A DNA stretch of 64,000 nt from NCBI RefSeq assembly GCF_039851975.1, contig NZ_CP156660.1, positions 1,989,035 to 2,053,034 on the forward strand, written 5' to 3'. The DNA comes from Desulfoscipio sp. XC116. GTDB taxonomy: Bacteria > Bacillota > Desulfotomaculia > Desulfotomaculales > Desulfallaceae. Below, in pieces: positions 1 through 64,000 of this stretch; positions within the stretch are counted from its first letter, which is position 1, and every line of letters begins with the position of its first letter. A program made the position numbers and the translations under genes. The notes beneath the pieces were generated by a model that was not told the DNA's origin, did no database searches, and was given only the letters and a program-made list of their open reading frames with translations.

Positions 1-310
1 TATACCCGGCAAACCCGGACTGCCGCCGTAAAATGCGCAGGCAGGTGGCATGAAAGGTAAACACCCATAAATCATGTACCAGCTCGGGCACTGCGGCCGC
101 AATCCTCTCCCGCATCTCCCGGGCCGCCTTATTGGTAAATGTGATAGCTAAAATATTATAAGGGTCGACACCTTTTTCCAAAAGCAAATAAGCAATTCTG
201 GTGGTGAGTACCCGTGTTTTGCCGCTGCCCGCCCCGGCCAGCACTAAAAGCGGCCCCTCACTGTAAGTAACTGCTCTTTTCTGCGCCTCGTTAAGCGCGG
301 TTAGATCCAT
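1..310 (-). CDS. pcrA: ATP-dependent DNA helicase PcrA/UvrD, N-terminal part (runs off the window)
   Basis: Superfamily 1 3'-5' DNA helicase used in repair and replication-fork maintenance. Only the first about 103 codons are inside the window; the gene continues past base 1. Translating the minus strand from an ATG at 310 gives a start reading [14 protein letters not shown], then the Q-motif region, the Walker A motif AGAGSGKT, and the motif Ia region [11 protein letters not shown], the standard N-terminus of PcrA/UvrD. A GGAGG-like site (AATGGAGGATATT) precedes the ATG. It lies downstream of hisI in the same direction, separated by about 170 bp with a hairpin, so it is probably a separate unit. 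Confidence 0.9.
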
Positions 311-383
311 AATATCCTCCATTTTTATTTTTTACGAAAGTACGGCAATGCATGTGTGTGAAAGCGGATTGTATCAACGTTAC

Positions 384-407
384 ATTAAAATGCCACCTCG
401 CGGTGGC
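384..407 (-). terminator. Hairpin at the end of the his operon
   Basis: On the minus strand the inverted repeat GCCACC-GCGA-GGTGGC (bases 407 to 392) is followed by ATTTTAAT. The stem is perfect but the T-run is short, so this is a weak intrinsic terminator or attenuating hairpin between hisI and pcrA. Confidence 0.45.
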
Positions 408-483
408 TTGAAGATAGTGATATGTCAACAATTTGAACTTTTATGTCCAATAGATTATCGAAGATTATCGAGCGGCAGCAGTT

Positions 484-891
484 TTACTGTTTACCTTCTT
501 TGCCGTACACTTTTTCGGGATCAAACAGGGGCTCTCCCTTTACGGTAACTGTACCGTCCTCTGACAATGCGTAATGGAAACAGCTGTAATATCCCTCATG
601 GCAGGCGGCTCCCTTTTGTTCCACCAGCAGAAGCAAAGTATCCCGGTCACAGTCAAAATACATTTCCTTTATTTTTTGTACGTTGCCGGACGATTCCCCC
701 TTGTGCCAGAACTTTTGCCGGCTCCTGCTCCAGAACCAGGTTTCGCCGCTGGAAAGCGTTCTGGCCACCGACTCGCTGTTCATATAAGCCATCATCAGAA
801 CTTCCTTGGTTTGTACATCCTGCACAATGGCCGGTATTAATCCGTCGCTGTTATATTTTAGTTCTTCAGGTTTTATTTGCTTTACCTGCAC
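484..891 (-). CDS. hisI: Phosphoribosyl-AMP cyclohydrolase (HisI, no HisE domain)
   Basis: Third step of histidine synthesis: opens the purine ring of PR-AMP; cytosolic metalloenzyme. The 135-residue protein shows the family core with the metal-binding aspartates D80, D82 and D84 (DCDRD) and the zinc cysteines C81, C97 and C104 (GAACHEG...SCF). The length matches a stand-alone HisI; the phosphoribosyl-ATP pyrophosphatase (HisE) often fused or adjacent is absent. It is last in the operon and separated from hisF by a 110-bp gap filled by a mobile hairpin repeat. Confidence 0.95.
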
Positions 892-905
892 CTTGGCTAC
901 ACCTC

Positions 906-1019
906 AGTTTTTATCAAATTCCAAGACTTCCACCCTCTATAAGTGGAAGTCTCTATTTTCAGGCGGGGCAAAATCCCCATCTGAAACCCCGATGTTCAGC
1001 TTTAGCTGAACGAGTTCAT
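906..1019 (-). repeat. Hairpin-rich repeat, copy A (overlaps hisF 3' end)
   Basis: About 115 bp shared with 17068-17184 and, in its distal half, with 11047-11100. Read on the minus strand it has three consecutive hairpins: GTTCAGC/GCTGAAC, a GGGG...CCCC stem, and a stem of the GACTTCCAC type with a TATAGA loop, then CTTGGAATTTGATAA. The arrangement resembles the right end of IS200/IS605-type or related non-autonomous elements, but no transposase is attached. It starts inside the last codons of hisF. Confidence 0.75.
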
Positions 1020-1772
1020 GCGCACGGGCACATTATGTTGCCGCAAATACTGTTTGGCCTCGGCAATGGAGTAGGTGCCAAAATGGAAAATGGATGCCGC
1101 CAGAGCCGCGTCAGCCTCGCCAAGCGTGAGTCCGTCCACAATATGGTCCAGATCGCCGACCCCGCCGGAGGCAATTACCGGTATCTGCACAGCCTGTGCG
1201 ACAGCCCTGGTTAATGGTATATCATAACCGTCTTTAGTACCGTCCCGGTCCATGCTGGTTAACAATATCTCACCGGCCCCCGATTCCTCCATTTGCTTTG
1301 CCCAGGATACGGCGTCAATGCCGGTGGGGGTACGGCCTCCATGAATATATACTTCCCATTCATTTGCTCCCGCACGCCGGGCATCTATAGCTACCACAAT
1401 GCACTGACTGCCGAACCGGGACGCCGCTTCGGCGATCAACCGGGGGTTTTTCACTGCGGCAGTATTTATAGAAACCTTATCGGCACCGGCGGAAAGCATG
1501 GCCCGGATATCCTCCAGAGTGCTGATCCCGCCGCCTACCGTATATGGTATAAAAACCTCGGCAGCCGTGCGGTAAACCATGTCCAATACAGTTTTGCGTC
1601 CCTCGGAGGAAGCGGTGATATCCAAAAAAACCAGCTCGTCCGCACCCTCCCGGTCGTAAAATGCGGCCAGCTCCACCGGGTCCCCCGCATCTCGCAAATT
1701 AACGAAGTTGGTGCCCTTGACCACACGTCCGCCGGTAACATCAAGGCAGGGGATGATTCTTTTCATTAACAT
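1002..1772 (-). CDS. hisF: Imidazole glycerol phosphate synthase, cyclase subunit HisF
   Basis: Condenses PRFAR with ammonia delivered by HisH, giving imidazole glycerol phosphate and AICAR, which feeds back into purine synthesis. Half-barrel repeats are evident, with catalytic aspartates D11 (PCLDV) and D130 (VAIDAR) and phosphate loops GGGI and ASGGVG. The 256-residue length is normal. The ATG at 1772 overlaps the hisA stop; an in-frame ATG at 1766 is an alternative. The oddity is the C-terminus: after VPVR the last five residues MNSFS and the stop are encoded by the inserted hairpin repeat. Confidence 0.96.
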
Positions 1773-2512
1773 GATACAGAATGCTCCCCTTTCGCCAAGG
1801 CCAGGGCTTCATCGATATTTACCGTGCCGGCGTACAGCGCCTTACCAACAATGACCCCTTCCACACCCAGAGGGGCCAGTTCATTTAAGGCAACTATATC
1901 ATCTATAGTCGATACGCCGCCCGAGGCAATTACCTTCATCTTGCTGGATAACGCCAACTTTTTAATAGCTTCTACATTAGGCCCCTTTAAAGTACCGTCA
2001 CGGGAAATATCAGTGAATACCACCCTGGTGACTCCCATTTGGCTGATTTCACCGGCCAGTTCCAGCGCATCCTTTTCCGCAGTCAGTCCCCATCCTTCAA
2101 TAGCCACTTTACCATTGCGGGCGTCAATGCCCACCACAATATGTTCGCTGCCGAAACGTGTACAGGCATCCGCTACCAATGCCGGGTTCTGGATGGCCAC
2201 CGTGCCCAAAATTACCCTGGATACACCCATTTGCAGCAAGCGTTCTACGGTAAGCAAGTCGCGAATGCCGCCGCCTACTTGCACGGGTATATTTAACGCC
2301 TTAATAATTTCCTGAATGGTTTCCAGGTTCTTGGGTGATCCGGCAAAGGCGCCGTCCAGGTCAACCAGGTGCAGCAAGCGGGCTCCGCTGCCCTGCCACA
2401 CCCGGGCTACGGCTGCCGGATCATTGGAATAAATAGTTTCGTGGTCCAGTTTACCCTCCACCAGGCGTACACACTTCCCAGCCCGCAGGTCTATAGCCGG
2501 GATAATTAACAT
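1766..2512 (-). CDS. hisA: ProFAR isomerase HisA
   Basis: 1-(5-phosphoribosyl)-5-[(5-phosphoribosylamino)methylideneamino]imidazole-4-carboxamide isomerase, an Amadori rearrangement on a (beta/alpha)8 barrel. Catalytic aspartates D8 (PAIDLR) and D130 (VGIDAR) are present, as are the paired phosphate-binding loops QVGGGI and IASGGV. The length of 248 residues is typical. It overlaps the 3' end of hisH by a few bases and its stop overlaps the hisF start, so the three genes are translationally coupled. Confidence 0.96.
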
Positions 2513-3117
2513 TTTTCAACCAACCTCCCAAAATTCTCTAAGATGCGCAGGCCCAGGGCACTGCTTTTTTCCGGGTGAAATTGAATACCGTATACATTGT
2601 CCTTGGCGGCTACGGAAGTAAATTCCATGCCATACTCGGTGGATACCGCCGTTAATTCCGGATCGGCAGGCTCCACATAATAGGAATGAACAAAATAAAA
2701 CGCGGCATGCTCGGGTATGCCCTTAAAAAGCTGACAGGGCTTTTTATATGTAAGTGTGTTCCAGCCCATGTGCGGAATTTTGAGCCCTGGCGGCAAGCGT
2801 CGCACCCGGCCGGGAAATATCGCAAGTCCTCTGGTAGTACCCCATTCCTCGCTGTATTCAAACAGCAGCTGCAGTCCCAGGCAAATGCCTAAAAAAGGCT
2901 TGCCTGCGGCAATTACATTGTGTATAGCGTCTGCCATGCTATGTGCCGTAAGATTTTGCATGGCATCGGAGAATGCCCCCACGCCGGGCAAAACCACTCC
3001 CGAGGCCTTTTCCAGCACCTGCGGGTCAGAGGTAACTTCCACGCTCACGCCCGTTTTTTCAAATCCCTTGGCTACGCTGCGTAAATTACCCATACCGTAA
3101 TCAATAATGGCAATCAA
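2506..3117 (-). CDS. hisH: Imidazole glycerol phosphate synthase, glutaminase subunit HisH
   Basis: Class I glutamine amidotransferase that supplies ammonia to HisF. I place the start at a TTG (3117) rather than a longer upstream frame: it yields the canonical N-terminus MIAIIDYGMGNLRSV, has AGAGGG about 11 bases upstream, gives the normal 203 residues, and avoids overlapping hisB. The nucleophile C79 (GICLGLQ) and the His-Glu pair (FHPEKSS) are intact. hisB ends 25 bases upstream. Confidence 0.95.
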   Translation of the reverse strand: MIAIIDYGMGNLRSVAKGFEKTGVSVEVTSDPQVLEKASGVVLPGVGAFSDAMQNLTAHSMADAIHNVIAAGKPFLGICLGLQLLFEYSEEWGTTRGLAIFPGRVRRLPPGLKIPHMGWNTLTYKKPCQLFKGIPEHAAFYFVHSYYVEPADPELTAVSTEYGMEFTSVAAKDNVYGIQFHPEKSSALGLRILENFGRLVEKC

Positions 3118-3142
3118 AAAAGTTTTCCCTCTTTCTTCCCGA

Positions 3143-3742
3143 TTAAAGTACACCTTTAGTGGAAGGCAGTCCTCTATGGGGGTCTTTAATTTCAGCGGCC
3201 AGGCGTAAAACACGACCCAGCCCTTTAAAAACAGCTTCTATGATATGATGAGTGTTTCTGCCTGCCAACAGGCGCACATGCAGAGTTAACGCACCATTCA
3301 CGGCCAGGGCACGTAGGAATTCCTCTACCAGCTCGGTGTCAAAATCCCCCACTTTAGCGGCGGGCAACGGCAGATCAAAGGCCAAATAACCACGCCCGCT
3401 AAAATCCAGAGCCACCGCCACCAGGGCTTCATCCATAGGCAGGAGCACGTGTCCGTATCTTTCTATACCACGCTTTTCTCCCAGCGCTTTTTTCAGCGCC
3501 TGCCCCAGACAAATACCTATATCCTCCACGGTGTGATGAGCATCCACTTTCAGGTCACCCCGGGCGTGCAATTTAAGCTGCATGCCGCCATGCTTGGCCA
3601 GCAGCTCCAGCATGTGATCCAGAAAGCCAACGCCGGTATTGATATCGGAATGTCCCGTATTGTCCAAGGTCATATGCAGAGATATACAAGTTTCCTTTGT
3701 TTCCCGGTTGATTTCCGCACTGCGTATATTTTTTGTTTCCAT
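3143..3742 (-). CDS. hisB: Imidazoleglycerol-phosphate dehydratase HisB
   Basis: Manganese enzyme that dehydrates imidazole glycerol phosphate to imidazole acetol phosphate. The 199-residue protein is the monofunctional form without the phosphatase domain of enterobacteria. The duplicated metal-binding signatures are visible (DAHHTVEDIGI near residue 70 and NTHHIIEA near residue 165), together with the N-terminal GFLDHMLE segment. The ATG directly follows the hisC TGA with no gap, implying coupled translation. Confidence 0.96.
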   Translation of the reverse strand: METKNIRSAEINRETKETCISLHMTLDNTGHSDINTGVGFLDHMLELLAKHGGMQLKLHARGDLKVDAHHTVEDIGICLGQALKKALGEKRGIERYGHVLLPMDEALVAVALDFSGRGYLAFDLPLPAAKVGDFDTELVEEFLRALAVNGALTLHVRLLAGRNTHHIIEAVFKGLGRVLRLAAEIKDPHRGLPSTKGVL

Positions 3743-4825
3743 TCAATCTTTCTCCCCCAGTACTGTAATAACCTGCCGCAGTGAACGTAAAAAAATCATA
3801 TTTTCCTCCGGCCGCCCCACAGATACCCGCAGGTATTGGGCCAGTAACGGGTCTCCAAAGCTGCGCACCAGCACGCCTCCCGCCAGCAAACCGCTAAATA
3901 CATCCTTCGCCGGGTAAGCGGTTTTGAACATTAAATAATTAGCCTCGGAGGGCAGCGCCTCAACATCGGGCATTTGCTGCATAGCGTTATATAAATCATC
4001 CCTCTGCCGGATAATTTCCGACACTTGCCCGGCAAAAATATCCCGGTGCTGCAGTACGGTCAGCGCGGCTAATTGGGAAAAGGTGTTTAAGTTAAACGGC
4101 TGCTTTACTTTAAAAAGATAGTTCAGCACCTGTGGACAGGCGAATAAGTAACCGACCCTCAAACCGGCCAGTCCGTAGGCTTTGGAAAAAGTACGCAACA
4201 GGACCAGGTTGGGGTATTTATTCAATAGCGGCAGAAAATCCGGACCGCCAAATTCAACGTAGGCCTGATCGACTACCACGGGACACGGGCAATTATCCAA
4301 CAAGGACTGTACTTGTTCTAATGTGGCGGAATTGCCGGTGGGGTTATTGGGCGAACAGAGCACCACTAAAGCCGCCTTGCGGCCGGCCCGAATAATTTCC
4401 GGCACATCCAGGTCAAAATCAAGCCGCCTGGGTATTTCCACTATTTCGGCCCCGGCCACCCGGGCATGAATGCCGTACATAGAAAAGGTAGGCACGGCAA
4501 TCACCACCCGGTTGCCGGCGCCAAAAGTCAACATCAGGTCTAAAATAAGCTCATCCGAACCGTTGCCCACCATAATGTGGCCGGCCCCAACACCGTGCAA
4601 GCGGGCCAATTCCCGTACCAACTGCCGCGCCATAGCATCGGGATACCGGGTAAACGACTGCGGATTCAGCATTTCATTGATGGCCTGTCTTACCTCGCCT
4701 GGAAAATCATAAGGGTTTTCATTGGCATTAAGCCTGACTACCTCCGGATAGGTTACCTCTGCATAGGGAACCAGCTCCTTGAGCCCTTCCCGCACCAAAA
4801 GACCCGGGTTGAATTGTTTGTGCAT
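3743..4825 (-). CDS. hisC: Histidinol-phosphate aminotransferase HisC
   Basis: PLP-dependent class I/II aminotransferase converting imidazole acetol phosphate to histidinol phosphate. The 360 residues carry NENPYDFP near residue 36, the SPNNPTG loop, the D-Q-A-Y motif (VVDQAYVEF), and the PLP lysine in TFSKAYGLAGLRVGY. Its ATG overlaps the hisD stop (TGATG), and GGAAGG precedes it inside hisD. The family also acts on aromatic substrates, but the operon position makes histidine synthesis the clear role. Confidence 0.96.
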   Translation of the reverse strand: MHKQFNPGLLVREGLKELVPYAEVTYPEVVRLNANENPYDFPGEVRQAINEMLNPQSFTRYPDAMARQLVRELARLHGVGAGHIMVGNGSDELILDLMLTFGAGNRVVIAVPTFSMYGIHARVAGAEIVEIPRRLDFDLDVPEIIRAGRKAALVVLCSPNNPTGNSATLEQVQSLLDNCPCPVVVDQAYVEFGGPDFLPLLNKYPNLVLLRTFSKAYGLAGLRVGYLFACPQVLNYLFKVKQPFNLNTFSQLAALTVLQHRDIFAGQVSEIIRQRDDLYNAMQQMPDVEALPSEANYLMFKTAYPAKDVFSGLLAGGVLVRSFGDPLLAQYLRVSVGRPEENMIFLRSLRQVITVLGEKD

Positions 4826-6207
4826 CAGCGTCCTTCCCCTTTCCCCGGGCTATTCCGCCGCCGGTTAAAGCTGCTGTCCAGGCTGTCAACATTGCTTTTA
4901 TCAACATCAGCCGGCTTGTCGGACGGCACCGCTAATCTGCATTGCACGGAGGCCGCATGAGCGTCAAGCCCCTCGGTAGCCGCCAGGGTCATAATATGCT
5001 CGCCGTCCCGAGCCAGTGCATGAGGTGAATACCCGATCAAACTGGTCTTTTTCATAAAGGTATCCACGTTGAGGGGGGAGAAAAACCTGGCCGTACCGCC
5101 TGTAGGCAGTACATGATTAGGACCGGCAATGTAGTCGCCCACGGGTTCGGGTGAAAAATGTCCCAGGAAAATCGCTCCGGCGCTATTCACCGACCCCAGC
5201 CAGCGGTACGGGTCCTCCACCAGCAGTTCCAAGTGTTCCGGAGCGAATGAATTGGCCACCCGTACGGCTTCATCCAAAGTGGCCGTGATAATAATAGCTC
5301 CTCTTTCATTAATTGATTTTTCGGCTACTATGCGCCGGTTCAATTTAGCCAACTGTGCACTGAGTTGCTGTCGTACTTTTTCGGCCAGCTCGGCCACCGG
5401 CGTCACCAATATCGCTGAGGCCATTTCATCATGCTCAGCCTGGGCCAGCATATCGGCAGCCGCAAATTCCGGCCTGGCCGATGCATCAGCCACAATAAGC
5501 ACTTCACTGGGACCGGCCAGCATATCAATATCCACCGTTCCAAAAACTTGCCGCTTGGCCGCTGTTACATAAATATTACCCGGACCGGTTATTTTATCTA
5601 CCCGGGCAATGGTTGGAGTGCCATAGGCCAACGCAGCCACGGCCTGAGCTCCGCCCGCCCGGTATATCTCGGTTACCCCCGCCTCGGCGGCCGCTACCAG
5701 TGTATGGGGGTTCACCGCACCGCTGCGGTCGGGCGGTGTAGCCATCACTATTTGCCTTACCCCCGCCACAGCGGCGGGTATCGCGTTCATCAGCACTGAG
5801 GATGGATACGACGCCTTACCTCCGGGCACATAGATACCTACCCTGTCAAGAGGTGCAATTATCTGGCCCAGCATGGTACCGTCGGGCTGCGGATCTATCC
5901 AGGAATTGCGCAGCTGGCGGCTGTGATAACGATAGATATTTTGGGCGGCCACACGCAGTGCCGTTAAAAAACGATCACTTACTTTCCGGTAGGCAGCCTT
6001 TATTTCAGATTCCTTCACTGGCAGGCCGGAAGGCGTCAAATCCGTGGCGTCCAAGCGGTTGGTTATGGCGCATAATTGTTCATCTCCACCGTCCCGAACG
6101 GCACTGATAATATCTTTAACAACGTTTTCAACTTTTTCCAGGTCCACGGTTCTATTTTGCAATAGTTCGGACAGGGCCTGATCAGTTGACCTTATTATGC
6201 GAATCAA
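4825..6207 (-). CDS. hisD: Histidinol dehydrogenase HisD, with a C-terminal tail
   Basis: Zinc-dependent NAD enzyme for the last two oxidations, histidinol to histidine. The frame reads 460 residues with the signatures PGGKASYPSSVLM, KITGPGNIYVTAAK, DMLAGPSEVL and the C-terminal TGGTARFFSPL. Family proteins usually end near residue 425-435, just after EGLDAHAASV; here about 30 polar residues follow, rich in D, S, N and K, with no recognisable domain. It starts with TTG preceded by GGGGGAC. It is the first enzyme gene after the regulator; hisG and hisZ are missing. Confidence 0.95.
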   Translation of the reverse strand: MIRIIRSTDQALSELLQNRTVDLEKVENVVKDIISAVRDGGDEQLCAITNRLDATDLTPSGLPVKESEIKAAYRKVSDRFLTALRVAAQNIYRYHSRQLRNSWIDPQPDGTMLGQIIAPLDRVGIYVPGGKASYPSSVLMNAIPAAVAGVRQIVMATPPDRSGAVNPHTLVAAAEAGVTEIYRAGGAQAVAALAYGTPTIARVDKITGPGNIYVTAAKRQVFGTVDIDMLAGPSEVLIVADASARPEFAAADMLAQAEHDEMASAILVTPVAELAEKVRQQLSAQLAKLNRRIVAEKSINERGAIIITATLDEAVRVANSFAPEHLELLVEDPYRWLGSVNSAGAIFLGHFSPEPVGDYIAGPNHVLPTGGTARFFSPLNVDTFMKKTSLIGYSPHALARDGEHIMTLAATEGLDAHAASVQCRLAVPSDKPADVDKSNVDSLDSSFNRRRNSPGKGEGR

Positions 6208-6280
6208 AAAATGTCCCCCTTTAATACATTAAAGCATTGCTACAATAAAATATTAAAGCAGTATCACTTCACTGTCAACA

Positions 6281-6601
6281 CTAATTTTTGCCTTCGCCCG
6301 CGGTGTCAGGCTTGTCCAGCCTGTCCAGCACTATTTTATAGCCATCCGCGCCATAATTCAGAGATCTCTTTACTCTGCTGATGGTGGCTGTACTGGCTCC
6401 CGTGCGTGAGGCAATTTCACCGTAGGTAAAATTACCCTGCAGCATTCTGGCCACCTCCAGCCGCTGAGCCATAGTTTTTAATTCTGTAACTGTGCATACA
6501 TCCTCAAAAAATTGATAACACTCGTCCGTATTTTGCAACTGTAATATAGTTTCAAAAAGTTGATCCAACAAGGGATCGCGCAATTTTCCGGTGTAAGCCA
6601 C
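6281..6601 (-). CDS. YerC/YecD-type TrpR-like regulator (candidate his repressor)
   Basis: 106-residue helix-turn-helix protein of the TrpR/YerC-YecD family. The segment VCTVTELKTMAQRLEVARML followed by YGEIASRTGASTATISRVKR is the family helix-turn-helix. Related regulators in Firmicutes commonly sit at the head of histidine operons, and this one is 73 bp upstream of hisD in the same direction, so control of the his operon by histidine is a reasonable inference; no operator could be assigned. The start is GTG at 6601 with GGGAGG upstream. A possible promoter (CTGAAA, 16 bp, TATTAT) lies in the 60 bp before it. Confidence 0.85.
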   Translation of the reverse strand: MAYTGKLRDPLLDQLFETILQLQNTDECYQFFEDVCTVTELKTMAQRLEVARMLQGNFTYGEIASRTGASTATISRVKRSLNYGADGYKIVLDRLDKPDTAGEGKN

Positions 6602-6752
6602 CTTTCTATTCCTCCCGGGTTTAAATAATACATATTTAGGTTGTTATTTCAGTTTGCCTAATATGCAGTTCGACAACCCACAAACAAATCCTTTTTTTTG
6701 GTAAAGTGCTAAAATTAAAAAAAACGATAAACTCTGCCCCTCTTACACTTCT

Positions 6753-6771
6753 TGGCATCATCGAGATGCCA
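6753..6771. repeat. Short inverted repeat
   Basis: TGGCATC-ATCGA-GATGCCA forms a perfect 7-bp stem just outside the IS-like right end. It could be a terminator-like or element-end hairpin; no T-run follows on either strand. Confidence 0.35.
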
Positions 6772-6796
6772 TCATTGAGCTTAATAATATGGCAGG

Positions 6797-7112
6797 TGAA
6801 CCTCCTCCGGGACGAGCCCGGAGGCTTCTTCTCGGAAGTTTCTCATTTCATTGAGAACTGCCCTGGCAAAGCAAGGTCTTATACTCTCTCGTGAGCTACA
6901 GCACTGTGTTAGCACAGCCCTGGCCCGGTCCATGGGCATCTACTGCTCATCGTAGATACGTTACGCAGCATTTTTTGCTGTTACCACCTTCGGTCGTATA
7001 TATTCTACCTTTTCAGGCATTAACCGGCCCTTGGTAAAATTCCCGTTAACCGACTTGGTGTTGCGTTTACGAACATACTCTGCAAGCAAGCGATTTTCCT
7101 GAGGAATAAATG
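6797..7112 (-). mobile_element. Decayed IS200/IS605-like (tnpB-type) 3' end
   Basis: On the minus strand a reading frame opens after a stop near 7128, runs about 53 codons (KFNPFIPQENRLLAEYVRKR and on) and ends at a TAA near 6970. It is followed by about 170 bp of hairpin-rich sequence closing with AAGCCTCCGGG-CTCGTCCCGGAGG and AGGTTCACC. A GC-rich hairpin plus GGAGGTTCAC is typical of the right end and guide-RNA region of tnpB (IS1341-type) elements. I do not recognise the protein tail itself, so this is an interpretation. Nothing else is visible between this and the his regulator. Confidence 0.45.
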
Positions 7113-7124
7113 GATTGAATTTAG

Positions 7125-7138
7125 GTCATAATTATGAC
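7125..7138 (+). promoter_or_regulatory. Palindromic operator candidate of the toxin-antitoxin operon
   Basis: GTCATAATTATGAC is a perfect 14-bp palindrome lying 32 bp before the antitoxin start; its centre resembles a -10 box. Type II antitoxins typically bind such palindromes to autoregulate. The strong site AAAGGAGG (7154-7161) follows. Confidence 0.6.
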
Positions 7139-7169
7139 ATAATTAACTCACCGAAAGGAGGCCGATTGT

Positions 7170-7430
7170 ATGCCGCGGATTATTCCCATCAAAGACTTAA
7201 AAAAGACGAGCGAGCTTTCCGCCCTTTGCAAAGAGGTTAAAGAGCCGGTGTTTATCACGAAAAACGGCTATGGCGATATGGTGATTATGAGCATGGAAAC
7301 CTATGAGAAAACCATGTTTTTGAACGACGTCTATCGCAAGCTGGAAGAAGGAGAACGCTCCATCAAAGCGGGCGAGGTCATGGACGGCTTCGATTCTCTG
7401 AAAGAGGTCAGGACAAAACATGGGCTATAA
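7170..7430 (+). CDS. Type II antitoxin, Phd/YefM (RelB-like) family
   Basis: 86-residue antitoxin. The N-terminal part has the Phd/YefM pattern, with PIKDLKKTSELSALCKEV followed by the hallmark EPVFITKNGYGDMVIMSMET (short beta strands and the M-S-M-E-x-Y motif); the charged C-terminal third would wrap the toxin. It has a perfect AAAGGAGG site and overlaps the toxin gene by 11 bases, the usual coupled layout. It is on the plus strand, opposite the flanking his and pur operons, and sits beside element debris, so it looks acquired. Confidence 0.9.
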   Translation: MPRIIPIKDLKKTSELSALCKEVKEPVFITKNGYGDMVIMSMETYEKTMFLNDVYRKLEEGERSIKAGEVMDGFDSLKEVRTKHGL

Positions 7431-7731
7431 GCTGATTGTTTCCAAGGACGCCCACCGGGATGTTGACGAGATCGCCGGATATATCGTCCATGAGCTGAAA
7501 AGCCCGCAGGCCGCCTCCGGCTTTCTTGACGATGTGGAAAAAAGCTACCGCTCCCTTGTGGCGAATCCCCGCCTGTTCGCGCTTTGCCAGGATGCAAAGC
7601 TCCGGCGGGAAGGATACAGGAAGGTCGTCATTAAAAACTACCTTGTCCTGTACCGGATTGACGAGGAAAAGAAGACCGTGTATGTCGTCCGTGTCGTTTA
7701 CGGACCGCGCAACTACCCGGATTTATTGTAA
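7420..7731 (+). CDS. Type II toxin, RelE/ParE family
   Basis: 103-residue toxin of the RelE/ParE superfamily: an N-terminal helical hairpin (SKDAHRDVDEIAGYIVHEL), then the basic beta-sheet with RREGYRKVVIKNYLVLYRID and VYVVRVVYGPRNYPDLL, matching the family's G-Y-R-x-x-x-x-x-N-Y-x-x-x-Y core. RelE-type members cut ribosome-bound mRNA and ParE-type members poison gyrase; sequence alone does not separate them here. The frame appears intact. It overlaps the antitoxin and is closed by a strong terminator. Confidence 0.9.
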   Translation: MGYKLIVSKDAHRDVDEIAGYIVHELKSPQAASGFLDDVEKSYRSLVANPRLFALCQDAKLRREGYRKVVIKNYLVLYRIDEEKKTVYVVRVVYGPRNYPDLL

Positions 7732-7740
7732 GGGACGGCA

Positions 7741-7781
7741 AAGCGCCGGTATGGATACCGCTTCCATACCGGCGCTTTTTT
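7741..7781 (+). terminator. Intrinsic terminator after the toxin gene
   Basis: AAGCGCCGGTATGGA-TACCGCT-TCCATACCGGCGCTT followed by a T-run: a near-perfect 15-bp stem, 10 bases after the toxin stop. It would close the toxin-antitoxin transcript. Confidence 0.9.
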
Positions 7782-7786
7782 GCGTC

Positions 7787-8045
7787 CTACGCGCAGGGCA
7801 TCATTAGCCATTCCCGGAGCATACATACGCAGGGTTCATTCCCGAAGGGCACAAGATGAAAATGGCACTCGGCGTAGACCGTGCGCTTATCGTCGATGTC
7901 CACGCCATACGCCTTGCAGAAATAATAATCCCAATCCCGCATGATACAGCGTGGCCGGACAAGCGCCTCGCGCTGTTCAACCGTGAGGCGCTTGTTGTTT
8001 CTCAGCGCCGCCAGCGCCTTGTAAAGCTGTGCCTCTGTTAATTAA
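7787..8045 (-). pseudogene. Headless fragment of an unrecognised gene
   Basis: An open minus-strand frame of about 84 codons begins right after an in-frame TAA near 8048, without a start codon, and ends in TAG at 7787. It reads LTEAQLYKALAALRNNKRLT, later DWDYYFCKAYGVDIDD and CHFHLVPFGNEPCVCM. The coherent, well-composed protein sequence suggests the C-terminal piece of a real gene truncated by the insertion that placed it 10 bp from the purD stop. I do not recognise the family. Confidence 0.5.
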
Positions 8046-8054
8046 ATACGTCGG

Positions 8055-9320
8055 CTACCTGTTTATAGCTTTTTTACCTATATCCTTGCGATAATGCATA
8101 CCGCTGAACCTCACCCGGGATACGCCCTGATAAGCAAGTTCAATGGCTTCGGGAATACCCGCGGCCCGTGCGGTTATCCCCAGCACCCGGCCGCCCGCGG
8201 TAACCACCTGATTACCCTTAAGTGCCGTGCCTGCATGAAAGGCTGCCACGTTGTCAGGCAAGTCGGCCAGCCCGGTGATCACCTCACCTTTGCCGTATGA
8301 ACCGGGATACCCGCCGGAGGCCAGCACCACACAGACACAGGCACCGTCATGCCAGCGCAGGTTTACCTTATTTAGCTCGCCCGCCAGGAGCGCTTCCATC
8401 ACATCAACCAGATCGGACTGCAGCATCATCAACAGAGGCTGGGTTTCCGGGTCACCGAAACGGGCATTAAATTCCAGCACCTGCGGGCCTTTATCCGTCA
8501 TCATCAGCCCGGCGTACAGCACACCCCGGTAGGGACGATCCTCCGCGGCCATACCGCGCACCGTGGGAATCATCACTTTTTCCAGCACTTGCTGCCTGAG
8601 CTCCGGGTTTAAAACAGGTGCCGGTGCATAGGCGCCCATGCCGCCGGTATTCGGGCCCATATCGTTGTCATATACTTGTTTATGGTCCTGAGCCGCCGGC
8701 ATGGGCACTACATGCTCACCATCGGTAAAGGCCAGCATACTTGCCTCCTCGCCCCGCAGACACTCTTCCACCAGCACACGGCGGCCCGCCGCGCCGAATA
8801 TTTTACTTTCCATGATATCATTTACTGCGGCCAGCGCCGTTTGTTCATCTTCGGCCACAATAACGCCCTTACCGGCTGCCAATCCGTCAGCTTTAACCAC
8901 ACATGGACCGGCAAGCCGCTTAATGTAATCTTTTGCCTGGCGGGCGTTCTCAAAAACGGCATACCGGGCGGTAGGGATAGCATACTTTTGCATTATCTCC
9001 TTGGCCAGCACTTTGCTGCCCTCTATTTCCGCCGCTCGCTGCCGGGGTCCGAATACAGGGTAGCCTTCCTTCTCCAGTGCGTCCACCAGACCGGCCACCA
9101 GCGGCACCTCCGGCCCCACCACGGTTAGATCAATTTTTTCCCGCCGGACCAGGTCGATAATAGCCGGTATATTATTATCCTTGATATCGACACATTCCGC
9201 CAGCTGTGCAATACCGGCGTTACCCGGCGCACAAAATATTTTTTTCACGCGAGGGCTTTGACTTATTTTCCAAGCCAGTGCATGTTCTCTGCCGCCGCCC
9301 CCCACAATTAAAACCTTCAT
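8055..9320 (-). CDS. purD: Phosphoribosylamine-glycine ligase PurD (GARS)
   Basis: Second step of purine synthesis, an ATP-grasp ligase joining glycine to phosphoribosylamine. The 421 residues are full length: N-terminal GGGGREHALAWKI, the ATP-grasp lysine region GPCVVKADGLAAGKGV, PNTGGMGAYAP, and EFNARFGDPETQ for metal binding. The ATG follows GGGGGG. It is the last gene of the purine operon, 39 bp after purH; downstream is the headless fragment and the toxin-antitoxin terminator region. Confidence 0.96.
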   Translation of the reverse strand: MKVLIVGGGGREHALAWKISQSPRVKKIFCAPGNAGIAQLAECVDIKDNNIPAIIDLVRREKIDLTVVGPEVPLVAGLVDALEKEGYPVFGPRQRAAEIEGSKVLAKEIMQKYAIPTARYAVFENARQAKDYIKRLAGPCVVKADGLAAGKGVIVAEDEQTALAAVNDIMESKIFGAAGRRVLVEECLRGEEASMLAFTDGEHVVPMPAAQDHKQVYDNDMGPNTGGMGAYAPAPVLNPELRQQVLEKVMIPTVRGMAAEDRPYRGVLYAGLMMTDKGPQVLEFNARFGDPETQPLLMMLQSDLVDVMEALLAGELNKVNLRWHDGACVCVVLASGGYPGSYGKGEVITGLADLPDNVAAFHAGTALKGNQVVTAGGRVLGITARAAGIPEAIELAYQGVSRVRFSGMHYRKDIGKKAINR

Positions 9321-9359
9321 TAGAATTCCCCCCCCAAGCTAAGCCATGCCGGCTTTCAT

Positions 9360-10901
9360 CTAGTGCCGGAAGTGACGCATACCCGTAAACACCATGGCTA
9401 TATCATGCTCATCGGCCACGGCAATGGACGCATCATCACGCACCGAGCCGCCCGGCTGAATAACAGCACTTATACCGGCCGCCACTGCTTCTTCCAGGGT
9501 GTCCGAAAATGGGAAAAAGGCATCCGAGGCCAGCACCGCACCCCGGGCCCCGTCACCGGCCTGTCCCAAGGCTATACGGGCTGAAGTCACCCGGTTCATT
9601 TGCCCGGCCCCCACGCCCAATACCTTTTTATCTTTAACTACCACAATAGCGTTGGATTTTACGTGTTTTACCACGGCCATAGCGAAAAGCAAATCGTCCA
9701 TCTCGGCCTGGGAAGGAGCACGCTTAGTAACTACTTTTGTTTTCTCCGTATCCGCCACACCGCGGTCAAAGTCCTGAACCAGCAACCCTCCGTTAACTTT
9801 GCGCAAATCAAAACGGTCGGTAGTCGGACCGGTTAGCGGGCCGGCTTTTAAAATGCGCAGGTTTTCTTTTTGTTTTAATATGGCTAATGCATCATCAGCA
9901 TAATCCGGCGCGATCACCGCTTCCAGAAATATTTTATTCATCTCCCTGGCCGTGTCCGCATCCACCGGAGTATTGAAAGCCACAATACCGCCGTAAGCCG
10001 ACACCGGGTCACCTTCATAAGCCATAACATAGGCATCCGCCAGCCTGGCCGCGCTGGATACCCCGCACGGGTTGTTATGTTTAACTATTACAGCCGAAGC
10101 AGCAGCGTATTCTTTTACCGCCTCAAAAGCGGCATTGATATCCAGTATATTGTTATAGGACAGCTCTTTGCCATGCAGCTGTACAGCATTGGCTACGCAA
10201 GCCCCGGTTACTGACGGGTCGCGATAAAACGCGGCCTGCTGGTGGGGATTCTCGCCATAACGAAGTGTTTGCACCAACTCATATTTTTTCTCCCAAACAG
10301 CGGGGAATGTCCCGGTCGGCTGGTCGAGACCGGTCAGGTAAGCGGATATGGCAGTGTCGTACGAAGCGGTGTGGGCAAATGCTTCTTTGGCCAGGGCCAG
10401 TCGAAACTGCTCGTTAATATCGCCTTTTTGAATAGCATTCAGTACTGCGGAGTACCGCTGCGGGCTGACCACCACCAGCACATACCGGTAGTTCTTAGCC
10501 GCTGCACGCACCATTGTGGGACCGCCGATATCGATATTTTCAATGGCCTCTTCCAGGGTTACCCCGGGTTTGGCTACTGTTTCTCTAAAGGGGTAAAGAT
10601 TAACTACCACCAGGTCGATGGGCGTAATGTTTTGTTCATGCAGCTGTTTTAAATGCCCCTCGGTACGCATGGCCAAAATACCTCCGTGCACGCTGGGGTG
10701 CAGGGTTTTGACCCGGCCGTCCAATATTTCCGGAAAACCGGTGACATCAGTTATGTAGGTGACGGGTATACCGGCTCCGCGCAGTGCTTTCGCAGTCCCA
10801 CCGGTGGAAACTATCTCCACGCCCGCCTGCACCAGTCCCCGGGCAAATTCTTGCAGCCCGGACTTATCGGAAACGCTGATCAACGCTCGTTGCACAGTCA
10901 T
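9360..10901 (-). CDS. purH: Bifunctional AICAR formyltransferase / IMP cyclohydrolase PurH
   Basis: Final two steps to IMP. The N-terminal MGS-like cyclohydrolase domain (ALISVSDKSGLQEFARGL, then VNLYPFRETVAKPG) covers about residues 1-195 and the AICARFT domain (VKHNNPCGVS, AYGGIVAFN, ASDAFFPFSD) the rest. I start at the ATG at 10901, which has GAGGAGG six to ten bases upstream and gives the usual 513 residues; a longer frame adds 38 unrelated residues. The AICAR substrate also comes from HisF, linking the two operons of this window. Confidence 0.96.
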   Translation of the reverse strand: MTVQRALISVSDKSGLQEFARGLVQAGVEIVSTGGTAKALRGAGIPVTYITDVTGFPEILDGRVKTLHPSVHGGILAMRTEGHLKQLHEQNITPIDLVVVNLYPFRETVAKPGVTLEEAIENIDIGGPTMVRAAAKNYRYVLVVVSPQRYSAVLNAIQKGDINEQFRLALAKEAFAHTASYDTAISAYLTGLDQPTGTFPAVWEKKYELVQTLRYGENPHQQAAFYRDPSVTGACVANAVQLHGKELSYNNILDINAAFEAVKEYAAASAVIVKHNNPCGVSSAARLADAYVMAYEGDPVSAYGGIVAFNTPVDADTAREMNKIFLEAVIAPDYADDALAILKQKENLRILKAGPLTGPTTDRFDLRKVNGGLLVQDFDRGVADTEKTKVVTKRAPSQAEMDDLLFAMAVVKHVKSNAIVVVKDKKVLGVGAGQMNRVTSARIALGQAGDGARGAVLASDAFFPFSDTLEEAVAAGISAVIQPGGSVRDDASIAVADEHDIAMVFTGMRHFRH

Positions 10902-10953
10902 TTTTGTATACCTCCTCAGATTAAACAAGTAATTTCGGAAACGCAAAAGAATG

Positions 10954-11045
10954 GTCACTGCGAGCGTCAGCGAAGCAATCTTCGACTGTTGCTCTACTTT
11001 ATCGGGTGAGATCGTCACGTCGCTATCGCCCTTCGCAATGGCGGA
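10954..11045. repeat. GTCATTGCGAGCG-type dispersed palindromic repeat (degenerate)
   Basis: GTCACTGCGAGCG-TCAGCGAAGCAATC forms the left arm; the right arm (GATCGTCACGTCGC...CCTTCGCAATGGCG) is a decayed inverted copy. A better-preserved relative lies at 44284-44388. This is the widespread bacterial interspersed palindrome seen in many phyla; here it sits between purN and purH. Confidence 0.7.
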
Positions 11046-11046
11046 C

Positions 11047-11100
11047 TATTTATCAAATTCCAAGACTGCCGCTTCTATAGGTGGGAGTCCCTATTTTTGC
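11047..11100 (-). repeat. Hairpin-rich repeat, copy B (partial, at the purN stop)
   Basis: Minus-strand GGGACTCCCACCTATAGAAGCGGCAGTC followed by TTGGAATTTGATAAA matches the distal half of copies A and C. It begins immediately after the purN stop codon, with AATAGG in common. It lacks the first two hairpins. Confidence 0.65.
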
Positions 11101-11712
11101 TTAAGCCAGTATGCGTACTTTTCTTCCCTCCACCACCAGCTTGTTCGTGCAGTATAGATTAATTGCCTCAGGATATATCCGATGTTCCTGTTCTAAAATA
11201 CGCGCTGCCAGAGTATCGGCCGTATCATTATCGCTGACAAGCACCACTGCCTGCAATATAATGGGTCCGGTATCCATGCCGTCATCCACAAAGTGCACCG
11301 TACAGCCGCTGTATTTAACTCCGTAGTGCCAGGCCTGCTCCTGCCCGTGCAGCCCGGGAAAGGCAGGTAGGAGAGCGGGATGAATATTCATGATCCGCCC
11401 GGCATACGCCTCCAGCAGTCCGGGTCCCACCATCCGCATGTAACCGGCCAGGCATACCAGATCGACATTGTGCTCCTGTAAAATCTTTGTAATATGTTTC
11501 TCGTACTCCGCCTTATCAATGTAATCATCTGTGTTTAGCGCCACGGCGTCAATGCCGGCATACCGGGCCCTTTCCAGTGCGTAGGCATCGGCGTTATCAC
11601 TGATGACCACCGTTACGCGGGCCGGTATCCGCCCCGCAGCGCACGCATCCATAATGGACTGCAGATTGGAACCCCGCCCTGAAGCAAGTACACCTAAATT
11701 TTTTATATCCAT
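11101..11712 (-). CDS. purN: Phosphoribosylglycinamide formyltransferase PurN
   Basis: Folate-dependent GAR transformylase. The 203 residues contain the N-terminal LGVLASGRGSNLQS, the catalytic region MRMVGPGLLEAYAGRIMNIHPALLPAFPG with the Asn-His pair, and HFVDDGMDTGPII with the catalytic Asp. The start is the ATG at 11712, preceded by GAGGGGAG; an upstream in-frame ATG would overlap that site. The C-terminus ends exactly at the hairpin repeat, so the stop codon may have been altered by that insertion. Confidence 0.95.
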   Translation of the reverse strand: MDIKNLGVLASGRGSNLQSIMDACAAGRIPARVTVVISDNADAYALERARYAGIDAVALNTDDYIDKAEYEKHITKILQEHNVDLVCLAGYMRMVGPGLLEAYAGRIMNIHPALLPAFPGLHGQEQAWHYGVKYSGCTVHFVDDGMDTGPIILQAVVLVSDNDTADTLAARILEQEHRIYPEAINLYCTNKLVVEGRKVRILA

Positions 11713-11792
11713 TTGTTCTCCCCTCATAAATAAAGCCAAACTTTTTGCTGCACAATGTTTTCAAACGTGATGGGGATAATGCCCTTATAACG

Positions 11793-12845
11793 TCAAATGA
11801 ACCGCACTTCCCTATCGCCTTCGACAACCCGGCCAATCAGACGGGCATCTTCACCATGTGATTCAAGTTCAGCAACAACATTGCCGGCCTGCGCGGCAGG
11901 CACCACCAGCACCATGCCGATACCCATATTAAAAACCCGGTACATTTCACCGGTTTCCACGGGACCTTCCCGGGAGATAACTCTAAATATTGCCGGTATC
12001 TCCCAAGTGCCGGTGTTTATTTGCACGGCTGTGCCCTGCGGCAATATCCGGGGCAGGTTTTCCACCAAACCGCCGCCGGTAATATGAGCCATTCCTTTAA
12101 TACCATACTTGTCCAGCAGCGGCAATACAGTAGATACATATATCCTGGTCGGGCAAAGCATCTCCTCACCCACGGTGCGGCCCAGTACCGGGTGCAATTG
12201 ATCTATTTGATATCCCGCCTTATCCAGCAATACGCGGCGGGCCAGTGAATAACCGTTGCTGTGTAAACCTGACGCTGCCAGACCAACCAGTGCATCGCCC
12301 GGTACAATGGCGGCGCCGTCAATGATTTTGTTTTTATCCACTACCCCTACCGCAAAGCCGGCAATATCATATTCTCCGGCCCCGTAAAAATCGGGCATCT
12401 CAGCGGTTTCACCGCCGATAAGCGCGCAGCCGGCCTGGCGGCAGCCCTCGGCCACCCCGGACACAATATCCGCCACCTGCTCGGGCTTCAGTTTGCCCAC
12501 GGCCAGATAGTCCAGGAAAAACAACGGCTGGGCACCAAGGGTAAGTATATCGTTAACACACATGGCCACTGCGTCAATGCCGATGGTATTGTGTTGATTC
12601 TTTAAAAAAGCCACCCGCAGTTTGGTGCCTACCCCGTCCGTACCCGAAACCAGCACAGGCTCACGGTATTTTGCGGTATCCAGGGCGAACAGCCCGCCGA
12701 ATCCCCCGATGCCGGTAAGCACCTCAGGGCGCAGGGTACTGTGTACGGACTTTTTCATCATGGCCACGGCCCGGTTGCCGGCATTAATATCAACACCCGC
12801 ATCCGCATAGGTAATTGCTATAGGTTTCTGTTTTTTTTCCAACAT
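11793..12845 (-). CDS. purM: Phosphoribosylformylglycinamidine cyclo-ligase PurM
   Basis: AIR synthetase, closing the imidazole ring with ATP. 350 residues of normal length with [15 protein letters not shown] at the N-terminus, ATP-binding [37 protein letters not shown], and [15 protein letters not shown]. Start ATG at 12845 after GGAGGAG. It lies 122 bp downstream of purF and 80 bp upstream of purN. Confidence 0.96.
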
Positions 12846-12967
12846 GCACTCCTCCGACCTAAACTTTCACCGGACTATTGTAAATCCTGCTATAAAGCTT
12901 ATATTTCAAATTATTCCATGAGCTTTGATAAAACCGGCTGCCCAAGAGCACTGCAACCGGTGACGGG

Positions 12968-14398
12968 TCACTCCAGGCTGTATTTTCCGGCTTCCTGGGG
13001 CTTGATAACTTCCACCGGGTAATTACCGTTAAAACAGGCGGTACAAAATGTATCCCGGGAAGCTCCGAATATATTCAGCAACCCCTCCAGGGAAAGATAA
13101 TGCAAACCGTCGGCACCGATTTGACGGCGAATATCTTCGGTGGACATCTGAGCGGCAATCAACTCCCGTTCGTCGGAGGTGTCAATGCCGTAATAACATG
13201 ACCGGGTGATGGGAGGTGAACTGAGACACATGTGCACCTCCCGCACCCCACAATCCCGCAGCATGGCCACAATTTTGCGGCTGGTAGTGCCCCGCACAAT
13301 AGAGTCGTCCACCATCACCACCCGTTTGCCGGCCAGCACCTCCCGCACCGGATTGAGCTTGATGCGCACCGCTAAATCCCGCATATCCTGCGTAGGCTGA
13401 ATAAAAGTCCGCCCGATATAGCGGTTCTTCATTAAACCCTCTTCAAAGGGGATGCCCGACCCTTCGGCAAAGCCCCGGGCCGCAGCGGTGCCCGAGTCGG
13501 GCACCGGTATAACCATATCGGCATCTATCGGGTATTCCGCAGCCAGCACCCGTCCCATTTCCCGGCGCACCTGGTTAACGTTGAAGCCGTCAATAAAGCT
13601 GTCCGGACGGGCAAAATAAATATATTCAAAAATGCAATGGGATCGCCGGCGCGGCTGAAGCACCTGAAACGATTCCAGACCGTTTTCGTCGATAACCACA
13701 ATTTCTCCCGGCTGCACATCCCGGAGCAGGCCGGCACCCACAGTGCCCAGAGCAGCGGATTCGGAGGCCACCACATAACCATTATCCAGAGCGCCGAGGC
13801 ACAGGGGCCGGAACCCGTTGGGATCACGCATGGCCACAAGTTTATTCTCCGTAATGATCACCAGTGAATAAGCGCCTTTAATGTCAATCATACATTTAGT
13901 CAGGGCATCCTTTAAATCGCCCCGGCTGGAGCGGGCAATGATATTAACGATAACCTCACTGTCGGTTGAGGATTGAAAAATCGCTCCGCTGGCCATTAAC
14001 TGAGAGCGCAATTCAGTTACATTAGTTAAATTACCGTTATGCGCCAGTGCAAGCATGCCCCCGTCATAGCGAAACAAAAGCGGCTGGGCGTTTACCGCGT
14101 GGCTGGCCCCGGTGGTGGAGTAACGCACATGGCCGATGGCTGCATAGCCCTTCAGCTGGTTCAACTGATCCCCGGAAAACACTTCCGGCACCAGCCCCAT
14201 GCCTTTATACAGCTGCACTTTTTCCCCGTCGGCAGTAGCGATACCCGCACTTTCCTGACCGCGGTGCTGCAGGGCGTAAAGGCCGTAATAGGTCAATCTG
14301 GCCACATCACGCCCGGGGGCGAAAATACCGAAAACCCCGCATTCCTCCCTGGGCTTATCAGATAAAATCATACCGTTTGGCAATCCGGGCCGAACCAT
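12968..14398 (-). CDS. purF: Amidophosphoribosyltransferase PurF
   Basis: Commits PRPP to purine synthesis using glutamine. This is the Bacillus-type enzyme: a short propeptide precedes the catalytic N-terminal cysteine (EECGVFGIF, cysteine at residue 20), followed by the Ntn glutaminase domain, then the PRPP motif VVMVDDSIVRGTT. Cysteines in REVHMC, RSCYYG and FCTACFNGNYP fit the structural 4Fe-4S cluster. 476 residues. purQ, purL and purS, usually just upstream, are absent between purC and purF. Confidence 0.96.
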   Translation of the reverse strand: MVRPGLPNGMILSDKPREECGVFGIFAPGRDVARLTYYGLYALQHRGQESAGIATADGEKVQLYKGMGLVPEVFSGDQLNQLKGYAAIGHVRYSTTGASHAVNAQPLLFRYDGGMLALAHNGNLTNVTELRSQLMASGAIFQSSTDSEVIVNIIARSSRGDLKDALTKCMIDIKGAYSLVIITENKLVAMRDPNGFRPLCLGALDNGYVVASESAALGTVGAGLLRDVQPGEIVVIDENGLESFQVLQPRRRSHCIFEYIYFARPDSFIDGFNVNQVRREMGRVLAAEYPIDADMVIPVPDSGTAAARGFAEGSGIPFEEGLMKNRYIGRTFIQPTQDMRDLAVRIKLNPVREVLAGKRVVMVDDSIVRGTTSRKIVAMLRDCGVREVHMCLSSPPITRSCYYGIDTSDERELIAAQMSTEDIRRQIGADGLHYLSLEGLLNIFGASRDTFCTACFNGNYPVEVIKPQEAGKYSLE

Positions 14399-14436
14399 TT
14401 TATCTCCCCCAGATCAATTATATTTCTTAATCATCG

Positions 14437-15141
14437 CTACTTCGTTAGCCGCCGATACACTTCCTGGTAGGCTTCTTCCACATTGCCCAGATCCCGGCGA
14501 AAACGATCCTTGTCCAGTTTTTCCCGCGTATGCTTATCCCAGAATCGGCATGTATCAGGTGATATTTCGTCACCCAGCAGCAGTTCACCTTTATGCAGTC
14601 CGAATTCCAGTTTAAAGTCCACCAGCTCAATATCCCGCTCGGCCAGATGATTCCGCAGCACGTCATTAACCTTTAAAGAGATTTCCTTTATTTTGGCCAT
14701 CTGCTCGGGGGTGGCCAGGTTAATGGCCCGAATATGGTCATCATTAATCAGCGGATCGCCCAGCTCATCGCTTTTATAATAATATTCCACCACCGTATTT
14801 CGCATTGGGATGCCTTCTTCCAGCCCCAGGCGTTTAGCCAGACTGCCGGCGGCAATATTGCGCACAACTACCTCCACCAAAATAATCTGCAGTGCCTTAA
14901 CTGCCATTTCCGTGTCGGATTTTTCCTCTACGAAATGCGAATCAATACCGTTTTGGGCCAGCATGCGGAAAAAGTAAGCTGAAATACGGTTGTTGAGTGA
15001 GCCTTTATTGGCAATAGTACCTTTTTTTAAACCGTTTAACGCGGTAGCATCATCCTTGTACTCCACCCAGTAATAGTCGGGGTTATCAGTGCGGTATACT
15101 TTTTTAGCCTTGCCTTCATAGAGCTGTTCCAGTTTTTTCAT
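14437..15141 (-). CDS. purC: SAICAR synthetase PurC
   Basis: Phosphoribosylaminoimidazole-succinocarboxamide synthase, adding aspartate to CAIR. The 234 residues begin [19 protein letters not shown] and include [30 protein letters not shown] and the C-terminal SPDTCRFWD. Two ATGs occur two codons apart (15147 and 15141); the second has GGAGG at the right spacing and I use it. Genes purB upstream and purF downstream are co-directional with small gaps. Confidence 0.96.
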
Positions 15142-15166
15142 ATTCATCTGCCTCCATATTAAATAT

Positions 15167-16462
15167 TTACAGGCCAAACCGCCTATAAACTTCATCCACA
15201 TGCTTTAAGTGATAGCTATAATCAAATATTTCATCGATTTCTTCCTTGGACAAAATGGCGGCTGCTTCCGCGTCGTCCAGCAACAGCTGACGAAAGTCCT
15301 CTCCTGTTTGCCAGCACCGCATGGCGTTGCGCTGCACCAATTCATAAGCTTTCTCCCGGGTGAGGCCGTGTTTTTCCACCAGAGTCAGCAGCACCCGTTG
15401 TGAAAAAATCAACCCGTGGGTTTTTTCGAGGTTCTTTTTCATATTCTCAGGGTAAACCAGTAAATTCTCCATGATATTAATAAATTTATACAGCATATAA
15501 TCAAGGGTGGTAGTGCTGTCAGGAATAATCACCCTTTCCACCGATGAGTGGGAAATATCCCGCTCATGCCACAGGGCCACGTTTTCCATAGCCACCAGGG
15601 CGTTACCGCGCAGTAAGCGGGCCTGACCGCTTATGCGTTCCACCGTGATGGGATTGCGTTTATGGGGCATGGCCGATGATCCCTTTTGGCCCTTTTTGAA
15701 ATGTTCTTCGGCCTCTAAAATATCGGTACGCTGTAGATTTCTGATCTCGGTGGCAAACTTATCCAGAGAGCTGCCGATAACCGCCAGGGTGGTCAGAAAT
15801 TCAGCATGCCGATCCCTCTGCAATATCTGGGTGGACACCCGGGCCGGCTTTAAGCCCAGCCGGGTACAGACGTGCTGTTCCACCGCGGGATCGATATTGG
15901 CATAAGTGCCGACGGCCCCGGATATCTTGCCCGCACTGACAGTGGTAACGGCACTTTCCATGCGCTTGATGTTGCGTTCGGTTTCCGCTACCCACAGCAG
16001 CATTTTCAACCCAAAGGTGGTGGGTTCGGCATGGATGCCGTGAGTGCGCCCGATCATAATGGTGCAGCGGTGTTCTTTGGCCTTCTCCAATAAAACATTC
16101 CGCAACTCTTGCAAGCGTTTAAGGATTAGTTCTCCGGCTTCTTTAATCTGCAATGCCAGCGCTGTATCCAGCATGTCCGAAGAGGTCATGCCCAGGTGCA
16201 TATACTTGGAGGCATCCCCCACGTATTCAGCGACGCAGGTAAGAAAAGCAATAACATCGTGATTGGTGACTTCTTCAATTTCGTCAATGCGTGCCACGGT
16301 AAAATTAGCTTTCTCTTTGATTTCCCGCAGTGCCTCAACCGGTACCACGCCCATTTCGGACAGCGCCTCACAGGCGCAAATCTCCACCTCCAGCCACTTG
16401 CGGTACTTATTTTCCTGGGACCAGATAGCTTTCATTTCCGGTAAAGTATAACGATCGATCAA
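15167..16462 (-). CDS. purB: Adenylosuccinate lyase PurB
   Basis: Fumarase/aspartase-superfamily enzyme acting twice in purine synthesis (SAICAR and adenylosuccinate cleavage). 431 residues; the superfamily signature [11 protein letters not shown] is near residue 265, the catalytic His in [14 protein letters not shown] near 140, and [13 protein letters not shown] near 90. It starts with TTG (16462), overlapping the purE stop by four bases (TTGA), with GGAGG in the purE tail. Confidence 0.96.
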
Positions 16463-16992
16463 GCTTTATTTCCTCCCTTTGCATTCAGATATCCTTCTAT
16501 GCCCAGTTCCTGCAGACAAGTCGATTTCTCTTCCACCTGTCGGGCCATTTTTCTTTTATAAGCAGTTATTTTGTCCCGCACTTCCGGGCAGCCCGAACCA
16601 ATTATCTGAGCCGCCAGAATACCTGCGTTTTGGGCCCCGTTTATGGCCACCGTAGCTACCGGTATGCCGGGAGGCATTTGTACGGTAGCATACAGAGCGT
16701 CCACGCCATTTAGTGCGCCTGATGCAATAGGCACACCGATAACGGGCAGCGAGGTATGCCCGGCGATAACGCCGGCCAGATGAGCCGCACCGCCGGCACC
16801 CGCAATAATCACTGCCACGCCCTGATCGGCAGCCTGGCGGGCGTAATCGGCAGTTTTTTCCGGTGCCCTGTGCGCAGACGATATTAATATCTCCCAAGGG
16901 ATACCAAATTCATCCAGTATATCCGCCGCGCCGCGCATTACCGGCAAATCAGAGTCACTGCCCATTACGATACCTACCAATGGTTTATTCAT
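16459..16992 (-). CDS. purE: N5-carboxyaminoimidazole ribonucleotide mutase PurE
   Basis: First gene of the operon. 177 residues starting [19 protein letters not shown], with the class I PurE pattern ([42 protein letters not shown]). The ATG at 16992 has GAGGAGGCGAC upstream; a longer in-frame extension has no support. Class I PurE normally works with PurK, which is not in the window. Expression should depend on the PRPP riboswitch about 290 bp upstream. Confidence 0.95.
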
Positions 16993-17067
16993 TTGTCGCC
17001 TCCTCGTAGAATATATGTACTTAATTATCATTCCCCACCATGTTGGCAAGTTATCTGTCTCCAAACG

Positions 17068-17184
17068 ACTTCATCAAATTCCAAGACTCCCACTTCTATA
17101 AGCGGGAGTTCCTATTTTTATTTCAGGCGGGGTGAAATCCCCATTTGAAGCCCCGATGTCCAGCTTTGGCTGAACGAGTTCATC
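17068..17184 (-). repeat. Hairpin-rich repeat, copy C (in the purE leader)
   Basis: The most complete copy: minus-strand ATGAACTCGTTCAGCCAAAG, then GGGGATTTCACCCC, then ACTCCCGCTTATAGAAGTGG and TTGGAATTTGATGA. About 85-90 percent of bases match copy A by eye. It lies between the riboswitch terminator and the purE start, oriented with transcription. Confidence 0.75.
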
Positions 17185-17283
17185 TTCTGCTCCCAACGAT
17201 TTGATAACCCTATGGCGGTGAAAAGGGGAATTGATCAATTTGTGCAAGCCTTTGATACATTCTTTTGCCATAGCCACAGCAAT

Positions 17284-17341
17284 AAAAAAAACCCGCCCGA
17301 GTAGGTTCTCATCGGAGTGAAACCTACCCGCCTGGGCTTTT
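17284..17341 (-). terminator. Riboswitch expression-platform terminator
   Basis: Minus-strand GGCGGGTAGGTT-loop-AACCTACTCGGGCGGG followed by eight T's. The 5' arm is the tail of the PRPP aptamer, so aptamer folding and terminator formation are mutually exclusive; PRPP binding should allow read-through. Confidence 0.88.
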
Positions 17342-17446
17342 ATCCCGACCGGTGTAGCTGCCGCGAAACGTACCCGTGGCTGCCTGTACCGCTTGGACCG
17401 AGCCACCGTAAAGCGGTGTGGAACCCTAGGTACACTTTCTCTCGTG
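17312..17446 (-). ncRNA. PRPP riboswitch (ykkC subtype 2b) controlling the purine operon
   Basis: Read on the minus strand: GAAAGTGTACCTAGGGTTCC, a stem capped by CCGCTTTACGG, GGCTCGGTCCAAGCGGTACA, a GC-rich arm, CTACACCGGTCGGGATAAAA and GCCCAGGCGGGTAGGTTTC. CTAGGGTTCC, GGTCC-A and GGGATAAAAGCCC are the ykkC core; the subtype controlling de novo purine genes senses PRPP, which fits purE downstream. It precedes an overlapping intrinsic terminator. No guanine aptamer, which in some Firmicutes sits in tandem upstream, is visible; the upstream flank is instead occupied by the duplicated Fic unit from 17480. Confidence 0.92.
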
Positions 17447-17454
17447 TTGAATAT

Positions 17455-17488
17455 TATTTAAAATAACTTTCCAAATTAATATTAACCC
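17455..17488 (-). promoter_or_regulatory. Possible purine-operon promoter
   Basis: Minus-strand TTAATT, 17 bp, TAATAT just upstream of the aptamer. The -10 is good and the -35 is poor; the -35 lies at the junction with the duplicated unit, so the original promoter could have been remodelled. Confidence 0.35.
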
Positions 17489-17629
17489 ATGGATATTCCG
17501 ACAGTCAAGTACAACAAGCTGCAAAAAGAATTAACGTTTGCAGCTGCTTTTTGGCATCCAATTTTAAAGTTTGCTCGGCATTTGATGCATTTATTGTACC
17601 GCAATTATATCAATCAGTAAATTGGTTTT

Positions 17630-17820
17630 TCAATTTTCACCAAGCTCTGCAATCATCTGTTTGATTTTATCCAGGGTTTTGCGTTCCTGTTCCTTCGCTG
17701 CTATTATTTTTGCGCCCCCTTCTTATTCAGCCATGCTTCTTTTGACCGCCGGCAGGCTTTTCGGATTTAACGTTTCGCTCTCTTCTAACTTATATATGTC
17801 CTTGCTTATAATATAAATAT
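17630..17820 (-). pseudogene. Broken small ORF inside repeat copy 1
   Basis: Minus-strand frame ...SKDIYKLEESETLNPKSLPA...SMAE ends in TAA, and the adjacent frame continues GAKIIAAKEQERKTLDKIKQ...AELGEN to a TGA. The two pieces read like one protein interrupted by a frameshift; no start codon is apparent. Family not recognised. Confidence 0.4.
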
Positions 17821-17845
17821 TGATGTTTATGTAGTTAATCTTTTT

Positions 17846-17878
17846 AACGTTCCTCAATAAAATATAAACGCTAACGTT
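17846..17878 (+). promoter_or_regulatory. Paired AACGTT sites upstream of the HTH-Fic promoter
   Basis: Two TAACGTT palindromes at 17846-17851 and 17873-17878 (27 bp apart), the second abutting the -35 box. Further TTAACGTT copies occur at about 17529 and 17769. They are candidate operators for the adjacent HTH protein; inference only. Confidence 0.35.
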
Positions 17879-17905
17879 GATTCATTAAACTATTCCGTTT
17901 ATAAT
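17877..17905 (+). promoter_or_regulatory. Sigma-A promoter of the HTH-fic operon (copy 1)
   Basis: TTGATT, 17 bp, TATAAT, then GGAAGGAG and the HTH start. A near-consensus vegetative promoter; the identical promoter is at 21605-21633 in copy 2. Confidence 0.8.
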
Positions 17906-17928
17906 AAGATATTGGAAGGAGTAGTGGT

Positions 17929-18144
17929 ATGTCTGTATCTGAACAGCTTAAAATACTGTGTGTCAAGCTCGGAATAAGTGTTTCCGAACTCGGACGAATA
18001 TCGGGGAAAAGCCCGCAAGCTTTCAGCCAGAAAATGAAACGGGAGAGTTTTACGGTCGACGAATTGAAGCAAATTGCCGAGGCCGCCGGTTGTCGATATG
18101 AGGGCGCCTTTATTATGCCTTCCGGCGAAAAGGTCACGTACTAA
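17929..18144 (+). CDS. Small HTH (XRE-like) protein, copy 1
   Basis: 71-residue protein with a Cro/C1-type helix-turn-helix: LKILCVKLGISVSELGRISG followed by SPQAFSQKMKRESFTVDELK, i.e. most of the small protein is the DNA-binding fold. It lies 15 bp upstream of the fic gene on the same strand, with GGAAGGAG before its ATG. By position it is either an autoregulator of the pair or an antitoxin partner of Fic. Identical to the protein at 21657-21872. Confidence 0.8.
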   Translation: MSVSEQLKILCVKLGISVSELGRISGKSPQAFSQKMKRESFTVDELKQIAEAAGCRYEGAFIMPSGEKVTY

Positions 18145-18159
18145 AAGGGGGATTGTTCA

Positions 18160-18909
18160 ATGACTTTATATGATAAAATCGACCGCTACAAGATATCGCT
18201 TGATGAGCAACGTCCTTTTGAAGGCCACCTGCTCAATGAAATAAAGGGCTATTACCGTATTGGTCTCACCTGGTCGAGCAATGCCCTGGAAGGGAATACC
18301 CTCACCATTAGCGAGACAAAGGTGATACTGGAGGATGGGCTGACTGTTGGCGGTAAACCGCTTAAAGACACATTTGAGGCACTGGGGCATGCGCAAGCGT
18401 ATGACTTTATGTTCACGCTGCTGGGCAGCCGTCGTATCACCGAGGCTGACGCTCTAACAATGCACCGAATGTTTTATACAGGAATAGATGCCAAAGAAGC
18501 CGGCCACTATCGTGATCGTCCTGTCTTCATAACCGCTTCCAAGCATAAAGTGTGCGACGTGAAGCTGATCGGGCAGAAGATGGCGAAACTATTTCAATGG
18601 GTCGCCGAGGAGCGGGACAAATATCACCCAGTTAAGTTCGCAGCTCAGTTACACAAGCGATTCGTATTTATTCATCCTTTTATCGACGGCAACGGTCGAA
18701 TTTCCAGGCTGCTGATGAACACGGCTCTTATTCAGGACGGTTACATGCTGGCTGTGATCCCGCCGGTTTTGCGTCAGGAGTATAACAGCCTGCTGGAGCG
18801 AGCCCATAAAGATGACCGACCGTTTACGGATTTTATTGCCGAGCAGGTGTACGAGACGCAGAAAGAGATCATGCGGCTGCTGCACATTCCATTTCCAAAA
18901 CTATCATAA
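18160..18909 (+). CDS. Fic-domain protein with N-terminal inhibitory helix, copy 1
   Basis: 249-residue Fic/DOC family protein, presumed to transfer AMP (or another nucleotide moiety) to hydroxyls on target proteins. The catalytic loop HPFIDGNGRISR (near residues 172-183) is complete, with His, Asp and both Arg. The N-terminal SSNALEGNT near residue 40 fits the [S/T]xxxE[G/N] inhibition motif, so this is a self-inhibited class II Fic. AAGGGGG precedes the ATG. The target is unknown. Identical copy at 21888-22637. Confidence 0.9.
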   Translation: MTLYDKIDRYKISLDEQRPFEGHLLNEIKGYYRIGLTWSSNALEGNTLTISETKVILEDGLTVGGKPLKDTFEALGHAQAYDFMFTLLGSRRITEADALTMHRMFYTGIDAKEAGHYRDRPVFITASKHKVCDVKLIGQKMAKLFQWVAEERDKYHPVKFAAQLHKRFVFIHPFIDGNGRISRLLMNTALIQDGYMLAVIPPVLRQEYNSLLERAHKDDRPFTDFIAEQVYETQKEIMRLLHIPFPKLS

Positions 18910-18913
18910 AACG

Positions 18914-18950
18914 AGAGCGGGCATTCCTACACCGGAATCCCGCTCTTTAT
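18914..18950 (+). terminator. Intrinsic terminator after fic (copy 1)
   Basis: AGAGCGGG-C-ATTCC, loop, GGAAT-CCCGCTCT followed by TTTAT. A 13-bp stem directly after the fic stop. Confidence 0.75.
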
Positions 18951-19222
18951 GTATTAAAGCCGTCCCGGGCGGTACGCTTTACCAAAAAACAAGGCCAGAA
19001 GGCCAGTGTTCATACTGGTTTCCGGCCTTGCTGTTCTTATTCCCACTCGGCAAATCTATTCAAATACTAAACATATTAGTTTAATATTTAAGGCTTTTTT
19101 GTGCGTTATAAGTACCTATTTCCCATATTATCCGGCGCTTGCCGATTTTTTGTTATCAAAGTATTATCAGTGGCAACACATCAATTTGAATTGTCACCCC
19201 TCTAATTCCAGTCAATCTCCTT

Positions 19223-20260
19223 TTATTTCGACCTCTCTTCCAACTCCATAAACCTATCAAAATCACTCTCAAACAACCTGTCCTGCACAATACGGTACTT
19301 TTCAAACTCAGTTTCAGCGTGAAGCTTCGCCTTCTCATGGGATATTTTTCCAGCACCTATCAGAATTTCGTTGCCATTGAACTCCAAAAAGCCGTCAAGC
19401 CTTTTTGCCCAGTCCTCCATAGACATAGGTATCTGGCGCTCAGCTTGCAACTCCGCATAGTCCAGGTAGATGGATACAATACGTTCAAGATAGTCCATCT
19501 CTTTTTCGTTCAGATAATTCTTTGCAACAGAAACATCAGCTTTGACGATTTTTCCGTGAGGCGCGGCCTCCCATGTAGTCAGTCCCATATGCTCTTTTTC
19601 TGCGTCGGCCCGCTTAACTATCAACTCGGCTGCCGTATGTCTGTGAACCGCCCAGTGCATTTTATTTTGAACCAACTTAAAGAAATTATGCGTAGTTTTG
19701 GCATCCTTATCGTAGTCAAAAGCGGTGGCATAAATGTCGGTTACTTTCTGATAAAATTTACGTTCCGACAAACGAATTTCCCGAATATATTGCAGTTGGC
19801 GGTCAAAATATTCATCTGTGAACATATGGCCTTTTTTTAGACGGTCAACGTCCATTGTCCAACCTTGAATTGTGTAATCTTTAACGATTTGACTTGCCCA
19901 TTTCCGAAAACGGACTGCGCGCTCATTATTAATCTTGAACCCTACTGCAATGATCATTTGAAGATTATAATGGTTGGTATTATAGGTCTTACCGTCAGAC
20001 GCAGTTATCCGGAATTTCCGGATAACTGTTTCCTCGGCCAATTCTTTGTCCGAAAAGACCTTCTTTATATGTTCATTGATGGTGCGAACATTAACATCAT
20101 ACAACTCCGCCATTAATTTTTGCGTTAACCAGATATTCTCATCCTCATAACGAATTTCAACACCACCCTCGCCGCTTGCGGCAACGAAGGTTAAATACTC
20201 GGCGGCACTGCTATGAATGGTAATTTCATTTTTCTTTTTACCGTTTTTCCTATTTGTCAC
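19223..20260 (-). CDS. RhuM-family protein
   Basis: 345-residue member of the virulence RhuM family (first noted in a Salmonella pathogenicity island; commonly beside type I restriction genes or on mobile elements; function unresolved). The N-terminal region IRYEDENIWLTQKLMAELYD followed by VRTINEHIKKVFSDKEL resembles a KilA-N/Bro-type DNA-binding part, and NLQMIIAVGFKINNERAVRF is a family hallmark. I choose the GTG at 20260 with AGGAGG seven bases upstream; a longer frame from 20317 lacks a ribosome site and overlaps the relic upstream. No restriction genes are nearby. Confidence 0.88.
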   Translation of the reverse strand: MTNRKNGKKKNEITIHSSAAEYLTFVAASGEGGVEIRYEDENIWLTQKLMAELYDVNVRTINEHIKKVFSDKELAEETVIRKFRITASDGKTYNTNHYNLQMIIAVGFKINNERAVRFRKWASQIVKDYTIQGWTMDVDRLKKGHMFTDEYFDRQLQYIREIRLSERKFYQKVTDIYATAFDYDKDAKTTHNFFKLVQNKMHWAVHRHTAAELIVKRADAEKEHMGLTTWEAAPHGKIVKADVSVAKNYLNEKEMDYLERIVSIYLDYAELQAERQIPMSMEDWAKRLDGFLEFNGNEILIGAGKISHEKAKLHAETEFEKYRIVQDRLFESDFDRFMELEERSK

Positions 20261-20285
20261 GTTAGATTCCTCCTGTTCATCGAGC

Positions 20286-20575
20286 TCAACTTCCATCACT
20301 ATTGCCAAGGACATCAAGTTTGTCCTCGAGTTCTTTTAAGCTATATTCTTTTAAAAAAGCTAAGCCAAAGCGTGTATCTGGTAAGTCCATATGGGTAGGG
20401 GCATAACGTATCGTATTCTTCCCTTTATTTTTCTCTACATCTAAGCCACCAAGATCCCTTTGTTGGAAATGTCATAATCGTTTGCGCTATATTTTATCAA
20501 ACCAAAGCGGTAGTTTTTTAGCCGGTCAATGTTAAAATCAGAAACACTTTTATGGTTCATTTCAATTAAGCCTTT
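20286..20575 (-). pseudogene. Frameshifted gene relic upstream of rhuM
   Basis: Minus-strand translation gives NHKSVSDFNIDRLKNYRFGL...NKGILVA then a stop; the next frame continues GGLDVEKNKGKNTIRYAPTH...LAFLKEYSLKELEDKLDVLG to a TGA at 20286. The halves join sensibly around GILV-GGLDV, indicating one frameshift in a formerly continuous protein whose N-terminus is lost. Family not recognised. Confidence 0.5.
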
Positions 20576-20770
20576 ATGGAATATGATTCTAAATCAAAAA
20601 ACGAGTACGGGCCTCGGAACTGAGGAAAAAAACGTTCATAGACCATACTGATTCCAAGCTTACCATTAAGCATCAATGTTAGCTATTACATCTTCCAGGG
20701 TCCACAATCTTTTACCAGAATGTTGAGGTCGTGGTTACATTGCCATAAAAAAATATAAGGAGGGAATGTT

Positions 20771-21166
20771 GTGAATAAAAAAACTTTAATGGCAATATTA
20801 TTATTTTTAATTATAGTGACAGCATTTATATGGTCAAACTCTCCTGAAGATTACGGTTCAAGCTTACCACCTATGCTTTCACCAGAAATACCTGTAATTG
20901 ACGGAGAAATCATCACAAGCAAGGAAGCTAAGTTTGAGGTCACAAGAGGTTATATAATAAAAATAAAAACTAAGAAAAGTTTTAATCAAACCGTTGAGTT
21001 CTATAAATCTCAATTTGAAAAGACAGGAACAACCATATCTTTTCATGATGTGATTTCAGAAGAAAAAGTAGCCTCTGCTGAAGCAGCTCAAGGATCTACT
21101 ATAATTTATCTAGAAATTATAGACAAAAAAGACTATACTTTAGTGATTATGGCAATACATTTATAA
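20771..21166 (+). CDS. Small membrane-anchored or exported protein, unknown function
   Basis: 131 residues beginning with GTG, with AAGGAGGGAATG upstream. Residues about 4-22 (TLMAILLFLIIVTAFIW) form a single hydrophobic helix that would be a membrane anchor or uncleaved signal; there is no lipobox cysteine. The remainder is a small mixed domain (EVTRGYIIKIKTKKSFNQTV followed by EFYKSQFEKTG) reminiscent of short extracytoplasmic proteins with a peptide of the type used to monitor surfaces, but no family is recognised. It is lower in GC than the operons around the island, consistent with acquisition. Confidence 0.7.
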   Translation: MNKKTLMAILLFLIIVTAFIWSNSPEDYGSSLPPMLSPEIPVIDGEIITSKEAKFEVTRGYIIKIKTKKSFNQTVEFYKSQFEKTGTTISFHDVISEEKVASAEAAQGSTIIYLEIIDKKDYTLVIMAIHL

Positions 21167-21357
21167 AGAAAATTCCCACCACTTGTTAGCAAGAGCTAGC
21201 GGCTAGGTATTAACCCATGGATATTCCGACAGTCAAGTACAACAAGCTGCAAAAAGAATTAACGTTTGCAGCTGCTTTTTGGCATCCAATTTTAAAGTTT
21301 GCTCGGCATTTGATGCATTTATTGTACCGCAATTATATCAATCAGTAAATTGGTTTT

Positions 21358-21548
21358 TCAATTTTCACCAAGCTCTGCAATCATCTGTTTGATTTTATCC
21401 AGGGTTTTGCGTTCCTGTTCCTTCGCTGCTATTATTTTTGCGCCCCCTTCTTATTCAGCCATGCTTCTTTTGACCGCCGGCAGGCTTTTCGGATTTAACG
21501 TTTCGCTCTCTTCTAACTTATATATGTCCTTGCTTATAATATAAATAT
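21358..21548 (-). pseudogene. Broken small ORF inside repeat copy 2
   Basis: Identical to the interrupted frame at 17630-17820, with the same internal stop. The shared lesion shows the frame was already broken before the duplication. Confidence 0.4.
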
Positions 21549-21604
21549 TGATGTTTATGTAGTTAATCTTTTTAACGTTCCTCAATAAAATATAAACGCT
21601 AACG

Positions 21605-21633
21605 TTGATTCATTAAACTATTCCGTTTATAAT
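21605..21633 (+). promoter_or_regulatory. Sigma-A promoter of the HTH-fic operon (copy 2)
   Basis: TTGATT, 17 bp, TATAAT; identical to copy 1. Confidence 0.8.
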
Positions 21634-21656
21634 AAGATATTGGAAGGAGTAGTGGT

Positions 21657-21872
21657 ATGTCTGTATCTGAACAGCTTAAAATACTGTGTGTCAAGCTCGG
21701 AATAAGTGTTTCCGAACTCGGACGAATATCGGGGAAAAGCCCGCAAGCTTTCAGCCAGAAAATGAAACGGGAGAGTTTTACGGTCGACGAATTGAAGCAA
21801 ATTGCCGAGGCCGCCGGTTGTCGATATGAGGGCGCCTTTATTATGCCTTCCGGCGAAAAGGTCACGTACTAA
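21657..21872 (+). CDS. Small HTH (XRE-like) protein, copy 2
   Basis: Residue-for-residue identical to the 71-residue protein at 17929-18144, with the same ribosome site and 15-bp gap to fic. Complete identity implies a recent duplication or ongoing gene conversion. Confidence 0.8.
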   Translation: MSVSEQLKILCVKLGISVSELGRISGKSPQAFSQKMKRESFTVDELKQIAEAAGCRYEGAFIMPSGEKVTY

Positions 21873-21887
21873 AAGGGGGATTGTTCA

Positions 21888-22637
21888 ATGACTTTATATG
21901 ATAAAATCGACCGCTACAAGATATCGCTTGATGAGCAACGTCCTTTTGAAGGCCACCTGCTCAATGAAATAAAGGGCTATTACCGTATTGGTCTCACCTG
22001 GTCGAGCAATGCCCTGGAAGGGAATACCCTCACCATTAGCGAGACAAAGGTGATACTGGAGGATGGGCTGACTGTTGGCGGTAAACCGCTTAAAGACACA
22101 TTTGAGGCACTGGGGCATGCGCAAGCGTATGACTTTATGTTCACGCTGCTGGGCAGCCGTCGTATCACCGAGGCTGACGCTCTAACAATGCACCGAATGT
22201 TTTATACAGGAATAGATGCCAAAGAAGCCGGCCACTATCGTGATCGTCCTGTCTTCATAACCGCTTCCAAGCATAAAGTGTGCGACGTGAAGCTGATCGG
22301 GCAGAAGATGGCGAAACTATTTCAATGGGTCGCCGAGGAGCGGGACAAATATCACCCAGTTAAGTTCGCAGCTCAGTTACACAAGCGATTCGTATTTATT
22401 CATCCTTTTATCGACGGCAACGGTCGAATTTCCAGGCTGCTGATGAACACGGCTCTTATTCAGGACGGTTACATGCTGGCTGTGATCCCGCCGGTTTTGC
22501 GTCAGGAGTATAACAGCCTGCTGGAGCGAGCCCATAAAGATGACCGACCGTTTACGGATTTTATTGCCGAGCAGGTGTACGAGACGCAGAAAGAGATCAT
22601 GCGGCTGCTGCACATTCCATTTCCAAAACTATCATAA
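21888..22637 (+). CDS. Fic-domain protein with N-terminal inhibitory helix, copy 2
   Basis: Identical to the 249-residue Fic protein at 18160-18909, with both the catalytic HPFIDGNGRISR loop and the inhibitory SSNALEGNT helix intact. It converges on guaA, whose 3' end is 128 bp away, with a terminator on each strand between them. Confidence 0.9.
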   Translation: MTLYDKIDRYKISLDEQRPFEGHLLNEIKGYYRIGLTWSSNALEGNTLTISETKVILEDGLTVGGKPLKDTFEALGHAQAYDFMFTLLGSRRITEADALTMHRMFYTGIDAKEAGHYRDRPVFITASKHKVCDVKLIGQKMAKLFQWVAEERDKYHPVKFAAQLHKRFVFIHPFIDGNGRISRLLMNTALIQDGYMLAVIPPVLRQEYNSLLERAHKDDRPFTDFIAEQVYETQKEIMRLLHIPFPKLS

Positions 22638-22641
22638 AACG

Positions 22642-22678
22642 AGAGCGGGCATTCCTACACCGGAATCCCGCTCTTTAT
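22642..22678 (+). terminator. Intrinsic terminator after fic (copy 2)
   Basis: Same AGAGCGGG/CCCGCTCT stem and T-run as in copy 1. Confidence 0.75.
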
Positions 22679-22711
22679 GTATTAAAGCCGTCCCGGGCGG
22701 TACGCTTTACC

Positions 22712-22758
22712 AAAAAACAAGGCCAGAAGGCCAGTGTTCATACTGGTTTCCGGCCTTT
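22712..22758 (-). terminator. guaA terminator
   Basis: Minus-strand AAGGCC-GGAAA-CCAGT, loop, ACTGG-CCTTCT-GGCCTT-G-TTTTTT, just after the guaA stop. It is also contained in repeat copy 1 (about 18984-19029) far from guaA. Confidence 0.75.
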
Positions 22759-22764
22759 CTGTTG

Positions 22765-24306
22765 TTATTCCCACTCTATCGTAGCCGGGGGCTTGGAGGT
22801 GATGTCGTAGACCACCCGGTTGATGCCCTTGACCTCATTGACAATGCGGTTTGATATGCGTTCCAGCACATCATAGGGTATCTTAGCCCAATCGGCCGTC
22901 ATACCGTCATGAGAGTGGACGGCTCTGATGGCCACCGTATGAGCATAGGTGCGCTCATCACCCATTACCCCCACACTGTACAGGTTGGGCAGTACGGCAA
23001 AATACTGCCAGATTTCACGGTCAAGGCCGGCCCGGGCGATTTCGCCGGTCACAATAGCATCGGCTTCCTGCAGCAGGGCTATCTTTTCGGGCGTGATCTC
23101 GCCTAATATACGCACGGCCAGACCGGGCCCGGGGAACGGCTGGCGCCAGACTATACCGGCGGGCATGCCCAATTCCTCACCCACCCGTCGTACCTCGTCC
23201 TTAAATAGCCAGCGCAGAGGTTCTATCAATGTCAGGCGCATATCTTCAGGTAACCCGCCCACGTTGTGATGCGACTTAATCACCGCGGCCGTGGCAGTGC
23301 CGCTTTCCACCACATCCGGGTACAGGGTGCCCTGCACCAAATAATCTATTTCGCCTACCTTGGCGGCTTCCTCTTCAAACACACGTATAAATTCCCCGCC
23401 GATTATTTTGCGCTTGCGCTCCGGATCGGTAACACCCTGTAGTTTATCCAGGAACCGCTTCGAGGCATCCACATAAACCAGGTTGATATTGAAGCCTTCC
23501 CGGAAAAATTGTTGCACCGCCTCTGCTTCTCCCTTGCGCAAAAGCCCGTGGTTAACAAATACGCAGGTCAGCTGATTACCGATGGCCCGGTGCACCAATA
23601 CGGCGGCCACGGATGAGTCCACCCCGCCGCTCAAGGCGCAGAGCACCCGCCGGTCGCCCACCGCCGCCTTTATTTCCGTCACAGTATGTTCAATAAAGGA
23701 GCCCATTGTCCAGCTTCCCGTGCAGCCGCAAATATCATATAAGAAACAGTGCAATATATCCTGCCCTCTGGGTGTGTGCACTACTTCCGGGTGAAACTGC
23801 ACAGCGTACAGTCCGTGTTCTTTATCTGCCATAGCAGCCACCGGGGCCTGTACGGTACGCGCCAGAACACTAAAGCCGGGCGGCGGCGACTTCACCAGAT
23901 CGCCATGACTCATCCAGCACTGCTCCCGTTCACTCATAGAGCAAAGCAAACCTTCCCCGGTAATAACCTCAAGCTCTGTCTTACCATACTCCTGCCGGTT
24001 GGCCCGGTCCACTGCACCACCCAGTTGAAAAGCCATTAACTGCATGCCGTAGCAAATACCCAAAACAGGTATGTTTAGTTCATATATCGCCTTATCCACC
24101 ACCGGGGCACCTTGCTGGTACACACTGGAAGGCCCGCCCGAAAATATAATACCCCGCGGCTTTTTGGCCTGTATTTCAGCCAGCGGGGTATTAAAAGGCA
24201 GCATCTCACAAAAGACATGGCTATCGCGAATGCGCCGGGCAATTAACTGACTGTATTGCCCGCCAAAGTCCAGTACTATTACCATCTCCTGCTCTGGTAC
24301 AGACAT
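22765..24306 (-). CDS. guaA: GMP synthase (glutamine-hydrolysing) GuaA
   Basis: Aminates XMP to GMP. N-terminal class I glutaminase with [17 protein letters not shown], the nucleophile in [15 protein letters not shown], and [14 protein letters not shown]; then the ATP-pyrophosphatase loop [14 protein letters not shown] and the dimerisation domain ending [10 protein letters not shown] start at ATG 24306 (MSVPEQ) with GGAGGG upstream, giving 513 residues, the usual length. The 304-bp gap upstream separates it from hpt and contains strongly structured sequence. The stop lies at the boundary of repeat copy 2. Confidence 0.97.
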
Positions 24307-24419
24307 TATTACGTCCCTCCAATTAAATAAACTATTTGTAATGATACCGTGTATTGAAAGTTGAAAGATTGGTACCGTGGTACCGGGTACAGATGTTGAA
24401 AGTTGCAAACTTTCCAATG

Positions 24420-24600
24420 AAATTAAGTACTACTGGTAATACAGTGTAATTTGCTTTTTGAGCAAAGCTTTCGCCGTCTTGATAGGTGCCAGCTAAACGG
24501 CACCGTTGTTTAGCTGGTGTACTCTGCTGCGGCACTGTTATTTAGGTAGTGTACTCTACTATGCCAAGGAGCAGCAAATCCTTCGGCAAACTATGCTTTT
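24420..24600 (-). other. Structured guaA leader with tandem repeat and a predicted pseudoknot
   Basis: In the 304-bp hpt-guaA gap the minus strand reads AGAGTACACTACCTAAATAA then CAGTGCCGCAGC, and repeats it imperfectly as AGAGTACACCAGCTAAACAA then CGGTGCC (32-bp period). The second repeat forms AGCTAAAC (24515-24508), loop with GGTGCC (24504-24499), GTTTAGCT (24498-24491) and GGCACC (24490-24485): an H-type pseudoknot with 8-bp and 6-bp perfect stems. A GCCGAAGGA/TCCTTGGC hairpin precedes it. No known purine aptamer core is present. Confidence 0.5.
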
Positions 24601-24610
24601 CCCTGTAGTA

Positions 24611-25153
24611 CTAACCGCTTTGATAAATTTCCTTTTTCAACACACAAATTTCCGGTAAATGGCGGTACTTTTCATTATAATCAAGCCCATAGCCCACCAC
24701 AAATTCATCGGGTATGACAAAGCCGTTATAATCGACCGGCACATTCACTTCCCGCCTGGAGGGTTTGTCCAGGAGCGTACAAATATGCACACCGGCCGGG
24801 TCACGGGCTTTTAAAATCTCCAGCAGGTAGCTTAAAGTAAGGCCGGTATCCACAATATCCTCAATGATAAGCACATGACGCTGTTCCACGCTCTTATCCA
24901 AATCCTTCAATATGCGCACTTCGCCCGTTGACTTATTGGAAGCTCCATAGCTGGACACCGCCATGAAGTCAATGCGTACGTCTATGTTCATGTTCCTGAT
25001 TAAGTCAGCCATGAACACCACGGCTCCCTTTAATATACCCACCATCAAAAGCTCTTTGCCGGCGTAGTCCCTGGAAATGATGCCGCCAAGTTCACGCACT
25101 TTTTCATCTATTGTCATCCTGTCGATTAAAACTTTTTCCACATCCGGGTGCAA
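24611..25153 (-). CDS. hpt: Hypoxanthine-guanine phosphoribosyltransferase Hpt
   Basis: Purine salvage: joins hypoxanthine or guanine to PRPP. 180 residues with the PRPP signature VLIIEDIVDTGLTL near residue 98, the LKGAVVFMADL loop and the KPSRREV segment, plus the C-terminal DEFVVGYGLDYNEKYRHLP motif. GGGAGG is eight bases before a TTG at 25153, which I prefer to the GTG three codons earlier that overlaps that site. It is just upstream of guaA, so GMP made by both routes is encoded side by side. Confidence 0.95.
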   Translation of the reverse strand: MHPDVEKVLIDRMTIDEKVRELGGIISRDYAGKELLMVGILKGAVVFMADLIRNMNIDVRIDFMAVSSYGASNKSTGEVRILKDLDKSVEQRHVLIIEDIVDTGLTLSYLLEILKARDPAGVHICTLLDKPSRREVNVPVDYNGFVIPDEFVVGYGLDYNEKYRHLPEICVLKKEIYQSG

Positions 25154-25231
25154 AATTAACACCTCCCAAAAACAAAATCTGGGTTATTATAACAAAGCTT
25201 TAAAAACATTGTCAATATACCGTGCTCTCTG

Positions 25232-25927
25232 CTACATATCGGGTAAACTTATTTTAATCTGCTTGTCAAAATCCCACATCTGCATATTAATCGCCAACTT
25301 ATCTTTTTTACCGTGTTTGCCGGTGGCCTCTATATATGCTTTTCTTATAGCCTGTTCACCGGGGTGCACCCAAACCCGGTATCTAAAATCGTCATAACTT
25401 AATTCCATTAAGGTATTCTGAACGATAGGCCGAAATTCAAATACCCTGCATTTATCACCTTCAATTTCCTCTGCCGCCAGTTCATTAATTATGGGAATGT
25501 CTTTAAAATTAAAATTGCTCAGTGGATTAAATTCAGTGACAAAAAGCTCGGACTCGGCCATTTTATTCCCTTCCAGGTGAATCCAGTTATCGGACCAATA
25601 ACCTTTTATAAAAGTTTGGTCTCCGATATGAATAAATTCCACCGGCATATCCTGCATGGTACCGGTAATATGCACACTGTCCGGCGCCACCCGTTCGCCT
25701 TTAACATCAGAGATTACACCAGCCCCTATTTTAACCAGCATACTAAAACGAAATGAGCCGGTGTTTAGTGTTTTTTCCAACGCTGCGGCAAATAATTCCT
25801 CGGGTGGAACAATAATTTTAGCATAATAAGCTCCGGCAGCACGATAAATGCCAAACAGCAATAATACCGCAGCTGCCAGACCCAGCAACAACTTTTTATC
25901 TACAACAAGCCAGTGCGGCCTAGTCAA
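25232..25927 (-). CDS. Membrane-anchored extracytoplasmic protein, LppX/LolA-like fold suspected
   Basis: 231 residues from a TTG with AAAGGAGTG upstream. Residues 12-30 (LLLGLAAAVLLLFGIYRAA) are a single membrane anchor; the rest is outside and rich in beta strands. Segments such as FRFSMLVKIGAGVISDVKGE, IHIGDQTFIKGYWSDNWIHL and YRVWVHPGEQAIRKAYIEAT follow the rhythm of half-barrel lipid-binding or sigma-sensor-like domains used in Firmicutes, hence the tentative fold. No exact family is recognised. It is 70 bp upstream of hpt and divergent from the MazG-DUF1015 gene. Confidence 0.6.
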   Translation of the reverse strand: MTRPHWLVVDKKLLLGLAAAVLLLFGIYRAAGAYYAKIIVPPEELFAAALEKTLNTGSFRFSMLVKIGAGVISDVKGERVAPDSVHITGTMQDMPVEFIHIGDQTFIKGYWSDNWIHLEGNKMAESELFVTEFNPLSNFNFKDIPIINELAAEEIEGDKCRVFEFRPIVQNTLMELSYDDFRYRVWVHPGEQAIRKAYIEATGKHGKKDKLAINMQMWDFDKQIKISLPDM

Positions 25928-26084
25928 ATCAGTTCACTCCTTTATAATTAAAATAGTATTACCTGTAAATTTATACGAAGTTTTCGCTATAAATATTCCT
26001 TTTGGCGCGTGGTATCCTGTTTTTTAAATATCAATTATGTTAAAATAGGAATGTTTTAAAAATAAAGAGGGAGCGCCTGATAAT

Positions 26085-27728
26085 TTGGATATACGGGAAA
26101 TGCAAAATGAAGTGAACCGCTGGATCGGTCAATTTGAAGAAGGTTACTGGCCGCCGCTGGCCATGCTGGCCTGTCTTACCGAGGAAGTCGGAGAGCTGGC
26201 CCGGGAAATCAACCACCAATTCGGCACTAAACCTAAAAAGCCGGAGGAACCGGAAGGTGATCTGGCTATGGAACTAGCGGATATATTATTTATCGTTATT
26301 TGCTACGCCAACTTACTGGGTATAGACCTTAACGAGGCATTTCTAAACATGATGGAAAAATATAAAATACGTGACGCCCAGAGATGGACCAGAAAAAAAC
26401 ATACAGGAGGAAAAAATATGGCCACCATCATTCCCCTGCAAGGCCTGCGTTATAACGAAAAAATAGCCGGAAATATCAAGGACCTGGTTACCCCGCCCTA
26501 CGATGTGATTGACGCCGCTGCCCAGGAGAAATATTACCAGCTTAACCCGTATAATATTATCCGCCTGGAATACGGCAAAAAACACCCCTCCGATAATAAT
26601 ACGGAAAACTGCTACAACCGGGCGGCAGGCTTCTTCGGCCAGTGGCAGAGCGATAGTATATTAAAGCAAGAGGACAAACCGGCCCTTTATCTTTACCAGC
26701 AGCAGTTTAATGTCGGTTCCCAAACGCTTGTGCGAACCGGTATTATTTGCGGCGTCAAACTGGAGCCCTATGAGAATGGAGTGGTTCTGCCCCACGAGGA
26801 AACCATGCCCAAACATAAAGCCGACCGGCTGGCCTTAATGCAGGCCTGCGGCGCCAATTTCAGTCCTATATTTGGATTGTACGGCGACCCTGAACGCAGG
26901 ATTGATCGCCTGCTCCTCAACATCGTACAGGAATCACCCGGCAGCATTAATTTTACCGATGAATTGGGACACAGACACCGGCTCTGTGTAATCACGAATA
27001 CGGTAACGATACAGCAAGTGCAGCAATTAATGCAAGAGCAGCGCATTTTTATTGCTGACGGCCACCATCGCTACGAAACCGCGCTTAATTATGCCCGGCA
27101 AAACCCCGACAAGCCCGGTGCCGGTTATATAATGATGACCCTGGTTAATCTATATGATCCCGGCCTGGTAATACTGCCCACCCATCGGTTGGTTATGGGC
27201 AGCCGGGTAGATAAGCAAAAACTGTTGGATTCACTGCAGGAGGATTTTACAGTTGAAAAATTAACCGCAGCGAATGTAGCCGGAGTTACAGAATTAATGA
27301 GCGGTCTAGCGGGATTTCAAGATAACGGCGATACAACGCACCGGCAGGTTTTTGGCATGTATCTGGGGAAAGACGGTTATTATACATTAACGCTGCGTGA
27401 TGAAGACGCAATAGCACGTAAAATGCCTCCCGAGCACTCAGCCGACTGGCGCAGGTTGGATGTCTCCGTCTTGCAGAAACTAATTCTTGAAAACCAGCTG
27501 GGCATTGATAAAAATGCTCTGGCCGGTGGTGATGCGATAGAATACACCCGTGACGCCCGCGAGGCTGTGCAGGCGGTAGACGAAGGCCGCTGCCAATTGG
27601 CATTCTTAATGAACCCCACGCTGATTGCGGAAGTTACTGCAGTGGCAGCTAACGGGGAAAAAATGCCGCAAAAATCTACTTTCTTCTATCCTAAACTAAT
27701 CACCGGTCTGGTTATTAATAAGTTTTAG
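26085..27728 (+). CDS. MazG-like pyrophosphohydrolase fused to a DUF1015 protein
   Basis: 547 residues from a TTG at 26085 (GAGGGAG upstream). Residues 1-110 are a MazG-like all-alpha NTP pyrophosphohydrolase, with the metal motif EEVGELARE near 28 and the second acidic pair in MELADILF near 66. From residue 112 a complete DUF1015 protein follows, starting MATIIPLQGLRYNEKIAGNI and containing the hallmark ADGHHRYETA near residue 325; this family is related to SerK-type serine kinases. The junction HTGGKN-MATII is encoded by AGGAGG and an ATG (26418-26420), so a free DUF1015 protein could also be made. Confidence 0.85.
   Translation: MDIREMQNEVNRWIGQFEEGYWPPLAMLACLTEEVGELAREINHQFGTKPKKPEEPEGDLAMELADILFIVICYANLLGIDLNEAFLNMMEKYKIRDAQRWTRKKHTGGKNMATIIPLQGLRYNEKIAGNIKDLVTPPYDVIDAAAQEKYYQLNPYNIIRLEYGKKHPSDNNTENCYNRAAGFFGQWQSDSILKQEDKPALYLYQQQFNVGSQTLVRTGIICGVKLEPYENGVVLPHEETMPKHKADRLALMQACGANFSPIFGLYGDPERRIDRLLLNIVQESPGSINFTDELGHRHRLCVITNTVTIQQVQQLMQEQRIFIADGHHRYETALNYARQNPDKPGAGYIMMTLVNLYDPGLVILPTHRLVMGSRVDKQKLLDSLQEDFTVEKLTAANVAGVTELMSGLAGFQDNGDTTHRQVFGMYLGKDGYYTLTLRDEDAIARKMPPEHSADWRRLDVSVLQKLILENQLGIDKNALAGGDAIEYTRDAREAVQAVDEGRCQLAFLMNPTLIAEVTAVAANGEKMPQKSTFFYPKLITGLVINKF
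26406..26420 (+). promoter_or_regulatory. Internal ribosome-binding site at the MazG/DUF1015 junction
   Basis: CAGGAGGAAAAAATATG inside the open frame: a strong Shine-Dalgarno with ideal spacing to an in-frame ATG that matches the usual start of stand-alone DUF1015 proteins. Confidence 0.75.
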
Positions 27729-27792
27729 CATATACCGTTCCTGAATTGCGGCATTAACAAACATATAACAGAGATACAACAGAGATACAACA

Positions 27793-27830
27793 GAGACAGG
27801 CGATTACGGCCTGTCTCTTCTAGTTCTTCT
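27793..27830 (+). terminator. Intrinsic terminator after the MazG-DUF1015 gene
   Basis: GAGACAGGC-GATTACG-GCCTGTCTC followed by TTCTAGTTCTTCTTG. It is preceded by a small direct repeat, CAGAGATACAA (27769-27796). The remaining 27729-27949 shows no gene; flagellar transcription converges here. Confidence 0.65.
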
Positions 27831-27949
27831 TGTTTAAATATTCTGTTTCACCATATTTTTATCTATAGACACTCACGCCGCCAAACGCGGTGCCATAAGA
27901 AAATGAAAACTACCGGTCGCTATTTTCAGGATAATTACTAATTACCCAT

Positions 27950-29398
27950 TTACTTTAAACTATTGATTCTTTCCCTGGTGGAAACAATACTGGTAATCTT
28001 GACACCAAAGTTTTCGTTAACTACAACCACTTCTCCCCTGGCTACCAGTTTACCGTTGATTAGAATATCCACCGGTTCATCAACCAGCGTTTCTAATTCC
28101 ACTATAGCGCCGGGAGTCATATGTAACACCTCGTTAATCTGCTTTTTAGTACTGCCCAGTACCACCGACACTTTCAAAGGAATATCCAGCAACAAGTTTA
28201 GTTTTTCAGAATCTACCTGTGTCATTACCGATTTATCATAGCTTTGGTCGGTTGTTTTTAAGTTATCTTGCTCCTGAGCGGCTTTTACGGCATTATCATC
28301 AGGCAACTGCATCGGGCGGTCCGTTACTTTTTCCAGCACATCCGTCGTAGCCTTTACGCTTGGCTCAGCCATTGGCGGTTCGGTTTCGACATCTTCCATG
28401 CCACCGAACTTTTCCCAAAGCAGATTGGTCTGCTCACGGGCCGTATGTATATCTATCACCTGCATGATATTGGTATCCAGCAAACCATCAATTATCATGC
28501 GGAAATAAATTACCACAATGGGATCATCAAAAGGCAAATCAACGTTCATTTTATCTGTTTCCATCACCATATTAGTTTCCGGAGGCAGTATGTTAATACT
28601 TCTTTCCAGCATATCGGCCAGTGATGTCGAAGCAGTGCCGATCATTTGGTTCATGGCTTCCGAAGCGGCACTGATTTCCAAATCGGTTATTTTTTCGGGT
28701 AAATCCGTGCCGTCGCCGCCCATCATTAAATTAGCCATGACCATAGCGTCACGCAATTTAATTACCAGCACATTGTAACCGCTGAGACCTTCTCTAAATT
28801 GTACCTTAATAATTAAGTATGGTAAGTTAAACTCTTTTAAAAAGTCTTTTTTTCGGGTAATAATCACTTTGGGACTGGTAATTTGCACCCGCTTGTTTAG
28901 TAATTGGGACAGCGTCGTAGCTGAAGAACCCATGGATATATTACCAATTTCGCCCAGAGCATCTTTCTCTTCGGATGTTAAAGCCGACTGCATTTTATCA
29001 TCCGATAATGCTTCTTTATTCTCGTATGCATCATCAACAATATTAACATCAACATCATCGAGTTGTTCATATCCGCCATCTTCACCGGTATTAAACAGTG
29101 CATTAATTTCATCCTGGCTTAATCCCTGGTCAGCTGCCGGGGACTGCTCCTGTTCACCGCTTCCCTGGGCCGCTTTGAGCATGGCATCTATATCATCCTG
29201 GCCCAATCCCTGGTCATCCGCCTCGGACTGCTCTCGCTCACCGCTGCCCTGAGCCGCTTTAAGCATGGCATCTATATCATCCTGGCCCAATCCCTGGTCA
29301 TCCGCCTCGGACTGCTCTCGCTCACCGCTGCCCTGAGCCGCTTTAAGCATGGCATCTATATCATCCTGCTGCAGCATCTTATCTTTAGTATCACTCAT
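27950..29398 (-). CDS. fliY: Flagellar switch/CheY-P phosphatase FliY with triplicated N-terminal motif
   Basis: 482 residues. The C-terminal 80 residues are a FliN/SpoA domain (LDIPLKVSVVLGSTKKQINE). The middle (about 140-330) is a CheC-type phosphatase with both active-site helices: LGEIGNISMGSSATTL and SEAMNQMIGTASTSL, each with the E-x-x-N pair. The N-terminus is unusual: QDDIDAMLKAAQGSGE occurs three times at a 28-residue period, then LSQDEINALF once more; this resembles the CheY-P docking peptide normally present once. ATG 29398 overlaps the fliM stop by 8 bases. Last gene of the cluster. Confidence 0.93.
   Translation of the reverse strand: MSDTKDKMLQQDDIDAMLKAAQGSGEREQSEADDQGLGQDDIDAMLKAAQGSGEREQSEADDQGLGQDDIDAMLKAAQGSGEQEQSPAADQGLSQDEINALFNTGEDGGYEQLDDVDVNIVDDAYENKEALSDDKMQSALTSEEKDALGEIGNISMGSSATTLSQLLNKRVQITSPKVIITRKKDFLKEFNLPYLIIKVQFREGLSGYNVLVIKLRDAMVMANLMMGGDGTDLPEKITDLEISAASEAMNQMIGTASTSLADMLERSINILPPETNMVMETDKMNVDLPFDDPIVVIYFRMIIDGLLDTNIMQVIDIHTAREQTNLLWEKFGGMEDVETEPPMAEPSVKATTDVLEKVTDRPMQLPDDNAVKAAQEQDNLKTTDQSYDKSVMTQVDSEKLNLLLDIPLKVSVVLGSTKKQINEVLHMTPGAIVELETLVDEPVDILINGKLVARGEVVVVNENFGVKITSIVSTRERINSLK
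29120..29370 (-). repeat. 84-bp tandem repeat within fliY
   Basis: Three units of 84 bp (28 codons); for instance CCTCGGACTGCTCTCGCTCA occurs at 29221 and 29305. The first two units are almost identical in DNA, the third diverges slightly, and the reading frame is preserved. Confidence 0.9.
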
Positions 29399-30383
29399 CT
29401 TTATCTTTCCTTTCAATAAGTGAAACAATTTGGACAGCCAAATTGTCCCCCACCGAACCCACCTGAGCACCGAATTTTACATTTTCCCCTACATAGACAT
29501 CCAAATCACTGTCCACGTTTTTTTCCAATACTATTACATCACCCAGCTGGACCTGCAAAAAATCCTCTATAGTAACCGAAGCTTCACCAATTGTAGCGGT
29601 AATGTCAACATAACAATGACTCAACCAGTGATTAATATGCTTATAGTTATTTTCAAAACCGGATGGCAATTGCCTGATAAACTGTTGACGCACTGAAAGC
29701 TTGGCTATGACCGGGTCCAACATAATATACGGCAGGCAAAGGTTAATCATACCCTCATCGCTTTCACCCACAACAACAGAAAAAGTTAACAAAGCCACCA
29801 CTTCGTTTGGTGAATAAAGCTGCTGCAAGCGGGGGTTGGTTTCTATGGACCGCACCTCGGGCTTGATCTCATAAATATCCTGCCAGGTGGGAACCAGGTA
29901 ATCAAGAATACGGGCCATGATTTTTTTGGTAACCTGTATTTCAATGTCAGTTAACTCCCGGTTTAAGTCACCGGTGGTACCGCCGCCTCCGAACATTAAA
30001 TCAATAACAGGAAAAATAAAACTTGTATTTGCCTCCATAATAGCCGAACCATTAAGAGGCAAAAGATCAAAAACAGTTAGCACCGTGGGTGTGGGAATAG
30101 AGCGAATAAACTCATCAAAAATAATCTGGCTCACGGAGACCAGTTCAATATTTACATTGCTTCTCAAATAGCCGAACAAAAAACTGGATAAATGTCTGGC
30201 ATAGTGTTGGTGAAGCATTTCCAAGGTCCTTAAATGTTCCTTGGAAAATTTATTAGGCCTGCGAAAGTCGTAATTCTTGACCTTGGGCGCCATGGTGCTT
30301 TCTATCTCATCAACCGGCAAATTACCATCGGTCAAGGCCTGTAGCATAGCATCAATTTCGTTCTGGGATAATATTTCCTGCAT
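29391..30383 (-). CDS. fliM: Flagellar motor switch protein FliM
   Basis: 330 residues. The N-terminal EILSQNEIDAMLQAL is the CheY-P binding peptide; the middle domain (KNYDFRRPNKFSKEHLRTLE onward, with LMFGGGGTTGD) contacts FliG; the C-terminal SpoA-like domain (GEASVTIEDFLQVQLGDVIV) joins FliN/FliY in the C-ring. Normal length. ATG after GAGGGAG. It is between cheY and fliY, the usual Gram-positive order for these genes. Confidence 0.96.
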   Translation of the reverse strand: MQEILSQNEIDAMLQALTDGNLPVDEIESTMAPKVKNYDFRRPNKFSKEHLRTLEMLHQHYARHLSSFLFGYLRSNVNIELVSVSQIIFDEFIRSIPTPTVLTVFDLLPLNGSAIMEANTSFIFPVIDLMFGGGGTTGDLNRELTDIEIQVTKKIMARILDYLVPTWQDIYEIKPEVRSIETNPRLQQLYSPNEVVALLTFSVVVGESDEGMINLCLPYIMLDPVIAKLSVRQQFIRQLPSGFENNYKHINHWLSHCYVDITATIGEASVTIEDFLQVQLGDVIVLEKNVDSDLDVYVGENVKFGAQVGSVGDNLAVQIVSLIERKDKDE

Positions 30384-30400
30384 ATGTCTCCCTCAATTAT

Positions 30401-30766
30401 TTATCTATTCATAACTCTGTCTATAGCTTGTAAAATTCTGTCCTGCTTAAATGGTTTAACAATAAAATCCATGGCTCCGGCTTGAATGGCCTCCATGACC
30501 ATGGATTGCTGCCCCATGGCACTGCACATAATTATTTTAGCATTGGGGTCAATTTTTTTAATTGCTTTTACACCTTCAATTCCATCCATCTCCGGCATGG
30601 TAATATCCATGGTCACCAGGTCCGGTTGATGCTCGGAGTACATTTTAACGGCTTCTGCACCGTTTTCCGCCTCACCTACCACTTCATAACCATTTTTAAT
30701 TACAATGTTTTTAATCATCATGCGCATAAATGTAGCATCATCAACTATAAGAATTCTTAAAGACAT
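30401..30766 (-). CDS. cheY: Chemotaxis response regulator CheY
   Basis: 121-residue single receiver domain. All signature residues are present: the acidic pair D9-D10 (IVDDATFMR), phosphorylation site D54 (VTMDITMPEMDG), the switch Ser in MCSAMGQQS, and K106 (IVKPF). Phospho-CheY binds the FliM and FliY N-termini to set rotation. GGAGGG precedes the ATG. It sits directly between cheC (its phosphatase) and fliM (its target). Confidence 0.95.
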   Translation of the reverse strand: MSLRILIVDDATFMRMMIKNIVIKNGYEVVGEAENGAEAVKMYSEHQPDLVTMDITMPEMDGIEGVKAIKKIDPNAKIIMCSAMGQQSMVMEAIQAGAMDFIVKPFKQDRILQAIDRVMNR

Positions 30767-30787
30767 AAATTAATCCCTCCGTTCTAA

Positions 30788-31408
30788 TTAAGCTTCTATT
30801 CCTAAGGCCAGTAACAGCCTTTTTATTGATTCGGGTTCGGGCATCAAGAAAAAGTATCCACTTACCTTTTGATCATCCCTAAAAAGCTGGGTCTCAATAG
30901 TTAAAATATTATCCCCCTCCGATCGGCCGCTTTCAATAACCAGTGACGTGAATACGGCAGCCAACATATCAAAGGCAAATATCGGAGTCGAGGATGTAAC
31001 CGATAAATTAGTAAAATCAGTAATAGCGGATATAAAAGAACCGGTTAATATATTGCCAATTTCATTAATGGTGGAGGTAGCCATTTCGTCCAATTCAACA
31101 GTGGTGCCATCCTCCAGGTCCATAAGCATATCTACCAGGCTATAGGTGCTTTTTTCATTAAAGATATAAAAAACAATACCTTTTATATCACCGGCCAGCT
31201 GTAAACTGACACAAGATATTAGTTCCTCGTACCCGCCAATAATGTCGATAACTTTTTCAAAAGTTACAAAGCTTGTCCTGGGCACACCCATACCAATCCT
31301 GCTTTCCAGCATTTCCGCCAGTGAAGTTGCCGCATGTCCAAGTCCAATATTACTTATTTCCTGCAGCGCGTCTAATTGCATCTCGGACAGCTTGCCGGTT
31401 TCGCTCAT
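30788..31408 (-). CDS. cheC: CheY-P phosphatase CheC
   Basis: 206 residues with two pseudo-symmetric active-site helices, LQEISNIGLGHAATSLAEML and STINEIGNILTGSFISAI, each carrying the E-x-x-N pair of the CheC/FliY/CheX family. CheC dephosphorylates CheY-P and binds CheD, encoded two genes upstream. I use the ATG at 31408; an adjacent GTG is an alternative start. Confidence 0.94.
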   Translation of the reverse strand: MSETGKLSEMQLDALQEISNIGLGHAATSLAEMLESRIGMGVPRTSFVTFEKVIDIIGGYEELISCVSLQLAGDIKGIVFYIFNEKSTYSLVDMLMDLEDGTTVELDEMATSTINEIGNILTGSFISAITDFTNLSVTSSTPIFAFDMLAAVFTSLVIESGRSEGDNILTIETQLFRDDQKVSGYFFLMPEPESIKRLLLALGIEA

Positions 31409-31436
31409 CACACCAACCCTTTCAATACAACCGCTG

Positions 31437-32207
31437 TTAGTTTTCCTTTTTATAAAAACAAGGTGATAATTTTTTATAACCCAGCTCCTTGTAATTAAAG
31501 ATCATCTCACTCCCGCCGATAAAAAGAACTCCTCCGGGATTAAGAGAAAGGGTAAACTGTCTATATATTTCATCCTGAGCTTCCCTGGTAAAATAAATGG
31601 TTACGTTGCGACATACAATCAAGTCATAACCTTTTTTGTAGTCATGGGCAAGTAAATTATGATAATGGAAAGACACCTGCCTCTTAATGATATCCTTTAA
31701 AACATATAGCTCAACCTGTTCAGAAAAGAAACGCTCCAGCCTATCCCGGCTGACGTTTTTTATACTATCCTTGCCGTACTTGGCGTCCACAGCCTTTTTT
31801 AATATCTGCCGGTCGATGTCGGTGGCATCTATTTTACTTCGGCCCGAAAGACCCATTTCTTCTAAAATAATAGCGATAGAGTAGGGCTCCGATCCGTTAG
31901 AACAAGCCGCGCTCCAGATTTTCACCTGGTTACGGCCGCTATACAATGCGGGCAAGTATTTTTTTTGCAGATCGTCAAACCTCTGTGCATCTCTAAAAAA
32001 CTCAGATACATTAATAGTAAGATAATCAAGAAATTTTTCATAAGTATCTCGTTTTTTAACTAATTGTTGAAAAAGATCACCATAGTTATTTAATTTTAAT
32101 TTCACCAGATAGGAGTCCAGCCGGCGCCGCAACTGTTTTTCTTTATAGCTGTTTAAATCCAGGCGGAATGTGGCCATAACCTTTACTTTAAAATCGTTAA
32201 ATTCCAT
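31437..32207 (-). CDS. cheR: Chemotaxis protein methyltransferase CheR
   Basis: 256 residues. Methylates glutamates of chemoreceptors with SAM. An N-terminal helical domain ends near 75, followed by the Rossmann fold with IWSAACSNGSEPYSIAIILE as the SAM-binding loop and YDLIVCRNVTIYFTREAQDE. No receptor, CheA, CheW or CheB gene is in the window. It starts one base after the cheD stop, indicating coupled translation. Confidence 0.95.
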   Translation of the reverse strand: MEFNDFKVKVMATFRLDLNSYKEKQLRRRLDSYLVKLKLNNYGDLFQQLVKKRDTYEKFLDYLTINVSEFFRDAQRFDDLQKKYLPALYSGRNQVKIWSAACSNGSEPYSIAIILEEMGLSGRSKIDATDIDRQILKKAVDAKYGKDSIKNVSRDRLERFFSEQVELYVLKDIIKRQVSFHYHNLLAHDYKKGYDLIVCRNVTIYFTREAQDEIYRQFTLSLNPGGVLFIGGSEMIFNYKELGYKKLSPCFYKKEN

Positions 32208-32208
32208 A

Positions 32209-32709
32209 TTATATCACCTTAATATTTTTACCCAGCGTTTTAACAAGCACCTCTCCATTTTCCAAATCCAGATACATAGTACGCCCCTTATTGCCGCCCA
32301 CATCCTCACTAACAATATGTATAGACATTTGCTTTAATATTTTACGTGACATTTCGATGTTCCTTTCGCCGATGTTAAATAACTGCTTTTTATCCACACC
32401 GGTGAACATTTGAGCACCGCCTATAAGTTTGGCTACCAGCCTGGCCTTAGCGGCCCCGTTGCGAATTAATTCATTAAGCATTAACGGTATACCTAAATCG
32501 GCGTACTTTTCCTGCTTAGTAATTTTTGAAAAATCCTCACTGTTGGGCAGCATGATATGTAAAAGCCCACCTATTTTAATTACGGGATCCCATACGGCCA
32601 CCCCCACGCAAGACCCTAACCCCAGTGTTACAAGACGTCCCGGGCTCCTGGAAAACTTATATTCTCCTATACCAACGTGAATATCTTCTGCTTTTTTTGT
32701 TGGCAGCAT
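32209..32709 (-). CDS. cheD: Chemoreceptor glutamine deamidase CheD
   Basis: 166 residues. The catalytic cysteine lies in LGLGSCVGVAVWDP and the histidine in GGLLHIMLPNS, the defining pair. CheD deamidates receptors and stimulates CheC in the Bacillus-type adaptation system; finding cheD, cheR and cheC adjacent supports that circuit here. ATG follows GTGAT. Confidence 0.94.
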   Translation of the reverse strand: MLPTKKAEDIHVGIGEYKFSRSPGRLVTLGLGSCVGVAVWDPVIKIGGLLHIMLPNSEDFSKITKQEKYADLGIPLMLNELIRNGAAKARLVAKLIGGAQMFTGVDKKQLFNIGERNIEMSRKILKQMSIHIVSEDVGGNKGRTMYLDLENGEVLVKTLGKNIKVI

Positions 32710-32727
32710 TACATCACCTATATCCGT

Positions 32728-33486
32728 CTACTTTTGTAGGTTGTTGGCAGAATTCCATAAATAATCAGCGGTTTGAATAATTTTCCCGTCAAATTGAATA
32801 GAACGCTGAGCTTCAATCATATTTTTCATTTCCATAACCAAATCAACATTAGAATTTTCCAGATGTCCTTGTCTAATAATACCCGCGCCATCTTCCCCGG
32901 GTACCGATAGCTGAGGATCTTCAATAAGTTCACCGGCCGTATATAGATTATCTCCCACCGCGTCAAGCAAAGTCGGGTTGGGGAAAACCGCCATTTCAAT
33001 CTGCCCGATTTCTATTTTATTACCATCTTCATCGGTGCAGGATATATTACCTTTTTCATCTATAACGATATCGTCATAGTTCTCAGGCAGTTCTTCATCT
33101 ATTAATACGAATCCCTGCTGATTGATAATCCGTCCTTGATTATCAATATGAAAGCTGCCGTCTCTGGTATAAAACACAGCTCCATCTTCCCGGGTGACCT
33201 GGAAAAAACCCTTCCCGGCAATACCTAAATCCAACTGTCTTCCCGTATAGTTTATAATCCCCTGATCCAGGCGGCGATCAGTTAACGCGGTTACTGTACC
33301 CCTACCTCTGGAATCACGCACCGCTTCATCATCCTGTAGCACCTTCTGGTTTAAAAAATCAATAAAGTCTACCGACTGCCTCTTGTAACCGGCGGTATTA
33401 GCATTAACCACGTTATTGCCGGTAATATCTAATTTACACATCTGGGCATTTATGTTGCCCATACTGTTGTAAACCATTTTCAGCAA
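32728..33486 (-). CDS. Flagellar rod/hook-basal-body protein (FlgG family)
   Basis: 252 residues. Both ends have the flagellar rod coiled-coil pattern: N-terminal MCKLDITGNNVVNANTAGYK, GKGFFQVTREDGAVFYTRDG in the middle, and C-terminal GHLENSNVDLVMEMKNMIEA. FlgG-type proteins build the distal rod. I prefer the TTG at 33486 (MLKMVYNSM, AGGGGTG six bases upstream) to the GTG/ATG pair three codons earlier. The pair with the next gene corresponds to the flhO-flhP arrangement of Bacillus. Confidence 0.85.
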   Translation of the reverse strand: MLKMVYNSMGNINAQMCKLDITGNNVVNANTAGYKRQSVDFIDFLNQKVLQDDEAVRDSRGRGTVTALTDRRLDQGIINYTGRQLDLGIAGKGFFQVTREDGAVFYTRDGSFHIDNQGRIINQQGFVLIDEELPENYDDIVIDEKGNISCTDEDGNKIEIGQIEMAVFPNPTLLDAVGDNLYTAGELIEDPQLSVPGEDGAGIIRQGHLENSNVDLVMEMKNMIEAQRSIQFDGKIIQTADYLWNSANNLQK

Positions 33487-33512
33487 AGTCATCACCCCTA
33501 AAAAATATATAA

Positions 33513-34289
33513 TTATCTAATTGTACCAACTTTATTGATAGCCATATCAAGCATGTTATCCTGAGTTTGTATAATTTTTTGACCTGTTTCATAAGCCCGA
33601 ACCGCGGTAACGAGATTCGTCATTTCATCTGCCGATTCAACATTGGCCGCCTCCAAAAAACCCTGGTTTAATCCGGGATTTTCCACTGGCTGAGTTCCCT
33701 GATCGGGTGCCTGATACAAGTTATTGCCAACGCCGACCAGGTTATCCAGATTTTCAAATGTCACTATACTTATGCTATCATTTAAAGTACCATTCTCGGT
33801 TATATTACCGTTTGCGTCAACCTCAAAACTATCCGGACCTTCCAACTGTACGGGTCCACCCTCGCCCATAACTCTTAATCCATTGGCATTCACCAGGTAT
33901 CCCGCTTGATCAAGGTGAAAGCTGCCGTTGCGAGTATAATAAATATTCGCTTCGTTTTCAGGATCGGACAAGGTGAAAAATCCCGGTCCTTGCAGCGCAA
34001 AATCTGTTTTATTACCTGTCTCCCGCGGGTCCCCCACGCTAAAATCGGTGGATAATTCCTGCACCTCCGCGCCCTGGTTGGTAATACCCAGAGCACTGCG
34101 TTTATATTGATGTGTCGAATTATCCATCATTCCGGCACTTAACTGCACCAGGCGCAAGAAAGGTTCCGCTTCAATACGATCCTTTTTATAGCCGGGCAGA
34201 TTGATATTATCAAGATTACGGGAAGCAGTTTCCGCTCTGGTCATTTGCAAGTTCATTCCCGAAACGGTGGAATAAATGCCCCTTATCAT
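33513..34289 (-). CDS. Flagellar rod protein (FlgF/FlgG family)
   Basis: 258 residues beginning MIRGIYSTVSGMNLQMTRAE, with the rod consensus ASRNLDNINLPGYKK (a variant of NNIANVNTPGYK) and ending GFLEAANVESADEMTNLVTA and the usual AYETGQKIIQTQDNML helix. Full length for a proximal rod subunit. It is immediately downstream of the sigma-28 gene; AGGAG precedes the ATG. Confidence 0.88.
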   Translation of the reverse strand: MIRGIYSTVSGMNLQMTRAETASRNLDNINLPGYKKDRIEAEPFLRLVQLSAGMMDNSTHQYKRSALGITNQGAEVQELSTDFSVGDPRETGNKTDFALQGPGFFTLSDPENEANIYYTRNGSFHLDQAGYLVNANGLRVMGEGGPVQLEGPDSFEVDANGNITENGTLNDSISIVTFENLDNLVGVGNNLYQAPDQGTQPVENPGLNQGFLEAANVESADEMTNLVTAVRAYETGQKIIQTQDNMLDMAINKVGTIR

Positions 34290-34306
34290 TTGCGAACTCC
34301 TTTCTC

Positions 34307-35041
34307 TTAATCGGAGAGTTTTTCCCTGAGCTTTTGCAATGCTTTAGCATGCAATTGGCAAACTCGGGATTCGGTTACTTCCAAGACATTGCCTATCTCT
34401 TTTAAAGTTAATTCTTCCTGATAATAAAGAGACAATACCAGTTGATCCCTCTCCGGCAAACTGCCGATTGCTTTTGCCAGTGTCTCTTTTTCATCCGTCG
34501 CGGCGATAATATCCAATGGATCAGGACTCTTTTGGTCGCTAACCGTATCAAGCAATATACCCTCTCCATCCGGACCAACACTATCATCAAGGAAAACGGG
34601 AAAGGCATTGCTGTACTCAGCCGCCAATTGCCTCATTCTTTCGGTATCCATACCCATTTCCCCGGCAAGTACATTTTCGTCGGGCAGTTCCCCGTTTTGC
34701 CAATACCTCTCTTTTAATTTGTTTAATTGGTAAAATTTCTGCCATTTACTCCTGGGCACCCAGCTCTGCTTCCTTATTTCATCTAAAATAGCGCCCCGTA
34801 TTCTGGTATATGCGTAATTTTTAAATTCCGTACCCATTTTCATTTTAAATTTATCAATAGCATCAAGTAATCCTATTACGCCATATCCCTCTAGATCCTC
34901 CCGGGTCATACCGGGTGGAGCGTTAACAAGCAGCCGCCCGGCCAGATATTTAACCAGTCCCAGATGGCTTAACACAAGCTCGTCTTTAAGAGATTGATCT
35001 TTCGATTTATTGTAATTCACCCAAATTTCATTACCGCCCAT
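34307..35041 (-). CDS. fliA: RNA polymerase sigma-28 factor (FliA/SigD)
   Basis: 244 residues. Region 2 (LVKYLAGRLLVNAPPGMTRE and GVIGLLDAIDKFKMKMGTEF), region 3 and region 4 (LTLKEIGNVLEVTESRVCQL) follow the SigD/WhiG pattern. It should direct late flagellar genes; a well-matched sigma-28 promoter lies before fliD in this window. Start at ATG 35041 (MGGNEIW), after the PilZ gene stop; a longer frame into that gene is unsupported. No anti-sigma flgM is seen here. Confidence 0.94.
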   Translation of the reverse strand: MGGNEIWVNYNKSKDQSLKDELVLSHLGLVKYLAGRLLVNAPPGMTREDLEGYGVIGLLDAIDKFKMKMGTEFKNYAYTRIRGAILDEIRKQSWVPRSKWQKFYQLNKLKERYWQNGELPDENVLAGEMGMDTERMRQLAAEYSNAFPVFLDDSVGPDGEGILLDTVSDQKSPDPLDIIAATDEKETLAKAIGSLPERDQLVLSLYYQEELTLKEIGNVLEVTESRVCQLHAKALQKLREKLSD

Positions 35042-35054
35042 ATGATCACCCTTT

Positions 35055-35708
35055 TTAACGCAGGCGTTTTTGCTGGGCCATCCTTTCAAAAATATATCGG
35101 ACTATCATATCTTGATGTTGACGGCTGATATCTATAAAATCCACCCCCAGATGGTACACCCCCTTTTCCGGGTCAACCGGCTGACTGCGAACAACCAGCC
35201 CATCTTGTTTCATTAGCAATGGTTTTGGATGCAAAGGCAACTTAAATTCCAGCGACAACCGACTGCGCTCTTTAATATTTTCCCGGACAGCCAGTTTCAT
35301 ACCGCCGCCGCTTAAATCCACTATCGAGGCGCCGATAAATTTGTGGGGTTTCTTATCATCTGTCTGAACAAAATACTGAACATCCAACATTACCGGCAGC
35401 CGCACGTGCAATCTTTGTTGAATCCGCAATACTTCCTTAGGAAAAATCAGCCGGTATAATTTAATATTATCTGTCGTTTGACCGATTACCCTGGTGTTGA
35501 AACTATATGTGGCATTTTCAGCGGCCAGCCGCACTTGCACTTCATCCCCCCTGTGCAGCACCAGCGGAAAATCCTTTAAATATGGCAAGGCAATGCTAAT
35601 AACATTGTAACTAACATCCTGTATACTGGAACTAAACCAGCCGTCAAGATCCTTTCTCTTTACTTGAATTTTTTGCGTAATATGCATTTCAAACTGATCA
35701 GACAACAC
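35055..35708 (-). CDS. Flagellar brake protein YcgR-like (YcgR N domain plus PilZ)
   Basis: 217 residues. The N-terminal 95 residues match the YcgR/YpfA-type split barrel (GDEVQVRLAAENATYSFNTR); the C-terminal PilZ domain has the c-di-GMP contacts QQRLHVRLPV (R-x-x-x-R near residue 100) and DLSGGGMKLAV (D-x-S-x-x-G). It would slow the motor through MotA when c-di-GMP is high. GTG start after GGGAGG. Location between flhG and sigma-28 fits other Clostridia. Confidence 0.9.
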   Translation of the reverse strand: MLSDQFEMHITQKIQVKRKDLDGWFSSSIQDVSYNVISIALPYLKDFPLVLHRGDEVQVRLAAENATYSFNTRVIGQTTDNIKLYRLIFPKEVLRIQQRLHVRLPVMLDVQYFVQTDDKKPHKFIGASIVDLSGGGMKLAVRENIKERSRLSLEFKLPLHPKPLLMKQDGLVVRSQPVDPEKGVYHLGVDFIDISRQHQDMIVRYIFERMAQQKRLR

Positions 35709-35722
35709 TCTATCCTCCCAAT

Positions 35723-36604
35723 TTACTTAAAAAGCCTGGCTAGCTTACTTATAAAACCGCGTAGACTTCCTTCGGCTTCTACCTTTAAATCCTTTTTTAG
35801 TATACTATAAGCAATTGCTTTAACGGCTTCGGCCACATTGGATTGAGGTTTGGCCAGAATGAAAGGCTTTTGGTTTTTAACCGCACTGACAACCAATTGA
35901 TTATATGGAATAGTGCCCAGGTTGGTCAGTTTTATGGTTAAATACCTTTCAGACAAATTACTTAAGCGTTGTACGGAACTAAACGACTCCCCACTGCCGT
36001 GCGATTGATTGACTACCAAGCCAACTTCCTTATGCAATTTAAATCTATCCAATACTTTTATTAAACCATATGCATCGGTCAGTGATGTAGGTTCCGGAGT
36101 GATCACCGTGTACACCTCGTCAGCCGCCGCGCAAAAAGCTAATACATCCTTGGAAATTCCCGCCCCGGTATCAATTAAAACAAAGTCAGCCAGGCTATTT
36201 AATTTTTCAATACTGTTCAATAACTTGGAACGCTGACTGCCGGTGAGATTGGCCAGTTCCAAAAAACCGGCCCCACCTGAAATAATTTTAATACCCGCCG
36301 GACCCGGCATCATGATATCCCAGATGGGCACATCTCGAAATAAATGATCATATAAATTAAGTGATGGTATTATACCCAGCAACACTTCCACATTGGCCAG
36401 CCCCAAGTCGGCGTCAAGAACAATCACACGCTGTCCTTCCTGCGCCAGGGCTATGGCCAGATTGACTGTCAGGTTGGTTTTACCCACACCACCTTTACCG
36501 CTGGTAACGGTAAGTACCCGTGGTCCCCGGTAAGGCGCGCCATCCTGGGGGGGGATAACCTCCGAGCGTCTCTCTTTGAGAATGTTACGTTGGAAAATCC
36601 TCAT
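35723..36604 (-). CDS. flhG: Flagellar number regulator FlhG (YlxH, MinD-like ATPase)
   Basis: 293 residues. Deviant Walker A TSGKGGVGKTNLTVNLA near residue 35, LDADLGLANVEVLLG, and FVLIDTGAGI identify a ParA/MinD-family ATPase. It ends in a basic amphipathic helix (FISKLARLFK) suited to membrane binding. It partners with FlhF, whose 3' end it overlaps by 20 bases, to set flagellar number and placement. Confidence 0.94.
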   Translation of the reverse strand: MRIFQRNILKERRSEVIPPQDGAPYRGPRVLTVTSGKGGVGKTNLTVNLAIALAQEGQRVIVLDADLGLANVEVLLGIIPSLNLYDHLFRDVPIWDIMMPGPAGIKIISGGAGFLELANLTGSQRSKLLNSIEKLNSLADFVLIDTGAGISKDVLAFCAAADEVYTVITPEPTSLTDAYGLIKVLDRFKLHKEVGLVVNQSHGSGESFSSVQRLSNLSERYLTIKLTNLGTIPYNQLVVSAVKNQKPFILAKPQSNVAEAVKAIAYSILKKDLKVEAEGSLRGFISKLARLFK

Positions 36605-37823
36605 CTGTTACTAAGCCCCCAAGTATAATCTCAGCCAAGCGTTTGGATGTTATTCGTTCAATGTCGTCCGGTACGTTTTGCCCCCTGGAAACATATGCTA
36701 CCGGGAGACCTGTATCACAAACAATATTCAGCATCGATCCGTATGAATCGGTTTCATCCATTTTTGTAACAATTATTTTATTATAGCCAATAGGCAGAAA
36801 ATCATTGGCTATTCTTACTAAATCACGATTTTTGGTAGGAGCGCTCAAAACAAGATGGATATCCTGCGGTTCACCCACGGCACTCATAAAGGTATGCAAT
36901 TCCAGTACCTGGCTGCGATTCATGGACGACCGACCTTCGGTATCGATAAAAACCGCTTCTTTATCGCGATGCTTTTCTACAGCCTGCGCAAGCTCACCCG
37001 GAGTCATTACCACATCCACCGGCACATTAATTATTTTACCATAAAAATTCAGTCTTTCCATAGTCCCAAAACGGTGATTATAAACAGCTATCAGACCAAC
37101 CTTTTTCTTATCTATCACCTTGGCTTTAGTAACCAGTTTGGACAGAGTTAAAGTCTTGCCTATCCCTGTGGGACCGATAAATGAATAAATACGGGCTTTG
37201 CTTTCTTTACTGTAAGCCGGCTTCAGAATATCGGTTATTCTCTTTTTTAAATGCGCCTTAAATATATCTTCAGACAACATGTCGTCCCGGGCAATAACAG
37301 GGGTAATATCTTTTAATAATTTATCAATAATGACTTCATCAACTTCCACATACCGGAGCAATTGTCTCCATTTATCAAGCAGTCCGTTATCCATTTTTGC
37401 ACCCCCTTTATTCATCTCTTGCTGCAAGACTATATTAAACCAGTTATGCTCTCCTTTTTCGGAGATCTCCATAATTGGCTCGGGCAACTGGGTGGGTACC
37501 AGCCTGCCGGGAATTACACGCACCGGCATCTCATGTTTACTAGCACCGCCGCCGGCTGCCGGCATATTCCGTTCAACAGGCGCCGAAGCTTCCACAAGCA
37601 AAAGAGGCTCATTTGCTTCTATAACATTTTGGTGTACCGGAATGCTTATCTCATGATCATCAACCGCCGCCGTAACCTCAATTCCGCGCTTGCCAAACAG
37701 CTGTAGTATATTTTTTACCGGTTCTTTAGCGGTGCTGATAATCACCGCGTCTTCCCCCAGTTCCCGGCGTATTTGCAGCAGCGCCTGCTGCATATCGGCA
37801 GCAATCACCTTTTTAATTTTCAC
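36585..37823 (-). CDS. flhF: Flagellar biosynthesis GTPase FlhF
   Basis: 412 residues, SRP-type GTPase. Basic N-terminus (MKIKKVIAADMQQALLQIRR), a variable linker to about 140, then the N and G domains with the P-loop GPTGIGKTLTLSKL, DTEGRSSMNRSQ (DTxGR), and TKMDETDSYGS (TKxD). It guides the site of flagellar assembly. GTG start overlaps the flhA end by 11 bases. Confidence 0.94.
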   Translation of the reverse strand: MKIKKVIAADMQQALLQIRRELGEDAVIISTAKEPVKNILQLFGKRGIEVTAAVDDHEISIPVHQNVIEANEPLLLVEASAPVERNMPAAGGGASKHEMPVRVIPGRLVPTQLPEPIMEISEKGEHNWFNIVLQQEMNKGGAKMDNGLLDKWRQLLRYVEVDEVIIDKLLKDITPVIARDDMLSEDIFKAHLKKRITDILKPAYSKESKARIYSFIGPTGIGKTLTLSKLVTKAKVIDKKKVGLIAVYNHRFGTMERLNFYGKIINVPVDVVMTPGELAQAVEKHRDKEAVFIDTEGRSSMNRSQVLELHTFMSAVGEPQDIHLVLSAPTKNRDLVRIANDFLPIGYNKIIVTKMDETDSYGSMLNIVCDTGLPVAYVSRGQNVPDDIERITSKRLAEIILGGLVTDEDFPT

Positions 37824-39894
37824 TCAATACCACCGTCCCTACAGCTTCTATCTCTATTTCCGGTATAATTTCATTCATGGATAACACCGCCGTGCCCGGC
37901 ATCTGCCGGACTATGAAACGCCGCAGGGGTAAACGCAATCGCGGTGAACATAACAATACCGGCGAATAACCGCGTCCCAGCGCCTTTTCAATGGTCTTGG
38001 CTATATTATCCAGCACCTGGCGAGCCAGCCGGGGTTCTAGAACCGGATACGAACCCATTTGGGTAGCCTGCACGGCATCGGTCATCGTTTTTTCCAATTT
38101 GGGATGCAGGGTTATCACCTGCAGCTTATTATCCGCGTTAAGCTGGCCGCGACAAATGCTGCGGGCCAAAGCATGACGCACATGTTCAATTAAAAAGTCC
38201 AATTCCCTGTTTACACGCACACCGTCGCCCAGAGCCTCAAGAATAGTAATAATATCCTTAATCGGCACGTTCTCCACAAGCAGACTCTGCAGCACTTTTT
38301 GCACTTCTCCCACCGACATGGGTTCCGGAACCAGTTCTTCCACCACCGCCGGATTCTTTTCCTTGACCACATCGAGCAATTCCCTAACGTCCTGGCGTCC
38401 CAACAGCTCGTGGGCATACTTTTTAATAAATTCAGTCAGGTGGGTAACCAGCACAGTAGATGAATCCACCACTGTAAAACCGGCCATTTCCACCTGATCT
38501 TTTTTATCCGCGGTTACCCACCAGGCCGGCAGTCCGAAAGTAGGCTCGGTGGTGGCAATACCTGTTACATCAATTTCCTGACCTGTGGGGTTAAGCGCCA
38601 TTAAATAGCCCGGCATAAGCTCACCGCTGTCAATTTCCTCACCCCGTATCCGAAAAACATACCGATTCGGCGACAGCTGTAAATTATCCCTGATACGTAT
38701 CGGCCGCACATAAATACCTATTTCAACGGCCAGCTGCCGGCGCACGGCGGTAAGTCTTTGCAGCAGGTCGCCGCCTGATTTGTCATCAGTTAATGGTATC
38801 AGATTATAGCCAATTTCAATTTGCAGCGGATCGGTTTCCAATAATTGCAATACATTTTCCGGCACCCGCTGCTCCCGAACCCGCTTTTGAGCGTCTTCCT
38901 CCTGCACCATAATCTCCTGCCGTTTTTTCGAGTTGAGCAATGAATAACCCAGAAAACCAAGTACACCGGCCAGAGCAAAAAACACCACCGTCGGCATGGC
39001 CGGAATTAAGCCGATAGCCAGTAAAATACCGGCTACAACAAACATTATTTTAGGGAAGTGTATAAACTGCTGCGCCAAATCAGTGCCAAAGCTGGTGTCA
39101 GCGGAAGCCCTGGTAATTAAAATACCGGACGCGGTGGATATCAGCAGTGCGGGAACCTGGGCGACCAAGCCGTCACCAATCGTTAAGATAGTGTAGGTTT
39201 GCACGGAAGTCATTACGTCCATACCCTTTTGCAGCACGCCAATGGTAATACCGCCAATAATATTAATAATTATAATGATAATACCGGCAATGGCGTCGCC
39301 CCGTACAAATTTGCTGGCGCCGTCCATAGCACCGAAAAAATCAGCTTCCCGCTGCAGTTTGCGTCGGCGTTCCCGGGCTTCATCTTCGGTTATCAAACCG
39401 CTGTTGAAATCGGCGTCAATACTCATTTGTTTGCCCGGCATGGCGTCCAGTGTAAAACGTGCCGTCACTTCGGAGACCCGGCCCGCGCCGTTGGTGATAA
39501 CCACAAACTGAATTACAGTAATAATAATAAATACAATGGCTCCCACCACAAAGTCGCCGCCCACCACAAACTCGCCAAAACCGCTGATTATATTACCGGC
39601 CTGAGCCTCGCTTAAAATTAAGCGCGTAGATGAAATGTTCAGCGATAGCCTGTAAAGAGTGGTAACCAGCAGCAAAGTGGGAAAAACAGAAAACTGCAGC
39701 GGCTCGGTGGTAAACATTGTAATCATAATGATCACCAGAGCCACGGTAATACTAATGGTGAGAAAAACGTCCAGCGCCAAAGGAGGCAGGGGAATAAGGA
39801 TCAGCAGCACTATGCCCAAAATACCGGCGGCAATCAGTACATCAGTATTGTTTTTAAATAATTGGCCAACGGCCGTCCGGGAATAGGTAGCCAA
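37813..39894 (-). CDS. flhA: Flagellar export apparatus protein FlhA
   Basis: 693 residues. Eight membrane helices fill the first 330 residues (e.g. LIAAGILGIVLLILIPLPPL), with the conserved FHIPEP-type loop region (EVTARFTLDAMPGKQMSIDA), then the large cytoplasmic domain that docks export chaperones. TTG start with AGGAGGG upstream. Together with FlhB and FliPQR it forms the type III export gate. Confidence 0.96.
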   Translation of the reverse strand: MATYSRTAVGQLFKNNTDVLIAAGILGIVLLILIPLPPLALDVFLTISITVALVIIMITMFTTEPLQFSVFPTLLLVTTLYRLSLNISSTRLILSEAQAGNIISGFGEFVVGGDFVVGAIVFIIITVIQFVVITNGAGRVSEVTARFTLDAMPGKQMSIDADFNSGLITEDEARERRRKLQREADFFGAMDGASKFVRGDAIAGIIIIIINIIGGITIGVLQKGMDVMTSVQTYTILTIGDGLVAQVPALLISTASGILITRASADTSFGTDLAQQFIHFPKIMFVVAGILLAIGLIPAMPTVVFFALAGVLGFLGYSLLNSKKRQEIMVQEEDAQKRVREQRVPENVLQLLETDPLQIEIGYNLIPLTDDKSGGDLLQRLTAVRRQLAVEIGIYVRPIRIRDNLQLSPNRYVFRIRGEEIDSGELMPGYLMALNPTGQEIDVTGIATTEPTFGLPAWWVTADKKDQVEMAGFTVVDSSTVLVTHLTEFIKKYAHELLGRQDVRELLDVVKEKNPAVVEELVPEPMSVGEVQKVLQSLLVENVPIKDIITILEALGDGVRVNRELDFLIEHVRHALARSICRGQLNADNKLQVITLHPKLEKTMTDAVQATQMGSYPVLEPRLARQVLDNIAKTIEKALGRGYSPVLLCSPRLRLPLRRFIVRQMPGTAVLSMNEIIPEIEIEAVGTVVLSEN

Positions 39895-39933
39895 AGCATA
39901 CCCTCCTATATAAGTCCATACTGTTAATTGTTA

Positions 39934-41016
39934 TTAAATACCATTATAACCGGCTCGGCCTTTTAAACGATAAACCATAGCTATGATTTCGGCAATAGCC
40001 TGATATAATTCCACGGGTATTTCACCGCCGATAGCGACATTATGGTACAGCGCCCGGGCCACCGGCGGGTTTTCCACCACCGGCACATTATTCAGCCTGG
40101 CCAATTTTTTAATTGCCCGGGCTAAATCACCCGCCCCCTTGGCAGTAACCAGCGGGGCTCCCGTTTCCTTCTCGTCATACCGAACAGCCACAGCCACGTG
40201 AGTTGGGTTGGTGATTACCACCGTGGCTTGAGGCACTTCCTGGCGAATGGCATTAACCAAGATTTCCCGCTGCCTGCGGCGCAGCCATGATTTAACCATG
40301 GGATCGCCCTCGGTTTGCTTTAGTTCATCTTTTACTTCCTGCTTGGTCATGCGCAAATTTTTAATGTGCTCATAGCGCTGAAACAGCATATCAAATAGTG
40401 AAATTACCAGAAAGGCTCCCCCGCCGGCAAAGGCGGTTACCAGCATCATAGCGGCAATCGAGTCCAAGAGCTGCGCCGGGGTTTTAAAATATATCAATAA
40501 CATTTCCGCTAAACGCGCTTTAACTACCCAATATACCGTAGCAGCCACAATAATTATTTTAAGTAAATTTTTAACCAGCTCGAATAGACTTCGCAAACTA
40601 AAAATTCTTTTAAAACCTTCCATAGGGTTAAGCCGTTCAAATTTTGGCTGTAATACCTGCGGCGCAAAAAGTACGCCTACCTGTAAAACATTAGCAGCCA
40701 CAGCCGCAATTATAATTATAACGGCAACCGGCATTAACACCAGATTCATGCGCACCAAAAAACCAACCATATAATAAGGCAGATTTTCCGCGGGCAGGTT
40801 AATATCTATACCGGTTTGAAAGTATTCCAGCAGTAATCTCTGCATGGAAAAGATAATGGTATCCTTTAAAAAGGCAATGGCCAAAAGAGCGGCCAGCAGT
40901 ATGATTGCAGCGCTTAAGTCCCGGCTTTTAGGTACCTGCCCTTTCTGGCGCGCATCTCTAAGTCGTCGCGGTGACGGCGCTTCTGTTTTTTGCTGCGCTG
41001 AATTGCTGTCCGCCAT
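39934..41016 (-). CDS. flhB: Flagellar export switch protein FlhB
   Basis: 360 residues. N-terminal EAPSPRRLRDARQKGQVPKS is characteristic; four membrane helices follow, then the cytoplasmic domain with the autocleavage site NPTH in VVITNPTHVAVAVRYDE, intact, so hook-length switching should operate. The ATG overlaps the fliR stop (TGATG). Confidence 0.96.
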   Translation of the reverse strand: MADSNSAQQKTEAPSPRRLRDARQKGQVPKSRDLSAAIILLAALLAIAFLKDTIIFSMQRLLLEYFQTGIDINLPAENLPYYMVGFLVRMNLVLMPVAVIIIIAAVAANVLQVGVLFAPQVLQPKFERLNPMEGFKRIFSLRSLFELVKNLLKIIIVAATVYWVVKARLAEMLLIYFKTPAQLLDSIAAMMLVTAFAGGGAFLVISLFDMLFQRYEHIKNLRMTKQEVKDELKQTEGDPMVKSWLRRRQREILVNAIRQEVPQATVVITNPTHVAVAVRYDEKETGAPLVTAKGAGDLARAIKKLARLNNVPVVENPPVARALYHNVAIGGEIPVELYQAIAEIIAMVYRLKGRAGYNGI

Positions 41017-41783
41017 CACGTCATTCCCTTCATCAGGATAACCATATCCTGTTCAATAATAGAACAAATCGAATAAATTATGCGTACCAGCACAGGCACC
41101 ATTACACTTAGGGTGACCATGCCGAAAATTATTTTAATTGGGAAACCCAGCATAAAAACATTGATCTGCGGCGCCGTGCGGGCTAAAAGTCCCAGTGTCA
41201 CGTCAATTACCAGCATAACGGCTATTATCGGTGCTGCGATTTGCACACCAATAGTAATCATCTGGCCGAACACTTTAATTAAAAACATGGCCGAATCGCC
41301 GTTAACCTGTGCGACATTCACCGGAAGAACGGTATAACTGCGAACAAGAGCGGCAATTATCATATGATGACCGTTTACGGCCAGCAGCACGGCCAAGCCC
41401 AGCAAATGCAAAAAACGAGAGATAATACCCGCTGTGGCACCGGCCACAGGATCAAAAATCAAGCTCATAAAAAAACCAATTTGCATATCAATCAAACTAC
41501 CGGCGTAAATTAGAGCATTCAACAACAAACTTGCTATATAGCCCAAAGCCAGACCCACCAATACCTCACGTACCAGAGCGAAAATATATTGCCAGCCATC
41601 GGGCGGATAGACCGCGGTATCCGTATTGACCGTGGGAAAAATAATCACCGCTACAGCAAAAGATAAACCTATTTTCACCAACCCGGGAATATTGGACATG
41701 GAAAACAGCGGTCCGACCGCAAAAAAAGCGGAAAGCCTGGCCAACACAAGAAAAAAGAGCGCCAGTTGATTAGTGTCCAACAA
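41016..41783 (-). CDS. fliR: Flagellar export protein FliR
   Basis: 255 residues, six hydrophobic helices; N-terminal LALFFLVLARLSAFFAVGPL and GFFMSLIFDP match FliR. With FliP and FliQ it builds the helical export-gate core. TTG start with AAGGGG upstream, 12 bp after fliQ; stop overlaps the flhB start. Confidence 0.94.
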   Translation of the reverse strand: MLDTNQLALFFLVLARLSAFFAVGPLFSMSNIPGLVKIGLSFAVAVIIFPTVNTDTAVYPPDGWQYIFALVREVLVGLALGYIASLLLNALIYAGSLIDMQIGFFMSLIFDPVAGATAGIISRFLHLLGLAVLLAVNGHHMIIAALVRSYTVLPVNVAQVNGDSAMFLIKVFGQMITIGVQIAAPIIAVMLVIDVTLGLLARTAPQINVFMLGFPIKIIFGMVTLSVMVPVLVRIIYSICSIIEQDMVILMKGMT

Positions 41784-41795
41784 TTTATGTACCCC

Positions 41796-42065
41796 TTACT
41801 TGAGCAAATCAGGTATCCGGCTGTAAACACGGTTGGTAAAACTAACCATAATACGCATTGTCCAGGGGGCCATGACAGCCAGAGTCAAAAATACGGCAAT
41901 CATTTTGGGCACAAAGGTAAGAGATTGTTCCTGCACCTGAGTAGTAGCCTGTAGTATGCTGATAACCAGACCCACGATTAGAGAAACAGCCAAAGGCGGC
42001 AGGGACACAATGCAAACCATTAAAATAGCGTCCCGAACCAGTTCAATAATAAAGGTTTCAGACAT
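41796..42065 (-). CDS. fliQ: Flagellar export protein FliQ
   Basis: 89 residues, the exact family length when started at ATG 42065, where GGTGGG has proper spacing (an ATG two codons upstream touches that site). Two long hydrophobic helices flank the conserved polar turn ILQATTQVQEQSLTFVPK. Confidence 0.94.
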   Translation of the reverse strand: MSETFIIELVRDAILMVCIVSLPPLAVSLIVGLVISILQATTQVQEQSLTFVPKMIAVFLTLAVMAPWTMRIMVSFTNRVYSRIPDLLK

Positions 42066-42080
42066 TAACATCCCACCCTG

Positions 42081-42848
42081 CTAAAAACTCTCTACCAACG
42101 TTTTTACCACCAGGTACCAACCATCTACCATAACAAAAAGCAGTATTTTAAACGGCAGTGATATCATCACCGGCGGCAGCATAAACATGCCCACGGACAT
42201 CAATGTACTTGCCACCACCATGTCAATAACTAAAAAAGGCACATAAATCATAAACCCTATTTGAAAAGCAGTTTTTAGTTCGCTGATTACAAAAGCCGGT
42301 ATTAAAACATCGGCGGATAAATCTTGTTCATTGCGTGGATTATCCTTACCCGAAAGTTTAATAAATAAAGCTATATCCTTCTCCCTGGTTTGTTTGACCA
42401 TAAAGGAACGCAACGGTGCAAATGCCTTATCCAAAGCCTGTTCCTGAGTTATTTCACTGGCCAGGTAAGGCTTAAGCGCCTGGTTATTTATCTGGTTGGC
42501 CACCGGAGTCATGATAAACACCGTAAGAAAGAGAGCCAGGCCGATAATCACTTGGTTGGGCGGAGTTTGCTGTGTACCAACGGCGCTGCGCAACAAAGAC
42601 AGCACCACAATAATGCGGGTAAAACTGGTGGTCATCAGCAAAAATGCCGGCACCATGGAGAGCAAGGTCAATATAAGCAGTATTTTAATACTGTTAACTA
42701 CCTTGACCGGTTCATCGGTAGGCTGCACATTAAGGTCTATCCCCGGCAGCGGTTCAGCGCATAATGGGTCAACTTGAAAAAATAAGCTAAAAACAATTAT
42801 CAATAAAATAACAAGCAATATGTATTTTTTTATTCTAAATAATATCAC
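42081..42848 (-). CDS. fliP: Flagellar export protein FliP
   Basis: 255 residues. Signal-like hydrophobic N-terminus (KYILLVILLIIVFSLFFQV), then the family signatures LLMTTSFTRIIVVLSLLRSA and GTQQTPPNQVIIGLALFLT, and C-terminal MSVGMFMLPPVMISLPFKIL. The GTG start shares a base with the fliO TAG stop. Confidence 0.95.
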   Translation of the reverse strand: MILFRIKKYILLVILLIIVFSLFFQVDPLCAEPLPGIDLNVQPTDEPVKVVNSIKILLILTLLSMVPAFLLMTTSFTRIIVVLSLLRSAVGTQQTPPNQVIIGLALFLTVFIMTPVANQINNQALKPYLASEITQEQALDKAFAPLRSFMVKQTREKDIALFIKLSGKDNPRNEQDLSADVLIPAFVISELKTAFQIGFMIYVPFLVIDMVVASTLMSVGMFMLPPVMISLPFKILLFVMVDGWYLVVKTLVESF

Positions 42849-43207
42849 TACCTGTTCCCGCCTTGCTTTGTACCAAATGGCTTGATGTTTTTAACTAATT
42901 GAACAATGTCCGGCCAATTCGGAGCGGCATTTGCAATTTCCTCAGGCAACTCTTCCATTTCCTTGACCAGTACGACACAGCCTTCCTGGTGAGCAAAAAG
43001 CAAATATTTACCACCCACCTGTACCAGGGAGAGACCGCATTTAGGCCCCATGGAAACCTGCTCCAGTACCCGCATTCTTTTGCCATAATTACAGCCGAAA
43101 GAATTTTTACGCCCAAAGCCGAAACGGATAGCCAAATAGGCCAAACCGCAAATCAGCGGCAAAAGCACAATGATTTCCAATAGGGCAATCAACATTTCCC
43201 TATCCAT
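42848..43207 (-). CDS. fliO: Flagellar export assembly protein FliO
   Basis: 119 residues. One membrane helix near the N-terminus (IALLEIIVLLPLICGLAYLA), then a short cytoplasmic domain with RMRVLEQVSMGPKCGLSLVQ and VGGKYLLFAHQEG, the FliO/FliZ pattern. Start at ATG 43207 (MDREML), overlapping the fliN stop by 8 bases with AAGGAAG upstream. It helps FliP assemble. Confidence 0.88.
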   Translation of the reverse strand: MDREMLIALLEIIVLLPLICGLAYLAIRFGFGRKNSFGCNYGKRMRVLEQVSMGPKCGLSLVQVGGKYLLFAHQEGCVVLVKEMEELPEEIANAAPNWPDIVQLVKNIKPFGTKQGGNR

Positions 43208-43592
43208 CGACAAGTACTTCCTTATCTGCAGGAACATGCGGATCTATTTCGTTTACTCTGTCCACTCTTATACCAAGGTTATTGCCGATAATAATAACTT
43301 CACCGCGTGCGAAATCCTGTTCGTTGACTTTCAGGTTAATGTTGTCACCGGCTGCTTTCTCCAGCTCAACAACCGCGCCTTCCTTCATATTTAATATCTC
43401 CCGCACCGTAAGTGTAGCTTCCCCCAGTTCGGCTTTAATATCCACTACCACATCACCTATAAAATCAAGAGGCAGGCGAGATTGCAGCAAACTTGGTTCG
43501 GCATGCAGCGGAGGAAAGGTTACCTTTTTCACAGTTGTCTTATTAGTATTGAAGTTGCCCAGAAATTCATCTAATTCACGCTGTGAAAGCAT
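43200..43592 (-). CDS. fliN: Flagellar switch protein FliN (short, with docking-like N-terminus)
   Basis: 130 residues. The C-terminal 75 residues are a SpoA/FliN domain (VVVDIKAELGEATLTVREIL, ARGEVIIIGNNLGIRVDRV). Unusually, the extreme N-terminus MLSQRELDEFLGN resembles the FliM/FliY CheY-P docking peptide. The genome segment therefore has two FliN-domain proteins, this one within the export genes and FliY at the end of the cluster. Confidence 0.88.
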   Translation of the reverse strand: MLSQRELDEFLGNFNTNKTTVKKVTFPPLHAEPSLLQSRLPLDFIGDVVVDIKAELGEATLTVREILNMKEGAVVELEKAAGDNINLKVNEQDFARGEVIIIGNNLGIRVDRVNEIDPHVPADKEVLVDG

Positions 43593-43670
43593 ATATTAAT
43601 CCCCGCCTTATTTTAAAATTAAACTTTTTCCTCAATGGCGCCGCTCATGCGGCAAGAATATCCGAGTGGG

Positions 43671-44195
43671 CTATTGAACTATGTACTGAGTAAAAATTAC
43701 CCTTTCTATAACCTCTTCTTCAAGCCGGTTATTAATAGCTGTTACGAGTTCCTGTTTCAATTTTTCGGTGGCCTCGGGCGGCTTAATTTCATCAACGGTT
43801 TTCTTGCGTAAAGCAAGTAATACCGCTTCAATAATGTGAGATTTTTTTTCCTGCACCAATTCCGCTGTTTTTTTATCTTCCGGATATTCGATAACTATCT
43901 TTGTCTTAAGAAAATGGTTGCCGTTCCGGTCCGCCAGGTTGACTACCATATCGCCCAATTCCATGGACGACATAGTTATCTCCTTTGTAGGCTTGGCATT
44001 GGCACTATCGCTATCACTGCCCGGATCAATAAATTTAAAGTACCCGATAACCATGCCGGCTCCCACCACAAATACCATCAGCATCATCAGGAACATAGCC
44101 ATTAGATTGCTCCGTGCAGGTTTATCCGCTGCGGCTGCGGCTGTTGTTGTCACTTTAGTTTGTTTATCTTCCTTTTTGCGCTTCCTTAAGGCCAT
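43671..44195 (-). CDS. fliL: Flagellar basal body-associated protein FliL
   Basis: 174 residues. Basic cytoplasmic N-terminus with an alanine run, one membrane helix near 31-51 (LMAMFLMMLMVFVVGAGMVI), then a periplasm-side stomatin-like domain (MELGDMVVNLADRNGNHFLK). It supports motor torque. It is 79 bp upstream of fliN. Confidence 0.92.
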   Translation of the reverse strand: MALRKRKKEDKQTKVTTTAAAAADKPARSNLMAMFLMMLMVFVVGAGMVIGYFKFIDPGSDSDSANAKPTKEITMSSMELGDMVVNLADRNGNHFLKTKIVIEYPEDKKTAELVQEKKSHIIEAVLLALRKKTVDEIKPPEATEKLKQELVTAINNRLEEEVIERVIFTQYIVQ

Positions 44196-44283
44196 TTATC
44201 ACTCATCCTAACGTAATAAGTTAAGTTTTTCGTCAATATTTTATCTGCGAATTTCTTATGTATAAATAACATATTGTGCGACT

Positions 44284-44388
44284 GTCATTGCGAGCGCAGC
44301 GAAGCAATCTTGGACTTCAAGGCAAGCCCCCAAAGAAATGCGGGCTGTAAAACGGAGATTGCTTCGTCGCTTCGCTCCTCGCAATGAC
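44284..44388. repeat. GTCATTGCGAGCG palindromic repeat (intact)
   Basis: Left arm GTCATTGCGAGCGCAGCGAA + GCAATCT; right arm AGATTGCTTCGTCGCTTCGC + TCCTCGCAATGAC, with about 45 bp between. Same family as 10954-11045. It occupies the 260-bp gap between flgE and fliL (44196-44454), which has no gene. Confidence 0.88.
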
Positions 44389-44454
44389 GGACTTCAAACA
44401 TCGCACTTACTGCCTCTTAATTGCTCATGTTACCACCTTTATCGCTCATGCCTG

Positions 44455-46281
44455 CTACCGCTTCAGATTCAACAGCTCTTCGAGCATGGTGTCCGATACT
44501 GTGATTATCCGGGAGTTGGCCTGGTAACCACGCTGGGTGGTAATCATATTGGAAAACTCATCAGTCAAATTTACATTGGACATTTCCAGGTAACCCGACT
44601 CAATAGTGCCATATCCGTCACTCCCGGCAACGCCCATTAACCCCGAACCACTGCTGGCGTTATCTTTGTAAAGATTATCTTTAAATCGCTCCAGCCCGTC
44701 CTGGTTATTAAAAACATATAGCGAAATTCTGGCAGCATCCGTGCCGTTGGAAAACTTAAGCGGTACGTTATCGGTATTGGTTCCTGAAATAGTACCGTCA
44801 CTTTGAATAGCAATGTCGGCTACGGGTATGTTTCCTATGCTGATATCAACGTCATTAGTATAACCGTTTAAAAATGCCGTGGTGTCAAGGTTAGGGTCGG
44901 AAGCGGTATCAAAACCGGCACTGGAAATGTTCAGAGCGGCATCTGATTCATATTTTTTATCATAACCGTTATATACCGTAGTCAACACTAGCTTTACATT
45001 ATCATTATCATCAGTATACTTATATGCCATTACACCGGATCTTTCTTGTTCGGCGTTTATTTTATCTATAATCTGATCCAGGCTCAAATCATTGGATGAT
45101 GTAAGATCAACCACTACCGGTGTGTCGACCTTGGTCCCATCCGCCAGAACACCTTGCAGCGATAACGATTTGCCGGCTAAAAGGTTTACGCTGTCTCCAT
45201 TTAAATCAGCTTTGGCAAAACCAGTGCCATCGTTAACAATAGTTCCAACGGTAATGCCGCTTAGACTTGCTTCGGTAGCTATGGCGGCATTAATTGCGGC
45301 CGTTACCCCCGCGGCAGTATCAGCCGCATCTTGCGTACCAACAATGATAGTTTTGGTTGCAGTATCAACAGAGCCGTTTGCCTGGTCTATTGTATTATCA
45401 AATTTTATGGTATAGCCATTCAATTCGGTACCGCCGGTAGTTGTTGTTACCGTAATATTCCCGGTAGCGGCAGTACCTGAATTACTTGTACCTATTGCTC
45501 TGTTAGTATAAAGACCTACATTGTCTCCATCCAAATCAGCTTTGGCAAAACCAGTGCCATCGTTAACAATAGTTCCAACGGTAATGCCGCTTAGACTTGC
45601 TTCGGTAGCTATGGCGGCATTAATTGCAGCCGTTACCCCTGCGGCAGTATCAGTCGCATCTTGCGTACCAACAATGATGGTTTTGGTTGTAGTATCAACT
45701 GAGCTGTTTGCTTGGTCTAGTCCATCATTAAATGTTATGGTGTAACCATTCAAATCAGCCCCATTAGCGGTGGTTACCACTTTAATATTTCCAGTGGTGC
45801 CCCCGGCAGCAGTTTCTCCCGATGCTTTAGTAACCATTGCGGCATCCGGATCTGATATCGCAACCTCTGATTTAGCTTTGTTCCAGGTTTCGCCTTTTAA
45901 TGCATAACCGCTGGAATTAACAAGATCCCCGTTGCGGGTTAAGTAAAAAATACCTTCTCTGGTATAGTAATCAATTGAACCGTCCGAAACCTTGAAAAAC
46001 CCGCTGCCGGAAATGCCCAGGTCCAATGTCCGATTAGAGGGCTGCAATCCCCCGGGAGTCATATCTGAATTAATACTGGCAACGTTGATACCAATACCCG
46101 CCTGGGCGGGGTTAGATTTAATACCACCCTGTTTAACCGTCTGATACATGACATCCTGAAAGTTGGCCCGGCTGGATTTATAGCCGGGGGTATTTACGTT
46201 GGAAATATTATTGCCAATCACATCCATGCGGATCTGGTGATTTTTCATGCCTAAAACTCCGGAATACAGAGAACGAATCAT
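44455..46281 (-). CDS. flgE: Flagellar hook protein FlgE with an internally duplicated domain
   Basis: 608 residues. N-terminal MIRSLYSGVLGMKNHQIRMD with NNISNVNTPGYKSSRANFQD, the FlgE D2 region, and C-terminal GYLEMSNVNLTDEFSNMITT followed by the RGYQANSRII helix. A 110-residue insert carrying LNGYTI...TKTIIVGTQDA and VTAAINAAIATEASLSGITV occurs twice in tandem (about residues 170-390), explaining the large size. This would lie on the exposed surface of the hook. AGGAGGGCCG precedes the ATG. Confidence 0.92.
   Translation of the reverse strand: MIRSLYSGVLGMKNHQIRMDVIGNNISNVNTPGYKSSRANFQDVMYQTVKQGGIKSNPAQAGIGINVASINSDMTPGGLQPSNRTLDLGISGSGFFKVSDGSIDYYTREGIFYLTRNGDLVNSSGYALKGETWNKAKSEVAISDPDAAMVTKASGETAAGGTTGNIKVVTTANGADLNGYTITFNDGLDQANSSVDTTTKTIIVGTQDATDTAAGVTAAINAAIATEASLSGITVGTIVNDGTGFAKADLDGDNVGLYTNRAIGTSNSGTAATGNITVTTTTGGTELNGYTIKFDNTIDQANGSVDTATKTIIVGTQDAADTAAGVTAAINAAIATEASLSGITVGTIVNDGTGFAKADLNGDSVNLLAGKSLSLQGVLADGTKVDTPVVVDLTSSNDLSLDQIIDKINAEQERSGVMAYKYTDDNDNVKLVLTTVYNGYDKKYESDAALNISSAGFDTASDPNLDTTAFLNGYTNDVDISIGNIPVADIAIQSDGTISGTNTDNVPLKFSNGTDAARISLYVFNNQDGLERFKDNLYKDNASSGSGLMGVAGSDGYGTIESGYLEMSNVNLTDEFSNMITTQRGYQANSRIITVSDTMLEELLNLKR
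45090..45750 (-). repeat. 330-bp tandem duplication within flgE
   Basis: Stretches such as TTTGGCAAAACCAGTGCCAT at 45211 and 45541 repeat at a 330-bp (110-codon) period with only scattered differences over at least 150 bp, so the duplication is recent and in frame. Confidence 0.9.
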
Positions 46282-46364
46282 TTAATCGGCCCTCCTATAT
46301 TTTAACTATCAATTTAGTTGGCACTTATGCATTTGCTGTTGTGCCAACACCCGATCACGGCAAT

Positions 46365-47162
46365 TTACCTCTTAAGCTCGATAATTGATTGCAATACTTC
46401 ATCAGCGGTGGTGAAAACTTTTGTGCTGGCCTGATAGCCACGTTGTGTTTCTATAAGATTAGCCATTTCCTGCGCCATATCTGTGTTGGAGTTCTCCAGA
46501 AATCCAGACTTTATAACCCCGAAAGACTCCGTCCCGGGTTCACCGAGCAAAGGTTCACCCGACAGATCATTGTTCAGGTACAAGTTATCACCGATATTGG
46601 TCAGCCCATTTACGTTGGCAAAATTAAACAACCCAATTCGGCCAATAGGCGTAGGGTCATCGTCAACATCACCTTCGGGATCGGTCACATAAATATCTCC
46701 GTTATCATCTATATAAACATCATCAAGAGATTGGCCTTCCGCAAGCTCTATTTGTATAGAGTCTTCTCCATCACTAACCAATCGCAGTCCCGATGAATTA
46801 ACAATGTATCCTTCTTCATCAATATAGAAAGATCCATCTCTGGTAAACATCAACCTGTCCGAATCGGATTCTTCATCGGTTACGGCAAAAAAACCATTGC
46901 CGTTAACAGCCAGGTCCAGGGTTCTGCCGGTGTACATGGTAATCCCTTGTTTAAAATTATTCGATATATCGGAAACTGTAAGACCGGTGCCGATCTGGCA
47001 GGAATCATCAGCTCCCATGGCCATATACATGGCATCCTGAAAACCGGCCCGGCCCGCCTTAAAGCCGGTGGTGCTGGCGTTGGCTATGTTATTGCCAACC
47101 ACATCCAAGCGCACCTGGTAGTTGTGCATGCCGGACAGGCCCAAATACATAGAACGAATCAC
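46365..47162 (-). CDS. Flagellar hook-basal-body protein (FlgE/FlgG family)
   Basis: 265 residues starting at GTG 47162 (GGAGG seven bases upstream), reading IRSMYLGLSGMHNYQVRLDV then GNNIANASTTGFKAGRAGFQ and ending GFLENSNTDMAQEMANLIET with the RGYQASTKVF helix. It has the termini of rod/hook proteins and, being 80 bp upstream of flgE, probably is a second hook-type or rod subunit; sequence alone does not settle FlgE versus FlgG. The middle is very acidic (VDDDPTPIG). Confidence 0.82.
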   Translation of the reverse strand: MIRSMYLGLSGMHNYQVRLDVVGNNIANASTTGFKAGRAGFQDAMYMAMGADDSCQIGTGLTVSDISNNFKQGITMYTGRTLDLAVNGNGFFAVTDEESDSDRLMFTRDGSFYIDEEGYIVNSSGLRLVSDGEDSIQIELAEGQSLDDVYIDDNGDIYVTDPEGDVDDDPTPIGRIGLFNFANVNGLTNIGDNLYLNNDLSGEPLLGEPGTESFGVIKSGFLENSNTDMAQEMANLIETQRGYQASTKVFTTADEVLQSIIELKR

Positions 47163-47253
47163 TTCACAACCTCCTTGATATCTATAGGAGAAATAATATC
47201 TCAGTAACCGCTTCAATCATTCGGCGGTCCGCAGCCTCCCTGAGGTCCAGCCG

Positions 47254-47652
47254 CTATTTAATAATAATGGCACTGTCTATATTGGTAAAAACATGCTCTT
47301 TTAAAGCGTTTTCATCCATAGCCGATATCAACGTGCGATTTTTGACACTTACTATCAAGGCCAGTTCGCCGTGTATTAGAAGCGAGTTATTCGCTCCCTT
47401 GGCGTCCGCCCTGTCTACAGCATTGTTAATTTTTTCCCAGTCCTGCCGGCCGATAACAATATTCCTTTCGGCCAGTCTGCGCTGGGCATGGGCCGACACT
47501 TTGATTTTGTTAACTCCGGCCAGTTCTTGCGATAGAATATCTTGAAACTTCGCATTTTGTTTGCCGGATTGCGCTTTTCTGGCAACATCGGTACTATTGG
47601 GCGGCTGATTAATAATTGGTTCCGGCAGTATATGGGTACCCTTGATCTCCAT
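47254..47652 (-). CDS. Conserved flagellar operon protein (TIGR02530-type)
   Basis: 132 residues from ATG 47652, AGGTGAT upstream. KVSAHAQRRLAERNIVIGRQ, then VDRADAKGANNSLLIHGELA and LIVSVKNRTLISAMD match the small family found beside flgD/flgE in Firmicutes and other Gram-positives. The molecular role is not established; position between flgD and the hook genes suggests hook assembly. Confidence 0.8.
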   Translation of the reverse strand: MEIKGTHILPEPIINQPPNSTDVARKAQSGKQNAKFQDILSQELAGVNKIKVSAHAQRRLAERNIVIGRQDWEKINNAVDRADAKGANNSLLIHGELALIVSVKNRTLISAMDENALKEHVFTNIDSAIIIK

Positions 47653-47764
47653 CGCATATATCACCTACTTAAGTGCCGTCAACTAAAACAATCCGGTCGA
47701 CCGGCATAGTTGTTTCTCTGTCGGTTCGGGCATAATCTCCCAAAGAAAAATTATGTCCTGGTTG

Positions 47765-48403
47765 CTACTCATCTTCCGGCAATTCCGTGCCAGGTTCTCC
47801 GGCCACACCGTGAACCTCTTTAATTAAGCCGATCCCATACGCCTCACCATTTACCCAAACAGCAATACCGCCATCTTGTATGGCAATTTTCTCCACCGTT
47901 CCCGTTACTTCCGATGAATCGTCCTGGATCACTACATTGTGCCCTATCAACGATGAATAATTTAAAATATTGTAATCGGCGCTGTCGGTGACGCTAAGCA
48001 GCTGATCCAATGTGTATTGCTGCCCGTCCGGGTCTCCCAGCAGATAAAAACTCGGCTCCCCGTCATAAATGACCACCCCGCCCACAACACCGGTCACAAC
48101 TTCATCTTCTTTGCCCAACAATACTTGCTGACCGATTAAATCAAAATACCGGGCCAGCTCATACTGGGACGACATTTTGTCCATACTATTGGCGACATTG
48201 AACATTTGTTCCATGGAAGCCATTTGCGTCAACTGAGCCACGAATTCCGAGCTATCCTGGGGTTCCAAAGGATTCTGATACTTTAACTGAGCCACCAGAA
48301 TTTTTAAAAATGCTTCCGGGTCGGCAAGGGACTGGGTCTGAGTTGGAGTTTGATTGTCCGGCAGATAATAATCATTTTGGTTATTGTTAACTGCTTCAGT
48401 CAC
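47765..48403 (-). CDS. flgD: Flagellar hook capping/scaffold protein FlgD
   Basis: 212 residues. The N-terminal DPEAFLKILVAQLKYQNPLE followed by DSSEFVAQLTQMASMEQM is the FlgD signature; the C-terminal half is a compact beta domain, larger than the Bacillus protein. The GTG at 48403 lies eight bases from GGGAGG; a GTG three codons earlier overlaps the site. FlgD caps the growing hook. Confidence 0.92.
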   Translation of the reverse strand: MTEAVNNNQNDYYLPDNQTPTQTQSLADPEAFLKILVAQLKYQNPLEPQDSSEFVAQLTQMASMEQMFNVANSMDKMSSQYELARYFDLIGQQVLLGKEDEVVTGVVGGVVIYDGEPSFYLLGDPDGQQYTLDQLLSVTDSADYNILNYSSLIGHNVVIQDDSSEVTGTVEKIAIQDGGIAVWVNGEAYGIGLIKEVHGVAGEPGTELPEDE

Positions 48404-48552
48404 ATTATCCACCTCCCTTTTTGTGAATTTTACAATCTTATACCATAGATCATGATTAAGCCCTTTTCAATATGCCGCACTGGCTAAATTAGATTAGTTT
48501 AGCGCCCAATATCCCATTCGGTATACCACTGACTTTAGATTTAATCAGATCT

Positions 48553-50253
48553 CTAAGCAAATGAATTAAGCCGGTTGGCATCGCCTGTCAACATTGCTTC
48601 CGGACTCGTTCCGGTGATCGTTTCGGTAACTTGGCCCGATTTAGTTATATTTGCACCGCGTTTTTTACTATATTGCTGCCCCTGGTTCTCCCGCTGCCCC
48701 CAGCGGCTGCCTTCATCTCCCGCGGATACTGTGGCGCTTTGCAGATTCAGCTGGTGTCCGGCCAGAACTTCACGCAATTGAGGTAAACAATTTTCAATGG
48801 CCTGTCTGGCTTGTTCGGTAGCGGCATGAAAATGAGTCGTTATATTACCATCTCTATAGGTGAGTTTAATGCTCACTTCACCCAAGTTAGCCGGGTGCAA
48901 TTGCAGTCTGACTTGCGTTTGCCCCTGACCGTCCTTACTTACTTGCCCTCGAACAGCATCTGCCAGCTGCATAAACAGCGCATTATCACTGGATTTTAAC
49001 AAGGCGGGCATTTCACCGCCCGCTGCTTTAGCTGTACCGGCTGTGGAAGACGACGTTATATTCATAGCCATCTGTGCGCCGTCAAGTTGCTGGCTGTTTC
49101 CACCGGTATCCTTCGATGTTTCTCCTGATAACGCGTTGGCAGTCGGTGTATTAGCCGCATATGTTTGTTGGCCCGGACCACCCAGAATTAACGTTTGAAT
49201 ACTTAGGGGTAAGGCATTTTTTGTCCCGGTTTGCATTGCGGAGCCCGATTGAACAACAGCAGCTCCTTTGTTTGCTTCTGCTTCAATGTCGGATACCGTA
49301 AATGCGGTTGTATTCATTGCTAACATGTTTTTTGAATTATTGTTTAGTACTGTCCCCTGTACCGGCCTGTTTGCTTTTGCCAAAGCGATGGCATAATCGT
49401 CGGAATTCAGGCAGGCTGTGGTTAAACCGGAAACAGTGGTATTTTGTTTTGTTTCCATATTACTTGTCATCGCGTTTCCCTGGGTGGTTAAACCGGAAAC
49501 AGCGGTATTAGCCGGTTCTCCCGCCTGTTTAACACTAACCCGGGTTAAATTGTTTGGTACAAATAATTCTTGCCACCGGGCCGTTAATTGGGACAGCGGT
49601 ATTCCGTTATATTGAGACCCTGTTTTACTGCCGGCGGCATTTGCCTCATAACCACGCAGAACCGGACCTGTTATCGAGTCCGGCAAAGTTTTGCTTTGCA
49701 TTATTTCCGCTGCCCGGCTTGCTATCGTATTCAATATTGTAATATCAGTTTGGCTTAAATTACGCATGGCAGCAGCTAAGGATGTATCAGCGGATGTTTG
49801 TGCTATTGGCTTTTCAAAACCTGCCTGTACGGCTGTCATCTGCTCCGCCCCGGAATCACCGTTTGACTGCAACAGCAATTGAGCAAGCAAAGCCATAGCT
49901 TCCGGTGAAATACCGGATGGGCCTTGATTAGCCGGTATTTCATGCAGCATTTGCCCGGTTGATAAGCTGCTATCCAGTGCTAATAACTGAGCTATTTGTT
50001 CGATGGGCAGTTGCCCGGCGCAAGCCGCTTGCAAAACATCACATATTTCCTCATCGGACAAAGATTTACCCGCGGATTTATGTGCCAATTGCTCGCTGTC
50101 CATTTCCCCTGTCGTTTCAGCACGGTCTTTTTTCCCGCTGCCAACCACAGCGCCGGACAGCACATTGAGAATTTGTTTAAAGTCATTATTTGCATTTGAC
50201 TGAAGCGCAGAAGACGTTCCATCCGTACTATAGTTTGCCTGTATAGCCGGCAT
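48553..50253 (-). CDS. fliK: Flagellar hook-length control protein FliK
   Basis: 566 residues. Long low-complexity N-terminal ruler region rich in Q, N, S, T and A, then the C-terminal FliK domain with VRLQLHPANLGEVSIKLTYR and LPQLREVLAGHQLNLQSATV. It measures hook length and triggers FlhB switching. Within the ruler, the short phrase NTAVSGLTT/NTTVSGLTT repeats. It lies between fliJ and flgD, as usual. Confidence 0.92.
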   Translation of the reverse strand: MPAIQANYSTDGTSSALQSNANNDFKQILNVLSGAVVGSGKKDRAETTGEMDSEQLAHKSAGKSLSDEEICDVLQAACAGQLPIEQIAQLLALDSSLSTGQMLHEIPANQGPSGISPEAMALLAQLLLQSNGDSGAEQMTAVQAGFEKPIAQTSADTSLAAAMRNLSQTDITILNTIASRAAEIMQSKTLPDSITGPVLRGYEANAAGSKTGSQYNGIPLSQLTARWQELFVPNNLTRVSVKQAGEPANTAVSGLTTQGNAMTSNMETKQNTTVSGLTTACLNSDDYAIALAKANRPVQGTVLNNNSKNMLAMNTTAFTVSDIEAEANKGAAVVQSGSAMQTGTKNALPLSIQTLILGGPGQQTYAANTPTANALSGETSKDTGGNSQQLDGAQMAMNITSSSTAGTAKAAGGEMPALLKSSDNALFMQLADAVRGQVSKDGQGQTQVRLQLHPANLGEVSIKLTYRDGNITTHFHAATEQARQAIENCLPQLREVLAGHQLNLQSATVSAGDEGSRWGQRENQGQQYSKKRGANITKSGQVTETITGTSPEAMLTGDANRLNSFA

Positions 50254-50349
50254 AAAAAAATTATCAATATATATTCCTGTACACCCCCCTTCCGCTATAT
50301 TTATTTACGTATATATAATTAAACCAACACCACCACCTTGCCGAGATTA

Positions 50350-50781
50350 TTATTTGTTTCTGAGCAAAAACTGTTGTGTAGCTATTTCATCGCATTCCTT
50401 CTGTACAAACGATGCAACAAACTTGTTATAGGATTGTAATTGGTTTTCCTTAAGTTTTTCGATTATGGAACGTTCCTGCATAGCCTTAATCAGTTTTTTA
50501 CGGCAACCGGCCAATTTCTGGCCGGAGCTGTGCAAAACCGCTTCCTGCTTGCGTACCTCTTGAGTCATATAGCTGCAATAGGCCTGAGTATTAAATAAAT
50601 CAAACTGATCCATGGCCTGGTCCCCTTGTGCGGCTTGCTCCAATTTTTCCATGGTATTACACAACACTTGGTAGTTGTGCATATATTCTTCCTGGGCACG
50701 GGCCTGTTCCAGAGCGGCTTTTTCTTCGCGGGCCCCCCGGTGCTTTAATACCGGTTCCAGCCGAAACTGAAATTTCTTCAT
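50350..50781 (-). CDS. fliJ: Flagellar export protein FliJ
   Basis: 143 residues, predicted entirely helical coiled coil: KFQFRLEPVLKHRGAREEKA at the N-terminus is the family pattern, and KLAGCRKKLIKAMQERSIIE lies in the second helix. FliJ is the stalk of the FliI ATPase ring and helps couple ATP hydrolysis to export. It is 51 bp downstream of fliI. Confidence 0.9.
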   Translation of the reverse strand: MKKFQFRLEPVLKHRGAREEKAALEQARAQEEYMHNYQVLCNTMEKLEQAAQGDQAMDQFDLFNTQAYCSYMTQEVRKQEAVLHSSGQKLAGCRKKLIKAMQERSIIEKLKENQLQSYNKFVASFVQKECDEIATQQFLLRNK

Positions 50782-50832
50782 GCGGTTATCACTCCAACTG
50801 TTTTAACTAGCGGTACTGAGAATTGCTTGCAA

Positions 50833-52149
50833 TCACTTCTTTAGCGTTATCAGGTCTTCAATAGTTTTATCGAATTCTGACTTTTCATGAACATCCTGGC
50901 ACAAAAACTGGTTTATTTTAGGGTAATACTTAATAGCCTCGTCAATAGTCTTGTTGGAACCGCGCGTATAAGCCCCCACATTAATCAGATCCTCCGACTG
51001 TGTATAGGCGGCTAAAAGATTCCGCAGCCATGAAGCTGCCTGTTTATGATCATGATCAACCAGATCATTCATCAATCTGCTCACGCTATGCAGCACGTCA
51101 ATTGCCGGAAAATGACTGCGGGCCGCCAGTTCGCGTGAAAGCACTATGTGCCCGTCCAATATACCCCTTACCGCATCAGCGATAGGCTCATTCATATCAT
51201 CCGCCTCCACCAGCACGGTATAAAAAGCAGTGATAGTACCGCGGCGAGCGGTGCCGGAGCGTTCCAACAGCTTTGGCAGCAGGCTGAATACCGAAGGCGT
51301 GTAACCTTTGGTAGCCGGAGGTTCCCCGATGGCCAACCCCACCTCACGCTGAGCCATTGCAAAACGGGTAACAGAATCCATAAATAAAAGCACATTTTGC
51401 CCCCGGTCCCGAAAATACTCGGCTATAGCACTGGCAACAAACGCGCCCTTCAGCCTCACCAGGGCGGGCTGGTCGGAAGTGGCGGCCACCACCACCGAGC
51501 GGGCCAACCCCTCGGGTCCCAGGTCGTTTTCAATAAAATCCAATACTTCACGGCCACGTTCACCAATCAATGCAATAACATTTAAATCGGCACTGCAAAA
51601 CCTGGCCATCATGCCCAGCAATGTGCTTTTGCCAACCCCGCTGCCGGAAAAGATACCGATGCGCTGCCCTTGGCCGCAGGTTAACAGAGCATCAATCGCC
51701 CGCACACCCGTGGTAAATGCTTCGCTAATGCGTTTCCTGCCCAGCGGGCCGGGTGGAGCGTTATTGACCGTATAGGCTTGTTTAACACCCAGGTGTTTAC
51801 CATCCATTGGTTTTCCCAGACCGTCCAGCACTCTGCCTAAGAGTTCCTGTCCCACATTTACGGTAAGCTGCTCGCCCCTGGGTACTACCAAACAACCCGG
51901 AAACATCCCCCGCAGTTCGCCCAGCGGCATTAATATGGAGGAATCTTCCTGGAAACCCACTACCTCAGCCAATACGGGTCCGGTTTCGCCGGGTACATGA
52001 ATATCGCAGATTTCACCCACACCGGCGGCTATACCCTTTACTTCCATGGTAAGGCCGATAACCTTGGTTACCTTGCCGGTCGGCCGCAATATTTTTATTT
52101 GTTGGATTTTTTCCCGCCATTTGGAAATCTCTTTGGACAAATCGTGCAT
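50833..52149 (-). CDS. fliI: Flagellar export ATPase FliI
   Basis: 438 residues, F1-beta-like. Walker A GIFSGSGVGKSTLLGMMAR near residue 165, the catalytic glutamate in LIGERGREV, Walker B NVLLFMDSVTRFAMAQREV, and GEPPATKGYTPSVFSLLPKL specific to type III export ATPases. It energises unfolding and release of substrates with FliH and FliJ, encoded on either side. Confidence 0.96.
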   Translation of the reverse strand: MHDLSKEISKWREKIQQIKILRPTGKVTKVIGLTMEVKGIAAGVGEICDIHVPGETGPVLAEVVGFQEDSSILMPLGELRGMFPGCLVVPRGEQLTVNVGQELLGRVLDGLGKPMDGKHLGVKQAYTVNNAPPGPLGRKRISEAFTTGVRAIDALLTCGQGQRIGIFSGSGVGKSTLLGMMARFCSADLNVIALIGERGREVLDFIENDLGPEGLARSVVVAATSDQPALVRLKGAFVASAIAEYFRDRGQNVLLFMDSVTRFAMAQREVGLAIGEPPATKGYTPSVFSLLPKLLERSGTARRGTITAFYTVLVEADDMNEPIADAVRGILDGHIVLSRELAARSHFPAIDVLHSVSRLMNDLVDHDHKQAASWLRNLLAAYTQSEDLINVGAYTRGSNKTIDEAIKYYPKINQFLCQDVHEKSEFDKTIEDLITLKK

Positions 52150-52153
52150 AGCA

Positions 52154-52951
52154 TTATTCAGACTCCTCTTTGATGGCGGCCAGTAAAGATTGCCACCTGG
52201 TAGATAGTCTGGCGTCTACTTTACTGTAATCCGTCTCCACAACGCAGCCGCCCGGTTCCACCGCATCATCGGCCGTAATTTGCAGCTCGGCTTTAGGCGG
52301 CAGATGACCCAGCAATTGATCACGGTGCTTTTCACATATTTGTTTATCCCGGGAATGTACCCATAAGAGAACATACGGCCGATTGCCTACCATTTGCATG
52401 GCTTCATCCACAATAGCCATCACCGCCTCAGCATTAGTCTGCAGTTCACGGTTTAATAACTTTTCAGCTATTTCCAGTGCCAGGCAGCGCACTTCGTCCT
52501 TTATATGGGCCAGCTTTTCCCGGCGAGCCTCTTCTGCCTGTGCCAGCACTGCTTTAGCTTCCGATTTAATGGAAGACGCTTCTTTTATTGCTTCATCCAT
52601 GCCGGCATTGTAACCCTTGTCCCGTCCCTCTCCGGCCGCATCCTCCTTTATCTTTTCAGCCTCCAAAGCTGCTTTTTGCCGGGCGCCGGTTATAATACCT
52701 ACAGCATTCTTGCGAGCCTTTTGCAAAATATCTTCAGCCTCACGCTTGGCCCCGGATAACAACTCCTGAATCATATTATCAATTTCTTGATTTCCTTCGC
52801 ATGTTTCATCGACTTGTTTGATTTCATCTTGCTCCGGATGGTCTTTCGTTTTATGCACTGTAAATCTATGCCTTAAATCTAAAGAATGCTTCAGGGATAA
52901 ATCATCCAAAATTATTTCTTTATAGCGTATAATTTTATGTGATAATGGCAT
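52154..52951 (-). CDS. fliH: Flagellar export regulator FliH
   Basis: 265 residues from ATG 52951 (MPLSHK, GGTGAGG upstream), overlapping the fliG end by 17 bases; the longer frame upstream only shadows fliG. A long charged coiled coil (ILQKARKNAVGIITGARQKA through EARREKLAHIKDEVRCLALE) precedes the C-terminal domain GGCVVETDYSKVDARLSTRW typical of FliH/V-ATPase E-like proteins. It regulates FliI. Confidence 0.92.
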   Translation of the reverse strand: MPLSHKIIRYKEIILDDLSLKHSLDLRHRFTVHKTKDHPEQDEIKQVDETCEGNQEIDNMIQELLSGAKREAEDILQKARKNAVGIITGARQKAALEAEKIKEDAAGEGRDKGYNAGMDEAIKEASSIKSEAKAVLAQAEEARREKLAHIKDEVRCLALEIAEKLLNRELQTNAEAVMAIVDEAMQMVGNRPYVLLWVHSRDKQICEKHRDQLLGHLPPKAELQITADDAVEPGGCVVETDYSKVDARLSTRWQSLLAAIKEESE

Positions 52952-53948
52952 CCTCACCACCCCGCGCAATAATAATTTCACCGGTTTCATCAAGACGCCT
53001 GATGATTTGCACGATTCTTTGCTGCGATTCCTCCACATCTCTCAGGCGCACCGGTCCCATGTATTTGATTTCGTCACGCAGCATATCGGAAGCCCGCTTG
53101 GACATATTCTTAAATAAGCGTTCCTGAACATCCTCATTACTTGCGCGCATGGCCCTGGCCAGATCCTTGGGATCAACTTCTCTCAGCACCCGCTGAATGG
53201 ATGCGTCGGGCAGTTTAACAATATCTTCAAACACAAACAACAGTTTGCGTACTTCTTCGGTCAACTCGGGATCGGAAATTTCCAATTCCTCCAGAATTGT
53301 TTTTTCAGTGCCCCGGTCAACCCGGTTTAATATATCCACCAATGATTTTATACCACCCATACTCTGTTCACTGTGTTCCAGTACGGAAAGCTTGCGTTCC
53401 AGGATATTCTCCACTTCGCGCATCATTTCAGGCGATACCCGGTCGGTCATAGCTATCCGCCGGGCAATGGCGCTCTGCTGCTCCGGGTTTAACGCCGAAA
53501 GTATCAGCGCCGCCTGATCATTATGCAAATGAGACAATATCAAGGCAATCACCTGCGGATGTTCATCGCGGATGAAAGAAAGCAAATGTTTGGGGTCGGT
53601 CTTGCGCAACATGCTAAAGGGTTTATTTTTAATAGTGCTTTGCACTTTCTCCAATATCTCGATAGCTTTGGTGTCGCCAACCGCTTTTTGCAGCATTTCC
53701 TTAGCGTAATCAGGCCCGCCCAACATCAAAAATTCACGTGCTTGCAGCATTTGGGCGAATTCTTCCATAACATCCTCTTGCGTTTCTTTGGGCACGGTAT
53801 TCATCATAGATATCTGCTGGGTAATTTTTTCTATATCATCCTGGTGAAAGTTTTTCTTTAAAATAGCGGCTGATAAATCCGAGCCCAAAGAAATCAGTAA
53901 TATGGCAGTTTTTTGCAAGCCGTTTAATTTGGCTGTAGTAGCAGGCAT
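52935..53948 (-). CDS. fliG: Flagellar motor switch protein FliG
   Basis: 337 residues. N domain (GLQKTAILLISLGSDLSAAI), middle armadillo domain with the EHPQ motif (RDEHPQVIALILSHL), and C-terminal torque helix (DILNRVDRGTEKTILEELEI and the charged LREVDPKDLARAMRASNEDV). Rotor subunit contacting MotA; full length. It starts 6 bases after fliF. Confidence 0.96.
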   Translation of the reverse strand: MPATTAKLNGLQKTAILLISLGSDLSAAILKKNFHQDDIEKITQQISMMNTVPKETQEDVMEEFAQMLQAREFLMLGGPDYAKEMLQKAVGDTKAIEILEKVQSTIKNKPFSMLRKTDPKHLLSFIRDEHPQVIALILSHLHNDQAALILSALNPEQQSAIARRIAMTDRVSPEMMREVENILERKLSVLEHSEQSMGGIKSLVDILNRVDRGTEKTILEELEISDPELTEEVRKLLFVFEDIVKLPDASIQRVLREVDPKDLARAMRASNEDVQERLFKNMSKRASDMLRDEIKYMGPVRLRDVEESQQRIVQIIRRLDETGEIIIARGGEDAIIT

Positions 53949-53953
53949 ATAAT

Positions 53954-55477
53954 TTACTCCTTCAGCCAGACCTTAAGAATTTCCGCAACATCATCCGGTC
54001 TGTCTTTGGCAATTTCTTTTATCTGGGTACGGTACCCCGGTTTAGGCTCCTCAATTATGAATTCCTGCTGCTCTTCAGCAATGGCCGCTTCTTGTCGAGC
54101 TTGCTCCTCCGCTTCCTGCAGTTCCAGCAATTCCCTGCGCCGGCGTGCCCTCCTTCTTAATAGTAAGAACAACACCAGTAAAAGAATCAATACCGCCAGC
54201 GCAATACCCGCACTGATCAGATATCGTTGATCGGTTAATGTGGGTGTCTCAGCCGTTTCATTAAAGTTAGGATTGGCCTCCTCATTAAAAGCCATACTGG
54301 ATACGGTTATCTGGTCACCCCGGGCGGCATTATAACCGACCGCGGAGGCCAGTGTCTGTTGCAGAGAATCCAGATTGTTCGGAGTATATTCACCGTCAAC
54401 CGTTACTGAAACCGACAACCTGCGTATGGTCCCCGGTGACTTCACTAGAGTTTGTTCAGTAGTATCAACTTGATAATTGGTAGTAGTCTGCTCCTTGTTA
54501 TAATTGGAGTCGGTTTGGTTGCCCAAAAAGGGCAACTGTTCGCCCGGCATCTCCGCATCCGCCGGCACACCGCCCGTAGTGCCGCCCGTACCCTCTTCAT
54601 TAATAGTTTGTTCACTGTATACGGCACCCGGACCATGCTCCGTACGAACGGTCTGCTCATGATCGAAATTCATATCGGCGGAAACCATGGCTACAGCCCG
54701 TCCGGGTCCCAGAATACGGTTTAGCATCTGTTGCAACCGGGTTTCCATTTCTTTTTCATATTTTCTTCTTAATTCATAGTTTTCCAGGGCGGCCGCAGTT
54801 AATGACTCGGTTTCCGACAGTGAATCGTTAAGAACATTGCCCTGCATATCAATAATATGTATATTTTCCGGTGTCAATCCCTCTATGCTGCCCATAACCA
54901 GGCTCTGGATGCCCTGTACCTGGTTGGGCTTCAGCTCGGCATATGGCTTTAACTTCAGCGCAATGGAAGCCGACGGCACAACCTCTTCGTCCAGGAAAAC
55001 ACTTTCCCGCGGCAGCACCAGATGGACCCTGGCCTGTTCTACTTCTGACAACTGCACTACGGTACGACGCAATTCCTCTTGCAAAGCTCGCTGATAACCA
55101 ACATGCTGTTCGAATTCCGTTATACCGAATTTTTTTTCATCAAACAGTTCAAAACCCGCCCCGTTATCGTGTAACACACCCTCGCTGGCCATCTGAATAC
55201 GCAGTTTATACACCTGATCTTCCGGCACCTCAATAGTTTTTCCGTTATTAGTCAGGCGGTATGGTATTGACATACTTTCCAACTGATCGATTACTTTGGC
55301 GGCGTTTTGCGATTCCAGCTCTGTAAATAGAGGTGCGTAATTGGTGCGCAATAACAGCGAACCAAGCACGGCAACGGTAACCAGAATAACTGCGCAACCC
55401 GCAATAAACATTATTTTTCGCGGTCGCTCCAGTGTCTGCCACCATTGACGTATTTTAACAAGAAACCTGCTATTCAT
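53954..55477 (-). CDS. fliF: Flagellar MS-ring protein FliF
   Basis: 507 residues. First membrane helix around 24-44 (KIMFIAGCAVILVTVAVLGS), ring-building motifs YAPLFTELESQNAAKVIDQL and YQRALQEELRRTVVQLSEVE, second membrane helix near 420-440, and a C-terminal FliG-binding tail (KPGYRTQIKEIAKDRPDDVA). A linker rich in G, T and N sits near residue 300. ATG after AAAGGCG. Confidence 0.95.
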   Translation of the reverse strand: MNSRFLVKIRQWWQTLERPRKIMFIAGCAVILVTVAVLGSLLLRTNYAPLFTELESQNAAKVIDQLESMSIPYRLTNNGKTIEVPEDQVYKLRIQMASEGVLHDNGAGFELFDEKKFGITEFEQHVGYQRALQEELRRTVVQLSEVEQARVHLVLPRESVFLDEEVVPSASIALKLKPYAELKPNQVQGIQSLVMGSIEGLTPENIHIIDMQGNVLNDSLSETESLTAAALENYELRRKYEKEMETRLQQMLNRILGPGRAVAMVSADMNFDHEQTVRTEHGPGAVYSEQTINEEGTGGTTGGVPADAEMPGEQLPFLGNQTDSNYNKEQTTTNYQVDTTEQTLVKSPGTIRRLSVSVTVDGEYTPNNLDSLQQTLASAVGYNAARGDQITVSSMAFNEEANPNFNETAETPTLTDQRYLISAGIALAVLILLLVLFLLLRRRARRRRELLELQEAEEQARQEAAIAEEQQEFIIEEPKPGYRTQIKEIAKDRPDDVAEILKVWLKE

Positions 55478-55506
55478 CCAACCACGCCTTTAAATAATGA
55501 TAATAA

Positions 55507-55791
55507 CTATATTTGCATTCTTGATATTTCCTGGTAAGCTTCAATTACTTTATTTCGCACCTCCACAGCCAATTGCAAGGTAAGCTTGGCTTCCTCCATG
55601 GCAATCATCACCGTATGAAGATCCTGCACTTCACCGGTTAAAAAATCTTTCACCGTTTGCTCTGATTCCAGCTGCTTCTCATTTAAGTTTTGCATTGCCT
55701 TGTCGAATACTTTTCTAAAGGAGTCTGATTTGTTGTTTTCAACAAAAGGCTCCGAAGTAGCAGTCGGCGTTGAGACGGGCGGAACTTTCAT
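55507..55791 (-). CDS. fliE: Flagellar MS ring-rod junction protein FliE
   Basis: 94 residues. DSFRKVFDKAMQNLNEKQLE and GEVQDLHTVMIAMEEAKLTL followed by QLAVEVRNKVIEAYQEISRM are the family pattern. I take ATG 55791 (MKVPPV) with AAGGA eight bases upstream; an ATG three codons earlier is possible. Bridges the MS ring to the rod. Confidence 0.92.
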   Translation of the reverse strand: MKVPPVSTPTATSEPFVENNKSDSFRKVFDKAMQNLNEKQLESEQTVKDFLTGEVQDLHTVMIAMEEAKLTLQLAVEVRNKVIEAYQEISRMQI

Positions 55792-55815
55792 TTTTATCAT
55801 CCTTTTTCAGGTGTT

Positions 55816-56262
55816 TTACCTACCCATTTCCAATGCGGCAAGAGCCATGCTTTTGGCCGATTCCAAAACGGTGACATTAGATTGGTAGGCTCTGGAAGCT
55901 GCTATTAAGCTAACCATCTCGTTTAAAATATTAATATTGGGATAAGCCACATAGCCGGTTTCCGGATCAGCGTCCGGGTGGCCGGGATCATGTACCAATA
56001 AAGGTTCATTATCCACATTTATCAGCTGAGTTACCTGCACCCCTTTGCCCGGCATTTCAGCGGCATTTGGGAGAGCCGCGCCTGTTTGCTGGCGCAACAT
56101 TTCAGCAAAAACCGGCACCTGCCGACGATAAGGCTGATTGGTCGGATCACCCGGAGTGCCGCTGCTGTGAATATTGGCCACATTATTGGCGACCAAATCA
56201 GACCAAAACCGGTTGGCCGTCATGCCCGAAGCGCTAATACCAAAACTTTCAAATAACGCCAT
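55816..56262 (-). CDS. flgC: Flagellar proximal rod protein FlgC
   Basis: 148 residues. FESFGISASGMTANRFWSDL, VANNVANIHSSGTPGDP (a variant of NIANANT), and C-terminal EMVSLIAASRAYQSNVTVLE. GGGAGG precedes the ATG, two bases after the flgB stop. Confidence 0.94.
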   Translation of the reverse strand: MALFESFGISASGMTANRFWSDLVANNVANIHSSGTPGDPTNQPYRRQVPVFAEMLRQQTGAALPNAAEMPGKGVQVTQLINVDNEPLLVHDPGHPDADPETGYVAYPNINILNEMVSLIAASRAYQSNVTVLESAKSMALAALEMGR

Positions 56263-56264
56263 TG

Positions 56265-56672
56265 TTACCTGCCTCCCTTAATAACATAACTCATCGTGTT
56301 GGCCCGGTCACTGCGCACCCTGGTTGCCAACCTGTATAAAAGGGTGTTGCTGACCAGGTCAACCATTTCTTCATCAATATCCACGTTATTGCCACTGGCC
56401 TTCATGGCAGTGGCATTTTCCAGGACTATTTTCGGAACCAGACTGTCCAAACCCCCTTGTCTTGGGGCAATATGCCGTTCATCAGCCGTACGCATAGCAA
56501 AACCGCCGCTGTCCAACGCCTCTTTCAAATGCTGCTGAAAATCCACCCTGGATCTGTTAAAAATGGGCGTATTCACATTGGCAACATTGTTGGCAATTAC
56601 TTTCTGGCGCAAAGTACAGGCATCCAACTGTTTAGCGAGTATAGTCGACAGAGAATCATTCAGAATTTCCAT
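56265..56672 (-). CDS. flgB: Flagellar proximal rod protein FlgB
   Basis: 135 residues from ATG 56672 (MEILNDSL, GGGAGG upstream). CTLRQKVIANNVANVNTPIF is the rod N-terminal motif and EEMVDLVSNTLLYRLATRVR the C-terminal helix. First gene of the long fli-flh-che transcription unit; the 320 bp upstream (56673-56992) holds an AT-rich stretch and the flaG terminator, with no promoter I can assign confidently. Confidence 0.94.
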   Translation of the reverse strand: MEILNDSLSTILAKQLDACTLRQKVIANNVANVNTPIFNRSRVDFQQHLKEALDSGGFAMRTADERHIAPRQGGLDSLVPKIVLENATAMKASGNNVDIDEEMVDLVSNTLLYRLATRVRSDRANTMSYVIKGGR

Positions 56673-56947
56673 TTGAGGCCTCCCCAAGAAAAGTCAACCA
56701 GTTTTTATATATAAAAATGAATTCAACATTATTCTTTTGGTTCCTGCAAAAAAAAATGAAGCAATTGCTATTTTGTCTATAATTTCACGAGAACTGAAGA
56801 TTTTAATCGAATGGATTGATAATACGTATATTTTGTTGCAATTAATCATAATAATAGTATTACGGTCAAATTATATCAGCCTATGGCCAAATTTATCAAT
56901 GATACGAAAGTCCTATATACAAAAGTCCTATCTATTCAAAAACCAGA

Positions 56948-56982
56948 TAAAAAAAGGTATCGCCTATTTTAAGGCAATACCC
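56948..56982 (-). terminator. Terminator after flaG
   Basis: Minus-strand GGTATTGCCTT-AAAATA-GGCGATACC followed by seven T's, 11 bases after the flaG stop. It separates the fliD-flaG unit from flgB onward. Confidence 0.85.
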
Positions 56983-56992
56983 CAAGTGATTA

Positions 56993-57334
56993 TTAAATAA
57001 ACTTATCGACAATAATTCCCAATATCTTTTTAAAATATGCCACCATATTAAGTACCTTTTCCGGTGGTATCTCCCGAATCACAGTGCCATCTTGCCCATT
57101 TATAACCTTAACCATCATTTCGCCGCTTTCTTCATGAAGCTCAAAACGAATTTTGGTTGAATAAGCTTCCATTGTATCATTTAACTGGCCCAGGGCCTTT
57201 TCCAGTTCTCCCCGCTCAACCCGCTGCCCGTATTGTTCTTCCGCACCGTCCGGCTCTGACTGTCCCTCCCTGGTTACTGGTGGTTTATATGTATTTGTAT
57301 TAATTAAGCCGACATCCACACTGTCTATTCTCAT
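56993..57334 (-). CDS. flaG: FlaG-family protein
   Basis: 113 residues from ATG 57334 with AGGAGGTG upstream. C-terminal IRFELHEESGEMMVKVINGQ and REIPPEKVLNMVAYFKKILG are the FlaG core; the N-terminal third is disordered. FlaG proteins affect filament length. Last gene of the fliD unit. Confidence 0.88.
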   Translation of the reverse strand: MRIDSVDVGLINTNTYKPPVTREGQSEPDGAEEQYGQRVERGELEKALGQLNDTMEAYSTKIRFELHEESGEMMVKVINGQDGTVIREIPPEKVLNMVAYFKKILGIIVDKFI

Positions 57335-57358
57335 GCTTTTCACCTCCTGTCTGCCGGA

Positions 57359-57808
57359 TTACTTTTTCTTATCGACAAAATACCCGTACCTGGAAGCAGC
57401 TTTTTTGCGATACATGGTTTCCGCTCGCCTGGCTACCCGCACGGTGCCGATATTTTTAACCATACCCTGGTACTTTTGCTTTATTGTTTCTTGAATCTCC
57501 CAATCCAGCTCCCGGGCCCGCATCAGACACTCCTGAATTTTTTCTTCAACCTGCCGCATGTCTCCAATCCGATTACCGTTAACGGGGTTAGGACAAGCAC
57601 AAGCAAGGGCAGGCCGGTAATCTGCCAATTGTCCATCCAATTCGTCAATATGATTGATAACTCTTTGCCTGGCATCCAACAGATCGTTAATTTTTTGCAT
57701 ATCTTCATCGCGCAAAGCATGCTGCAGTAATTCCGTCAACTCACAAAACTGCTGCATTAACTTAAGTTTTTGCGATAGTATTTTCTCTACGGTGTTAGTA
57801 TTTATCAA
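57359..57808 (-). CDS. FliT/FlgN-like flagellar export chaperone (tentative)
   Basis: 149 residues, helical throughout (SQKLKLMQQFCELTELLQHA, LDARQRVINHIDELDGQLAD) with a basic C-terminus. Size, helical pattern and the position directly after fliS match a FliT-type chaperone, but sequence identity to known FliT is too low for me to be certain. It contains two nearby cysteines (ALACACP). TTG start with a weak GGCAGG site. Confidence 0.6.
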   Translation of the reverse strand: MINTNTVEKILSQKLKLMQQFCELTELLQHALRDEDMQKINDLLDARQRVINHIDELDGQLADYRPALACACPNPVNGNRIGDMRQVEEKIQECLMRARELDWEIQETIKQKYQGMVKNIGTVRVARRAETMYRKKAASRYGYFVDKKK

Positions 57809-57814
57809 TTTTGT

Positions 57815-58192
57815 TTACCTGCCTCTTGCCTTAGCCATAGCTTCTTGCCAGGTGTTTCGTAATTCCTCGGCCAAACCCTGCACATCCTGCAGCACGCCGA
57901 TGTCTTTTTTTATATTGGCCTGCATAAGCTGCTGAATAATAAAATCGTACAGGCGATCCAGATTATTGGATATCTCTATGTTTTTATCCAGAGTATTTTG
58001 AAGATAAATATATATTTCCTGCGCTTTGATCAGCGTTTCATGAGCCTTTTGCATATTATTTTCTTCTATATGCATTATACTCTGGCGGATAAAGCGCACT
58101 CCGCCGCTATAAAGCATATTGGTTAATTCCTCGGGGGCGGCGCCGACCACCGAGTTCTGCTGATATTTCTGATACGGATTGTTTAAAGCCAA
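57815..58192 (-). CDS. fliS: Flagellin chaperone FliS
   Basis: 125 residues. NPYQKYQQNSVVGAAPEELT and MLYSGGVRFIRQSIMHIEEN are the FliS signature, followed by the helix with LDRLYDFIIQQLMQANIKKD. TTG start with GGGAGGTG. It binds the flagellin C-terminus; the only flagellin sequence in this window is a truncated remnant. Confidence 0.94.
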   Translation of the reverse strand: MALNNPYQKYQQNSVVGAAPEELTNMLYSGGVRFIRQSIMHIEENNMQKAHETLIKAQEIYIYLQNTLDKNIEISNNLDRLYDFIIQQLMQANIKKDIGVLQDVQGLAEELRNTWQEAMAKARGR

Positions 58193-58220
58193 TTATTACA
58201 CCTCCCGGCATAACTTGCCG

Positions 58221-59810
58221 CTAGCCATTCATGCCGAACTGCTGCGCAAGCCAGGCGCTTTGTGAATTCAGCTGTTGTATGGCCTGTTCCATAGCCGTAA
58301 ACTGGCGCCAATAGCGGTCCTCTACCTGCTGCAAACGATCCTCCATGGTCTCAATATCGTCATCTATATCACCGATTTCCTCGCCGATAACACTTTCATC
58401 CACCAGTGCGAAGTCACTTTCACTGCCTGCTTTTTCCATAAGCCGGTTTATGCCGTAATTTACGTTATTGTATAACCGCTGTGCAATACCCAATTCGCTA
58501 TCGGAAGCATCCTCGGCATCGGAAGACTTGGTAAATAAGTCAATAATACCCTGGGGATCATTTTCTATGGCTTTCCTCAACTGCTCTTTAACGGAATCAT
58601 TAATTTCCAATTTAGCCGACATATAATCCTTGGTTGTGGTAATACCAAGCTTGGAAAGGCGGTCATTCTTTACTAGCTTGCCGTTTTCCATGTATCCGCC
58701 GGAAACATCGTCTACCACAGAAGACATGGTGGTGCGAAATTTATTATATAATTCCGACAGCATGGAATCATAGCGCAGCAGACCACTGCGCGCCTTATCG
58801 GTCCACGTATCGATTTGATCATCGGTAAGCTTCTCCCGCTGTTCATCGGTTAGGGGTGTGTAATCTTTATAACTCTTTTCATAGAGCTTATTCGATATTG
58901 TTTCCATTAAAGAATTGTATTTATCGATAAAATCTATAACAGCATCAAAAACGGCTTCTGTGTCATTGGAAACCGTGATAGTGCCGGTAGCGCCGCCACC
59001 CTCTTTAAGCTCCAAGGTTATTCCATTTACTGTCACTGTGTTGGTGGAACTGGTCAACCCGGTTACGTCGCCGAAATCAAAAGAAGCATCTACCCCTTTG
59101 TAGTCCGCACTGCCTTCCTGAATATCGAGTTTTAGTATACTGTCGCCAACACTCTGACTTTCACCATATGACAGAAAATTGTTTTCATCATTGGTCACTA
59201 CGATTTTTTGCGCACTGCCGGTTGATTCAGTGTTAAGGAAAAAACGATTCAACGTGGCGTCGTAACTGGCTCTAATACCCAGGTCAGCGTCATTTATCGC
59301 GATCACAACATCATATATGCTGTCCGTATCCTTATCAAAACTAAAGTCGCTTTGTCCTTTGGCTCCTTCCAGGGTAAAATTAATTTTCCCGTCTTCATCT
59401 CCGCTAACCCCGAACTGCTCCGCCAGTGTCTTTGTCGTACCGTCTTCATTTTTTTCATCAGCCAGTTCAGCCTTACTGCCTTTGGACACACCCGTTGCCA
59501 AATTATTTACCTTAACGGTGTAGCTGCCTGTCGGGGTACTGCTGGAGCATTCGGCCGCAACCGCGTCTTCATTGGAAGAGTGGGTATTTTTAGCCATATA
59601 AGTACCCTGCAGCTTCATGTTAAAAGCAACATCCCTGAAGGTACGCAAGGCAGTATTAATCTCTCGGTAATCCTCCTGTTTCCACTCCAGTATTTGCCTC
59701 TCCTGTTGTAATTTTTGGAGGGGTATTCTTTGTGCGTTCATCAAATCCTTTATAATCGATTCAGTATCAATACCCGACGCCAGACCAGCTATTCTCAGGC
59801 CGGAAGCCAT
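58221..59810 (-). CDS. fliD: Flagellar filament cap protein FliD
   Basis: 529 residues from ATG 59810. N-terminal GLRIAGLASGIDTESIIKDL and LQQERQILEWKQEDYREINT are the FliD coiled-coil domain; C-terminal RYWRQFTAMEQAIQQLNSQS followed by AWLAQQFGMNG completes it. Flagellin-hook IN-type segments occupy the middle (VNNLATGVSKGS). A sigma-28 promoter lies 44-70 bp upstream. Confidence 0.94.
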   Translation of the reverse strand: MASGLRIAGLASGIDTESIIKDLMNAQRIPLQKLQQERQILEWKQEDYREINTALRTFRDVAFNMKLQGTYMAKNTHSSNEDAVAAECSSSTPTGSYTVKVNNLATGVSKGSKAELADEKNEDGTTKTLAEQFGVSGDEDGKINFTLEGAKGQSDFSFDKDTDSIYDVVIAINDADLGIRASYDATLNRFFLNTESTGSAQKIVVTNDENNFLSYGESQSVGDSILKLDIQEGSADYKGVDASFDFGDVTGLTSSTNTVTVNGITLELKEGGGATGTITVSNDTEAVFDAVIDFIDKYNSLMETISNKLYEKSYKDYTPLTDEQREKLTDDQIDTWTDKARSGLLRYDSMLSELYNKFRTTMSSVVDDVSGGYMENGKLVKNDRLSKLGITTTKDYMSAKLEINDSVKEQLRKAIENDPQGIIDLFTKSSDAEDASDSELGIAQRLYNNVNYGINRLMEKAGSESDFALVDESVIGEEIGDIDDDIETMEDRLQQVEDRYWRQFTAMEQAIQQLNSQSAWLAQQFGMNG

Positions 59811-59853
59811 TAATATCACTGCCTTTCATGCAACACTTTTATCTTTGACATAG

Positions 59854-59880
59854 TTATCGGTAAAACAATAAAAAACTTGA
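59854..59880 (-). promoter_or_regulatory. Sigma-28 (SigD) promoter of fliD
   Basis: Minus-strand TCAA, exactly 15 bp, ACCGATAA; the consensus is TAAA-N15-GCCGATAA, so only two positions differ. The matching sigma factor is encoded at 34307-35041. Confidence 0.85.
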
Positions 59881-59943
59881 TAACTATCCCACGGTTGATA
59901 ATCTTTTTTGATAAAAAGTTATTTGCCCCCACTTATCTTCCCA

Positions 59944-60104
59944 TACGCCGATTATTCAAGGTACCCAGGCAATTAAACAGGAAATGTACGACTTGGATTT
60001 ATACCGAGATATTGCGAAGGTTGGTTAATATTGTCTGCAGCATGATGAAGCATAAAACCGAATATATGCCGCCTGTTAAAAAAGCCGAGGAAGAGGCCAG
60101 TTAG
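59944..60104 (+). pseudogene. Transposase C-terminal remnant (frameshifted)
   Basis: Plus-strand QAIKQEMYDLDLYRDIAKVG runs into a stop; the adjacent frame continues LVNIVCSMMKHKTEYMPPVK and ends in EEEAS and a stop. The late part resembles the C-terminal tail of transposases such as the IS110 type, but family assignment is tentative. No inverted repeats were found. Confidence 0.4.
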
Positions 60105-60147
60105 GCTTCTCCCAGCAGTTTGCCCGGGGTTACGGTATGCCCATCGT

Positions 60148-61083
60148 TCACTTTGTGGCATTATCTATAATGGCCCCGGCATCTTCCAACGATTCGGCGG
60201 TATAAATCTTGTTGATGATCCTGTCTAAAACATCCAATTTACTGATGGACTTTACTTTTCCCTGTAAGCCCTTTGAGGACTTGCCAAACCTTACATCAAG
60301 AAATGTACAAATGGCATCAGCCCTGCCCTTAGCCTCACCCTTAGCCTCACCTTCAGCCCTTGCACCGGCCAGCATGGAGATTTCATCCCTAACGGCTTTT
60401 TCCCTGAGCTCGTATAGCCTGCGCTCCGTATTGTTCTTTAAGAAGATCTGTTCAATGGTCAATGCTTTCCGAATTCCGGGGTTTCCCATGGCGATTTCCT
60501 CCATTTCTTCTCCTTGAATATTATTTAAATAAAGCAGCCATTCCTCCAGGTTATTCAAGGGTTTGCGCTTCAACTTGGCAACTTTCCCCAACTCCAGGAA
60601 ATGAATTTCCAAATCATCGTTCAACAACTCACCCGTTTGGTCTTCTCTAATATGAAAGGTGTGATGATATTTACCGGTATTCCCCCTAAACCAGTTAAAG
60701 CCGAGTATGTTGATGGTGATAGTTTTTCTGAGATTTATAAAGTTCTCACTACTGCCCAATTGTCCGTGATATAGCCCTGCCCAGTAAAACAGGGTTCTTT
60801 TGTCGATGTTGTATTTATTTACTACCTGCACTTCTATATTCACCAATGACCCGGTTGCTGTTTGGGCCAGAATGTCCAGTCTGGCAGCTTTGTCCAGCAA
60901 GTATTTGGGATCCAGTTCCCGGTCTAACAACTCCACAGATGTTAATTCTTGACTCGGTGATGGTTCCAGCACGGCATTAAGAAAACCGATAAGTGCATCT
61001 TTGCCCTCGTCCGAGCCGAATATCCTTTTAAACAGGTAATCGTTGGTTCGGTTGATTCCTTTTATCTTCGCCAAATCCGGCAC
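60148..61083 (-). CDS. PD-(D/E)XK nuclease-family transposase (Rpn/PF12784 type)
   Basis: 311 residues. TNDYLFKRIFGSDEGKDALI at the N-terminus, ARLDILAQTATGSLVNIEVQ with the D...E-V-Q nuclease core near residue 70-90, and a C-terminal stretch with repeated A-E-G-E-A-K-G motifs, all typical of the Rpn/PDDEXK family linked to recombination. GTG start at 61083 touches GGAGGG; a TTG three codons on (LAKIKG) has better spacing and may be the true start. It interrupts the space between fliD and the flagellin remnant. Confidence 0.88.
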   Translation of the reverse strand: MPDLAKIKGINRTNDYLFKRIFGSDEGKDALIGFLNAVLEPSPSQELTSVELLDRELDPKYLLDKAARLDILAQTATGSLVNIEVQVVNKYNIDKRTLFYWAGLYHGQLGSSENFINLRKTITINILGFNWFRGNTGKYHHTFHIREDQTGELLNDDLEIHFLELGKVAKLKRKPLNNLEEWLLYLNNIQGEEMEEIAMGNPGIRKALTIEQIFLKNNTERRLYELREKAVRDEISMLAGARAEGEAKGEAKGRADAICTFLDVRFGKSSKGLQGKVKSISKLDVLDRIINKIYTAESLEDAGAIIDNATK

Positions 61084-61109
61084 TCCCTCCGGTAGGTTCT
61101 ACTACCCTT

Positions 61110-61118
61110 ATTATACCA
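61110..61118 (-). promoter_or_regulatory. Extended -10 promoter of the PDDEXK gene
   Basis: Minus-strand TGGTATAAT, an extended -10 (TGnTATAAT), about 27 bp before the start; the -35 (TTTAGC) is poor. Confidence 0.5.
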
Positions 61119-61148
61119 GATTTGAAACGCAAGCTAAATATAGAATAA

Positions 61149-61439
61149 CTATGGTGTGGAAATGTAGATGTAGATAGGTTGACAGGTGCAGCTTATGGTT
61201 CGGGAACTGAAAAGCAGGGCACTGGAGACAGTCCGGCAGTGGCATCCAATGATTCGGGTCTGCAGAACCCTGATCTGTGCCCGCATCCTTTCACTGATAA
61301 CCAGACCGGCGGAATCATCAGCGGCACGGTTTATTCTGAGACCTGAAGAAAGTCCTTCCATGGATCTGATAACCATGTTACCGGCTATGATCATGTTTCT
61401 ATAAGCAGTTAGTGCCGTAATATTGTGGTTGATTATCAT
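61149..61439 (-). pseudogene. Truncated flagellin gene (N-terminal D0 fragment only)
   Basis: The first about 58 codons are a clear flagellin N-terminus: MIINHNITALTAYRNMIIAG then GLSSGLRINRAADDSAGLVI and ERMRAQIRVLQ. After that the sequence leaves the flagellin pattern (TRIIGCHCRTVSSALLFSSR) and stops at 96 residues; the D1, variable and C-terminal domains are missing. No Shine-Dalgarno or sigma-28 promoter is visible upstream. It cannot form filament. Confidence 0.88.
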
Positions 61440-61624
61440 GGTTGTAGTCTTTCTTGGAAAGAAGTTAGACGGCTATAGGCAGGTGGCTGCAGTAAGGGAC
61501 AGACCCCTTATGGATAACTCAGAAGGTTTTGGATGAGGCTGTAGGCCTTGTACAGAACCGACCCGAGCATTAGTTAAGGGTCGCTTCAACTTCATCAATA
61601 TTTTTATAATCTAATAATTCCTCA

Positions 61625-61806
61625 GTGACGATCAACACACCGAACGCTGTGACCATCGCCGTTATGCAGGAAGCCGAACGCATTGCCCGCGATCCTAACG
61701 CAAAACGCTATAGCGATGTAGAGAAAGCGTTGAAGGAGCTTAAAAAATGAGACTGGACATTACTTGGACAACACAATTCAATAGTTGTCAAAGATGCCCC
61801 AGATAA
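61625..61806 (+). pseudogene. RelB-RelE module remnant 1
   Basis: Plus-strand frame TINTPNAVTIAVMQEAERIA + RDPNAKRYSDVEKALKELKK is the C-terminal half of a RelB/DinJ antitoxin; the N-terminus is gone. The overlapping ATGA starts a toxin that reads MRLDITWTTQF (a RelE/YafQ start) and terminates after 19 codons. Confidence 0.8.
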
Positions 61807-61825
61807 GTGTCTGAGGCATCTTAAG

Positions 61826-62029
61826 CTATACCAAAGCATTGATATTATTACCCAGGTGGGGCATTTTAACCTGAGCTGCCGCTCTCCCCTCCGCTGCCTT
61901 ATCCAGCATTTGATTAACCAGGCTGCCGCTTTGCTCCGCAGTACCCATGGCTTTTTTCATTATGGCAATACCCACGTCTTGCTGCAGCTGGATTTGGCTT
62001 TTCAGTATCGACAGTGCCGCTATGTCCAT
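61826..62029 (-). CDS. YjfB-family putative motility protein
   Basis: 67 residues. MDIAALSILKSQIQLQQDVG followed by IAIMKKAMGTAEQSGSLVNQ and HLGNNINALV matches the YjfB family, small proteins associated with motility genes in Firmicutes; biochemical role unknown. It sits between the two RelB-RelE remnants, pointing toward the flagellar genes. Confidence 0.85.
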   Translation of the reverse strand: MDIAALSILKSQIQLQQDVGIAIMKKAMGTAEQSGSLVNQMLDKAAEGRAAAQVKMPHLGNNINALV

Positions 62030-62087
62030 TCGTAGTCACCCCCCCATTAACAGTGATTTATATGTGCTGTAATCTAAAGCAATTGTT

Positions 62088-62336
62088 TTATTGATAATCT
62101 AACCAAAACACCCTGGTTTGCTTGTCCAGTTCGGCAACTTCCTTGTGCAGTTTCTGTAGCTTTGCGTTAATTTTCAGCGTTTCCATCGGGAGCAATTCGT
62201 TTTCCGTGGCGAATACCGCCAGTTCTTTCATCTTATTTAGCTTATTCTCGATCTCATCCAAGGCCTTCGTTCGATACTTGACCCATTCCAGCTGCTGCCG
62301 AAGATAATCCTCGTTGATAATTGTCAGTTTTATCAC
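62088..62336 (-). CDS. Small coiled-coil protein, unknown
   Basis: 82 residues, mostly one long charged helix (LEWVKYRTKALDEIENKLNK, LKINAKLQKLHKEVAELDKQ). It lies 58 bp upstream of yjfB on the same strand and may share its transcript; the form would suit a flagellar chaperone or structural adaptor, but nothing specific is recognisable. The GTG start has GGAG too close for comfort, so the true start is uncertain. Confidence 0.6.
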   Translation of the reverse strand: MIKLTIINEDYLRQQLEWVKYRTKALDEIENKLNKMKELAVFATENELLPMETLKINAKLQKLHKEVAELDKQTRVFWLDYQ

Positions 62337-62520
62337 TCCAATGCTGCAAGGTTATACCGACAAATCAATTAAACTTATGCTAAAAACTATTGTCATGTTG
62401 TTTCAAGAGCCGAAGGAGATTTTCGGCTTGCTAATTAGCATGAACAAAAATAGCCTGTGCAACTTGCTGGAGAATATTGTATTTAGTCAGCGCCATCAGT
62501 TCTTTCATCCCTAATCCCGG

Positions 62521-62735
62521 ATTCGAGTCGGCGGTTTCCCGTTCGAAGTGGCGATCAATACGCCGAACGCTGTGATCAACGCCGCTATGCAGGAAGCCGA
62601 ACGATTTGCCCACGACCTTAACGCAAAACGCTATAGCGATGTAGAGAAAGCGCTGGAGGAGCTTAAGAGATGAGACTGGACATTGTTTGGTCAACACAAT
62701 TCAAGAGCTATCCAAAGTTTACTTTAATCACTTAA
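62521..62735 (+). pseudogene. RelB-RelE module remnant 2
   Basis: Homologous to remnant 1: RVGGFPFEVAINTPNAVINA then AMQEAERFAHDLNAKRYSDV and a stop, retaining more of the antitoxin (GGFPFEV is the RelB L-P-F-E-V region). The toxin start MRLDIVWSTQFKSYPKF is again cut off, after 21 codons. Confidence 0.8.
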
Positions 62736-62752
62736 ATCCTCCCCAAAGAATA

Positions 62753-63190
62753 CTAAAACTTAGCTCTTAATTTTCTCCATAATCCTGATCCGACCATCTG
62801 ATCCGCCACGGCTAATACAGACTTGATAACCTCGAGTACATCTCCTTCACCGGCCCAGTGTCTCCTAACTACTTCGGGATTTGTGTTATTAATAACTGAG
62901 TTTAAGACATAAGCAGTTAGAGCAATATCATCCACATACCCTGCAGGGCCAACAATGCCTTCGGGAATTAAATCTAAAGGGGATATAAAGTAAACAATAG
63001 CTCCTACCAATTTAGCTTTATCCGTTACAAGTACATCTTTGTCAATGGCTAGTTTGCAAAGTAAGTGAAAGAAATCCGGGGCAAGCAAAATATATTCAGC
63101 CCATTTGTTATCAGAGCCATTTTTTGTTTTTAGCCAATCTTTAATTTTAGATCTCATATTCCGATAAAAATCTTCTTGTTTTGCAGTCAT
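62753..63190 (-). CDS. YkvA/DUF1232-family membrane-associated protein
   Basis: 145 residues. The core VGAIVYFISPLDLIPEGIVG followed by AGYVDDIALTAYVLNSV is the DUF1232 signature (Y-x-x-S-P-x-D-L-I-P...G-x-x-D-D). Function of the family is unknown; it is usually a small membrane-associated protein. AAGGTGAT precedes the ATG at 63190; an ATG two codons earlier is possible. Confidence 0.88.
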   Translation of the reverse strand: MTAKQEDFYRNMRSKIKDWLKTKNGSDNKWAEYILLAPDFFHLLCKLAIDKDVLVTDKAKLVGAIVYFISPLDLIPEGIVGPAGYVDDIALTAYVLNSVINNTNPEVVRRHWAGEGDVLEVIKSVLAVADQMVGSGLWRKLRAKF

Positions 63191-63253
63191 AATCATCACC
63201 TTAAGTAAAAAAATATCTGTTTATGTTTCATATTCTACGGCTGACGGCAATTT

Positions 63254-63287
63254 CCTCTAATGCCACAATATTATGGTTGATTATCGT
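63254..63287 (-). pseudogene. Possible second flagellin start fragment
   Basis: Minus-strand ATAATCAACCATAATATTGT + GGCATTAGAG translates to IINHNIVALE, matching the first ten residues of the flagellin remnant at 61439, but the start codon reads ACG. Only about 30 bases match, so chance similarity is not excluded. The surrounding 63200-63489 has no gene. Confidence 0.3.
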
Positions 63288-63489
63288 AACTTAAACCTTC
63301 ATAAAAACAAGAGGGTTATTAATTCATAAAACAGTTCTTGATATGACTATCGCCAGAACTATCCTCTACTATTATCTCAATGTGATTTAATGACAACAAG
63401 TTAAAGAATTGATTACCGAGAATTATTTCCATGCCCCCTGCCACGAGAACCGTGCCCGTGGTTGCTGCCCCGCATTCGGGTACCAGTAC

Positions 63490-63915
63490 CTACATATAGT
63501 AGCGTTTTATAACAAGGTTATAGATTTCATCAATAAGATTATAGGCCCATCTTAAGTCAGAGTTGTCTTTTACTATTGCTTGCTGTTTCCAGTTACCAGG
63601 CTGCAAGCCTGGTGGTGGTTTCAATAATACATGTAACTTTGAATCTTCAGTCAATTGAGGATAGTCCTCATCGTGTACTGCAATATAGACACAACTATGT
63701 TGTGGAGCAGGTTCAACTTTGAAGAATATTACCTTTTTGTTAAAGCCATAGTTGACATACCAACTTCCAGTAGCATGCTTTAGTTGTGGATATTCTTTCT
63801 TAATTTTGTTAGTTAGATTATCAAACACTAACATAGCTCTGATTGGTAAATTAATCCGTAATGCATTCAAATTTGCATCGTCAGTACCAAATTTAATCCT
63901 TCCTGCCCGCGACAT
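63490..63915 (-). CDS. Hypothetical protein, unrecognised
   Basis: 141 residues from ATG 63915 with GGAAGGAG upstream. Segments such as LRINLPIRAMLVFDNLTNKI, ATGSWYVNYGFNKKVIFFKV and CVYIAVHDEDYPQL suggest a small mixed alpha/beta domain of the kind seen in DUF5655-like proteins, without a firm match. The frame appears intact; 63916-64000 shows no further gene. Confidence 0.65.
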   Translation of the reverse strand: MSRAGRIKFGTDDANLNALRINLPIRAMLVFDNLTNKIKKEYPQLKHATGSWYVNYGFNKKVIFFKVEPAPQHSCVYIAVHDEDYPQLTEDSKLHVLLKPPPGLQPGNWKQQAIVKDNSDLRWAYNLIDEIYNLVIKRYYM

Positions 63916-64000
63916 TCTATCGTCTCCTTCCAATATACAATAAACCACGGTATGTGCTTATAAGCAAATCTTTAGTTTATAGTAATCTGTCACAGGAACC

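Follow-up and report, generated by a model that had tools for sequence, protein, structure and literature searches.

The window analysed here, a stretch of 64,000 nucleotides from the sulfate-reducing bacterium Desulfoscipio sp. XC116 (contig NZ_CP156660.1), encodes a group of flagellar and chemotaxis genes on a single strand. Upstream genes and fliY itself follow in the order flhF, flhG, cheD, cheR, cheC, cheY, fliM, fliY, with others located between flhG and cheD. The names cheC, cheY, fliM, fliY and flhG are based on family or structure matches, while flhF, cheD and cheR are names that we presume from sequence features. The features relevant to this analysis are:

27950..29398, minus strand: fliY, 482 aa, NCBIfam NF005995 with 424.2 bits, over the family cut-off of 218; Pfam CheC and FliMN_C; structural model
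29285..29368, minus strand: repeat unit 1, residues 11-38, QDDIDAML, predicted helix 9-22
29201..29284, minus strand: repeat unit 2, residues 39-66, DNA identical to unit 1, predicted helix 39-50
29117..29200, minus strand: repeat unit 3, residues 67-94, 72 of 84 bases as in unit 1, predicted helix 68-77
29093..29116, minus strand: fourth motif QDEINALF, residues 95-102, predicted helix 95-107
29391..30383, minus strand: fliM, 330 aa, single N-terminal motif LSQNEIDAML, TIGR01397 with 301.6 bits
30401..30766, minus strand: cheY, 121 aa, candidate ligand, Thermotoga CheY 1tmy with E 2.7e-50
35723..36604, minus strand: flhG, 293 aa, second candidate ligand, 4rz2 with E 6.6e-48

According to Pfam and the structural model, FliY is composed of an N-terminal tail (residues 1-138), a CheC-like domain (139-333), a linker and a SpoA/FliN-type domain (397-482). 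Pfam CheC matched the protein with 72.9 bits and PF01052 (FliMN_C, SpoA) matched residues 402-472 with 83.2 bits; the nearest solved chain was 4hyn (E 3.1e-37). The pattern E..N...P, which we take to be the CheC-type active-site motif, occurs twice in the CheC-like domain (residues 146 and 243) and both sites are intact. The start of fliY (ATG) lies within the end of fliM, the two genes sharing 8 bp. In its order of docking motif, CheC-like domain and SpoA domain the protein resembles the FliY of Bacillota and Thermotoga (NF005995; CheC-like domain 4hyn). These usually have one docking motif (179 of 191 distinct FliYs), and although a single N-terminal motif is not usually regarded as defining for the family, the window FliY departs from this arrangement with four.

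Specifically, the motifs follow each other in steps of 28 residues: QDDIDAML begins three times, at residue 11, at 39 and at 67, and QDEINALF begins at residue 95. The tail reads QDDIDAMLKAAQGSGEREQSEADDQGLG twice, followed by a third unit with an altered linker and then by SQDEINALF. All four copies fit an EIDAL core of the form Q-x-(D/E)-I-(D/N)-x-(L/M)-(L/F), in which the Q, the I and the acidic and hydrophobic positions are preset by the motif-finding pattern, so that we place no weight on their being constant. Tandem Repeats Finder reported a period of 84, 3.1 copies and 93% matches with a score of 436, the highest of eight rows for the window. Units 1 and 2 are the same at 84 of 84 bases, unit 3 is changed at 12 of 84 (four of these within the first 16 codons, all silent relative to unit 1), and unit 4 has kept the motif alone. 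Copy 1 is most likely the ancestral motif, judging from the single-motif relatives in the family, which have LLQQ(D/E)E(I/V)DAL at this position; copies 2-4 would then be the extras. Elsewhere in the window genome no array was found, residues 1-107 of FliY matching FliY itself alone (E up to 10), and no match was found in plasmid records. An assembly error or repeat artefact is unlikely, because the window contig matches in size the hybrid PacBio/Illumina assembly of Desulfoscipio sp. strain L (chromosome of 4,259,676 bp and plasmid of 1,530 bp; PMC12896167) and because other species carry arrays.

The initial annotation of this DNA had described a repeated motif with a 28-residue period followed by LSQDEINALF and had read the repeats as docking-like peptides on a flexible, acidic tether. 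We find the same arrangement, the repeats being EIDAL-type motifs on a tail with a net charge of -29 across its first 138 residues and with linkers predicted to be disordered. It had also concluded from the near-identical DNA that the expansion was recent, which applies to units 1 and 2 but overstates the case for unit 3 and for unit 4. One duplication is recent, but the array itself is not, since arrays also occur in relatives.

An AlphaFold model of FliY (34-sequence alignment, mean pLDDT 72.6, pTM 0.49) places one helix of middling confidence on each motif, at residues 9-22, 39-50, 68-77 and 95-107. The segments between these helices have pLDDT values below 50, and the array is followed by a confident CheC-like domain and then by the SpoA-type domain.

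Arrays are rare among FliY proteins. The 191 distinct FliYs comprised 179 with a single motif, seven with 3-5 motifs, three in which none was found and two that were unreadable. Given this rarity (7/191), arrays are not needed for FliY function in general. In the genus of the window, FliY was found in five of seven genomes and all five carry arrays (4, 5, 3, 5 and 3 motifs); one genome of a sister genus has a three-motif array, and five further members of the window's family have a single motif each. Copy number thus ranges from 3 to 5 between array species, and so does the spacing, which is 28 residues in the window and in the sister genus, 25 then 20 in G006, 27 in G004, 19-20 in G002, and 17 and 20 in G001. 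The array relatives have retained the motif while linkers and spacing vary. In the order of the window, 90 of 113 genomes had a FliY match, and the 100 loci obtained (some genomes appearing twice) gave six arrays, 92 single motifs, one unreadable N-terminus (L022) and one single motif in a FliY that shares its frame with FliM (L032). At this last locus, in genome G063, the two proteins are read through as 748 aa without an intervening stop, by fusion or by a lost stop. In genome G033 another FliY (L086) has two consecutive CheC-like domains in a frame of 578 aa. Three FliY-like proteins (L149, L177 and L190, L177 being a Candidatus Arthromitus record) had no docking motif that the pattern could find.

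Beyond the order, the best 80 of 506 relatives (from named genomes) gave 76 single motifs, four in which the motif was not found or was unreadable, and no arrays. A draw across the phylum had FliY in 270 of 398 genomes, and the 20 picked by length among the matches listed were all single-motif. A profile of the array was searched against several groups, which overlap, so that the counts are not additive; the searches were confined to the window's phylum, and two-motif arrays could be missed by them. In the class, represented by the same 113 genomes as the order, six genomes had arrays with 67-148 bits, and the next best match, at 33 bits, was single-motif. The phylum draw gave four array genomes out of 398, three of them in the window's family, and it revealed a three-motif FliY array with 27-residue spacing in G118, a member of a distant Bacillota family. 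Within the groups of G118 itself the profile found one array genome among 21 of its order and one among 46 of its class, G118 both times. A further group gave none in 22 genomes, and in another class the two weak matches among 391 genomes both turned out to be single-motif.

From its isolation, the G118 array is apparently an independent expansion. Within the window's family, a tree of FliY domains requires one change for the arrays, so that a single origin has modest support (72/78; 74% of 200 bootstrap trees). The expansion appears to be a matter of FliY and not of FliM. The window FliM, with its core SQNEIDAML, shares the EIDAL core of the FliY copies, and its N-terminal CheY-P-binding peptide is present once where FliY has four. 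Among 172 FliM loci (some genomes appearing twice) the docking motif occurred once in 170 and was degenerate in two, and no array was found. We also considered whether the change from L to M in FliM (EIDAML) was tied to the array copies, but dropped this idea, as array copies with M also occur where FliM has LL. EIDAL motifs outside FliM have been reported to occur sporadically in FliN and FliY (PMC6946799); the available text of that study makes no mention of tandem copies, whereas those of the window FliY are in tandem. In the titles and abstract openings of the literature searched we found no description of tandem EIDAL motifs. The FliY protein and its single EIDAL motif are known; what appears to be new is the tandem array, together with its parallel in another family.

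The strongest indication of selection comes from one copy pair in one relative, outside the window. The pair consists of copies 2 and 3 of the sister-genus array, which are the same at 16 of 16 residues (QDDIDALIRAAQNGGQ) and differ at 10 of 48 bases, all silent, while their linkers diverge past the 16-residue stretch. Random draws of 10 changes kept the protein in none of 2,000,000 cases, a rough yardstick given that uniform substitution is assumed. Ten silent changes with no residue change, together with the differing linkers, argue for selection on each helix and against recent gene conversion. Units 1 and 3 of the window give a weaker signal, with four silent changes for which 213 of 200,000 draws kept the protein. 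Some other pairs are less clean: three non-silent changes directly past the motif separate copies 2 and 3 of G118, and one inside it separates copies 1 and 3 of G002. Judged by the sister-genus pair, the extra copies of the docking helix look to be under selection.

The window encodes two candidate ligands. CheY aligns over 118 of its 121 residues with Thermotoga CheY (1tmy, 4iga), and its gene lies two genes upstream of fliY, adjoining fliM. No second close CheY was found in the window genome, the next matches being 37-38% identical. Binding of CheY-P to the EIDALL motif has been reported for FliM and for FliY (PMC9126983). The second candidate is the assembly ATPase FlhG. In Geobacillus, the N-terminal 36 residues of FliY (FliY-N36) are reported to be necessary and sufficient for FlhG binding, which is independent of nucleotide, and the FlhG dimer with ATP to offer two sites (PMC12327844); B. 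subtilis FlhG is reported to bind FliY and not FliM (PMC12826062). The region of FliY concerned is the same one, and the window flhG lies on the same strand and in the same gene cluster. Its residues K183, R213 and Y221 align with Geobacillus K177, R207 and F215, so that two are kept and one is changed from Phe to Tyr; the alignment uses an inferred numbering offset of 8 for 4rz2, which all three residue types fit, and takes 207 for a contact residue printed both as 277 and as 207 in PMC12327844. The window differs from the described FliY-N36/FlhG docking in its repeated motif and in an FlhG in which no DQAxxLR motif was found. In B. subtilis this N-terminal element is reportedly linked with the activation of FlhF (PMC12327844), and since it is missing, the role of the window FlhG may be different.

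Taken together, we consider it about an even chance that the FliY array consists of working docking helices with CheY-P as the main ligand, feeding the FliY phosphatase. Residues 1 to about 110 would form a flexible acidic tail with four working EIDAL docking helices, each of which would fold against the helix-binding face of CheY-P. With several CheY-P kept near the two CheC-type catalytic sites of one FliY, the switch would capture and turn over more CheY-P. The reading is supported by arrays in all five FliY-bearing members of the genus and in the sister genus, with the motif kept and the linkers variable, by the array in a distant family, by the silent-change pair, by one predicted helix per motif and by the intact CheC-type motifs. 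It is further supported by a close CheY that adjoins fliM without a second close copy and by the reported binding of CheY-P to EIDALL (PMC9126983). It is weakened by the reported binding of FlhG to the same region of FliY (PMC12327844), by the rarity of arrays and by a selection signal that is strongest in a single copy pair outside the window. Binding by every copy, the role of CheY-P as main ligand and an effect of valency on signalling are inferred; each motor subunit could probably hold several signal or assembly proteins together. The initial interpretation is partly supported, by the EIDAL-type motifs, the acidic disordered tail, the presence of both CheC-type motifs and a copy number that varies between species. 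CheY-P, the partner it had named, is still a candidate but not the sole one, as FliY-N36 binds FlhG in Geobacillus, a binder of the same region that had been overlooked.

The array might instead be mainly a docking platform for FlhG, a possible explanation that we regard as somewhat doubtful. One FliY tail would hold several FlhG, or both sites of the ATP dimer, and a stronger delivery of FliM/FliY to new C-rings would set flagellar number or place. FlhG fits at least as well as CheY-P in one respect, since in B. subtilis it binds FliY and not FliM and here FliY was expanded while FliM remained single. The sufficiency of FliY-N36, the two sites of the dimer and the K and R kept at two of the three reported residues point the same way. 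However, the third of these is changed, if conservatively, to Y, any benefit from several FlhG on one FliY is a supposition, and the lack of DQAxxLR counts against an unchanged role. Neutral expansion, by unequal crossing-over or slippage in a length-tolerant tail and with a copy number that has no effect, seems unlikely to us. It would agree with the identical DNA of units 1 and 2, with the shifts of copy number and spacing between species and with the sufficiency of one motif in 179 of 191 FliYs, but it accords poorly with ten differences in the 16 codons compared in the sister genus that are all silent, with arrays kept in six of six related FliY genomes (genus and sister genus) and with an array in a second lineage. 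Very unlikely, in our estimate, is a buffer that holds CheY-P at the ring without hastening its decay and that supplies FliM or competes with it. The FliM motif, taken as the switch input (PMC6946799), has stayed single while FliY expanded, as a buffer might predict, but both FliY catalytic motifs are intact and captured CheY-P should therefore be dephosphorylated and not merely held.

CheY-P docking and FlhG docking may also be combined. We tentatively suggest, as a distinctly doubtful possibility, that the array makes FliY a multivalent hub for FlhG and several CheY-P at the same time. Motif number would then set both the manner of C-ring building and the speed of signal clearing at the switch, and such a hub would have evolved at least twice in Bacillota. 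If this were true, motor behaviour would be tuned across lineages via repeat number. Across related species and one unrelated lineage, nature offers this motor protein with 1, 3, 4 or 5 copies of a docking peptide that has been well studied. Such a series of valencies makes it possible to test directly how the turnover of CheY-P at the switch depends on the number of docking sites, and how a single FliY motif is shared between CheY-P and FlhG.

Apart from the fliY repeats, the window holds a duplicated segment at 17480-18909 and 21208-22637, 3,728 bases apart, with 300 bases that are 100% identical and with identical frames of 249 aa, which we take to be Fic-like based on an HPFxDGNGR motif.
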